Origin: a virus | DNA length: 37,480 nt | Direction: 5' to 3' (one strand) | IMG/VR virus record: IMGVR_UViG_3300031669_000104 | Location: 1-37,480 of that record | Made by a program: the position numbers and the translations under genes | The notes under the pieces: model-generated | Database searches by the model: none | Seen by the model: only the letters and a program-made list of their open reading frames with translations | Told to the model about the DNA's origin: nothing | In this document: piece after piece, positions 1 through 37,480 of the stretch | How positions within the stretch are numbered: position 1 is the stretch's first letter | Layout: each line of letters begins with the position of its first letter

Positions 1-2046
1 GACCTCACCATCAGTTGGTTTGTCGTTTTGGAAAAAAATCTGTACCTCTGGGGCGGTAGGAGCAGGTGGTTCTGATTGGTCAACAGGACCGCCAATTTGT
101 TCAATCTCTATTTTGAGTTTTTCTATTTTTTCTTCTATTTTTTCTACCTGAGATTCATCAGGCAATGGGTCACCACCAAAAGCAAAGAAATCTGCGATTG
201 CTTTATTTTGGTCATCTTTTTTACTTATAAAATTTCTCAGTTGTTCTGGATAGTCAACAAGTAAACTGAAACTAAGAACAGCAGTTCTCTCGGAATTCAT
301 ATAATTATACATTGGTTCGTTTCTACCAACCATGACAGTTGACTCGTATTTTGCAATTGCAACTTCATTAATTTGTAGATTATATGGTGGAAACCACATC
401 ATACGCCCAGCAAACGGTCCGACCTCACTCAATGGAATCGGAGTGCCGTATTCATCATCAATAACACCAAACTTATCTCTTTTAATTGTACCAACAGCAA
501 GATTTTCAAGACTAAACATGAGATTCTTATTATTTGGTATACCATTATCTAATGCAGGGTATGTTGGGTGAATTCTTGGTAACACACTTTTATTTATAAC
601 AGAATTCGGACTTCCATTATAAACAATATTACCTTTAAACCTAATTGATTTCGCAAAGCCTTGTGTTCTATCTAATATAGTCGTGTCTGAACCATATTGG
701 TCTAAAATCGTGTGTTGTCTAACTCCAGTCTTATCGAAATTTCTACTTGCTCTCGAATAAGTGGTATCATTTCCTTTCCATAAAGGCGAACCATTATACC
801 CAACGTAATTAAGACCGTTTTTAAACGCTTTTCGTGTTATGTCAACAAAATTACCTTCACTGGCATTTAACAGGTTTCTCGTGTATTCCAATAAACCAAC
901 TCTGGCAGCAGTTGTAGCACCAATGAGAATTCCACTATCTGGAGTAAGACGAACTGCATCATCATCACCACGCAAATCTTTAATATATGATTCAGCATCT
1001 GCTGCTACTCCATCTCTACCCCAAACCAATTTTTCACCACTAAAGTCTTCGCTGAAATTAGATTTTATCCCAACCCAATTATCAATTTCCTGTTTTGGTT
1101 TTGGTTTTACAACCTTACCAAAATAATCATCAACATATTGATAATATGGTGCGTATTCCTGAACAGTGTCATAAGTAAAATTATAACTCAATAACATAGC
1201 AGTATTAGCATCCTGACCTGCGGTTACGGCATTAAATAATGGTCTACTAAAATATGGTTTTGATTTATTATCATTAAAATTGAAAAATACTCTTGGTATT
1301 GAAGTATTATTACTCGACTCCAATGTTGCGAGAGGATTATTTAATAGTTTACCAGTTTCATTACTTTTCTCACGAATAAGTGCTGTTTCATTAGGTCTTT
1401 TCGTGGTATTAATTGGTTTATATAAATTGAGATTGATATTAATAAAGAAATTTTCTAATTGTGCAGTACCAGTATTTCGGATATAATCACTATTTGTCGG
1501 GTTTTTTGAAAACGGATTTGCGTCTCCAAACACATCATAAGTATCAATACCCAGAAAATTACTTGCAACACTACCGACCTTATCTAAGAAAGTTTTATCT
1601 TCTTTATTTTTAACGGTAATATTATTGTTTTTATTAAACTTAAATATTTTATCAGGATTCCCTTTAAGTGCCTGACTTAAATTTATAGTAGGAACATATT
1701 TCACAGCTAAATTCATTGCCGAATTATAAGCCATATGCTTACCAAGCATTATTAAACCGATTTTTGCCAATGCCGAACCATCGTCACGAAACGCATCATA
1801 AGTATTTCCCAATAAATTCGTATTGACTTGCATGCGATTATATTGTGGTATAACAGTTAATACTGTTGAAATACTACTGGCAACATTACCCTTATTATTA
1901 AGTGAAAATTTATTAGTGTTTTTATACTCATTATCAAGACTATATAAACTACGTGCAAAGATTTTATCCCGATATTCTGCAATAGGAATATAACCACCAT
2001 TATAATAAATATTACCAGTTAATAGTCTTGAAGTTTCGTCAGCCAT
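1..2046 (-). CDS. Large virion (tail/baseplate) structural protein, C-terminus cut by window edge
   Basis: An open frame runs from an ATG at 2046 to the window edge, giving 682 codons with no stop, so the gene continues beyond position 1. The start MADETSRLLTGNIYYNGGYI is chosen because a perfect AGTATTTATA motif lies 14 nt upstream. I do not recognise the family firmly. Around residues 548-600 there is a block with WFPPYNLQINEVA, VGRNEPMYNYMNSERTAVL and SLLVDYPEQ. This is the kind of sequence found in tail-associated proteins of contractile tails (inference from memory). The last visible stretch is a short Glu/Lys coiled coil (ESQVEKIEEKIEKLKIEIEQ) followed by a Pro-rich linker, which suggests a further C-terminal domain outside the window. 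It lies downstream of the tape measure on the same strand but has its own promoter, so it is probably a late tail gene. Confidence 0.7.
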   Translation of the reverse strand, partial: MADETSRLLTGNIYYNGGYIPIAEYRDKIFARSLYSLDNEYKNTNKFSLNNKGNVASSISTVLTVIPQYNRMQVNTNLLGNTYDAFRDDGSALAKIGLIMLGKHMAYNSAMNLAVKYVPTINLSQALKGNPDKIFKFNKNNNITVKNKEDKTFLDKVGSVASNFLGIDTYDVFGDANPFSKNPTNSDYIRNTGTAQLENFFININLNLYKPINTTKRPNETALIREKSNETGKLLNNPLATLESSNNTSIPRVFFNFNDNKSKPYFSRPLFNAVTAGQDANTAMLLSYNFTYDTVQEYAPYYQYVDDYFGKVVKPKPKQEIDNWVGIKSNFSEDFSGEKLVWGRDGVAADAESYIKDLRGDDDAVRLTPDSGILIGATTAARVGLLEYTRNLLNASEGNFVDITRKAFKNGLNYVGYNGSPLWKGNDTTYSRASRNFDKTGVRQHTILDQYGSDTTILDRTQGFAKSIRFKGNIVYNGSPNSVINKSVLPRIHPTYPALDNGIPNNKNLMFSLENLAVGTIKRDKFGVIDDEYGTPIPLSEVGPFAGRMMWFPPYNLQINEVAIAKYESTVMVGRNEPMYNYMNSERTAVLSFSLLVDYPEQLRNFISKKDDQNKAIADFFAFGGDPLPDESQVEKIEEKIEKLKIEIEQIGGPVDQSEPPAPTAPEVQIFFQNDKPTDGEV

Positions 2047-2059
2047 TTAAAACTTTTTT

Positions 2060-2069
2060 TATAAATACT
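2060..2069 (-). promoter_or_regulatory. Late promoter motif AGTATTTATA
   Basis: On the minus strand this reads AGTATTTATA, 14 nt upstream of the ATG at 2046. It is a perfect match to the motif found before most structural units in the window. The role as a late promoter is inferred from position, recurrence and the gp55-like sigma gene. Confidence 0.65.
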
Positions 2070-2096
2070 TGCAGAATAATTTTATAATGTCTATTT

Positions 2097-2192
2097 TTAC
2101 CTTCCCGAAAACTGTTTCAACATCGCTGGCGTAATTCCATCTTCTTTTGTTAAAACAACTTGGGTTATGAAGAAAATTATTATGAATGGTGA
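2097..2192 (-). other. ATG-less open frame, possible gene remnant
   Basis: A 31-codon frame with a stop at 2097-2099 and an in-frame stop just upstream. Its C-terminal half reads TKEDGITPAMLKQFSGR, which looks like real coding sequence, but no ATG, GTG or TTG precedes it in frame; the only ATG is the internal Met of PAMLKQ. It may be the tail of a gene lost by deletion, or chance. Nothing identifies a function. Confidence 0.2.
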
Positions 2193-2362
2193 TTATTTAT
2201 TTATAATTTTAGATTTTTTATTTAATTATGATAATAATTAAACATAATTATCCCATAATGTCGAGGTTTTATCGGATTCGAAGAAGTCGATACCAAATCT
2301 TGTAATCTTTGTTTCTTGATTCGCAGAAGCGAGGAATGTTTTGAATACTTGGAAAAACTTTT

Positions 2363-2394
2363 CAAAGTTACAAAAAATTAATTTAAGATGCAAG
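2363..2394 (-). promoter_or_regulatory. Weak host-type promoter candidate
   Basis: Minus strand reads CTTG, 20 nt, TAACTTTG. The Bacteroidetes consensus is TTTG, 19-21 nt, TAnnTTTG, so the -7 element fits fully and the -33 element has one mismatch. It would transcribe the gene-less gap downstream of the tape measure. AT-rich DNA gives such matches by chance, hence low confidence. Confidence 0.25.
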
Positions 2395-2422
2395 ACATTT
2401 TCAAAAATCACAGAAAATTTTT

Positions 2423-4876
2423 TTAACTTCCTTTAGCATGTTTTACATTTTCGTGTTTCTGAACAGCAATATTAACATCATATGCTTTATTCATAAATCG
2501 TTGTCCATCAAGATTTAATGTAATATCATTTGTCATACTAACTCTGCCGTTGTTTGCGAATTCTACTTGGAGTGGTTTTTTTAATAAATTAGATAATTCA
2601 GCAAAGTATCCACCACCTTTAACATTGGCACTTCCGATTGATTTAACAGCATTCTCCACTGCAATGAAATCATCTTTTGAACCAGATAGCACGGCTTGAA
2701 TACTTTTAAATGCAGTTCCGATTTTTTCAATACCTTCACTATGTTTTGCCATTCTTCTCAAACCATTATTAAATGCCATTAATCCAACAAAACCACCAGC
2801 AGCCATAGCAATTGTAATTGCACCAATACCAGCAGCAACACCAAATAATTCTTTACCAGCACCACCACCGCTTTCATTCATTTTAGCTAACCCTTCACCC
2901 ATTTTACCAATTCCTGTTGTGGCTAAATAAATTCCAGCACCAACTAAAGCAATTGCTCCACCTAATACAATTAAACCTAATGCACTGGCTTCTGCTGCTT
3001 TTCCTGCAAGAGTAATACCAATAGCAGCAATAGGAAATGTTATAGCAAGTGTCATTCCAATTCTTTCCAGAGATTTCGCTTGTTCAGGTGTCAGTTTTGC
3101 CATTGAATCCGCTAATTGACTCAAACCTTTTGCTGCAAGCATGATACCTGCACCTGCACCAGCCATTGCTGCACCAGCACCAACACCAGTGCCCATTCTT
3201 TTCATACCAGCACCTTTTGCAGCAGCACCCATTCCAACACCTTTACGTTGTTCAAAAAGTCCTGATTTACTACCTTTTGAACTAACTGCATCACTTAAAC
3301 TGGTTGTGGCTTTACCACCTATTCTACTCATAACAGCACCACCACCTTTACTAAGAGCACCACTTATTGCGCCAGAAGCAGTTTTAAATATCAAAGCAGG
3401 GACCATCAACATTCCAGCAGCTTTTACCATCCCCCACGTACCTTGTTCAGCAAACTTAAGGAATCTTTCAGCAATTTTTGCGAGTTTAGGAATTAAGATA
3501 GTATTAACTTTATCTAATAACGGAAGTAATGTTGTTTTCAGAATATTAATTGTTGCTTGAAACTTTTCATCAAAGGTCAGTGCTTCTTCGGCACGGTCTT
3601 TTAATAATTTCTGTTCAATTTTAAATGAATCGGCTTGGTCTGAGGTTAATTTACCAATTTCAATCATTGTTCCAGCAAGGTCAACTTGGAATTTACCACT
3701 TTGTTTATCCCATAATGCAGCACCTTCAATAATTTCTTTTTGTTCAGCACTTAGTCCCATACCAGCCATTTGTTGACGCATTCTCTGGACTTCAGCCTGT
3801 CTTTGAGCAATTATTACCATTGAACCCGCTTCCATACCCATCGATTTTTCAACAGCAGCAATTCTATCACGGTCAGCAGGACTTATGAATTTTTCAAAAG
3901 TACCATCACTCATTTTTTTAAAAGTAACAAGACCTTTGGTCATGTCAGCAAGTTTTTCCTGCATTTTTGCAGGGTCATTACGACTAAGATATAACAATTC
4001 AAAAGGGTCGGTTTTTGCAAATTCACCACCCATGATTTGCAATTGTGCTGCTAAGTCGATTGCACCTTCAAGACTACGTGCTACGTCAGCAGCATTAAGT
4101 GCGTCTCCGATGTCAATTTTAAACTTTTCAGCATACATTGCCATTTGTGCAAAACCCTTGACACCCTGTTGAAATGTATATTTATTTAATCTTTTAAAAT
4201 TATCATTAACGTTTTTCAGAACCTTCGTGGTGTTAACACCCATTCTTTCTGAGGTATCCACAACACCCTGAACATAATCTACCATCCCCTTTGCATCAAA
4301 TCCCATTAATTCGAATTGTGCACCAAGTCTGGTTGCTTGTTCAATACCAAGTCCAGTACCTCTACCAATTTCAGTAATATCAGTAACCATATCAGCAGTC
4401 AAAGCACGTGCACGACCAGTTTCATCGGCATATCCTTGCATTATTGCACCAATATCAGCAACACTACCACCAATACTTGAAATATAACCCGCAGACCCCT
4501 TAAAAGCATCACGCATGGCTTCAGCCTTCCCACCACTCATTCCGAGGTTAAGATTAACTGATTTTATGATTTTATCTTGTTCCTGAAGATATTTCCAACC
4601 ACTTTTTAGTTGAGCACCGAGTTGTCGTGCTAAATCAACACCAATTTTTCTGGTTTTAATTTGTTGATTAAGTTGTTTATTAACATCCTCTTCCTTCCTA
4701 ATAATTTCATTTAACTCAGTCTGTAATTGTTCTTGTTGCGCAAGATTATCAGTACCATTTTTAAGACGGTCTTTCTCCAAGTCATTAATAACCTTTTGAT
4801 AATTAGCGATTTTTTCGTGTGCTATTCGTCTTTGCTCATCAATATTTAAACCACTTTTGTCGTCACCTGCTGCCAT
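2423..4876 (-). CDS. Tail tape measure protein
   Basis: 817 aa. The protein sets tail length and sits in the tube lumen before DNA ejection. The N-terminal 75 residues are a charged coiled coil (KIANYQKVINDLEKDRLKNG region), followed by a long helical region. From about residue 480 there are alternating hydrophobic Ala/Gly-rich segments (MLMVPALIF, MAGAGAGIMLAAKGL, IAIGITLAGK, ALIVLGGAIALVGAGIYL type). This layout, the length and the position directly downstream of a two-frame chaperone-like locus are diagnostic of tape measures. It is longer than T4 gp29 (590 aa); if the usual tape-measure rule holds, the tail is longer than T4's. It is transcribed from its own GTATTTATA motif at 4896-4905. 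The alternative of an unrelated membrane protein is unlikely in this context. Confidence 0.85.
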   Translation of the reverse strand: MAAGDDKSGLNIDEQRRIAHEKIANYQKVINDLEKDRLKNGTDNLAQQEQLQTELNEIIRKEEDVNKQLNQQIKTRKIGVDLARQLGAQLKSGWKYLQEQDKIIKSVNLNLGMSGGKAEAMRDAFKGSAGYISSIGGSVADIGAIMQGYADETGRARALTADMVTDITEIGRGTGLGIEQATRLGAQFELMGFDAKGMVDYVQGVVDTSERMGVNTTKVLKNVNDNFKRLNKYTFQQGVKGFAQMAMYAEKFKIDIGDALNAADVARSLEGAIDLAAQLQIMGGEFAKTDPFELLYLSRNDPAKMQEKLADMTKGLVTFKKMSDGTFEKFISPADRDRIAAVEKSMGMEAGSMVIIAQRQAEVQRMRQQMAGMGLSAEQKEIIEGAALWDKQSGKFQVDLAGTMIEIGKLTSDQADSFKIEQKLLKDRAEEALTFDEKFQATINILKTTLLPLLDKVNTILIPKLAKIAERFLKFAEQGTWGMVKAAGMLMVPALIFKTASGAISGALSKGGGAVMSRIGGKATTSLSDAVSSKGSKSGLFEQRKGVGMGAAAKGAGMKRMGTGVGAGAAMAGAGAGIMLAAKGLSQLADSMAKLTPEQAKSLERIGMTLAITFPIAAIGITLAGKAAEASALGLIVLGGAIALVGAGIYLATTGIGKMGEGLAKMNESGGGAGKELFGVAAGIGAITIAMAAGGFVGLMAFNNGLRRMAKHSEGIEKIGTAFKSIQAVLSGSKDDFIAVENAVKSIGSANVKGGGYFAELSNLLKKPLQVEFANNGRVSMTNDITLNLDGQRFMNKAYDVNIAVQKHENVKHAKGS

Positions 4877-4895
4877 TTTAAATTTCGGTATTTAC

Positions 4896-4905
4896 TATAA
4901 ATACA
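4896..4905 (-). promoter_or_regulatory. Late promoter motif TGTATTTATA
   Basis: Minus strand TGTATTTATA, 19 nt upstream of the tape measure ATG at 4876. One mismatch (first base) to the AGTATTTATA consensus of this window. Confidence 0.6.
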
Positions 4906-4922
4906 AAAGACCGAGAAATATA

Positions 4923-5099
4923 CTATCTCGGTCTGAAGTTATTTTTGTTTCGTGCTTTATCCTGCATCTTCTCAATTTCTTCATGTTCTTTTTCTAACAG
5001 GAATAAGAAGTGTCTTCTACGATATATGGGCAGTTTCTCTATATAATCTGCTTGGAACTTAGCGTGTTTGGTCAATATATATATCTCTTCATCGACCAT
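4923..5099 (-). CDS. Small tail-assembly ORF, probable -1 frameshift extension (GT-like T part)
   Basis: 58 codons from ATG 5099 to a TAG at 4923-4925. The sequence includes DEEIYILTKHAKF, then KLPIYRRRHFLFLLEKEHEE and a basic C-terminus. A 'few residues, aromatic, LP-xxRR-xFLxxL-ExE' layout is typical of the downstream (T) frame of tail assembly chaperones that precede tape measure genes. The frame is open upstream of the ATG back to the T9C4 slip site at 5126-5138 and is in the -1 frame relative to the 315-aa gene. The linker would read PQHLAGEYKK before this Met. It may therefore be made only as a C-terminal extension (about 380 aa product), or also separately from its ATG. The region 5099-5138 and the order chaperone, extension, tape measure support this reading. 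Confidence 0.6.
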   Translation of the reverse strand: MVDEEIYILTKHAKFQADYIEKLPIYRRRHFLFLLEKEHEEIEKMQDKARNKNNFRPR

Positions 5100-5116
5100 T
5101 TTTTTATACTCACCCG

Positions 5117-6064
5117 CTAAGTGCTGGGGAAAAAAAAATCGATGCCCACAGATAATTGTGCGTTGAACTTATATCCGTCTTTGGTCTGAAATTCGTAATC
5201 CATATCAACATCAGGACTAACATCAATAATTTTTCTACGAATAGTTAATGCATCAAGTGCTGGCATTGCATCTATAAATTTACCAATATATGTTCTATCG
5301 GTCTTTTCGTCAATACTAACAACATGTGCTTTCAATTTATTTGTACTATATTCACTAAATTCTTGACCATATGCTTCTTGCACGGCTTCGGCATTCTTAA
5401 ATAACATAGTTTCTTCACCAGAAGTAAGTAATTTAAATTTAACGGTTTTCTTACGCATTGGTAATTTGACGGTGAAATTTCCTTGTTCATCAGGTTTTTC
5501 TTTGACTTTTTTATACCTGAGTTTCAGAAGGTTAACGCTTGTTTTAAATAATACATTTGTCCTTGGGTCAGGTACTTGTACACTATATTCTGCACCATAA
5601 CTTGAACTACGTAGAAACAATATAATTGCATTACGGTCACCAGCGAGTAAGTCGTCAGGAAGAATACCTTTAGTTTTTATTTTTCTTTTCAACAGAATAT
5701 CCAATACAGTACCGTTTTCAATTAAAGAAGGTGTGGTAAGTAGGTCTTCGTCTTTTGATGTCATGTATTCAACATTAACTTCTGAAATCTTGTTTTTATA
5801 AAACAAGCCTTTTGACGGCAATTTAACAATTTCATAACTGGTCATTAAATCTGGGTCAGTTTCTTGAGACATCGCTTTTTCATATTCTTCGGGATTAAAA
5901 GTCGATGCTGCTGGTGGTATTGAAGTAGGAACGGCTTCAAGTGGTGCTGAAGTTACTGATTCGGGTGATGGAAGTGTTCCATCATTACGCATTTCCTTAT
6001 ATTTTTTCAACACATCACCAATTGGTTCTCTTTGTGGAACTTGTTTTTGATTTTCGTTTTCCAT
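5117..6064 (-). CDS. gp26-like baseplate hub / tail assembly chaperone protein
   Basis: 315 aa. The first 75 residues are a Pro/Ser-rich flexible region. The core begins at SYEIVKLPSKGLFYKNKIS and continues with EVNVEYMTSKDEDLLTTPSL, LLKRKIKTKGILPDDLLAGD and NAIILFLRSSSYGAEYSVQV. The 'LPSKG-x-FY, TxxxEdLL, DLLxGDRxxIxLxLR' pattern is shared with T4 gp26-type baseplate hub or assembly proteins (from memory of the family, not a search). It lies immediately upstream of the tape measure. It ends FFFPST-stop, where codons TTT TTT TTC CCC create a slip site that would let ribosomes move to the -1 frame and add the 58-aa ORF. A late motif lies at 6102-6111. Confidence 0.6.
   Translation of the reverse strand: MENENQKQVPQREPIGDVLKKYKEMRNDGTLPSPESVTSAPLEAVPTSIPPAASTFNPEEYEKAMSQETDPDLMTSYEIVKLPSKGLFYKNKISEVNVEYMTSKDEDLLTTPSLIENGTVLDILLKRKIKTKGILPDDLLAGDRNAIILFLRSSSYGAEYSVQVPDPRTNVLFKTSVNLLKLRYKKVKEKPDEQGNFTVKLPMRKKTVKFKLLTSGEETMLFKNAEAVQEAYGQEFSEYSTNKLKAHVVSIDEKTDRTYIGKFIDAMPALDALTIRRKIIDVSPDVDMDYEFQTKDGYKFNAQLSVGIDFFFPST
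5126..5138 (-). promoter_or_regulatory. Putative -1 ribosomal frameshift slip site
   Basis: Minus strand T9C4. In the 315-aa gene frame it reads GAT TTT TTT TTC CCC AGC ACT TAG, containing the heptamer T TTT TTC in the correct phase for simultaneous -1 slippage of two tRNA-Phe. After slippage the frame stays open through CCC CAG CAC TTA GCG GGT GAG TAT and continues in frame into the 58-codon ORF. I see no clear downstream pseudoknot, and this is not required in all such sites. Confidence 0.55.
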
Positions 6065-6101
6065 AATTATTATAAATTTTTATAGTTTATTATCATTTTT
6101 T

Positions 6102-6111
6102 GATAAATACT
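6102..6111 (-). promoter_or_regulatory. Late promoter motif AGTATTTATC
   Basis: Minus strand AGTATTTATC, 37 nt upstream of the ATG at 6064. Nine of ten bases match the window's consensus. Confidence 0.6.
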
Positions 6112-6161
6112 CGGAAAAAAATTTTCGTTAGAATTCAAGATTTTTAATTAAGATTCGTATT

Positions 6162-6171
6162 AGTAAATATA
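6162..6171 (+). promoter_or_regulatory. Variant late-like motif AGTAAATATA
   Basis: The surrounding sequence CGTATTAGTAAATATAGG closely parallels CGTATTAGTATTTATAGG at 19235-19252, differing only in TTT to AAA within the core. It lies before the plus-strand unit starting at 6326. Because the core is altered, promoter activity is uncertain. Confidence 0.3.
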
Positions 6172-6325
6172 GGTGGTTGTAGATTTAGGTAAGAGAGTTC
6201 GTTAGAGGTACTTTTAATCCTTTCTGACAGGGTTTCTAACATTGGAGTAGTGTGGATGTCAGAAGAAGAGATAAACATCAGAAATCCGCTTATATGGATA
6301 ATCGAAGACAATTAAATTGTTGGTT
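6172..6325 (+). other. Leader region with inverted repeat and 19-codon ORF
   Basis: The stretch before the 93-aa gene contains GTTAGA (6201-6206) and TCTAAC (6235-6240), able to form a stem around a smaller CCT/AGG stem. It also holds a tiny ORF at 6256-6315 (MSEEEINIRNPLIWIIEDN) that ends just before the next gene. It may be an untranslated leader or a leader peptide; neither is proven. Confidence 0.25.
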
Positions 6326-6607
6326 ATGGAAAATAAAATATTAGTAATATATATCGGTGTACAGGGACTCAGAAGTGAAGATATTGAGGAATTTGTGCGA
6401 AAAGTTTCGCAACGAATATCTCCATCAACACTGGAAGGCGAGATAATCGTGATTCCAACACAATCACCAGATACAAGGATTGAATGTATTAATCCGAAAT
6501 ACATCACAGATGCTGAATTAATTCAAGAGCATACCGAGATGATGAAAAATTTAGAAAAACAACTTCAACATCAGTTGGAGCAATTAAAACAAGAAAATAA
6601 TGAGTAA
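6326..6607 (+). CDS. Small phage protein of unknown function
   Basis: 93 aa starting MENKILVIYIGVQGLRSEDI at the ATG at 6326; a longer reading from a TTG at 6317 adds only three residues and is less likely. The N-terminal half has a beta-alpha look (ILVIYIGVQGL, then an amphipathic helix EDIEEFVRKVSQRI, then EIIVIPTQSP). The C-terminal third is a Gln/Glu/Lys-rich helix. It overlaps the next gene by 8 bp (6600-6607), so the two are probably translationally coupled. I do not recognise the family. Confidence 0.6.
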   Translation: MENKILVIYIGVQGLRSEDIEEFVRKVSQRISPSTLEGEIIVIPTQSPDTRIECINPKYITDAELIQEHTEMMKNLEKQLQHQLEQLKQENNE

Positions 6608-7337
6608 AATAACAATAGGTATAGATATTAATGAAGTTCTGAGAGCCAGATGGTTACAATTTGATAGATTTTATGCACAGGAATTCGGTGACGAGAAAAA
6701 TGATATGACAGCTAAGTACGTATATGATTTTTTTAATGAATATGTCTGGAATGACACCGTAGAAAAAATTAAGGAAATGCGTGAACCTGAAGACACGCCA
6801 GATACAATCAATCCAATAGATTATCAAATAGATGATAAAGGTAATGCACCTGCTGACTTCATGCTATTTAAGCCTGAAGAAAAAATTAAAGTTAGTGCAA
6901 AAGAAGTTTATAATAGATTCATGTATGAAGATTATTTATTTGAAATTCATGGTGCTGCACCTAAAATGTATCCACAATTGGATTTAGATGTTAATAATTT
7001 CCTACAGAAATACGAAGATATTGCAGATTTCACCGTAATGTCTGTTGAAAACCGTTTCAGCATTCCCCCAACACTTTTTTTCCTAAGTAAGATATCATCA
7101 AGGTTCAGAAATTACAAATTTCTTAATAAACCAACTGATATGTGGAAAGAAGTTAATGTATTAATTACAACCGACCCAGAAATCCTACGACTTGGTGCGC
7201 CTTGGGGTAAGAAACTAATTAAATTAAAACGACCATATAATGAAAAAATTAAAGCAGGTTCAATGGAAGTCCTGCAAATCGCTGATTTAATCGAAAATCA
7301 GGATTTTCAAAAAATAATTAAATATAAAACTAAATAA
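6600..7337 (+). CDS. HAD-like (5'-nucleotidase-like) protein lacking the second catalytic Asp
   Basis: 245 aa. The N-terminus KITIGIDINEVLRARW has the place and hydrophobic pattern of HAD motif I (DxDx), with Asp9 as the potential nucleophile but Asn11 where the acid/base Asp normally stands. Later segments DFTVMSVENRFSIPP and VNVLITTDPEILRLGAPWGK fit positions of HAD motifs II-IV, ending in KLIKLKRPYNEKI. The middle (residues 30-120) is a helical insertion resembling a cap. A reduced or altered phosphatase activity, or a binding role, is inferred. It starts a run of plus-strand genes leading into two glycosyltransferases with only 2 nt between it and the next gene, so it may act in the same sugar or nucleotide pathway. 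Confidence 0.45.
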   Translation: MSKITIGIDINEVLRARWLQFDRFYAQEFGDEKNDMTAKYVYDFFNEYVWNDTVEKIKEMREPEDTPDTINPIDYQIDDKGNAPADFMLFKPEEKIKVSAKEVYNRFMYEDYLFEIHGAAPKMYPQLDLDVNNFLQKYEDIADFTVMSVENRFSIPPTLFFLSKISSRFRNYKFLNKPTDMWKEVNVLITTDPEILRLGAPWGKKLIKLKRPYNEKIKAGSMEVLQIADLIENQDFQKIIKYKTK

Positions 7338-7339
7338 AA

Positions 7340-8494
7340 ATGAGCGAAGAATTACAGAAATCAGCAGAACAGGCTGAATTAGAAAAAATCGAGAAGATTA
7401 AACTCAGTCTCGATAAACTGATAAATAAGAAATCAAAATTCTTATTTGTAGTGCCAGAATCACAGAGTCCCGTTGCAAGTGTTTATGAGATATACTTTCA
7501 TGCAACAGTTGTAAAAAATCTGGGGTATGAAGTAATCATTATGATTGAAAAAGGCGATTATGTTCCACCAACTTGGATTGAGAAGGAACTTACTGACCAC
7601 AAACACATGTCGATGGCAGACCCAAAACTCACGGTAGGACCTGAAGACGTAATGGTTATCCCAGAAGTATATTCAAACGTAATGGAACAGACAAAAAACC
7701 TTCCTTGTTTGAGGGTTGGACTATTACAATCGGTTGATTATATGGTAAGTGCATTAATCCCGGGGACTGATTGGTCATCGTTCGGCATTCAAGATGTTAT
7801 CACCACTTCTCAAAGTCTTAAGGAATGGTTAGAGAATTTTTATGGTGTGGATAAATACGATATCAAAACATATAATATCGGTATTCCTGAATATTTTGAG
7901 AGAACCGATGTTCCACAAAAACCAGTGGTTTCGGTAATCGGTAGGAACGCAAACGAAATCAGTAAGTTCGTGAAGTTATTCTTCAGTAAATATCCACAAT
8001 ATAATTGGGTGACTTTTGACCCAATGGTAACTAAGAGTAAGCCACCGCAACCAATGCGTAGAGTTGATTTTGCCAAGAGATTGCAGGGCAACTTCGCAGC
8101 AATTTGGATTGACAGGATTGCGAGTTTTGGAACATTTCCTTTGGAATGTATGAAGTCTGGCACAATTCCAATCTGCTTAAAACCTGATATTATGCCAGAA
8201 TATATGATTGAAAGAGACGAGAACGGTGTTGCTGTTAAAGCAGTTGAAGGCGCAGGTGTTTGGACTGAAAATTATTATGACCTTCCAGTATTGGTTGGTG
8301 AGGTACTTATTAAATTCTTGGATGACAACATTTCACCAGAATTATATACCATCATGGAAAGTATTGTAGCAAAATACAACCAAAAGGACAGTGAAACCAG
8401 ATTAATTGAGATTTACGGTGAAATCACCGATAAGAGAATCAAGTTATTCGAGGCAGCACTTCAACCTGTTCAACCTGTTGTTGAGGAAAAATAA
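7340..8494 (+). CDS. GT-B fold glycosyltransferase (GT4-like)
   Basis: 384 aa. After a charged N-terminal helix (residues 1-30), KSKFLFVVPESQSPVASVYE begins the first Rossmann domain. The second starts near VVSVIGRNANEISKFVKLF and contains RVDFAKRLQGNFAAIWID and FGTFPLECMKSGTIPICLKP followed by DIMPEYM. The latter matches the ExxCMxxGTxP-type nucleotide-sugar binding region with a Glu-x(n)-Glu pair seen in GT-B retaining enzymes. The protein probably transfers a sugar from a nucleotide-sugar donor. The acceptor (virion protein, modified base or host glycan) cannot be told from sequence. It lies 2 nt after the HAD-like gene and 24 bp before a second glycosyltransferase, so the three probably form one operon. 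Confidence 0.65.
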   Translation: MSEELQKSAEQAELEKIEKIKLSLDKLINKKSKFLFVVPESQSPVASVYEIYFHATVVKNLGYEVIIMIEKGDYVPPTWIEKELTDHKHMSMADPKLTVGPEDVMVIPEVYSNVMEQTKNLPCLRVGLLQSVDYMVSALIPGTDWSSFGIQDVITTSQSLKEWLENFYGVDKYDIKTYNIGIPEYFERTDVPQKPVVSVIGRNANEISKFVKLFFSKYPQYNWVTFDPMVTKSKPPQPMRRVDFAKRLQGNFAAIWIDRIASFGTFPLECMKSGTIPICLKPDIMPEYMIERDENGVAVKAVEGAGVWTENYYDLPVLVGEVLIKFLDDNISPELYTIMESIVAKYNQKDSETRLIEIYGEITDKRIKLFEAALQPVQPVVEEK

Positions 8495-8518
8495 TATTAA
8501 TTATAAATAAAAAATAAA

Positions 8519-9355
8519 ATGAATATATCAGTAATAATTCCAATACATGAATATAATGACGACCTATCATTATTGGTTACCAACGCAGTTAAATCTGTCG
8601 TTAAACAAGAGAATGTGGAAGGACTCCCACAAATATTATTTGTGTATCCAGCAGAACTGGATGCCAATATTATCGGATTAAGAGATAGCACGATTCGTGA
8701 ATTCAGCAGTAGCGGTGTCACAACTAACAACTTTGTTTTAATTAAAAACGATGGTGCAACTGATTATCAGTCACAAGTCAATCTTGCTGTAAAATCAGTA
8801 ACTACCGATTATTTCTCGGTACTTGAATTCGATGACGAATACGGCAGCACTTATTTTAGAAATGTTGAGAAGTATATTAAAAGTTATCCAGAAATTGATG
8901 TGTTTTTAACCATGATGATTGAGGTGAATGAGAAAAATGAAGGCATTAAGATGACAAACGAAACCGTTTGGGCACAACAGTTTGTTGGTGAGAACGGTGA
9001 GATGGGTTATCTGAACGCAAATGCGCTGAAACAATACACGGACTTCAAATTGAGTGGGGCGGTTATCAAGAAAACTGAGTTTGAAAATCTTGGTGGTTAT
9101 AAATCGAATATTAAATTAACCTTTATGTACGAGTTTCTACTGAGAGCACTGAATAATGCAGCAAAGGTCTTCAGTATTCCGAAAATCGGGTACAAACACC
9201 TTGCAACACGTGAAGGTAGTTTATTTGACGATTACCTGAAAACAATGCCTATTGATGAAAGAAAATTTTGGTTCGAAACAGCGACAAAAGAATCGAATTT
9301 CATGAACGACAGACCAATTGATTTATCACGACTTCAAAAAGTAGTTGTAAAATAA
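8519..9355 (+). CDS. GT-A family 2-like glycosyltransferase
   Basis: 278 aa. The N-terminus MNISVIIPIHEYNDDLSLLV is the classic GT2 start. FVLIKNDGATDYQSQVNLAV and DYFSVLEFDDEYGSTYFRNV follow, with FDDEYG in the place of the metal-binding DxD motif. The region KLSGAVIKKTEFENLGGYKS fits the acceptor-side loop before the C-terminal helices (FMYEFLLRALNNAAKVF). With the GT-B protein upstream it makes a pair of transferases that could build a short glycan. It precedes the late sigma factor by 23 bp. Confidence 0.65.
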   Translation: MNISVIIPIHEYNDDLSLLVTNAVKSVVKQENVEGLPQILFVYPAELDANIIGLRDSTIREFSSSGVTTNNFVLIKNDGATDYQSQVNLAVKSVTTDYFSVLEFDDEYGSTYFRNVEKYIKSYPEIDVFLTMMIEVNEKNEGIKMTNETVWAQQFVGENGEMGYLNANALKQYTDFKLSGAVIKKTEFENLGGYKSNIKLTFMYEFLLRALNNAAKVFSIPKIGYKHLATREGSLFDDYLKTMPIDERKFWFETATKESNFMNDRPIDLSRLQKVVVK

Positions 9356-9378
9356 CTTTATTCCTGACATTATAATTA

Positions 9379-10131
9379 ATGAATAAAGTAGAAAATACTA
9401 CGCATTATTTTGCAGAGAAAGAAGAACAAGCGGTTATAGATTATATTAATTCTGATTCGCTGGAAGAAAAAAATAAAATCTATAACGACATATTGATTGA
9501 ACCGTTTCGAAAGATGATTCAATCAATTCTGAGACGATACCCAATCCATATCGGAAATTATGATATGGAAGAGGTTGAATCTAATGCACTTACACATTTA
9601 ATTGAACATATGGTCAAGTTCAATCCCCAAAAAATTACTAAATCTGGGGCAAAAACAAAGGCATTTAGTTATTGTCAGACAATAATTAGAAATTATTATA
9701 AAGACCATAGTAAAAAAAGTTATACTGAGAAAAAAATTAACTTGAGTTTTGATGATTACATCGATGAAATTAATCAAAATATCGAATACACCTATGAAAT
9801 GGAGATGGAAAGTCAACACCAACTCGAAAAATTAATTAATGGTGTTATTACTAAAATTGAAGACCGAATTGATAATGATGTGACAATCAAAAAGAATGAA
9901 ATACTTGTTGGTGATGCAATTGTTAACGTGTTGAAGAATTGGCAGGTTTTGTTTATGGAAGATAGTCCTGATGGTCGATATGAAAAACGTGTAACAAATA
10001 AATTTGCGAAGAATAAAATTCTTTTGTACCTGAAAGAACAAACTGGACTCAGCACCAAAGAAATTAGAATCGGCATTAAACCATTTAAGGAAATTTATTT
10101 TATTGAAAAAATAGATTATATGGATGATTAA
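9379..10131 (+). CDS. gp55-like late sigma factor
   Basis: 250 aa. It resembles T4 gp55, the sigma-70-related factor that directs host RNA polymerase to late promoters. Residues 40-125 look like sigma region 2: EPFRKMIQSILRRYPI, MEEVESNALTHLIEHMVKFN, then AKTKAFSYCQTIIRNYYKDH, matching the gp55 layout of helix, EMIxxGIxxxIxxLxNFD, and HAYITQACFNAFxxRIK. The C-terminal half ends with GLSTKEIRIGIKPFKEIY. No full region 4 is obvious, as in gp55. It is the natural reader of the AGTATTTATA motif. It overlaps the next gene by 8 bp. An ordinary ECF sigma is the main alternative. Confidence 0.65.
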   Translation: MNKVENTTHYFAEKEEQAVIDYINSDSLEEKNKIYNDILIEPFRKMIQSILRRYPIHIGNYDMEEVESNALTHLIEHMVKFNPQKITKSGAKTKAFSYCQTIIRNYYKDHSKKSYTEKKINLSFDDYIDEINQNIEYTYEMEMESQHQLEKLINGVITKIEDRIDNDVTIKKNEILVGDAIVNVLKNWQVLFMEDSPDGRYEKRVTNKFAKNKILLYLKEQTGLSTKEIRIGIKPFKEIYFIEKIDYMDD

Positions 10132-10624
10132 AGTATATCAAACCGTTGTAGATAAAGAACATGGTAATTGTATGCAAGCAGCAATAGCCAGTTTATTTGA
10201 TAAAAAAGTTGAAGAAGTTCCTAATTTCATTGAACACGATGGATATTTTAAACCATTATATGAATTCATAAATAAAGTTGGATATGATTATCAGGGGTGT
10301 ATATATAATAAAAACTACACCTCATTATGGCACACAAAAAAAGATTGTTTTGAAAAACCAAAATGGCATAGACATTCTATCATGACACCAAAAAGATTAT
10401 ATAAGGAAGAGGGTGTTAATGGATTATTTTATGCTGGTGTTTTATCTCCCACATATTTTAGTTGGGGAGAAAGAAGAGATGTAACTCACGCAGTTTTGAT
10501 TGATAAAGATTATAACATTCTGTTCGACCCAAATCAGGGATATGAAACTCTATATCAATATCCTTTAGCTAATCTTTTAAAATATAATGGAATTATTGAT
10601 GTATTAATTATAAATCCCAAATAA
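10124..10624 (+). CDS. Papain-fold (C39-like) cysteine peptidase-like protein
   Basis: 166 aa. The N-terminus EHGNCMQAAIASLFDKKVEE fits the Cys-containing helix of the C39-like fold (Cys16). RDVTHAVLIDKDYNILFDPN supplies His122 and Asp135 in the usual H-x(n)-D spacing, so a Cys-His-Asp triad can be proposed. Similar 'GNCxQAAxASLxxxxxxxVPNF' proteins occur in many phages, generally without known function. The ATG at 10124 lies inside the last codons of the sigma gene, suggesting coupled translation. No signal peptide is seen, so it would act in the cytoplasm. Confidence 0.5.
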   Translation: MIKVYQTVVDKEHGNCMQAAIASLFDKKVEEVPNFIEHDGYFKPLYEFINKVGYDYQGCIYNKNYTSLWHTKKDCFEKPKWHRHSIMTPKRLYKEEGVNGLFYAGVLSPTYFSWGERRDVTHAVLIDKDYNILFDPNQGYETLYQYPLANLLKYNGIIDVLIINPK

Positions 10625-10625
10625 T

Positions 10626-10635
10626 AGTATTTATA
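10626..10635 (+). promoter_or_regulatory. Late promoter motif AGTATTTATA
   Basis: Perfect AGTATTTATA on the plus strand, 19 nt upstream of the ATG at 10654. It is proposed to drive the baseplate operon 10654-14087. Confidence 0.65.
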
Positions 10636-10653
10636 TGTACTAAAACTATAATT

Positions 10654-11052
10654 ATGTGCCCACGCCCAAAAAGAAAACAATTAAAATTCGATGAAGATAG
10701 TGTGAATAAACTTCTTCAGGAAATATATGATGAAAGTCACAATATTAAAGCAAAAATCACCAGACTATTCACTAAATGGGAGACCAAGGTAAAGGAAAGT
10801 GGTGAGGTTGCTGCAATTGGTGACCAAATTGTAAAACTTATTGCTGCCGAAGCCAAGAACCAAGACCAGAAAATCGTGCTGCTTCGTTATTTAAAGGAAG
10901 TGGTATTCGATGTTAAAGGTGGTGTTGGAACAGGTACTACTCCAATAAGTCATGGTAGTGATGAAAATGGTGTGGTTAGTACCGAAAGAAGAAATGAATT
11001 GCTGAATTTTGTTAATGAAGAACTCGAAAAAAAGGAAAAAAATAAAAAATAA
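10654..11052 (+). CDS. Unknown structural-operon protein
   Basis: 132 aa, mostly helical. The start is basic (MCPRPKRKQLKF). Two helical segments (LLQEIYDESHNIKAKITRLF; VAAIGDQIVKLIAAEAKNQD) are followed by a Gly/Thr/Ser linker (GGVGTGTTPISHG) and a Glu/Lys-rich C-terminal helix. It is the first gene after a perfect late motif and lies 2 bp before the 443-aa gene, so it is likely a virion or assembly protein of the tail. I do not recognise it. Confidence 0.6.
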   Translation: MCPRPKRKQLKFDEDSVNKLLQEIYDESHNIKAKITRLFTKWETKVKESGEVAAIGDQIVKLIAAEAKNQDQKIVLLRYLKEVVFDVKGGVGTGTTPISHGSDENGVVSTERRNELLNFVNEELEKKEKNKK

Positions 11053-11054
11053 TA

Positions 11055-12386
11055 ATGAGTTTAGCCGATAAAAAAAGAAGTGTTTTTACAACCATTGGTT
11101 CATATACTTCCTTAATGCAGGAAGGAAAACAACTAAGGCAGACCGATTTATTTCCATCAATTAATAATAAGGACGATATTGTTCCGTTTTTACTTGATGT
11201 ATTGAAAACCGTTGCGGGTACTGAAGCAATTAAAGAGGCGATTGGTGGATTATTTACGAAATTAATTGATGAGGTCGAACCTAAGTTAAAAACCGTCTTA
11301 AAAAAACAATTTATCCAAAGTAATTCAAATCAATCACTACCAACCACTTTTATGAGTAACGGTATTACAGTTCCAGTAAAAACAATTGATGTCGGTGGTA
11401 AGTTGAAGGTCAACCCGAATTCCAGTGAAGGTAGTTTAATATATGGTGCACCAACAAATAGTTTTAACGGAACAGCATATGATGCGATTCTAAATGAAGG
11501 CGATTTTGAAGAATATAATAACTTGGCAATAAAATACATTCAAGGCAGCGATAGTTTTCAAATAAAACCTTCAACTTCTGGCACGCCAAGCGTTGGTGAA
11601 TTTTTTACCGATTATATTAACGGTACTGAACTTATTAATAAAAAGGAAATTATGAGTGCTGTCATGGATAATTTTTATGGCACGCTTGCAAAACAACAAA
11701 ACAAAACTGTTGAACAATTGGTTGAGGAACTACAAGTTGAAACGCAACTACAACAAGTTCTTGATAACGATGATTCTTTTGTAATTTCACCTGAAAAAAA
11801 TGATGAATTACTTAGAAGGGCACGTGAATTGGCTCAAGGCATTGTTAGTTATGATTTGGGTTGTGGATTGATGCCAGCAGAACTGAATTTCGATGACTTC
11901 GATAATCTAATCACAACCATATCTGGTTCAACAGACCAGTTTTTTATTAGTAATCAACTCGGAGCAACAATTGATGAAAGCACCACTGGAACAGAAGAAC
12001 TGACAACCGAAAATAAGGAAACAATAAAAGACGGGTTTTTCCAAAAATTAATTAAAATATTTACAGTTAAAATGTTGGAAGCCACAACATCATCACCACA
12101 AGTGCGAACATTACTTGGTATGATGAGTTCATTACAGAATAACGGCACGGTTTTAATTAATGATGCAACCGAGGACATGAAAAATTTTAAAACCTGTATT
12201 AAATGTATGGCAAAGGAAATAATGAAATTAGTTGCCGAATTCATATTTTTATTAGCTGTTGCATATCTAATAAAATTATTAAAACCCGTAATAAAAAGGA
12301 TTATTAAAGAAAAAATAAATCAGTACTCTGAGATTATAATAAGTCTCACAGGAGCACTAAGTAAAGTTAAAGACGTAATAACATAA
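11055..12386 (+). CDS. Putative tail/baseplate structural protein
   Basis: 443 aa. It is polar and Asn/Thr-rich in the middle (about residues 95-330), with helical ends. The C-terminal 60 residues contain a strongly hydrophobic stretch (LVAEFIFLLAVAYLIKLLKP) followed by basic residues and an amphipathic helix, which could be a membrane or trimerisation segment. There are two Cys pairs (GCGL and CIKCM). It lies in a late operon upstream of the gp5-like spike gene. No family is recognised; the virion role is inferred from context. Confidence 0.55.
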   Translation: MSLADKKRSVFTTIGSYTSLMQEGKQLRQTDLFPSINNKDDIVPFLLDVLKTVAGTEAIKEAIGGLFTKLIDEVEPKLKTVLKKQFIQSNSNQSLPTTFMSNGITVPVKTIDVGGKLKVNPNSSEGSLIYGAPTNSFNGTAYDAILNEGDFEEYNNLAIKYIQGSDSFQIKPSTSGTPSVGEFFTDYINGTELINKKEIMSAVMDNFYGTLAKQQNKTVEQLVEELQVETQLQQVLDNDDSFVISPEKNDELLRRARELAQGIVSYDLGCGLMPAELNFDDFDNLITTISGSTDQFFISNQLGATIDESTTGTEELTTENKETIKDGFFQKLIKIFTVKMLEATTSSPQVRTLLGMMSSLQNNGTVLINDATEDMKNFKTCIKCMAKEIMKLVAEFIFLLAVAYLIKLLKPVIKRIIKEKINQYSEIIISLTGALSKVKDVIT

Positions 12387-12390
12387 AATT

Positions 12391-12582
12391 ATGATAGTAG
12401 ACCAAAAATTAAACAGACAATTTGTCGGTGTTTATCTTATCGATGGTGATAAAGAAGGCACTCAACTTGCAATATCTTCAAAACCTAATTGGTTTAGAAG
12501 AGTATGTACAAGATTATTCCTTGGTTGGAAATGGATTAGTATTAAAGAATTAAAAGAACTAAAACCAGTAAAGGAAGATTAA
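12391..12582 (+). CDS. Small conserved-looking phage protein
   Basis: 63 aa. The core GTQLAISSKPNWFRRVCTRL followed by FLGWKWI is the recognisable part: a basic/aromatic 'W-F-R-R...LGW-W' pattern that appears in short phage proteins of unknown role. It starts 4 bp after the previous stop and ends 1 bp before the next start, so it belongs to the late operon. Confidence 0.55.
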   Translation: MIVDQKLNRQFVGVYLIDGDKEGTQLAISSKPNWFRRVCTRLFLGWKWISIKELKELKPVKED

Positions 12583-12583
12583 T

Positions 12584-12991
12584 ATGGCAATTGATTTTAG
12601 TAGTATTGATGCAATTATTGGGGGATTTACAAAAGTATTAAGTCTCTCATCGGTTGGCGGTCCACCGCCCGTACCCACACCACTTGTTTTAGTTGGTGTG
12701 CCTCTTCGTGCAGGGTTGTCACCGACTAAAATTGCGTCAAAAATTATTGCGAGAAAATCAGAAGCGGGACTTCCTGTTGGAGCATTGCCTTCAGGTGCTA
12801 TTAATCCTGATGAAATAATGGAGAGAATCCGAATCGAAGAAATTGTTAAGGCAATTCAACAGGACATGATTATTTCGGTGGCTGTTCCACCGGGGATAAC
12901 ACTAACGGCAGCAGGTATTTCGGCTGCGGGACCCGTTACGGTATTCGGTTCAACAATAATATATACAAAAGGTTATGGAGTGGCACAATAA
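12584..12991 (+). CDS. Putative baseplate-associated protein, Gly/Pro/Val-rich
   Basis: 135 aa. It has low charge, with GGPPPVPTPLVLVGVPLRAG, then a short basic helix (KIASKIIARKSEAG), an acidic helix (DEIMERIRIEEIVKAI) and a C-terminal beta-rich stretch (MIISVAVPPGITLTAAGIS). The last base overlaps the first of the next gene. Position beside the spike gene suggests a small baseplate or spike-complex component; no PAAR-type signature is visible. Function unknown. Confidence 0.5.
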   Translation: MAIDFSSIDAIIGGFTKVLSLSSVGGPPPVPTPLVLVGVPLRAGLSPTKIASKIIARKSEAGLPVGALPSGAINPDEIMERIRIEEIVKAIQQDMIISVAVPPGITLTAAGISAAGPVTVFGSTIIYTKGYGVAQ

Positions 12992-13194
12992 TGGAAGATT
13001 TAAGTAAATACACGAAAATCGAACTTCAAAAAATGGGGAACGATATTAAAGCACACCATGATAAGTTAAAAGAAGAACTTATTGCAGACACTTATGAGAT
13101 GGAAGAAGTGGAAAAACGTATTAACGACAAGGCTCAATTATTGGAAGAACTGGAAAAAAATTACGTGGAAATTGTTGAAAAATTAGTGGAATAA
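12991..13194 (+). CDS. Short coiled-coil protein
   Basis: 67 aa, almost entirely a charged helix with heptad-like spacing (KLKEELIADTYEMEEVEKRI and DKAQLLEELEKNYVEIVEKL). It shares its first base with the end of the previous gene and its last base with the start of the gp5-like gene, so it is tightly coupled to baseplate genes. It is probably an assembly partner or small coiled-coil subunit; function is inferred from location only. Confidence 0.55.
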   Translation: MEDLSKYTKIELQKMGNDIKAHHDKLKEELIADTYEMEEVEKRINDKAQLLEELEKNYVEIVEKLVE

Positions 13195-14087
13195 TGGCAT
13201 TTGATAAACCAATTATACAAACAAGTAACCCCAATAAAAGGGAACAAACAAGTATTGTTAGAAACCGAACAATTTTTTATGGTGAAGTTATGAGCATTAC
13301 TGACGAAACCGATGGTGGTAGAATCAGGGTTAGGATTCCCGAACTCGATAATAGAACTGCCAATAATGAATTGCCTTGGTGCTACCCATTATTACCGAAA
13401 TTCTTTCACATTTATCCACAAGTAGGTGAAATGGTTAGAATTTTTCTTGAAGATAATAAGTTTCCTGAAAGAAGTAGATTTTGGATGGGAAGTATAATTT
13501 CTCAACCACAAAAAATTGGATTTGATTCGAAATTTACTGCGCTTTCAACAACAAATCTTGCACTAACAGACCCAGAAAAAGCAGTAAGTACGTATCCCGA
13601 TGCAGATGATGTGTTTCCATTAAAAACCGATGTTGCGATTGTCGGAAAAGTAAATACTGATGTGATTCTTAGACTGAATGAGGTACATATTAGGGCAGGT
13701 AAACACGAAAATGGTGATATTTTAAAACTCAACACGAAGAACCCCGCAAGCATCGACATGATTTTCGAACCAATTCAGGGTAGTGATACCGATTATTATA
13801 GCAATACAATTATCCAAAGCGATAAAATTGCATTAATTAGTCATACTGGAAATCCCCAATTTAAAGCAGCAAGACTGACTCCAGAGGACAGAGTGAGGAT
13901 ATTTGAAGAAGGACACCCGACAGCACGAGCAGATGTCCTTATTGATGCCTTAGAGGTAATTAGAGTGGCATTAGTTAATCACATTCACGGATATTCTGGA
14001 TTAGCAGCCGATAAAACTGCTGTCATTAAGAAACTCGAAGAATTGCAGTTTGAACAAATTTTACAAAAAAACGTTGTAACCAATTAA
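13194..14087 (+). CDS. gp5-like baseplate central spike protein (OB-fold domain)
   Basis: 297 aa. Residues 25-105 match the N-terminal OB-fold of T4 gp5/VgrG-type spikes: TIFYGEVMSITDETDGGRIR, then VRIPELD, LPWCYPLLPKFFHIYPQVGE and MVRIFLEDNKFPERSRFWMG. The C-terminal half has beta-strands (VILRLNEVHIRAGKHENGD) and ends with a helix. There is no lysozyme domain as in T4 gp5 and no long repeat able to form a triple beta-helix needle, so wall degradation and membrane piercing must be done by other proteins. It is the last gene of the late operon that starts at 10654. Confidence 0.75.
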   Translation: MAFDKPIIQTSNPNKREQTSIVRNRTIFYGEVMSITDETDGGRIRVRIPELDNRTANNELPWCYPLLPKFFHIYPQVGEMVRIFLEDNKFPERSRFWMGSIISQPQKIGFDSKFTALSTTNLALTDPEKAVSTYPDADDVFPLKTDVAIVGKVNTDVILRLNEVHIRAGKHENGDILKLNTKNPASIDMIFEPIQGSDTDYYSNTIIQSDKIALISHTGNPQFKAARLTPEDRVRIFEEGHPTARADVLIDALEVIRVALVNHIHGYSGLAADKTAVIKKLEELQFEQILQKNVVTN

Positions 14088-14103
14088 ATTCTTCATATAT
14101 TTG
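14073..14103 (+). promoter_or_regulatory. Host-type promoter GTTG-N19-TATATTTG
   Basis: GTTG (14073-14076), 19 nt, TATATTTG (14096-14103). This matches the Bacteroidetes primary-sigma promoter (TTTG, 19-21 nt, TAnnTTTG) with one mismatch in the -33 element. It overlaps the 3' end of the spike gene and ends only 5 nt before the nuclease ATG, so the transcript could be nearly leaderless. Confidence 0.5.
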
Positions 14104-14108
14104 TTGCA

Positions 14109-14894
14109 ATGAATATCGAGATTCCCAATAAATTCTTTACGTCATTCAATGATATCACATTTCATGATGAACCCCATAAATATTATTTTGATGGTAAGGA
14201 ATTAATAAGTGTTACTACAATAATTCACAGATATCAAGAAGAATTCAACGAAGACTATTGGTCTAATTATAAAAGTGAGGAATACAGTCTCACCCAGAGA
14301 GAAGTTCTGCGTGCATGGGAGTTTATAAATAAAAAGGGAACAATTAAAGGTTCGGCAATTCACGACTATACTGAAAATCTGTTTCAAAACAAAGTATTTC
14401 CATACCCACAACAACTGATTTTCGATGAATTCGGCTTCGACCCCGTTTTAGAAGAATATAATATAACAAAAAAACACGTTGATAAGTTTTATTCTGATGT
14501 ACATGGAAAACTAATACCAGTAAGAACAGAAATGATAGTCTATGACCCAGAATCTCTGATTGGTGGTATGCTCGACATATTATTCTATAACATTAAAACT
14601 GGTGAGTTTCAAATCTGGGACTGGAAAACCAATAAGAAGTTCGATAAGGAAATGAAATCCAGACATTTCCTCGACAAATTATATATGTTGGAAGACAGTG
14701 ATTTAGAAATCTATTCCTTGCAATTGGCAATGTATAAACTGATTATAGAAAAAGTAACAGGGATTCAATTAGGGAAATCATATGTTGTGTGGTTTAGTCA
14801 TAACAACGACAATTACGAAATCATTGAAACCAAAAACAGGGAATATTACGCAAAACTAATAATGACAGATAGAATTACTGAATTAGCAGCATAA
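14109..14894 (+). CDS. PD-(D/E)XK family nuclease (RecB/Cas4-like exonuclease)
   Basis: 261 aa. All motifs of the RecB-like PD-(D/E)XK family are visible in order: KGSAIHDYTE (His85), RTEMIVYD (Glu141), GGMLDILFY (Asp156), IWDWKTNK (Asp171-x-Lys173) and SLQLAMYK (Gln205, Tyr209). The enzyme probably degrades or processes DNA ends in replication or recombination, using divalent metal. There is no Cys cluster for an iron-sulphur site. It follows a structural operon but has its own host-type promoter, so it is likely expressed earlier than its upstream neighbours. Confidence 0.75.
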   Translation: MNIEIPNKFFTSFNDITFHDEPHKYYFDGKELISVTTIIHRYQEEFNEDYWSNYKSEEYSLTQREVLRAWEFINKKGTIKGSAIHDYTENLFQNKVFPYPQQLIFDEFGFDPVLEEYNITKKHVDKFYSDVHGKLIPVRTEMIVYDPESLIGGMLDILFYNIKTGEFQIWDWKTNKKFDKEMKSRHFLDKLYMLEDSDLEIYSLQLAMYKLIIEKVTGIQLGKSYVVWFSHNNDNYEIIETKNREYYAKLIMTDRITELAA

Positions 14895-14906
14895 AAAACC
14901 AATATT

Positions 14907-15110
14907 ATGACAAACGACAAAGCAAATACAATAATTGGTGTTGTTAAGACATTAATGGAATTAAAAAAAGACGGAACATTAGTTGATTTGAAATTTAAAT
15001 GGGATGAAGAAAATAATACCTTGGATATTTTTACTGTTCCAAAACAATCCATTCAATGCATTAAATGCAATTTCACCATAACACCAACAGGTGCAGTTTT
15101 TAACAAATAA
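14907..15110 (+). CDS. Small protein with CxxC pair
   Basis: 67 aa. An N-terminal helix (KANTIIGVVKTLMELKKDG) is followed by beta-strands and IQCIKCNFTITPTGAVF at the C-terminus. The single CxxC is too little to call a zinc finger, unless it dimerises. It follows the nuclease by 12 bp and ends just before a strong hairpin terminator, so it probably shares the nuclease transcript. Function unknown. Confidence 0.5.
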   Translation: MTNDKANTIIGVVKTLMELKKDGTLVDLKFKWDEENNTLDIFTVPKQSIQCIKCNFTITPTGAVFNK

Positions 15111-15111
15111 A

Positions 15112-15136
15112 AAAGCCACCCGAATCGAGTGGCTTT
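15112..15136. terminator. Bidirectional terminator between nuclease unit and tail tube gene
   Basis: AAAGCCAC, 9-nt loop, GTGGCTTT: an 8-bp perfect stem flanked by A-run and T-run, placed between two convergent units (plus ending 15110, minus ending 15155). Confidence 0.75.
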
Positions 15137-15154
15137 GTAATTTCTGAGTATCTC

Positions 15155-15652
15155 TTATAAGTTAAGGATACATCTCCAAGGCTGGATTTCCAAAGTAATG
15201 TTTGTTAATTCATCATTTTCATAATCGTTATCGCCAAAATCAATACTTGTAATCATACATTGGTCTAAAGTCCATTTTTCGACTTCAACACCTGTTGGGT
15301 CTAATGATTTAAGTGTAATGTTTTTCTTATAACCTGCTGCGTAACCCATACGACCTGTAAGTGATTCTGCGTGTAAACGAACCCACTCCATAAGTTGTTG
15401 AGAAGTAGACGGACCTATCGGGTCAAGGAATGTCACTGACATTGTATCCCAAGTATATCTACCAGCAACATAGTTTTGTTCGTTCATATACATAATCGGA
15501 ACACTATTGATTTTCATCGAAGGTCTTTTGAATTTCTGAACTTTCCAAACCTGAATTCCTAATGCATCATCGAATACGGCAAAGAATCGGTTAACTCTTT
15601 TTGGTTCGTAATCGAACGGCATCGTTCTTATCATTGTTTCTTCTGCTGCCAT
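15155..15652 (-). CDS. Tail tube protein, T4 gp19-like
   Basis: 165 aa, close to T4 gp19 (163 aa). It is the subunit of the inner tube through which DNA passes. The body has the expected pattern: PKRVNRFFAVFDDALGIQVW, then KVQKFKRPSMKINSVPIMYM, a 'TWDTMSVTFLDPIGPSTSQQ' strand, LMEWVRLHAESLTGRMGYAA, and a C-terminal LEIQPWRCILN. The 'VxFxDPIxxStSQxLMEW' and 'MxxIDFGDxDYxxDEL' blocks are typical of gp19/Hcp-like tubes. It lies downstream of sheath and acidic protein genes on the same strand, with its own late motif at 15696-15705. Confidence 0.85.
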   Translation of the reverse strand: MAAEETMIRTMPFDYEPKRVNRFFAVFDDALGIQVWKVQKFKRPSMKINSVPIMYMNEQNYVAGRYTWDTMSVTFLDPIGPSTSQQLMEWVRLHAESLTGRMGYAAGYKKNITLKSLDPTGVEVEKWTLDQCMITSIDFGDNDYENDELTNITLEIQPWRCILNL

Positions 15653-15695
15653 TTTATCTAATTGTTAATTGTTTCTGTTTATTTTTACGTTTAAT

Positions 15696-15705
15696 AATAA
15701 ATACT
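15696..15705 (-). promoter_or_regulatory. Late promoter motif AGTATTTATT
   Basis: Minus strand AGTATTTATT, 43 nt upstream of the tail tube ATG at 15652. Nine of ten bases match the consensus. Confidence 0.6.
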
Positions 15706-15744
15706 CGGTGATTTGAAAACTACACCGAATAAAAACAACAAATA

Positions 15745-16083
15745 TTATTTAGGCATATGACCTGTTCTCTGAAACCATCTAAGTTCAGCACGACTTAGAC
15801 TTTCCAATGTACGTGATGCAGGTGCTTCAACCACAGGTTCTTCAACTACAACTTCTTCAGCCACAGGTTCTTCAGGTAGTTCTTCAACTACAGGTTCTTC
15901 AACAACTTCTTCAACCACAGGTTCTTCAACAACCACTTCTTCAGGTAGTTCTTCAACTACAGGTTCTTCAACAACCACTTCTTCTTCTTCAGGTGCTGAT
16001 TCTAATAACGTTTCGTCAACGATTTCGTTTTGTAATTCTTCTTGAGTTTCTTCAAGAACATTCTCTTTATTTTTTTTGCTCAT
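15745..16083 (-). CDS. Acidic Val/Glu/Pro repeat protein
   Basis: 112 aa from the ATG at 16083 (MSKKNKENVLEETQEE). An upstream in-frame Met at 16167 is rejected because it would place the start upstream of the late motif and inside the sheath terminator hairpin. Residues 35-90 are built from degenerate units such as EEPVVEELPEE and VVVEEPVVEE, giving a highly acidic, probably disordered segment. The C-terminal ESLSRAELRWFQRTGHMPK is compact and looks conserved. It lies between the tube and sheath genes, so it may decorate or help assemble the tail, but no function is known. The repeats also occur at DNA level. Confidence 0.6.
   Translation of the reverse strand: MSKKNKENVLEETQEELQNEIVDETLLESAPEEEEVVVEEPVVEELPEEVVVEEPVVEEVVEEPVVEELPEEPVAEEVVVEEPVVEAPASRTLESLSRAELRWFQRTGHMPK
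15824..15996. repeat. Degenerate tandem repeat encoding VVEEP units
   Basis: Repeated variants of GGTTCTTCAACTACA and ACAACTTCTTCAGG (plus-strand view) in multiples of three, coding for the acidic repeats of the 112-aa protein. Such repeats expand and contract by slippage, so length may vary between related phages. Confidence 0.7.
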
Positions 16084-16114
16084 AATTTTTAATTTAAAAT
16101 TAATATTATTTTTC

Positions 16115-16124
16115 CATAAATACT
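16115..16124 (-). promoter_or_regulatory. Late promoter motif AGTATTTATG
   Basis: Minus strand AGTATTTATG, 31 nt upstream of the acidic protein ATG at 16083; nine of ten bases match the consensus. Confidence 0.6.
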
Positions 16125-16132
16125 TAGAAAAA

Positions 16133-16159
16133 GAAAACCCACCAAATAAGTGGGTTTTC
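16133..16159 (-). terminator. Terminator after tail sheath gene
   Basis: Stem GAAAACCCAC / GTGGGTTTTC (10 bp) with a 7-nt loop. Read on the minus strand it is followed by a T-run (CTTTTTC), immediately downstream of the sheath stop at 16180. Confidence 0.7.
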
Positions 16160-16179
16160 CAATTCAAAAAAAAATCACA

Positions 16180-18972
16180 TTATGCACCAACATCGGCAAA
16201 TGATGCACCTGAAGGAGTAATTGTAAATGTAATGCCGATAAATTCAACAGCACGTGTTGGTTTTAAGAAGATTTCTCCATATAACTCATTTCTGTCACGA
16301 GTTTCTGGAGTGTTATTACTGTTATCCATTTTAATTCTGAAGTCAGTTAAACCTCTTTCTCTCTTGATACTATCAAGGATTGGGTTTGCTTTACTCAAGA
16401 ACTGGTCAATGGTTGCTTGGTCGTTTTGCTCAAATACCAGTCTGATTGCGATGTTAGCAATAAGAACTTTGATTTGAAGCAGTAGTCTACGAACATTGAT
16501 TCTGTCAAGAGCACTTTCTCTGACTTGAAGAGTCTTTTGTCCGAAAATTGCAGTTCCAGCGTCAGCAAAGTCAGCCATTGGGTTAACTCTACCAGCGTAA
16601 AGAATATCACGTGCTTCCAAAGAAAGTTTATATTGTGATTTTCTTGCATTGGTTACACCACGGTTAAGACCAGCAGGTGCAAACCAAGGGAATGAAACGT
16701 TATCAGTAAACGCCATTGCTTTCACAACTTCACCAGTTGCAGGAATATAAACATTAACGTTATTCTGAGTGTCACGTATCTGAATCCAAGGATAATAAGT
16801 ACATGCGTAACTACTATCAATTTCAGTATCATCTAAATATCTAATAATTTGGGTAGCAGCATCAACATCAGCCTTACCACTATCACCAACTGTTGGTAGA
16901 TTATCAATGCTTGCTTGTGGGGCATCGATAACATATAAAGTATCAGTTCTCTGTTGTTCAATCATATCGATTGTATTCTCAACCAATGTTGTTTGGAATG
17001 CCCAATTTATGCCCGGAGTTGCAAAAAGGTTAATTGTAACGTTCTCAGGATTTGCAAAAGTATCGATTGCCAATTCCCATGCTTGGAAGTCGTTGGTTGG
17101 AACAACGAGAGGTTGTCCCGGATGACCAGACTTTCTTCCACCTTGCACATAATCATTACCATATGAACGTACTCTTCTATTTACATCCCAACCATCAAAA
17201 CCACCAGCAGGAACTACTGTAAATTTCCTTGTCTTTGGATTATAATAAGGACTTGTTTGAACATCAACATCAGCAGCAGTCTGGAATTTTCCAGCACCAC
17301 CAATGAACTCAGTTGCACCTGTTATAATTGTTGCTCCAGAATCCATGTGGAATCCTTTGGTTTTTGTAAAACCACTTGAAGCCTGTCCACTATAAAAATT
17401 ATCAAAATTGAAGAAATTCTGGTTGATGCCATCACCAGTATAAGCAAGTTCAGAAATACCTAAGTATGTCTTTGCGATTTTATCGGTATCAGCATAACTG
17501 GTTTTATAGAAAATTGCAGGTGCAATACCTTCACTTACCGTATCGTCAGTGACCGCCTCACTATAATTATTAAACATGAATCCTTCAAAACCTGCTGGGA
17601 ATACATCAAGAGGAAGTTCTTCTGCGATTTCAACCATAACATAGTTACTTAAAAGACTGTATTCACCATCACTTGTACCGATACGCTGTCCAATGTAATT
17701 TAAAGCACCCTTAATCATAGTGTTTTTTGAAAATGTTTCCAATACAATTGGATTCGCATCTGTGTCATAGAAACTACGGATTACAACATCAAATTCTCCA
17801 GAATATGGGTCAATGTTTCCAATAGTAATTTTAATTTCTTGGTTCGCACTGTCGCCATCAGAAATAGTAATAAACTTAAAAAGTCTGTCAACACTATTAC
17901 CTTTTAATTGAGATACAACCCAAGGAGTTTCTGGTGTTTGAAAACCGACTTCGTAATCAGTAAAATAATCGGTAGTACCTGTAACCATTAATGTGTTAAT
18001 ACCGTAAGCAATGCCATCAGCATCAAGTTTCTTAATGAGGTCAGGATAAATTGCCTGAACCCAAATCATTGTACTTTTGTCTTTTGGTTCGTAACCAATT
18101 ACATTTGGTAGAAAATTACTGCTATTTGAATTTAATGATGCCTCATAGGTCGCAGAAGTTCCACTATATGCCGAACCAGTATCAGTGTTTGCAGCAGTTA
18201 ATATAAATTTAGCATAAATATCACCAGTTGGACTCAGCACGCTATCAATTGTGTCATTAGTGGTTATATTAAGTTCATTTGTTAGGAAGTCGGTCACTGG
18301 AACAGAATCATAATCAGTATTTGAATCACCTCTACTTCTGATTACGGCAAGAACCATACCCTCATAATCACTTAATGATGCTCCTGAATATATTGTTGTA
18401 TTACCACTAACAGTACCGCTTGAAGTTTGGGCACTATATGTTAATACTATGAAATTTTTAATTGTGTTAGTGAAAATGTTTGTCAGAGTATTCTTTTCCC
18501 ACCCACTTTCATAAGTACCAGTAACACCAACTCCACCAGCAGCCACACCTAAGAAATTATTATCAGTAAAGCCTGATAATGGAAATGTACTTGATGAAGT
18601 TATACCTGTATAACCTGAAGATGTATTAACACCTGCTGTCATTGTTATGTTCCAAGCAGTTCCTGCTTGATATCCACTGAGTCCCAGAACTCTGGTTACC
18701 CAAAGTTGCTGTGCTTCTTCCAAGAAGGAGTTAGCAACATATGGTAATTGATATTTTAATGTTTTATCTGAGTCTTGAAATCTTTTAGTGCTTTGTGCAC
18801 CAAATCTTTCTGAGAACTGAGTTTGGTCTTGGATGAAGATTGGTTCGAAAGCGGGACCCTTTAAGGTTTCGCCAGCCAATCCCAAAGTTGTTATACCTAC
18901 ATTACGTGTTACGTAAGTCAGGTCACGTTCTTTAAATTTTACACCCGGTGAGGTAAATACAAAATCTGCCAT
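16180..18972 (-). CDS. Tail sheath protein, T4 gp18-like
   Basis: 930 aa; the contractile sheath subunit. The N-terminus ADFVFTSPGVKFKERDLT and 'GLAGETLKGPAFEPIFIQDQ' are typical. The C-terminal domain is unmistakable: TLQVRESALDRINVRRLLLQ, IRLVFEQNDQATIDQFLSKA, then NNTPETRDRNELYGEIFLKP and TRAVEFIGITFTITPSGASF. It is much longer than T4 gp18 (659 aa); the extra length lies in the middle (about residues 120-300 and 480-620), which should form surface-exposed insertion domains. It starts with ATG 18972 after a 63-nt leader behind the late motif at 19036-19045 and ends in a hairpin terminator. Confidence 0.9.
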   Translation of the reverse strand: MADFVFTSPGVKFKERDLTYVTRNVGITTLGLAGETLKGPAFEPIFIQDQTQFSERFGAQSTKRFQDSDKTLKYQLPYVANSFLEEAQQLWVTRVLGLSGYQAGTAWNITMTAGVNTSSGYTGITSSSTFPLSGFTDNNFLGVAAGGVGVTGTYESGWEKNTLTNIFTNTIKNFIVLTYSAQTSSGTVSGNTTIYSGASLSDYEGMVLAVIRSRGDSNTDYDSVPVTDFLTNELNITTNDTIDSVLSPTGDIYAKFILTAANTDTGSAYSGTSATYEASLNSNSSNFLPNVIGYEPKDKSTMIWVQAIYPDLIKKLDADGIAYGINTLMVTGTTDYFTDYEVGFQTPETPWVVSQLKGNSVDRLFKFITISDGDSANQEIKITIGNIDPYSGEFDVVIRSFYDTDANPIVLETFSKNTMIKGALNYIGQRIGTSDGEYSLLSNYVMVEIAEELPLDVFPAGFEGFMFNNYSEAVTDDTVSEGIAPAIFYKTSYADTDKIAKTYLGISELAYTGDGINQNFFNFDNFYSGQASSGFTKTKGFHMDSGATIITGATEFIGGAGKFQTAADVDVQTSPYYNPKTRKFTVVPAGGFDGWDVNRRVRSYGNDYVQGGRKSGHPGQPLVVPTNDFQAWELAIDTFANPENVTINLFATPGINWAFQTTLVENTIDMIEQQRTDTLYVIDAPQASIDNLPTVGDSGKADVDAATQIIRYLDDTEIDSSYACTYYPWIQIRDTQNNVNVYIPATGEVVKAMAFTDNVSFPWFAPAGLNRGVTNARKSQYKLSLEARDILYAGRVNPMADFADAGTAIFGQKTLQVRESALDRINVRRLLLQIKVLIANIAIRLVFEQNDQATIDQFLSKANPILDSIKRERGLTDFRIKMDNSNNTPETRDRNELYGEIFLKPTRAVEFIGITFTITPSGASFADVGA

Positions 18973-19035
18973 GTTATTTATTTATTTAAGTTTTTATTAT
19001 TTTTTTCTAATTATAAGCGATGCTCATTCTTTTTC

Positions 19036-19045
19036 AATAAATACT
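19036..19045 (-). promoter_or_regulatory. Late promoter motif AGTATTTATT
   Basis: Minus strand AGTATTTATT, 63 nt upstream of the sheath ATG. This is the longest leader among the motif-linked genes. Confidence 0.6.
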
Positions 19046-19240
19046 TAAAAAATATCGAAAAGGTGTTTTGTCGCAATTATTATCGCCCAGCAATTCTTCT
19101 CTATAAACCTCGATTCTCTGGTTTTTCATTTTTTTTCTATCCGATTTTCTGAAATTCGGAAATTTTTGATTCGAATTCGGCTCGATTCGGTAAAAAATAT
19201 TTTTTAAAAAAAATCAAAAAAGTTGGGTTTTTATCGTATT

Positions 19241-19250
19241 AGTATTTATA
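19241..19250 (+). promoter_or_regulatory. Late promoter motif AGTATTTATA
   Basis: Perfect AGTATTTATA, 15 nt upstream of the ATG at 19266. Confidence 0.65.
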
Positions 19251-19265
19251 GGAAACATTTTAAGT

Positions 19266-21389
19266 ATGAATAAATCACAACGAATTTATTTGAGCAGTGG
19301 TAATACTGGAAACGATAGTGAGGATAAATATATAAAAGTAAAACTTGAACAAGATGTTCAGACTCTCGAATTCATGTCTTTAAGGCTCGGTACTGCTGAT
19401 GTGTATCAAAACTTTAATGCTGATTACGGTGTATTGGTTGGAAGAGTGATTGCTAATGGTGGAATCGGAGTACCTAATGCCAAAATAAGTATTTTTATTC
19501 CCCTAACCGATGACGATGCGTTAGATAAAGACATTTATAGTGTCTATCCCTATAAAACACCCAGAGATAAAAATAATGAAGGTAAACGATATAATCTGTT
19601 GCCACGTGTTTCCCAAAAAGACCCCACAACAGGTATTGTCACACCTAAACAAGCATTTGGTAGTTTTCCAATTAAAGAAGAGGTTGTGGGAAACCTACCA
19701 TTTCTTAATATTTATAGAAAATATTATAAATATACAGCACTTACAAACACTGCGGGGGATTACATGATATTCGGTGTACCTGTTGGTACACAAACCATTC
19801 ATTTGAGTTGTGATATTACCGATATTGGAAAATATAGTATGAACCCAGCCAGTATGGTAACAAATCTTGGATATTCACCAAACCTATTTACTGACAACAA
19901 CACCAGAATAAAACCAAGTAATGATTTGAGTGATTTACCGAACATCGAAACCCAAGAAATAACTGTTGATGTTGTGCCATTTTGGGGTGATGTTGAGAAT
20001 TTTGAAATCGGCATAACTCGTCAAGACTTTAGAATTCGTTCCGTACTCACTAACACATTCGTGCTTTTTGGGAGTGTATTTACTGACGGCAATAATGCCA
20101 TGTGGAGTGCTCAGTATCTTAGTCAAGAAAGAATCAGCGAGTATTTCAGAGCCAGCCATCCTTCACAGGCATTGCATGGGGTCTCGAATAAACGAATTGG
20201 AGTAGTTACAGAGAAGATTTATTATTATCCAACAAATATTAGTACTTTTAAAATTATTAATGGTCAAGTCGCAAATGATGGGAGTGATATGATGCTTCTG
20301 GATAAAAGCGAATATTCTGTATATAAACGTGAAGGTGATTTCGTGGTTATTGTAAATTGTAACAGAGATAAAATAATTACCGATGAATTGGGAAACCCCG
20401 TACCTGTAGATAATGATAGTGTTGAGGGAATATTTACAAAATTTATTGGATTTATAACATTAGAACTCAGTCCAGATGTTGTTCCAATGAGTTTCAGCAC
20501 AAATGTGGGTGAGGATGTTGATATTGTACCACTTAGATATAAACTAAAATTCCCACAATACGCTAATCGAAATGCAGGACTTCAGCCACCCAATGAATCA
20601 ACAGGTGTTGATGTTGGTAATACTAATACATGGAGAAAACAACATAAGACTTTTGAGGGTGGAAAATATTATAGTGTTGCTAAGTTTCATGGAATTACTT
20701 TCAATAATTTTGATGGTAATGATAACCAGCAAAGTGAAAGCAATGGTTTCTTTGTTAAAGATACCCAGAATAATCTTACCTTAGACCGTAATAATAATGT
20801 CGGTATTTTAATAACAGAGACCGATGGGAATTACAATAATGGTAGTTATCATTTTCCAAGTAATGGTGTTCAGGGTTCGTTAGATGCATTTGGTGCTGCA
20901 TGGTTAAATCTAACAGTTCATCTTCCACAAGTGGGATATAGTGTGGATGGGTGGGAAAAAATGGATTATGTAAGAACAGATGATAACTTCTCACATCAAA
21001 GAAGACCAGATAATTATAGATATTTAAATGGTTATTATGTTGGGGATAACATTCAAACAATTGCAGCAGGTCAATTTAATACCAAATGGTTTGCTCGTTC
21101 TGACGTGCATTGGACGGATATTATTGAAATTCCCATTACTGATATAATTCAAATGAAATCAATTGAAACTAAGGGATTCACTGATGGTGCTGCACCCGGA
21201 TTAACTGGTATAGAATATCGTAATGGTGAGCATGTTCCCTCAAATTGGACAGTAACTGATGCAGCACCATTACTTGGTCAGAAGCGGGATGGTAACCCTA
21301 TTAATAGTGATGATGAAACCAAATATTTTTATAAGGGTTGGGGTCCAGCCAATTGTGTTGAATATTTAGCACAACTCGGAATAATATAA
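19266..21389 (+). CDS. Large virion structural protein with carboxypeptidase-regulatory-like domain
   Basis: 707 aa. After an N-terminal stretch (IKVKLEQDVQTLEFMSLRLG), residues 55-185 contain VLVGRVIANGGIGVPNAKIS and a closing strand set with TNTAGDYMIFGVPVGTQTIH. This 'GxVxxxxGxGVPNAxIxI ... TDxxGxYxFxxVPxGxxTIH' pattern is that of carboxypeptidase regulatory-like / prealbumin-like beta-sandwich domains, common in Bacteroidetes outer-membrane proteins. The rest is rich in Asn, Asp and aromatic residues, as in baseplate or fibre proteins. It has a perfect late motif and a strong terminator. It is likely a tail or baseplate protein; the domain hints at a host-derived or surface-contact part. 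Confidence 0.6.
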   Translation: MNKSQRIYLSSGNTGNDSEDKYIKVKLEQDVQTLEFMSLRLGTADVYQNFNADYGVLVGRVIANGGIGVPNAKISIFIPLTDDDALDKDIYSVYPYKTPRDKNNEGKRYNLLPRVSQKDPTTGIVTPKQAFGSFPIKEEVVGNLPFLNIYRKYYKYTALTNTAGDYMIFGVPVGTQTIHLSCDITDIGKYSMNPASMVTNLGYSPNLFTDNNTRIKPSNDLSDLPNIETQEITVDVVPFWGDVENFEIGITRQDFRIRSVLTNTFVLFGSVFTDGNNAMWSAQYLSQERISEYFRASHPSQALHGVSNKRIGVVTEKIYYYPTNISTFKIINGQVANDGSDMMLLDKSEYSVYKREGDFVVIVNCNRDKIITDELGNPVPVDNDSVEGIFTKFIGFITLELSPDVVPMSFSTNVGEDVDIVPLRYKLKFPQYANRNAGLQPPNESTGVDVGNTNTWRKQHKTFEGGKYYSVAKFHGITFNNFDGNDNQQSESNGFFVKDTQNNLTLDRNNNVGILITETDGNYNNGSYHFPSNGVQGSLDAFGAAWLNLTVHLPQVGYSVDGWEKMDYVRTDDNFSHQRRPDNYRYLNGYYVGDNIQTIAAGQFNTKWFARSDVHWTDIIEIPITDIIQMKSIETKGFTDGAAPGLTGIEYRNGEHVPSNWTVTDAAPLLGQKRDGNPINSDDETKYFYKGWGPANCVEYLAQLGII

Positions 21390-21418
21390 AAAAACCCGCT
21401 CACTGAGCGGGTTTTTTT
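21388..21418. terminator. Bidirectional terminator with A7/T7 flanks
   Basis: AAAAAAA, CCCGCTC, ACT loop, GAGCGGG, TTTTTTT: perfect 7-bp GC stem plus A/T extensions. It lies between the convergent 707-aa gene and the lipoprotein gene and can serve both. Confidence 0.85.
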
Positions 21419-21419
21419 G

Positions 21420-21833
21420 TTAATTCAAAACAAAGGTATTTCCATTGTATCGAAGTTTCACCGTGTTCGGAGTGTCAGGTGTCAGAATTTCATAGGTTCT
21501 CCCAATAGCACCTGAGTTTGTAATTGGTTCGGTAAATGTAATTGTAGATGAAGTTAATTCAATTCCCTCATATTGCATGGGAAAAAGTTGTACCCCCGTT
21601 ATTTCACCCAAATCCCTGAGTTCACTCAGAGTCACAACATTACCATCGATGGTAATGTTAAAACGAGGATACTCCACTGTATTACCGTTAGTGGATACCC
21701 ATGAGAGGTTCACCCAATCAGGATATTGTTCTTCGAGTGTCTGGTCAGGAACAATCGGGTCGTCTTTGCAACAACTGGTGCTCATCAGAGCAACAGCAAA
21801 CAGAATCGTCATTAAATAAGTTACTTTTTTCAT
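21420..21833 (-). CDS. Bacteroidetes-type surface lipoprotein (moron candidate)
   Basis: 137 aa. MKKVTYLMTILFAVALMSTSCCKDD is a type II signal peptide: basic n-region, hydrophobic core, then a lipobox ending at Cys21 (STSC). The following C-K-D-D matches the style of Bacteroidetes lipoprotein export signals that send lipoproteins to the cell surface (established for Capnocytophaga and relatives). The mature part is beta-rich (VEYPRFNITIDGNVVTL, SSTITFTEPITNS, TVKLRYNGNTFVLN), without a recognised domain. It is the only minus-strand gene inside a plus-strand structural block, shares a bidirectional terminator and has no late motif. These are marks of a moron that alters the host surface, for example to block superinfection (inference). 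Confidence 0.7.
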   Translation of the reverse strand: MKKVTYLMTILFAVALMSTSCCKDDPIVPDQTLEEQYPDWVNLSWVSTNGNTVEYPRFNITIDGNVVTLSELRDLGEITGVQLFPMQYEGIELTSSTITFTEPITNSGAIGRTYEILTPDTPNTVKLRYNGNTFVLN

Positions 21834-21911
21834 AATTCAAATTTTTAGTTAAACATACTCATTATACGAAAATAAAGTGAGAATGTTACAAAAATCAGAA
21901 AAAATTTTGCA

Positions 21912-21921
21912 GGTATTTATG
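21912..21921 (+). promoter_or_regulatory. Late promoter motif GGTATTTATG, leaderless context
   Basis: GGTATTTATG ends 4 nt before the ATG at 21926. If the start site lies as in T4 late promoters (a few nt after the motif), the mRNA begins at or next to the start codon. Confidence 0.5.
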
Positions 21922-21925
21922 TTAT

Positions 21926-23527
21926 ATGGATAATAACGTGGAAATATTACTTGGTAATCAGAAGAACATTGACTCGATTAATGTTAATGGGTACAGTAAG
22001 ATTGAATTAACCAATAACGTGTCAAAACTCACGGAATTCACAGTAAATGATGTCGTGAATAGTACTGAAGTTTTTGATGCGGAACGAGAAGCCAATCCCG
22101 TTTATAGAATCTATGGTAGAATCGAATGGATGTCATTACTGAATGGATTAAATGCAGAATATTCGGCACTGAAAGACTTTTTCGACCCATATACTGGAAA
22201 CTCAAAAAGTATATTAAATTCATTCGACTTCTATCTCGTAGCACCATCTTCAGGACAATCATATATCAATATCTCAAACACGAACCACTATAAAAGAAGT
22301 TTTGAAGTAATTGCTGGTAAAGATGATTTTGAAATATATAATGCTGGTTTCAGTAATAATTTATATGGAGAACAAGTATATTCATTTAGTTTCAAATCTG
22401 ATTTCAATGTCACTACACTTTTTGATAATTTTGGGTTTCCAGTAACTGAATTATTTATATATGCGCAATACAAATCATTACCAGCACCCGCACCAATAGA
22501 ACAAATGTCATATACGACTTGGGCATCAAATGGTACTGAGAGTAAAGCAACGCTTAATAAAAAAGATTTGGAAGTCGGTGATATTGTTGAAACAAATAGC
22601 GGTGGTGATATTTATGATTTAGTCGAATATTTACCTACCGAATATTATCAAGCACAGATTAGTAGTCAAACATTTTACATCAGAACATATTATTATCAGG
22701 GTTATCAAAGATGGTTGGAATGGAGTTATAATCCATTCATTCCCCTTCAATTAAGATATTTTGATAGCACAGTTAACTATGCTCCACTAAGTGAAATTGT
22801 TGAATACAGCACAACACTCGATGTATTCGATGTCAATAATCCAACAGATAAAATTAACATAACTAAATCATCAAAACAAAGCCTGACAACAAGTCTACAA
22901 ACAATCAACAAGTGGAATACCCAAAGCAGTCTTAATTATAGTTGGGTTGCAACAACAGGATATCTTGAATTTGATAATACAGGGACTTATAATATAACTT
23001 TTAAAACAAATATACGCTTATCTCAAGACACCGATAAATATATTGCAGAAACATACTTAGAAGAATTGGCTGGAACTGGTTGGGATACAATTCCAAATAC
23101 AATAAGAAAATATCGGATAAATAGTCCAATACAGGGAACAAATATTGTCAGGGGATTTTATTCTGAGGATAGGATTAGAATAAGAACCCGATTAATTCCG
23201 AATCCCGATGAAAGAAAAGTTGAAAGAATACCTGATTACGCCTTGATGAATCTAACTGAAGGGAAATACATTTGGCGAGATATATTACCACAAGGATATA
23301 TTGACCCATTAACTGGTGACGGAGTTGATTATCCGTTTTTCAACCAAAGAAGGTATTTATTCGAACCAATTGTGTTTGATGTTCCACCAAATCTAAATGA
23401 AGACCTAACATTAAAACATGATAACACACTTACTGTGTTTAATGAAATCTCATATTGGCAGAACGCAACAAATCTCGATAAAACACCAATTACTGAATTA
23501 GATAATATAGGAAAACCATGTCAATAA
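21926..23527 (+). CDS. Virion structural protein (unknown tail/fibre component)
   Basis: 533 aa, rich in Asn, Tyr, Thr and Ser, with few long helices, consistent with a beta-rich virion protein. Segments include YRIYGRIEWMSLLNGLNAEY, LVAPSSGQSYINISNTNHYK and, near the C-terminus, LTEGKYIWRDILPQGYIDPL followed by NQRRYLFEPIVFDVPP. The latter, with 'GxYIWRDLLPxGxxDPxTGxGVdyPFxNxRRYLF', looks like a conserved block, but I cannot name the family. The next gene overlaps by 10 bp. It starts with a near-leaderless late motif. Confidence 0.55.
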   Translation: MDNNVEILLGNQKNIDSINVNGYSKIELTNNVSKLTEFTVNDVVNSTEVFDAEREANPVYRIYGRIEWMSLLNGLNAEYSALKDFFDPYTGNSKSILNSFDFYLVAPSSGQSYINISNTNHYKRSFEVIAGKDDFEIYNAGFSNNLYGEQVYSFSFKSDFNVTTLFDNFGFPVTELFIYAQYKSLPAPAPIEQMSYTTWASNGTESKATLNKKDLEVGDIVETNSGGDIYDLVEYLPTEYYQAQISSQTFYIRTYYYQGYQRWLEWSYNPFIPLQLRYFDSTVNYAPLSEIVEYSTTLDVFDVNNPTDKINITKSSKQSLTTSLQTINKWNTQSSLNYSWVATTGYLEFDNTGTYNITFKTNIRLSQDTDKYIAETYLEELAGTGWDTIPNTIRKYRINSPIQGTNIVRGFYSEDRIRIRTRLIPNPDERKVERIPDYALMNLTEGKYIWRDILPQGYIDPLTGDGVDYPFFNQRRYLFEPIVFDVPPNLNEDLTLKHDNTLTVFNEISYWQNATNLDKTPITELDNIGKPCQ

Positions 23528-24354
23528 TCAGAGAAAGGATAAAATTTAACAATCTTGATACAAATATTAAATTTGGGTTGGGTATTGGTAATCGCCTCAG
23601 TGGTTATCAACAAGAAATTGATAGTCTAACCGAAGAAACCAAAGTCGAATTAACAAATCCAATTATTGATAACGAAGTCAGGAGATTCCAATACGATTCA
23701 AATGATGCGGGTGTTACATATCTATGGTTCTATTTCAGTGCTGGTGGTAGTTCAGCATATAATAGTTTTACAAGCACTGGTGCGAGATTTCAGTTAAATG
23801 AAATTAATAACACAAACTCAGGAATACAGAATAGTTTTTTTATTATGGATTTTTACGACACATATGATAACTACACCCAAACAAAAATATTCACGATTTA
23901 CAATACCCAGATATTAAAAGGTGAAAAAAGTGGTACTACACCTATACCAAAATATAAACTATTTAGTGACACAGTGAACCAATTTTATAACTGGTATGTG
24001 CCGAAATCATATATTGATGAACAGACTGGTTCAACGGTAACGGGTTACATTAAATTTAGTTTTTATAGTGCAAAATTTGGTGATATCACGTTATTCTTTA
24101 ACAACGACAACGGTGGTCTCAAGACACCAGAAAGAATGTATTTTAAAGTCTTATTAAACCTCAACACAATGACATGGAAATTCGATTATAGCAGCACGAA
24201 TTTTCCACCCAATGCAAAAGCATTTCAAGTACCATTTACAACCACATATTCTCAAAGAGTTAATGATACCGTTGAAAGTTTTGAAAATGAACAACAAAAT
24301 CCTCCAGATGGAAATGTATTTGATTGGACAGACGGAAAATATGATGTGGTTTAA
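23518..24354 (+). CDS. Virion structural protein (unknown)
   Basis: 278 aa, composition like its upstream neighbour: beta-rich, Asn/Tyr/Phe-rich (VTYLWFYFSAGGSSAYNSFT, FFIMDFYDTYDNYTQTKIF, PKSYIDEQTGSTVTGYIKFS). Its ATG lies inside the last codons of the 533-aa gene, so translation is coupled and the two products may form one complex. The stop codon shares bases with the stop of the convergent gene (TTAA at 24351-24354), and no terminator separates them. Function unknown. Confidence 0.55.
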   Translation: MSIIRERIKFNNLDTNIKFGLGIGNRLSGYQQEIDSLTEETKVELTNPIIDNEVRRFQYDSNDAGVTYLWFYFSAGGSSAYNSFTSTGARFQLNEINNTNSGIQNSFFIMDFYDTYDNYTQTKIFTIYNTQILKGEKSGTTPIPKYKLFSDTVNQFYNWYVPKSYIDEQTGSTVTGYIKFSFYSAKFGDITLFFNNDNGGLKTPERMYFKVLLNLNTMTWKFDYSSTNFPPNAKAFQVPFTTTYSQRVNDTVESFENEQQNPPDGNVFDWTDGKYDVV

Positions 24355-25115
24355 CTAATGGCTAACCCAATTCTTGGCTTTCTGATAGTCTTAACGATTT
24401 CAAATTCCTTTTCGTCTCGAATGAAACCCAGAATTTTTAATGCGTATTTCGATACGAAGAAACGGTCACCATCAATATTTTCAATTGGATTTGATTCCGC
24501 AAAACCTTCAAAAAGAACTGGTAATGGACTTCCATTAATCCAAACATATTCTTGACGACTTGCGAAGTTCTTCAATACCTGTTCATCATATAGATTTACA
24601 TCAACACGGTATTTTGTAAAAAGCGCAACTTCGTAAATCATATCGACATTCACAGGTTCTGGCATTTTGAACTGCAAATATATAATTTGTCCATTATCCA
24701 GTATCGGAACGTTCAGATACCTAAACTTACGAGGTTGAGGTACTCTGTATTTCGTACCAAGCCTTGTACCTGCCTGTTTATCAATACGTCTGACAGTAAT
24801 ATATGGGGTTGGTACGTTTTTATCGTTATCCATGAATTTCCAAGTTTTACTGAATTCACCCCAACGGTCATTATCAAGATAGAAAGTAGGGACTAATCTA
24901 CCGTCAATTGTTAATTGCATGCCTTTAAGGTTAACATAATCAAAAAGTGCTTGGTCAAGGTCTTCGAGCAATATAGTTCTTGGAAGATATTTGGTATCAA
25001 CATCTGTTGCAGCCATGAGTTCTGCGATTCTATCAAAACCGTATTCCAGATATTTAGTACCAATATCAGGTGGATTGACATCCAGTGTTAATTTTATTTT
25101 TTTTGGAAGCGACAT
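24351..25115 (-). CDS. Tail-completion/sheath-stabiliser-like structural protein
   Basis: 254 aa. The central part ILDNGQIIYLQFKMPEPVNV, then MIYEVALFTKYRVDVNLYDE, QVLKNFASRQEYVWINGSPL and KYALKILGFIRDEKEFEIVK recalls gp15-type tail terminator proteins of T4-like phages ('strand, YxLxIxTxYxxxxNxxxxxxLxxFxSRQxYIxxNGxPxP...'), from memory. A perfect late motif precedes it (25130-25139). It is monocistronic on the minus strand between two plus-strand units. The virion role is well supported by context; the specific gp15 assignment is tentative. Confidence 0.5.
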   Translation of the reverse strand: MSLPKKIKLTLDVNPPDIGTKYLEYGFDRIAELMAATDVDTKYLPRTILLEDLDQALFDYVNLKGMQLTIDGRLVPTFYLDNDRWGEFSKTWKFMDNDKNVPTPYITVRRIDKQAGTRLGTKYRVPQPRKFRYLNVPILDNGQIIYLQFKMPEPVNVDMIYEVALFTKYRVDVNLYDEQVLKNFASRQEYVWINGSPLPVLFEGFAESNPIENIDGDRFFVSKYALKILGFIRDEKEFEIVKTIRKPRIGLAIS

Positions 25116-25129
25116 GTAATCAATTTTTA

Positions 25130-25139
25130 TATAAATACT
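25130..25139 (-). promoter_or_regulatory. Late promoter motif AGTATTTATA
   Basis: Minus strand perfect match, 14 nt upstream of the ATG at 25115. It abuts the host-type promoter for the divergent plus-strand operon. Confidence 0.65.
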
Positions 25140-25140
25140 C

Positions 25141-25171
25141 TTTGATTTTAAATATTTAATACTTACATTTG
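25141..25171 (+). promoter_or_regulatory. Bacteroidetes-consensus promoter TTTG-N19-TACATTTG
   Basis: TTTG (25141-25144), exactly 19 nt, TACATTTG (25164-25171): a full match to the Bacteroidetes primary sigma consensus. It drives the nucleotide-metabolism operon starting at 25190. This is the best evidence in the window for the host phylum. Confidence 0.7.
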
Positions 25172-25189
25172 CTCAATTAATAACATGTT

Positions 25190-25531
25190 ATGCTTGTAGA
25201 ACGAAAAGAATATATTGAAAAAGAAACCAATTTGACATTTATTGAATCTATTTTCAAATCTGAGAACATACTAAGTACCACATATTTTCCTCATTCTCAA
25301 AGACTTTATATCTCATTTAGTCGGGGTGACACCTACTCGTATGAAAATATTAACCCTGAATTCTATCGGGAATTCGAAGCAGCCGAATCACATGGCAAGT
25401 TTTTTCATAAAAACATAAATAAAAAAACACAATACCCCCATAGAAGGGAATATAAACTCCTTCCATATGAGGTTGAGGGACTTAGAGAAGTTGTGGAGAA
25501 TCATAAACCAGAAAATGATGATGAATCCTGA
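25190..25531 (+). CDS. KTSC-domain protein
   Basis: 113 aa. Residues 24-75 (SENILSTTYFPHSQRLYISF, then SRGDTYSYENINPEFYREFE, AAESHGKFFHKNI) follow the KTSC domain pattern: 'S..I....Y....L.I.F..G..Y.Y..V....Y..F..A.S.G.YF...I'. KTSC domains are small, often phage- or plasmid-borne, and of unknown role, sometimes fused to lysyl-tRNA synthetase-like proteins. It is the first gene of the host-promoter operon. It overlaps the following gene by up to 17 bp. Confidence 0.65.
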   Translation: MLVERKEYIEKETNLTFIESIFKSENILSTTYFPHSQRLYISFSRGDTYSYENINPEFYREFEAAESHGKFFHKNINKKTQYPHRREYKLLPYEVEGLREVVENHKPENDDES

Positions 25532-25811
25532 ACAATATGAAAACCTAATTGCTTTACTTGAAGAAGCATTGAAATTCTATAGTAATAAAGAAAATTATTT
25601 GTTTTACACAAACAAAGATGCACCCATTGTATTAGATGAAGGTTCACAAGCCAGATTCGCACTATTAAAAGTTCAAGAAACTCTTGATGCCGACAAAAAA
25701 TTACAGGAAGATTATAACAGGGTTATTAGTGAAACAATCGAAGCCATCGAAACCACACCAATTGACCTCACAAGTACAATAAATTCATTAAAGAATATAG
25801 GGAATGATTAA
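25515..25811 (+). CDS. Small helical protein of unknown function
   Basis: 98 aa when started at the run ATG ATG ATG AAT (25515-25523); an upstream Met at 25467 would overlap the previous gene by 65 bp and is less likely. It is helical and acidic: QYENLIALLEEALKFYSNKE, then YTNKDAPIVLDEGSQARFAL and a C-terminal DLTSTINSLKNIGND. It lies between KTSC and MazG-like genes and overlaps the next start by 8 bp. Family not recognised. Confidence 0.55.
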   Translation: MMMNPEQYENLIALLEEALKFYSNKENYLFYTNKDAPIVLDEGSQARFALLKVQETLDADKKLQEDYNRVISETIEAIETTPIDLTSTINSLKNIGND

Positions 25812-26178
25812 TACTTTTAACGAATACCAAAAAGAAGCGGTTGCTCTCAAGATAAGTCTTAAGAAATTCCAGAAAATCTTCCCCGATGCTGATGACAGAA
25901 TAATTAATTTAATGGCTGTTGTTTATGACGGTCTGGGTCTGGGAGAAGCAGGTGAAGTACAGGGAAAAATAAAGAAAATAATCAGGGATAATGGTGGTAT
26001 TATAACAAATGAAGCCACCGAAGAAATAAAATCAGAACTCGGAGACACCTTGTGGTACATCACATCGATGTGCGAAAATCTGGGTATAACTTTAGCTGAT
26101 GTTGCAACAGCCAACATCGACAAACTTCATGACCGCCAAAAGAGAGGTGTTTTGGGTGGAAGCGGAGATAATAGATAA
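25804..26178 (+). CDS. MazG-like nucleotide pyrophosphohydrolase
   Basis: 124 aa, the right length for a single MazG-like domain. Key motifs are GLGLGEAGEVQGKIKKIIRD (E-x2-E metal ligands on helix 1) and EIKSELGDTLWYITSMCENL (E-x3-D on helix 2), followed by the common VATANIDKLHDRQKRG tail. The family hydrolyses nucleoside triphosphates to monophosphates and pyrophosphate, and in phages it is thought to clean nucleotide pools or blunt (p)ppGpp signalling. It lies in the same operon as thymidylate synthase and fits a role in nucleotide supply. Confidence 0.8.
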   Translation: MINTFNEYQKEAVALKISLKKFQKIFPDADDRIINLMAVVYDGLGLGEAGEVQGKIKKIIRDNGGIITNEATEEIKSELGDTLWYITSMCENLGITLADVATANIDKLHDRQKRGVLGGSGDNR

Positions 26179-26182
26179 AACT

Positions 26183-26347
26183 ATGAAAAATAATAGCCAT
26201 GAAAAACCAACAGCAGACGTAAAACTCTATGCAAGTCCAAAGAAAACGGGTATTGTCTTGATAAGTGATAACAAATTCTTTACAAGGGTATGGTTTTGGT
26301 TTTCAAATTCATTCAGATACGTTTTCACAGGACGTGTGAGATACTAA
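26183..26347 (+). CDS. Small basic/aromatic protein
   Basis: 54 aa from the ATG at 26183 (MKNNSHEKPTADVKLYASPK); an earlier in-frame Met lies inside the MazG gene and is rejected. The C-terminus KFFTRVWFWFSNSFRYVFTG ends RVRY and is strongly aromatic and basic, perhaps an amphipathic membrane-interacting helix. Short phage proteins with a similar '-RVWxWxSNxFRYxFTG-' ending exist, without known role. Confidence 0.5.
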   Translation: MKNNSHEKPTADVKLYASPKKTGIVLISDNKFFTRVWFWFSNSFRYVFTGRVRY

Positions 26348-26377
26348 AATAACATTTATATTAAAACAATCGAGATT

Positions 26378-26581
26378 ATGAAGGGTACAACTGGAATCAA
26401 GATGAGACAACAACGTGCAAAAGCAATGCTTGAAGCACAACTCAAACGTGGCACTAAGCCAGAAAAAATCAACAAAAAAACAACCAGTAATATGGTTGCA
26501 CTCACCGATGCCGATAGAAAACGCATTCTGCAAGAAATCGACAATATTAATAATAAGAAGAGTAGTAAAGCATTTGTATAA
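26378..26581 (+). CDS. Small basic helical protein
   Basis: 67 aa, very basic. MKGTTGIKMRQQRAKAMLEA and KRGTKPEKINKKTTSNMVAL precede a final helix ADRKRILQEIDNINNKKSS. The Lys/Arg excess suggests nucleic-acid binding, but no domain is recognised. It lies 5 bp before the HAD gene. Confidence 0.5.
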   Translation: MKGTTGIKMRQQRAKAMLEAQLKRGTKPEKINKKTTSNMVALTDADRKRILQEIDNINNKKSSKAFV

Positions 26582-26586
26582 TAACA

Positions 26587-26898
26587 ATGGCAGCACATAT
26601 CTTTGATATTGATGGAACAATTGTTAATTATCACACAAGTGAATGGCTTGAGGGTGCTAAAGAGTTGTTAGTTGGTATTCATAATGCTGGACATCAAATA
26701 ATATTCATTACGATGCGTGGTGAACATGATGAAGGTACAATATGGAGTATCGAAAATACAAAGAATACAATATTAAAAGACCTTGATGAATTAGGTGTGA
26801 AATACACTATCATTTTTGGTGTTCAATCACCAAGAATAGTTTATGATGATTCAGAACTGATTTTAAATAAAAGAAAAACAAATCAACCTTACAAATGA
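26587..26898 (+). CDS. HAD-superfamily phosphatase-like protein
   Basis: 103 aa, a minimal HAD fold. MAAHIFDIDGTIVNYH carries motif I with both Asps (Asp7, Asp9). IIFITMRGEHDEGTIW is motif II (Thr), and GVQSPRIVYDDSELIL fits the motif IV acidic residues. The size is typical of small phage HAD proteins (phosphatase, polynucleotide 3'-phosphatase-like or nucleotidase). It sits in the nucleotide-metabolism operon and overlaps thyA by 4 bp (ATGA). A nucleotide substrate is likely but not shown. Confidence 0.65.
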   Translation: MAAHIFDIDGTIVNYHTSEWLEGAKELLVGIHNAGHQIIFITMRGEHDEGTIWSIENTKNTILKDLDELGVKYTIIFGVQSPRIVYDDSELILNKRKTNQPYK

Positions 26899-27953
26899 AA
26901 GAATATCTGGACGTATTACAAAAGATTCTTGACGAAGGTGTTGAGAAAGAAAGTGGTAGGGCAAATATGCCGAACACCATAGGAATTTCGAAAGCCGATA
27001 TCAGTATGGATTTGTCTCAGGGGTTTCCATTACTTACTACAAAACGTATGTTTTGGAAAGGTGTCGTGTATGAACTCCTATGGTTTCTCAGGGGTGAAAC
27101 CAACATCAAATACCTTGTTGATAATAATGTGAACATCTGGAATGGTGATGCATATCGTTGGTATTTGAAACACCATTTTATTTGTGCAAAGGAAGTTGAC
27201 CCAATAACTATGGAAGAATTTGTTGAAATGATTAAATCAGTAAAATCATATGACGATTTGGCGACATATAACTTCGGAACATATCGTCTTGGTGACTTAG
27301 GTAAAGTTTATGGTCATCAATGGCGCAATCAAAATGGTGTTGACCAACTTCAGGAAATTATGGATGGTCTGAAGAAAAATCCTTACAGTCGTTATCACAT
27401 TCTTGATGGTTGGAATAAAGCAGATTTTGTTGATATGGCACTTCCACCATGTCACTTATTATATCAATTCATTGTAAGACCCCTGAGTGCTGAAGACCGA
27501 TGGGATTTGTTTCAAAACATTGAGTGGAACACCCCACTTAATATGAAAGATACCAGTGATGAAACCCTACATAGTGTTTGCGACCAACATAACATACCCC
27601 GATTCTATCTTGACCTTAATATGTATCAACGCAGTTGTGACACATTCTTGGGTGTACCTTTTAATATCGCCAGCATGTCGTTACTTCTAATGTTATTTGC
27701 AAATGCCAATAACATGATTGCAGGTGTTGCGAACTGGATTGGTGGTGATACGCACCTCTATGTAAGCCATTTGGATGCTGTTAGGGAGCAACTGAGTAGA
27801 ACACCAACCAAACTTCCTACAATGAGCATTAATAGACGTGTGGATAGTCTTGGGGATATTTGTAATCTAACAATTCATGATTTTATCCTGAAAGACTATG
27901 AACCACAGGACAGTATTAAAGCAGAATTGTTCACAGGACTTAAAAAGAAATAA
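26895..27953 (+). CDS. thyA: Thymidylate synthase with lineage-specific insertions
   Basis: 352 aa, against 264 in E. coli. It methylates dUMP to dTMP using methylene-tetrahydrofolate. Visible landmarks are FPLLTTKRMFWKGVVYELLW (45-64), LGKVYGHQWR (135-144), MALPPCHLLYQF with catalytic Cys186, LNMYQRSCDTFLGVPFNIAS with Asn257, and GGDTHLYVSHLDAV. Asn257 is the residue that selects dUMP; dCMP hydroxymethylases have Asp here, so a true thymidylate synthase is preferred. Two insertions explain the length: about residues 95-130 (as in the Lactobacillus-type enzyme) and 198-236 before LDLNMYQRSCD. The phosphate-binding SRR is SRY (165-167). The gene is in an early-type operon. Confidence 0.85.
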   Translation: MKEYLDVLQKILDEGVEKESGRANMPNTIGISKADISMDLSQGFPLLTTKRMFWKGVVYELLWFLRGETNIKYLVDNNVNIWNGDAYRWYLKHHFICAKEVDPITMEEFVEMIKSVKSYDDLATYNFGTYRLGDLGKVYGHQWRNQNGVDQLQEIMDGLKKNPYSRYHILDGWNKADFVDMALPPCHLLYQFIVRPLSAEDRWDLFQNIEWNTPLNMKDTSDETLHSVCDQHNIPRFYLDLNMYQRSCDTFLGVPFNIASMSLLLMLFANANNMIAGVANWIGGDTHLYVSHLDAVREQLSRTPTKLPTMSINRRVDSLGDICNLTIHDFILKDYEPQDSIKAELFTGLKKK

Positions 27954-27954
27954 A

Positions 27955-28227
27955 ATGGATGAAAAACTGAAAGACGTTAACTTAATTGACGAATTAGAAA
28001 CCACTTTTGATGAAGTGAAGGAACAACTTATTAGAGATGAAAAACGTTATGGTAATACTTGGAAAGAACGGGGATTGGTCTTTACTGGACAATCACAAGA
28101 AGAACGATTTTTTCAAAAAATTTCGGATTACATGTACAATTTTCGAGAACTTGGTGTTCCAATAAATTGGTTGAAAGTATTAGGCGAAGCACATATTGCT
28201 TGGGTAAGAGAAAAGAAACTTAAATAA
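27955..28227 (+). CDS. Small conserved-looking phage protein
   Basis: 90 aa from the ATG at 27955, one base after thyA; a longer frame overlaps thyA and is rejected. It is helical and charged: DEVKEQLIRDEKRYGNTWKE, then RGLVFTGQSQEERFFQKISD and GVPINWLKVLGEAHIAWVRE. The final 'PxxWLKVLGEAhIAWVRE' looks like a conserved phage family motif, but I cannot name it. Its operon suggests DNA or nucleotide metabolism. Confidence 0.55.
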   Translation: MDEKLKDVNLIDELETTFDEVKEQLIRDEKRYGNTWKERGLVFTGQSQEERFFQKISDYMYNFRELGVPINWLKVLGEAHIAWVREKKLK

Positions 28228-28232
28228 GTTGA

Positions 28233-28481
28233 ATGTCGATATTGTACATAGTAATATTACTATTGGTGGTAATTGTAGGACTACTTGCAGTTGCACTATA
28301 TCTATTTGCAAAAAAGTCAACATATTTATCTGATAAAGAAAAACAATTTATTGTCTTTGTTATCGACATATTCAAAGACTATGGTGATGATTTGGGTATC
28401 CAAACTAAGGAACAACATGAAAAACTCGTGGAAGAACTCGAAAAAATAAAAACCAAACACTTGAAAAATGACAAAACTTGA
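28233..28481 (+). CDS. Small single-pass membrane protein
   Basis: 82 aa. Residues 3-26 (ILYIVILLLVVIVGLLAVAL) form one transmembrane helix with a very short N-terminal tail. The remainder is a charged cytoplasmic or periplasmic helical tail (EKQFIVFVIDIFKDYGDDLG and KLVEELEKIKTKHLK). It overlaps the next gene by 14 bp. It could be a regulator of lysis or an inner-membrane anchor, but there is no family match. Confidence 0.6.
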   Translation: MSILYIVILLLVVIVGLLAVALYLFAKKSTYLSDKEKQFIVFVIDIFKDYGDDLGIQTKEQHEKLVEELEKIKTKHLKNDKT

Positions 28482-28743
28482 ACAAATTCAGGAATGGTAT
28501 CCTGACGAAGAACTTCTTTCTGCTGATGGATTTGAAGACAGCGTAATTGGTGTGACTTATGATAAGTCTGCTGGGGCATATAAATTAGTTTATTCCAGAA
28601 GTAAATGTATTGAAGTTCTGATTACCAGAGATAAAATGGGTAAAGAGGAAGCCGAAGAATATTTTGACTTCAATGTAGAAGGGGCATACATGGGAGAGAA
28701 AACACCCATATGGGTTGATGATTTAATGTTTTATTGTGAATAA
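28468..28743 (+). CDS. Conserved phage protein of unknown function
   Basis: 91 aa. The sequence LLSADGFEDSVIGVTYDKSA, then KLVYSRSKCIEVLITRDKMG and EEAEEYFDFNVEGAYMGEKT resembles a widespread small phage protein with the pattern 'ADGFDDAIIG...RLVYS..KCIEIL......A.EYFEFNV.GAYVGEKTPIFV'. No function is established. It is the last gene of the operon and ends in front of a strong terminator. Confidence 0.65.
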   Translation: MTKLEQIQEWYPDEELLSADGFEDSVIGVTYDKSAGAYKLVYSRSKCIEVLITRDKMGKEEAEEYFDFNVEGAYMGEKTPIWVDDLMFYCE

Positions 28744-28745
28744 AA

Positions 28746-28770
28746 AAAGCGGACATCAGATGTCCGCTTT
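28746..28770. terminator. Bidirectional terminator between metabolism and head operons
   Basis: AAAGCGGACAT, loop CAG, ATGTCCGCTTT: perfect 11-bp stem. The right arm is followed by a second partial copy ATGTCCGCTTA (28772-28782) that overlaps the stop codon of the minus-strand gene, so part of the arm is duplicated. Confidence 0.8.
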
Positions 28771-28779
28771 CATGTCCGC

Positions 28780-29634
28780 TTAATAATCGTAATCGCCTTC
28801 ATCACCGAAGGGTGTATATCCTTCACCACCACGGTCATATTCTGACGGGTCACGCATTTGTTGACCACTTAAATTATACCAAGTATTAGTTTTGGAGTCG
28901 AATAATTCTTCTGATTGACTTGGAGAATAATATTCCTTACTCAATTCAACACCATTCATTGTATATACAGTTTCTGTTCGCATACGACCAACTTGGTCTC
29001 TGGTGATATTGTTTTCCTGTGCGAATTTCTGGAATTGAGGTGTGGCAACAACATCATCAACGGTTTCAATATGATAACCTTCTTCCTCATCTATTGGGTC
29101 TGTTTGACCCAAAAATTCACCATCACGACTATAAACCAAATAACTTTTCATACGTTTGAAACTCTCACGGTCTTCATTCAAATTAATATCACCAATTCCA
29201 GTAGAACCATAAATTGGATTAAGTTTGTATGATTGTGCTGTTACAAATCCGCTTGATGCCTGTTTTCCTGTTGGCAAAACAATTCCCTTTTCAATCAGTT
29301 GTTTGGCAATTTCCTCATTTTCACTCCAAGATTTCAAGAAGAACTCATCTTTAGGTAAATCTGCTGATTCTGGAAGATTTGCTGACACCGTGGCGTAAGC
29401 TCCCTCTTCGGGTGACATCAACTGCACTGCCAATGCACCATTGTTATTATATTCATTAAAATCAAAATATAGAGTTTCCTCTTCGCCCCATAAATTTAAT
29501 GTAAATGTCTTGGTTTTGCCCACACTTTCAGTTAATCTGAATTTCTTCTTATTAACAATATTCTGATTTACGTTAGGTTTAAAGTCAGAATTGACTTTTT
29601 TCATAACCTCAAATAATCTTTGTTTATTTCCCAT
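28780..29634 (-). CDS. Head-operon protein with shared N-terminal targeting-like peptide
   Basis: 284 aa. The start GNKQRLFEVMKKVNSDFKP shares a 17-residue block with the 115-aa protein two genes upstream (12 identical) and, more weakly, with the 231-aa protein at the operon start. A (L/I)xE site, LTE36-S37, follows, as in substrates of the T4 prohead protease. The rest is acidic and beta/loop-rich (EEETLYFDFNEYNNNGALAV; GEFLGQTDPIDEEEGYHIET) and ends in a Gly/Asp/Tyr-rich tail. It is proposed as an internal or scaffold-like head protein. It is the last gene of the minus-strand operon 32389-28780. Confidence 0.5.
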   Translation of the reverse strand: MGNKQRLFEVMKKVNSDFKPNVNQNIVNKKKFRLTESVGKTKTFTLNLWGEEETLYFDFNEYNNNGALAVQLMSPEEGAYATVSANLPESADLPKDEFFLKSWSENEEIAKQLIEKGIVLPTGKQASSGFVTAQSYKLNPIYGSTGIGDINLNEDRESFKRMKSYLVYSRDGEFLGQTDPIDEEEGYHIETVDDVVATPQFQKFAQENNITRDQVGRMRTETVYTMNGVELSKEYYSPSQSEELFDSKTNTWYNLSGQQMRDPSEYDRGGEGYTPFGDEGDYDY

Positions 29635-29645
29635 TGTAGTATTTT

Positions 29646-30203
29646 TTATAAATTAAATCCCTTAGTTTCACTTAAAAACGGCACAACGTCTTCCTTCACA
29701 GGAACACCTACGATTTTCTTCCAATATGATTTGAATCCACCTATGGTTTTCTTGGTTTCGTCAGCAACGTTGTTAGCACTTTCAACTTCATAATATCTGT
29801 TCTTTTCACCACTCATATTGTATTCAATAATATCACCTCTATCAATTTCAATTTGTTTTTCTTGCAATTCCTTGAAGTAAACACCAAAACTAATATTACC
29901 ACTGTCATCACGTGCAATACCACCAGCGTTTCCACCATAATATTCCTGTTTACCGTCATCAATGGTCACCATAACACTTATTGTCACTGGTGTCATAAAC
30001 TTCTTATCCTTGGTCTTGGATTGTCCGTATAAACTATGTGATTTGGTTTCAAGTAGATTGATTTTATGAATAATAACTGTCTGTGCATTGTCGGTTTGTA
30101 AGAAATTTCTACCATACATCACATCTAAGTCAAATGACTTGTCCGTCATGAACATCCCCATTCTATTATCCTCAATATCAATTAATTGTTTTTTCTTTTT
30201 CAT
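29646..30203 (-). CDS. Putative head-closure/neck structural protein
   Basis: 185 aa. After a basic start, SFDLDVMYGRNFLQTDNAQT introduces a beta-rich body with EYYGGNAGGIARDDSGNISF, DRGDIIEYNMSGEKNRYYEV and SANNVADETKKTIGGFKSYW ending KKIVGVPVKEDVV. This 'GNAGGI...GDxIEY...RYYEVxSANxVxDxTxxTIGGFxxYWxKI' run appears in phage neck/connector-type proteins as I remember them, but no search was possible. It lies within the head operon between proteins with targeting-like N-termini, which it lacks. Confidence 0.5.
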   Translation of the reverse strand: MKKKKQLIDIEDNRMGMFMTDKSFDLDVMYGRNFLQTDNAQTVIIHKINLLETKSHSLYGQSKTKDKKFMTPVTISVMVTIDDGKQEYYGGNAGGIARDDSGNISFGVYFKELQEKQIEIDRGDIIEYNMSGEKNRYYEVESANNVADETKKTIGGFKSYWKKIVGVPVKEDVVPFLSETKGFNL

Positions 30204-30213
30204 TAAATTTACA

Positions 30214-30561
30214 TTAATTCATTATTTCATCACCTTTCAATTTAAAGATGTTGAAATCAAAATATTTTTCATCAGTAATTATTGGAAATAAAGACTGAAG
30301 ATTCGAAAAATTACCAAATTTAATTACTCCAAAATCTTTAAGACGCTGTAATTCATCAGGTGTTAGTATTCCGAATTCATGGGTTAAATTACCAACACTT
30401 GCTGCCTCATTTTTTCTTACACTTCTCCACCCTTCTCCGATAATTTCTGTATTCAACATTAATTGGTTATGTAAAGATTTCCAATTAATATCGTGTGGTT
30501 TAAATGTCGCATCTAATTTACCCATAACTTCAAAAAGTCGTTGTTTATCATATTTTTTCAT
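30214..30561 (-). CDS. Small head-operon protein with shared N-terminal peptide
   Basis: 115 aa from the ATG at 30561, which lies 1 nt after the stop of the upstream gene; the longer frame from 30603 would overlap that gene and is rejected. MKKYDKQRLFEVMGKLDATF-KP matches the N-terminus of the 284-aa protein. IIGE43-G44 gives a possible protease site. The remaining 70 residues (FGILTPDELQRLKDFGVIKF and ITDEKYFDFNIFKLKGD) would be the mature part. It is proposed to be an internal head or scaffold protein; function is inferred. Confidence 0.5.
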   Translation of the reverse strand: MKKYDKQRLFEVMGKLDATFKPHDINWKSLHNQLMLNTEIIGEGWRSVRKNEAASVGNLTHEFGILTPDELQRLKDFGVIKFGNFSNLQSLFPIITDEKYFDFNIFKLKGDEIMN

Positions 30562-30562
30562 C

Positions 30563-31681
30563 TTAAATCGGTATAATTGGGAACATTGGTGGTTGATAAC
30601 CACGTTCTTTGTTCACATTCTCTGCGATTTCTGCACGTTCTTTAGTTAATTCAACTTGACCCATTTTGTTTAATTGTTCAATTATTAGCTTTTCGGTGAC
30701 TTCTTTCAAAGCAATGCCTTCATCAAGTAAATGACGGTAATCCATTGTTAATTGTTTCTCGGTTACACCAAGTTCACCACTATAAAAACCACGGATGCCA
30801 CCAATTACCATTTTTACCTTGGCAATAAGGAAATTTCTGATTTGCTGATGTGCAACATCATTCATTCTGCTCCATTCTAATATTTTTGTTGGCGGGTCTG
30901 ATGGCAATTTGACGATATCACTATTATCTTCTAAACACTGGTCTCTGTCTGCTCCAATTGTGTCGTAATACCAATACCATACTTTTCTACCACTATAATG
31001 TTTGCCCCATGTATTGGCAATTTCATGACGGTCATTAGGAACGGGATACAGGTGTAATATTTTTTCACCAGTCGCCAAACCCGTAATACGATATGTTAAT
31101 ATTGACTGCAACACTCTTTGTTTCATTCTTCGGTCTTGTGCCGACAACAGGGTTGAATATGTTGGTTGCACATATAATGCAGGGCGACCAAGATATGACA
31201 TACCCATCATACCAGCACTCCATGCGTTTAATGCAAATGGGTCAACGAGTCCACCATCGATTAGTGGTGGGGTTTCCCAAAGCACCTCATTTACTTCCCT
31301 GCCAGCAGGTATTATATAATGTTGTGTATGGGCACTACAAATGATATAATCTCTTTTAAGTTCCCAACCAGTTGCTGCTGGAGCATTTGTACCCAGACCA
31401 ACTTGACGACTATACGCATAGGTGAAACTTTCCATGTAGGAATTTGGTTTGGTTGTAAATGCTGCAAGGAAATCACCAGTTTCCTTATTCATACCTTCCA
31501 ATCCAATCCATTGTTGATGAATTAACCATTGGTTAAGTAATGCTGAATAGTCTTCGATAACCATTTCTAAATAAGAATCCATCATCTCATCAATGATTTC
31601 GAATGGTCTCAGTGGATACCCCAACTCATGTTTGACTTTAAGGTATAACTTATTTTTATCTGCTACTGTTATTAATGCCAT
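30563..31681 (-). CDS. Putative neck/portal-adjacent structural protein
   Basis: 372 aa. The N-terminus VADKNKLYLKVKHELGYPLR then PFEIIDEMMDSYLEMVIEDY and ALLNQWLIHQQWIGLEG is helical and resembles neck proteins of T4-like phages. The middle has AFTTKPNSYMESFTYAYSRQ, VGLGTNAPAATGWELKRDYI and LSYLGRPALYVQPTYSTLLS-like beta/loop segments. The C-terminal helix contains RNFLIAKVKMVIGGIRGFYS. A head-tail connector function fits size and operon, but the specific gp13/gp14 assignment is uncertain. It follows the 231-aa gene by 12 bp with no motif of its own. Confidence 0.5.
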   Translation of the reverse strand: MALITVADKNKLYLKVKHELGYPLRPFEIIDEMMDSYLEMVIEDYSALLNQWLIHQQWIGLEGMNKETGDFLAAFTTKPNSYMESFTYAYSRQVGLGTNAPAATGWELKRDYIICSAHTQHYIIPAGREVNEVLWETPPLIDGGLVDPFALNAWSAGMMGMSYLGRPALYVQPTYSTLLSAQDRRMKQRVLQSILTYRITGLATGEKILHLYPVPNDRHEIANTWGKHYSGRKVWYWYYDTIGADRDQCLEDNSDIVKLPSDPPTKILEWSRMNDVAHQQIRNFLIAKVKMVIGGIRGFYSGELGVTEKQLTMDYRHLLDEGIALKEVTEKLIIEQLNKMGQVELTKERAEIAENVNKERGYQPPMFPIIPI

Positions 31682-31693
31682 AATATTTTTCTT

Positions 31694-32389
31694 TTATGTC
31701 CTACTTTGAGCCTTCTCCCCAAAATAAACGTACTTAAAGTCTGCGGGTTTCAATAAATGATTACCAGCAGCAAGTTCATATACTCTACTAACAAACAATT
31801 TTCTTGTTGGAAATGGTTCTGAAGTACTTGTTCTTACTGGAAAAAATGGTTTAATTTCTTCGAAATCCGTCACAACTCTATAATTATTAGGGTCTTTTAA
31901 CCCTTCCATTCCAGCATTTATATCATAAACAGCATATGTTGATTTACCAAAACCTTGTGGTAGGATTGTGAAGTAGTCACCCTTGGGACCCGACTCAACA
32001 TACCTCATATCAGGATGTTTCACCAACGAAGTTTGTCTATTTGGGTCTGGTTGCCAATCAGGATTGAGTTTTTTCATTTTATCGGCATATAGTTGACCAA
32101 AACTAAAGGAATACCAACTGCTTTTAAATATGATTGCATGGTCAAGGTCTTCACTAAACATTGGGTTCTTTATTGCATTTTTACCTCTACCTTCCAGATT
32201 TTTATTGATGCTTACTGGATTCGTATAATAAGTAAAGGCAACAGTTCCTGCTTTTGGGTTTGTTGCGAGAAAATCGAAAAAGTCCTCAACTGTTGTTATC
32301 TGCTTGGCTTCACCAAGATAGTTTTTAATAATTTCATCAAGATTAATTTGTTTCGCAATCTCTTGAAGTCTTTCCTTAGTAAGTATCAT
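31694..32389 (-). CDS. Head-operon protein with N-terminal targeting-like peptide
   Basis: 231 aa, first gene of the operon. MILTKERLQEIAKQINLDEI shares the frame K-x-R-L-x-E-(V/I)-x-K-x-(V/I)-N-x-D with the two downstream proteins. LGE27-A28 is a matching (L/I)xE protease-like site. The remainder is mixed alpha/beta with no recognised domain (TVEDFFDFLATNPKAGTVAF; AIIFKSSWYSFSFGQLYADK; DFKYVYFGEKAQ). It has a perfect late motif at 32404-32413. A packaged head protein whose leader is removed is the favoured hypothesis. Confidence 0.45.
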   Translation of the reverse strand: MILTKERLQEIAKQINLDEIIKNYLGEAKQITTVEDFFDFLATNPKAGTVAFTYYTNPVSINKNLEGRGKNAIKNPMFSEDLDHAIIFKSSWYSFSFGQLYADKMKKLNPDWQPDPNRQTSLVKHPDMRYVESGPKGDYFTILPQGFGKSTYAVYDINAGMEGLKDPNNYRVVTDFEEIKPFFPVRTSTSEPFPTRKLFVSRVYELAAGNHLLKPADFKYVYFGEKAQSRT

Positions 32390-32403
32390 GTTTTAATGTT
32401 TTC

Positions 32404-32413
32404 TATAAATACT
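32404..32413 (-). promoter_or_regulatory. Late promoter motif AGTATTTATA
   Basis: Minus strand perfect match, 14 nt upstream of ATG 32389; drives the head operon down to 28780. Confidence 0.65.
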
Positions 32414-32457
32414 AAAAAGTTTTTTTAAAAAATCGTTCCATTCTCAAAAGATTGTCA

Positions 32458-32465
32458 TATATTTG
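32458..32465 (+). promoter_or_regulatory. Host-type -7 element TATATTTG
   Basis: TATATTTG fits the Bacteroidetes -7 element, 25 nt before ATG 32491. No good TTTG lies at the -33 spacing (GTTC instead), so this is weaker than the promoter at 25141. Confidence 0.35.
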
Positions 32466-32490
32466 TAGTTAACGACATAAACAACGAAAT

Positions 32491-32976
32491 ATGTATAGAA
32501 TCGAATATAAAATCGACTTAAATGAACAGGGAAGACCTTGTATTGATTTGCCTGAAGACTACGAACAGCATCCAGAAGACCGTTTTTTTGCATTGGAAAT
32601 CACCAGATACATGCTTCAGGACTTATTGAAACGCAGAAGTCCAGACTTAGACTCGCAAACCATTGGTGTAATGGATGATGCCGAAAGACTACTTGGTCAA
32701 CTCGGTGATGAAGTCGCTGCAATTCTATATGATGGCATGAGAGTACAAGGTGAAATGAGAATGATTTTGGATTGTGCGTATCATATCCAAGTTAGTAGTG
32801 TTGAAGAACGTGATGCGCTGCCTGATAAAGACATAGTTTACGAAGACAAGATATATGATAGAATCGAGGGATTGAGAGTATATGTCCTACAACCACTTGA
32901 ATTATATGATAAGAATCTATCTGGGGCATACGAATTAATTGATGGAATCACTAACGAACATTGGGTAAAAATATGA
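32491..32976 (+). CDS. Unknown acidic phage protein
   Basis: 161 aa. It is acidic with a beta start (MYRIEYKIDLNEQGRPCIDL), helices (ITRYMLQDLLKRRSPDLDSQ; VMDDAERLLGQLGDEVAAIL) and a mixed C-terminal half ending LSGAYELIDGITNEHW. No family is recognised. It is the first gene of the helicase operon behind a host-type -7 element and is coupled to the next gene by ATGA. The neighbours suggest a role in DNA replication or repair. Confidence 0.55.
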   Translation: MYRIEYKIDLNEQGRPCIDLPEDYEQHPEDRFFALEITRYMLQDLLKRRSPDLDSQTIGVMDDAERLLGQLGDEVAAILYDGMRVQGEMRMILDCAYHIQVSSVEERDALPDKDIVYEDKIYDRIEGLRVYVLQPLELYDKNLSGAYELIDGITNEHWVKI

Positions 32977-33224
32977 TACATAGAATCGAATTTACAATAA
33001 GCATGGAAACCAATCTTCTTCATCAAGAAGAATATTTGAAATTACAAGAACAATTTTATTCAAAAATCATTGATGAAGAGATGCCAGCAATGACATTTGA
33101 AGAATTAAATAAAATTCTTGAATTAGATAAAAAGAAATTCCATACAACATCTATTAAATTTCCAGAAATGACCCGTGACGAGAATGATTACCCCAGAACA
33201 ACAAAAATTGAAATTAAAGCATGA
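32973..33224 (+). CDS. Small unknown protein before helicase
   Basis: 83 aa from the ATG at 32973, which overlaps the previous TGA (ATGA); a Met four codons earlier is less likely. The start MIHRIEFTISMETNLLHQEE resembles its neighbour's MYRIEYKIDL start. Charged helices follow (LKLQEQFYSKIIDEEMPAMT; FEELNKILELDKKKF). It ends by overlapping the helicase start (ATGA at 33221). Function unknown; possible helicase partner. Confidence 0.5.
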   Translation: MIHRIEFTISMETNLLHQEEYLKLQEQFYSKIIDEEMPAMTFEELNKILELDKKKFHTTSIKFPEMTRDENDYPRTTKIEIKA

Positions 33225-34705
33225 GTTTCAAACCAACTCCAGAACAAGACCGAATATTTTTATTCACGAAAAAAAGACCCGAAAATATTCTGATTAAGGC
33301 TTACGCAGGTGCTGGTAAAACGACAACGATTGTTGAAGCCGTGAAATTGTTACCTGTAGATAAGTCCATAATGTTTCTGGCATTCAATAAACACATTCAG
33401 GAAGAACTGAAAACAAAATTACCTGAACATGTCAGATGTTACACCACATATGGATTGGGTGTGTCTGCAATTAAGAGAAAATATGGTGACAGAATACAAT
33501 TTGATGAGTTTAAAGCCGATAAAATCATATTGAAAAAGTCAAAATCGTGGGGTTTGACTGAAGAATTACGAGGTGAAGAAGAGATTTCAATATATCTTAA
33601 TAATATGAAGAAACTCTGTAACTTATGTAGACTAACACTTACCACAAAACCAGAATTTATACCATATGTTGCGGAAAGATACGATATTCCACTTAGTAAA
33701 CCCAAGGATGTTAAGCGTGCACTGAAGGTTTTGGACTTCATGACTACTGATAGGAAAACCTACGACTTCACCGATATGATTTTTTTACCCGCCATTGATA
33801 ACAGTATTTGGTTTTTCCCACAAGACTACGTTTTTGTTGACGAAGTTCAAGATTTGAACCGTTGCCAAATCAGAATTATTGAGAAAGTATTGAAGAAGGA
33901 CAAAGCAACAAAAAAACTTCAAGGTAGATTGATAAGTGTTGGTGATTTCTTTCAGGGAATCTATGGATTTAATGCTGCTGATGAAAAATCGTTTGCGTGG
34001 TTCGAAAAATTCCCGAATACCAAAATTCTACCGCTTTCCGTATCATTTAGATGTTCACAAGCCGTGATAAGAAAGGCACAGGAAATCGTGCCAGACATCA
34101 AAGCACTTCCAGATGCACCAGAAGGTAGTGTTAGGGATGGTAATGTGCTTGAAGAAGCGCAAAGCGGTGATTTTATCCTCTGTAGAACAACAATGCCACT
34201 GGTGAAACTGTTTTTCGAGTTCCTTACGCAGCGTAAGAAGGCAATTATTAAGGGTAGTGATATCGGTGTCCATCTCATAGAGTTAATCGGTAAAATCAAT
34301 AATGTCCAGAAATTAATTAGTTTCTGGGAAGCCGAGTTATTTGCATTCAGAAAAGACTTGAAGAAACAAGGTGTCCTGAACCCCAATGACCATAGTGGAT
34401 ACACGGCACTTGAAGACAAAGTGATGACATTATTGTTTCTTGCCAGACTTTCAGACAGCATTCTGGACTTGAAGTATAAAATAAAATCGATATTCACTGA
34501 TGAAATACAAGGAATTGTTCTGAGCACCGTACATAAAATCAAAGGTTTAGAAGCAGACCGAGTATTTATTATTAGACCAGACCTATTACCGATGCAATCA
34601 GTGAAACCTTGGCAACATATTCAGGAAAAGAATTTGGAGTATGTTGCGATAACTCGTGCTCGTTTAGAACTTATCTATGATAATAATTGGTGCGATGAAG
34701 AATAA
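33221..34705 (+). CDS. UvrD/Rep-type superfamily 1 DNA helicase
   Basis: 494 aa. Motifs are in order: Q-motif region FKPTPEQDRIF; Walker A AYAGAGKTTT (27-36); motif Ia FLAFNKHIQEEL; motif II VFVDEVQDLN with DEVQD 207-211; motif III SVGDFFQGIYGFNAAD (240-254); motif IV SVSFRCSQAV (Arg277); motif V STVHKIKGLEADRVFII; motif VI YVAITRARLEL. It is a compact ATP-dependent 3'-5' type translocase used in phage replication or recombination. The operon start is host-type, so early or middle expression is likely. It is followed by a GIY-YIG gene 64 bp downstream. Confidence 0.85.
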   Translation: MSFKPTPEQDRIFLFTKKRPENILIKAYAGAGKTTTIVEAVKLLPVDKSIMFLAFNKHIQEELKTKLPEHVRCYTTYGLGVSAIKRKYGDRIQFDEFKADKIILKKSKSWGLTEELRGEEEISIYLNNMKKLCNLCRLTLTTKPEFIPYVAERYDIPLSKPKDVKRALKVLDFMTTDRKTYDFTDMIFLPAIDNSIWFFPQDYVFVDEVQDLNRCQIRIIEKVLKKDKATKKLQGRLISVGDFFQGIYGFNAADEKSFAWFEKFPNTKILPLSVSFRCSQAVIRKAQEIVPDIKALPDAPEGSVRDGNVLEEAQSGDFILCRTTMPLVKLFFEFLTQRKKAIIKGSDIGVHLIELIGKINNVQKLISFWEAELFAFRKDLKKQGVLNPNDHSGYTALEDKVMTLLFLARLSDSILDLKYKIKSIFTDEIQGIVLSTVHKIKGLEADRVFIIRPDLLPMQSVKPWQHIQEKNLEYVAITRARLELIYDNNWCDEE

Positions 34706-34745
34706 TTATTTCGACAATACATGAGCAAACTTTTTATATTTTTGA

Positions 34746-34755
34746 TGTATTTATG
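34746..34755 (+). promoter_or_regulatory. Late promoter motif TGTATTTATG before homing endonuclease
   Basis: TGTATTTATG, 14 nt upstream of ATG 34770. Two mismatches to AGTATTTATA, but the GTATTTAT core and the spacing match other late sites. Confidence 0.45.
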
Positions 34756-34769
34756 TAAAAAGAAACATA

Positions 34770-35564
34770 ATGGGATATATTTATTCATTAATTGACCCTC
34801 GTGATAATAAGGTAAAATATGTTGGTCAAACAAGATTTAAATTAGAAAAGAGATACAAAGAACATTTAAGAAATTCTAAATATCAGGCAACAAAAAACCA
34901 TAATGTTTATTGTTGGATAAATGAGTTGGGTTTAAATGGTTTAACGCCAATAATTCAGAAAATTGAAGAAATTGATATTAAACAACTAAATAAAAGAGAA
35001 AAATATTGGATTTCAAAATATGGTGATGATTTAAAAAATATGACTGTTGGTGGTGATGGAATTAAATATGTTAATAAGAGAAAGTTTTCCGACACACACA
35101 GAAAGAGAATCGGTGATTCTTGTAGGGGTGATAAACATTACAATTATAATAAACCAGCAAAAAATATAAAATCAGTTTTAATGTTTGATGTGAATGGAGA
35201 TTTCTTAGAAGAATTCTCATCAATTAAAATTGCATCAGAAAAAACAAAAATAAAATTATCTGGAATTAGTAATTGCTTAAATGGAAGAAGAAATTCGGCA
35301 GGTGAATATCTTTGGATTTTTAAAAATGAATTTACTGATGAATTTTTAAAAAAGAAAGTTTTGAATTCGAAAATCAATCCGACCAATAAAAGAAAAAGTA
35401 TTAGTGTTTTAAAAATTAATATTGAAACAAATGAAATTGTTGAGGAATATCAATCATATAAAGAAGCAGCCAGAATGAATGGAACATCAGATGTTACCAT
35501 AAAATATGTTTCTCTTAAAAGTAAAACACATATATTTAATAATCATAAATGGTTAATAAAATGA
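34770..35564 (+). CDS. GIY-YIG homing endonuclease with NUMOD repeats
   Basis: 264 aa. The N-terminal catalytic domain MGYIYSLIDPRDNKVKYVGQ has the GIY and YVG(YIG) elements, followed by TRFKLEKRYKEHLRN (Arg) and LNKREKYWISKYGD (Glu). The central FSDTHRKRIGDSCRGDKHYN is a NUMOD3-like DNA-contact motif, and two NUMOD1-like units follow (VLMFDVNGDFLEEFSSIKIA with SGISNCLNGRRNSAGEYLWI, and VLKINIETNEIVEEYQSYKE). It is a free-standing endonuclease that nicks or cuts an unoccupied site and spreads by homing. There is no intron in the flanking helicase gene. It is coupled by ATGA to the following small gene. Confidence 0.85.
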   Translation: MGYIYSLIDPRDNKVKYVGQTRFKLEKRYKEHLRNSKYQATKNHNVYCWINELGLNGLTPIIQKIEEIDIKQLNKREKYWISKYGDDLKNMTVGGDGIKYVNKRKFSDTHRKRIGDSCRGDKHYNYNKPAKNIKSVLMFDVNGDFLEEFSSIKIASEKTKIKLSGISNCLNGRRNSAGEYLWIFKNEFTDEFLKKKVLNSKINPTNKRKSISVLKINIETNEIVEEYQSYKEAARMNGTSDVTIKYVSLKSKTHIFNNHKWLIK

Positions 35565-35734
35565 AAGTTAAGAAAAAAATAACGAAGAAACAATATTCAG
35601 ACGTAAATCCATACGATTTGAATAGACTCGGAATGGGATTTAACCAACCATGTCCGAAATGTGGACTTGAAATAGATAGAAGAGCGAGTCCTTACGAACC
35701 AATCGGTTTTATAAAATATTGTAGATGTAAATAA
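35561..35734 (+). CDS. Small Cys-containing (zinc-ribbon-like) protein
   Basis: 57 aa from the ATG at 35561, overlapping the endonuclease stop (ATGA). A basic start (MKVKKKITKKQY) precedes FNQPCPKCGLEIDRRASPYE and a C-terminal KYCRCK, so CPxC...CxC could bind one zinc ion. It might be a nucleic-acid binding cofactor or simply share the endonuclease transcript. Family not recognised. Confidence 0.5.
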   Translation: MKVKKKITKKQYSDVNPYDLNRLGMGFNQPCPKCGLEIDRRASPYEPIGFIKYCRCK

Positions 35735-35741
35735 GAAAAAT

Positions 35742-36041
35742 ATGGAATGGATAGTTAAAATAGAAGAAACAAAAGACCAGAAAGACCAGAGAATCAGAAT
35801 AACATTCAATCCGATTCTGGAACTCATTCATTTCTTTGGTGAGTGTAAATTAAAGAATAACAATTGGACAGTCTTTAGTCAAGACAGTCATAAGATGGAA
35901 ATTAGTTTGGAACAAATCCAAGAAAAAATGGAAGTCGTTGTTAAAGACATGAGACTAAGACTCAAGGAATATGAGAATCTCGATAAAGGATTTAGTGTTC
36001 TTAAATGGGTTGCTTTTGAGGAAGACGTTATTGATGATTAA
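35742..36041 (+). CDS. Unknown small protein
   Basis: 99 aa. Beta start (EWIVKIEETKDQKDQRIRIT), then FNPILELIHFFGECKLKNNN and a helical second half (SLEQIQEKMEVVVKDMRLRL). It follows by 7 bp and runs 14 bp into the end of the convergent minus-strand gene (36028-36041). No function can be assigned. Confidence 0.5.
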   Translation: MEWIVKIEETKDQKDQRIRITFNPILELIHFFGECKLKNNNWTVFSQDSHKMEISLEQIQEKMEVVVKDMRLRLKEYENLDKGFSVLKWVAFEEDVIDD

Positions 36042-36426
36042 CAGCAAGTTCTGGGTCTACTGCTGGGTCTCCTGTGTGTGAAGTGGTACTATTTCCACCA
36101 AACCCACCACCACTGTTTTCAATTGTTGTACTAAGGTCTTCAAATCGTTTAGTGAGGTCAGTAATTGTGTTACTGTTGGCTTTAATTGCCTCATTCACTT
36201 TACCAAATTCCCCTGTAATATAAACTTGTTGTTGGTCGTATAGTTGTTTTTGGTATACCTCTACCTTTTCTGCTCTGGGTTGAAACACCAAAAAATAAAA
36301 ACTAATAAATAGAGCCAAAATAGAACCCAGAGTTGCCAAGAAACTTTTAACTGTAAATACTATTTGTGTGTTTGCACCAATTGTCGGTATAATTGGCTGT
36401 GTTGGCTGTGTATTATCTCTTGGCAT
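36028..36426 (-). CDS. Membrane-anchored protein with extracytoplasmic coiled region
   Basis: 132 aa from MPRDNTQPTQPI at 36426; the longer frame from 36543 overlaps the upstream gene by 59 bp and is less likely. FTVKSFLATLGSILALFISF, continuing YFLVF, is one transmembrane helix. It is followed by a charged helical region (EKVEVYQKQLYDQQQVYITG; VNEAIKANSNTITDLTKRFE) and a Gly/Ser/Thr-rich tail. The shape suits a lysis-associated or virion-associated membrane protein, for example a holin-like or spanin-like factor; this is inference only. Confidence 0.5.
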   Translation of the reverse strand: MPRDNTQPTQPIIPTIGANTQIVFTVKSFLATLGSILALFISFYFLVFQPRAEKVEVYQKQLYDQQQVYITGEFGKVNEAIKANSNTITDLTKRFEDLSTTIENSGGGFGGNSTTSHTGDPAVDPELAVNHQ

Positions 36427-36484
36427 AGTCTTAGTTTTTTTAATTTTTAAATTCTCCGATATTTTAAATATTGTTTTTATTACC

Positions 36485-37012
36485 TTATTTACGAATCCTT
36501 GGTTCATATACTGATTTTTCCCATTTAATTTCAAATTCAACATCTGGTTTGATTGAATGATACGTATAAATCAGTGTTGGTATGGTACTTATTGAAGCCA
36601 CAAAACCATCTGGAAACTGATGCAATAACATATCAACCCCACTGATAAAAATTCTTGTACGATATAACCAAGTACTCGTAGTATCTCCCTCGAAAATAGA
36701 TTTACTCACCAAATATAATTCATAATGATAAAGTTTTTCAGGAACAACATTTTTTTGTTCTTTTATTGGTTTGATGTTGTTCGGAATGACTTCATCAAAA
36801 TGTGTCGCAGGGTCAACCTTTTCAATCGTTGCAAATGCACTTATTGAAACAACATTTTGACCACTAACAACCTTAAATGTTCCAAAATCTCGATAAATGG
36901 TTTTACTATAAGCACTTGTCTGTCCATTTAAAAACAATACCATCGATAAGAGAATCAAAATAACGATAATTCTTAATACGATTCTTTTTGTTCGTCTTTT
37001 TAATTTCTTCAT
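36485..37012 (-). CDS. Signal-anchored protein of unknown function near capsid gene
   Basis: 175 aa. MKKLKRRTKRIVLRIIVILI followed by LLSMVLFLNG is a positively charged n-region and hydrophobic helix, so the protein is exported or anchored in the inner membrane. The outer part is beta-rich (YRDFGTFKVVSGQNVVSISA; LYHYELYLVSKSIFEGDTTS; PTLIYTYHSIKPDVEFEIKW). No lipobox. A late motif ends 6 nt before its ATG, so its mRNA may be almost leaderless. It lies between the capsid gene terminator and the other membrane protein. A role in lysis or in membrane interaction is possible. Confidence 0.5.
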   Translation of the reverse strand: MKKLKRRTKRIVLRIIVILILLSMVLFLNGQTSAYSKTIYRDFGTFKVVSGQNVVSISAFATIEKVDPATHFDEVIPNNIKPIKEQKNVVPEKLYHYELYLVSKSIFEGDTTSTWLYRTRIFISGVDMLLHQFPDGFVASISTIPTLIYTYHSIKPDVEFEIKWEKSVYEPRIRK

Positions 37013-37018
37013 ACTGTA

Positions 37019-37028
37019 AATAAATACT
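37019..37028 (-). promoter_or_regulatory. Late promoter motif AGTATTTATT, leaderless context
   Basis: Minus strand AGTATTTATT, 6 nt from ATG 37012. Nine of ten bases match the consensus. Confidence 0.55.
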
Positions 37029-37038
37029 GGTTTAAAAC

Positions 37039-37068
37039 AAAAAAGGGAAGCATGTGCTTCCCTTTTTT
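37039..37068 (-). terminator. Terminator after major capsid protein gene
   Basis: AAAAAAGGGAAGCA / TGCTTCCCTTTTTT perfect stem with a 2-4 nt loop and, on the minus strand, a T-run, 20 nt after the capsid stop. Confidence 0.85.
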
Positions 37069-37087
37069 ATCTTTGTCAATCAATTGA

Positions 37088-37480
37088 TTACACTAAGTCA
37101 CCAATTCCGAAAGTCTGAAGACCATCACAGTAGATTCTACCGTAATATCTGTTCAATACCATTTTCTTTGCATAACGAGTCATGATACCACGAATCGGAG
37201 TGAAATCGAATGGGTTGTACATTACAGGAGTTAACTGCATAGGCACGTAAGGAGCATAGATGTAACCTGTTTCCAAGATACTTGTTCCTTTATGACCAAT
37301 AAGCACTGTGTTAGCAGGTGAATAAGGGTCACGATATACCAAGTAACGTCCACTTAAAGTACCGATTTTCTCAATACCCATGTTGTACTTATCCTGCTCT
37401 GGAGCAGCATTAGATACGTGGAAATACTCAAGGTCATCAAATACAGCAGATACTTCAGGAGATACAACTACCCAAGATGC
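37088..37480 (-). CDS. Major capsid protein, T4 gp23-like, C-terminal part
   Basis: The frame is open from the window edge (ASWVVVSPEVSAVFDDLEYF) through an internal Met at 37381 to a stop at 37088-37090, giving 130 codons. The C-terminus is typical of gp23: RYLVYRDPYSPANTVLIGHK, then ETGYIYAPYVPMQLTPVMYN and PFDFTPIRGIMTRYAKKMVL ending NRYYGRIYCDGLQTFGIGDL. The 'YxPyxPLQxTPtxxxPxDFTPrxGxMTRYGKKMVxxxxYGrIyvD' block is one of the best conserved in T4-like phages. It ends in a strong terminator, as expected for a very highly expressed gene. Confidence 0.9.
   Translation of the reverse strand, partial: ASWVVVSPEVSAVFDDLEYFHVSNAAPEQDKYNMGIEKIGTLSGRYLVYRDPYSPANTVLIGHKGTSILETGYIYAPYVPMQLTPVMYNPFDFTPIRGIMTRYAKKMVLNRYYGRIYCDGLQTFGIGDLV

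Follow-up and report, generated by a model that had tools for sequence, protein, structure and literature searches.

In 37,480 nt of viral DNA (IMG/VR record IMGVR_UViG_3300031669_000104, positions 1 to 37,480; hereafter the window), a gene for a T4 gp26-type protein ends on the minus strand in a run of T and C residues, and a small open reading frame (ORF) follows in the -1 frame. This raises the question whether both frames encode one tail assembly chaperone in a short (TAC-N) and a long form (TAC-NC), or whether the small ORF is a gene of its own. A preliminary description of the sequence had proposed a programmed -1 frameshift fusing the gp26-type protein to the small ORF beside a probable tape measure gene, similar to G/GT of phage lambda, and had regarded this as new; the frameshift reading held, the claimed novelty did not. 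The locus comprises the following features:

5117 to 6064, minus strand: TAC-N, short tail assembly chaperone, 315 aa, PF12322 (T4 gp26/gp51 family; 35.9 bits), phrog_150, 27 IMG/VR homologues
5126 to 5138, minus strand: slip tract T9C4 (T9, 5138-5130; C4, 5129-5126)
5138-5132, 5135-5129 and 5132-5126, minus strand: in-phase heptamers T_TTT_TTT, T_TTT_TTC and T_TTC_CCC within the slip tract
4923 to 5138, minus strand: -1 frame extension, 71 codons plus stop, FFFPQHLAGEYKKM...NNFRPR, predicted C-terminal part of TAC-NC, open in 28 of 28 distinct loci
4923 to 5099, minus strand: 58-aa ORF inside the extension, own ATG at 5099-5097
2423 to 4876, minus strand: downstream gene, 817 aa, probable tape measure protein, judged by place and size across the clade and by the annotation of relatives

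The 3' end of the 315-aa gene reads GAT TTT TTT TTC CCC AGC ACT TAG on the minus strand. Three slip-type heptamers are in phase, so that T9C4 allows more than one slip codon. Over the T run the zero and the -1 frame both read DFFFP, and the product is therefore identical up to the proline, whatever the slip point in the run. The predicted fusion (...GIDFFFP-QHLAGEYKKMVDEEIYIL...) comprises 380 aa up to the stop codon at 4925-4923, shares residues 1-309 with the short form and has the predicted junction-spanning peptide ...DFFFPQHLAGEYK. Inspection of the sequence thus confirmed what had been described before: the gene on the minus strand (6064-5117), T9C4 and its slip phase, the open -1 frame entering the 58-codon ORF with a product of about 380 aa, and the predicted fusion peptide FFF-PQHLAGEYK. 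In the whole window, only two A/T runs of 9 nt occur.

Relatives were collected by a scan of IMG/VR (27 loci), by a profile scan (more loci) and from a Bacteroidota metagenome-assembled genome (MAG; one locus). All 28 distinct window-clade loci keep the tract GA[T/C]T7[T/C]CCC, the zero-frame stop 21 nt beyond it, and an open -1 extension of 65-77 codons (48 codons in L010, where the contig end cuts the locus off). The preliminary description had named slip site and open -1 frame as the things to look for in homologues, and both are kept in 28 of 28; the joint conservation is far beyond chance. The slip codons TTT, TTT and TTC are conserved in 28, 28 and 27 of the 28 loci, while phenylalanine codons elsewhere in the gene are used at a TTT:TTC ratio of 80:20. 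With a codon entropy of zero, compared with a median of 0.97 for conserved columns, they are the least variable conserved codons of the gene. Sequencing errors are frequent in homopolymer runs, and an open frame beside such a run could be due to chance or to faulty assembly; this explanation is refuted by the agreement of 28 distinct loci from many assemblies on phase and -1 peptide, which leaves it a negligible probability. In L010 and L025, a -1 frame stop lies directly 5' of the T run, so that an earlier shift is impossible there.

The linker of seven codons that separates the zero-frame stop from the start codon of the 58-aa ORF shows a pN/pS of 0.13 in the -1 frame and values above 4 in the other frames, where no such pattern exists; after the ATG, pN/pS in the -1 frame is 0.23. 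The linker is thus under purifying selection in the -1 frame, and more strongly so than the ORF itself, which speaks against a separate gene that starts at its own ATG behind an incidentally open linker. Such a gene would agree with the ATG and A-rich leader found in 25 of the 28 loci, and with the cyanophage-type relatives, in which the ATG of the small ORF is kept in all 56 distinct loci and the ORF is annotated as a gene. The remaining three loci of the window clade, however, have TTA, TTG or ATA in place of the ATG, and one relative (L043) encodes the fusion in frame. Since the ATG is missing in three loci and the linker is under purifying selection, the conserved unit is the fusion, and we consider the 58-aa ORF very unlikely to be just a separate gene; its product could exist in addition to the fusion, not as the only one. 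None of the 28 loci has lost the T run or carries a stop in the linker, and conservation does not begin only at the ATG; these were the findings that would have refuted the proposed frameshift. Searched alone, the 58-aa ORF of the window gave no family match.

Downstream of the slip tract, the RNA may form two nested helices with the following arms:

5115 to 5122, minus strand: outer helix, 5' arm, ACUUAGCG, 6 nt past T_TTT_TTC (pair counts on 27 loci)
5057 to 5064, minus strand: outer helix, 3' arm, CGCUAAGU (pair counts on 27 loci)
5092 to 5098, minus strand: inner helix, 5' arm, UGGUCGA (pair counts; RNAalifold)
5069 to 5075, minus strand: inner helix, 3' arm, UUGACCA (pair counts; RNAalifold)

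A spacer of 6 nt between slip site and RNA structure is usual for ribosomal -1 frameshifting. Across 27 loci, 88.9% of the cells in the two helices are paired, versus at most 47% in slid controls. Changes on both sides of a pair number 24, compared with 10.1±3.3 in shuffles (0 of 500 as high) and at most 6 in slid controls; the shuffle control ignores relatedness, and the slid controls therefore weigh more. The mean folding z of the helix stretch is -1.95, while the other windows of the neighbourhood range from +0.3 to -0.8, save one. The inner helix was recovered by RNAalifold unprompted. The outer helix was picked from single-sequence folds and then counted, so that its choice leaned on the window sequence, and it is partly broken in divergent loci, e.g. 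L021, L023 and L041. In the RNAalifold consensus over the whole stretch, the T run pairs with an A run; after trimming of the stretch, a local run of RNAalifold found no structure, and Rfam gave no match. The two helices would probably delay the ribosome and favour slippage.

This structure also bears on the possibility that RNA polymerase, rather than the ribosome, slips on T9, so that some mRNA molecules gain a base and the same two proteins result. Runs of eight to nine T are long enough for this, all window-clade loci have a run of at least eight, and no single heptamer is common to all of them (L016 keeps only T_TTT_TTT, which L018 lacks). Against polymerase slippage stand the compensatory changes in an RNA structure at the usual ribosomal distance, and relatives with short runs that use the same junction, namely the cyanophage-type loci (T6C) as well as Atu_ph07 and Rhizobium IC12 (both T TTT TTC). 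We therefore regard polymerase slippage as unlikely, though less so than a separate gene.

The PF12322 match of the 315-aa protein lies above the cut-off of 24.5 bits, and 14 of 16 aligned members match this family, as do both T4 gp26 and T4 gp51. T4 gp26 is homologous to the N-terminal part of gp51 (99.3%), which has an additional C-terminus; T4 thus has the short and the long form as two genes. Direct profile comparisons by hhalign were not significant, neither for the window-clade extension versus the gp51 C-terminus (5.8%) nor for A1 versus T4 gp26/gp51, and intermediates were therefore used. The window-clade extension matches the cyanophage-type extension (83.6%, E 8e-6), the latter matches the gp51 C-terminus (97.4%, E 1e-11), and residues 315-366 of the in-frame relative L043 match phrog_634 ("baseplate hub assembly catalyst"), the same C-domain. 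Judged by these cyanophage and L043 intermediates, the extension belongs to the gp51 C-terminal domain. A confident AlphaFold2 model of the L043 fusion (35 rows; pLDDT 85.5, pTM 0.79) has a helical C-domain and matches predicted gp26-type baseplate hub proteins from many phages. A PDB search with this model gave no significant match; among the PDB matches was 2ob9, the tail chaperone of HK97 (E 2.7, probability 0.33, TM-score by target length 0.48). A gp26-type protein with 34% identity was also observed in the 2.8-Mb sequence of a WOR-3 bacterium chromosome (CP070664.1), where it belongs to a prophage or a related tail-like element.

The gene order agrees with a tail chaperone. Across the clade, the extension is followed after 35-88 nt by a gene that, where complete, encodes about 820-855 aa, and named relatives have an annotated tape measure at the corresponding place, which makes the 817-aa gene of the window a probable tape measure gene. 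Its protein had no family match of its own, and a BLASTP hit to an annotated tape measure was rejected as a match of composition only. Further tail genes are present in the window:

15155 to 15652, minus strand: gp19-type tail tube
16180 to 18972, minus strand: tail sheath

The window is thus a fragment of a contractile-tailed phage. One 67% match lies in a Bacteroidota MAG, which is no more than a hint at a Bacteroidota host. Several other elements were observed. A strong hairpin of 9 bp (GACCGAGA...TCTCGGTC), followed by TTTTG, lies at 4909-4933 (minus strand) just 5' of the probable tape measure gene and contains the stop codon of the extension; this place folds strongly throughout the clade (mean z -4.08) and may be a terminator, an attenuator or a processing site. 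A small acidic protein with EEPVVEE-type repeats and no family match is encoded at 15745-16167 (minus strand), flanked by the genes for the tail sheath and the tail tube. The only other 9-nt A/T run of the window (16166-16174) lies just past the stop of the sheath gene and is followed by a hairpin (AAAACCCAC...GTGGGTTTT). A GIY-YIG homing endonuclease with NUMOD domains (34770-35564) adjoins a UvrD-type helicase gene.

Given its conservation, the selection acting on the fusion frame, the covariation in the RNA, the homologies and the order of the genes, the locus is very probably the -1 frameshifted TAC-N/TAC-NC gene of a contractile-tailed T4-like phage. Standard translation would give the 315-aa TAC-N, while some ribosomes would slip back by one base on U8-9(C), probably slowed by the downstream two-helix RNA, which would promote the slip, and continue in the -1 frame to the 380-aa TAC-NC, which ends in a helical domain homologous to the C-terminus of T4 gp51. 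Both forms would presumably hold the tape measure protein during assembly of the tube, like lambda G/GT. We infer the slippage itself, its rate, the slipping of the ribosome rather than of RNA polymerase, and the action as a chaperone.

Of the loci in the wider family, 72 have the homologous extension in the +1 frame, 34 in the -1 frame (the assignments of L053 and L080 being doubtful and that of L035 uncertain) and one in frame. The junction reads TTT TTT TGG CCN (+1) in most relatives and TTT TTT TTC CCM (-1) in the window clade. An FFxP-type motif, its proline codon being CCT, CCA or CCC, precedes the junction in the 71 distinct +1 loci, and 60 of them have no ATG within the first 15 codons of the extension. 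A -2 shift on a T7 run was considered for these relatives and rejected: it fails where the T run is absent (L029, L031, L065), and +1 at the proline codon still fits there. L053 and L080 are members of the +1 group with the extension in the -1 frame and without a clear slip site; they may represent indel errors or a further variant. In 56 of 56 distinct cyanophage-type loci, the gp26 homologue has an in-phase T TTT TTC at its end, and in 54 of the 56 the -1 frame runs more than 120 nt beyond the stop. An N-domain tree places the window clade (-1) amid +1 lineages, apart from the -1 group of cyanophages, XacN1 and Atu_ph07; well supported branches force at least two changes of direction, and several long branches leave the deep order unsure. 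L043 has one extra base compared with its kin and exists as a single copy in a 95-kb record, and its in-frame fusion may be an assembly error. Taken together, the direction of the frameshift has probably flipped between clades of one tail chaperone family while the fusion point stayed fixed, with L043 in frame and T4 with two genes.

T4-like tail chaperone genes have been identified by Vladimirov, Gautam and Davidson (Virology 2022;566:9-15). One later paper cites that study for short and long forms encoded by separate genes in some T4-like phages, and another cites it for poly-T -1 signals in T4-like TAC-N genes. From these citations, the kind of system was already known, and the locus is a well supported further case; a gp26-type frameshift undescribed in T4-like phages and a new link from the gp26 family to tail chaperones, as the preliminary description had it, are not borne out. 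The novel part may be the switch of direction, as most relatives carry the extension in +1, behind a proline codon located at the same junction; none of the papers found describes a +1/-1 switch. If the flip is true, the family forms a natural series (-1 on T9CCC, -1 on T6C, +1 following FFWP, an in-frame fusion, and two genes in T4) in which the evolution of recoding direction becomes testable. The locus also supports T4 gp51 as a long tail chaperone; a review lists T4 gp26 and gp51 as hub assembly chaperones, and gp51 had long been recorded as a factor essential for assembly but of unknown function. Gene callers divide the locus in two, a "baseplate hub" protein plus a small ORF that is labelled hypothetical or missed altogether, and the proper annotation would be one frameshifted tail chaperone.

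Among known systems, lambda G/GT, whose long form reportedly arises by a -1 frameshift (work attributed to Xu, Hendrix and Duda), likewise has a short and a long form and a -1 shift close to the 3' end, and is followed directly by the tape measure gene, in the window a probable one; its slip sequence is different and no sequence similarity is shown, and the window is from a contractile-tailed T4-like phage. TAC-N/TAC-NC of T4 belongs to the same protein family, with gp26 as short and gp51 as long form, but T4 itself has two separate genes where the window has a single frameshifted one. The tail chaperone of the Vandenendeviridae phage Adele resembles the window in the short ORF before the tape measure and in a T-rich -1 signal near the end of TAC-N, with the -1 frame open in every allele, while its motif is GTTTTT instead of T9CCC and it belongs to a different phage family (PMC12846349). 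In the cyanophage-type loci such as that of Synechococcus phage Sf-FS3, which have gp26 and a small ORF named "baseplate hub assembly catalyst", the -1 extension is, as in the window, homologous to the gp51 C-terminus, whereas the run is T6C instead of T9C4 and the fully kept ATG of the small ORF makes a separate product also possible.
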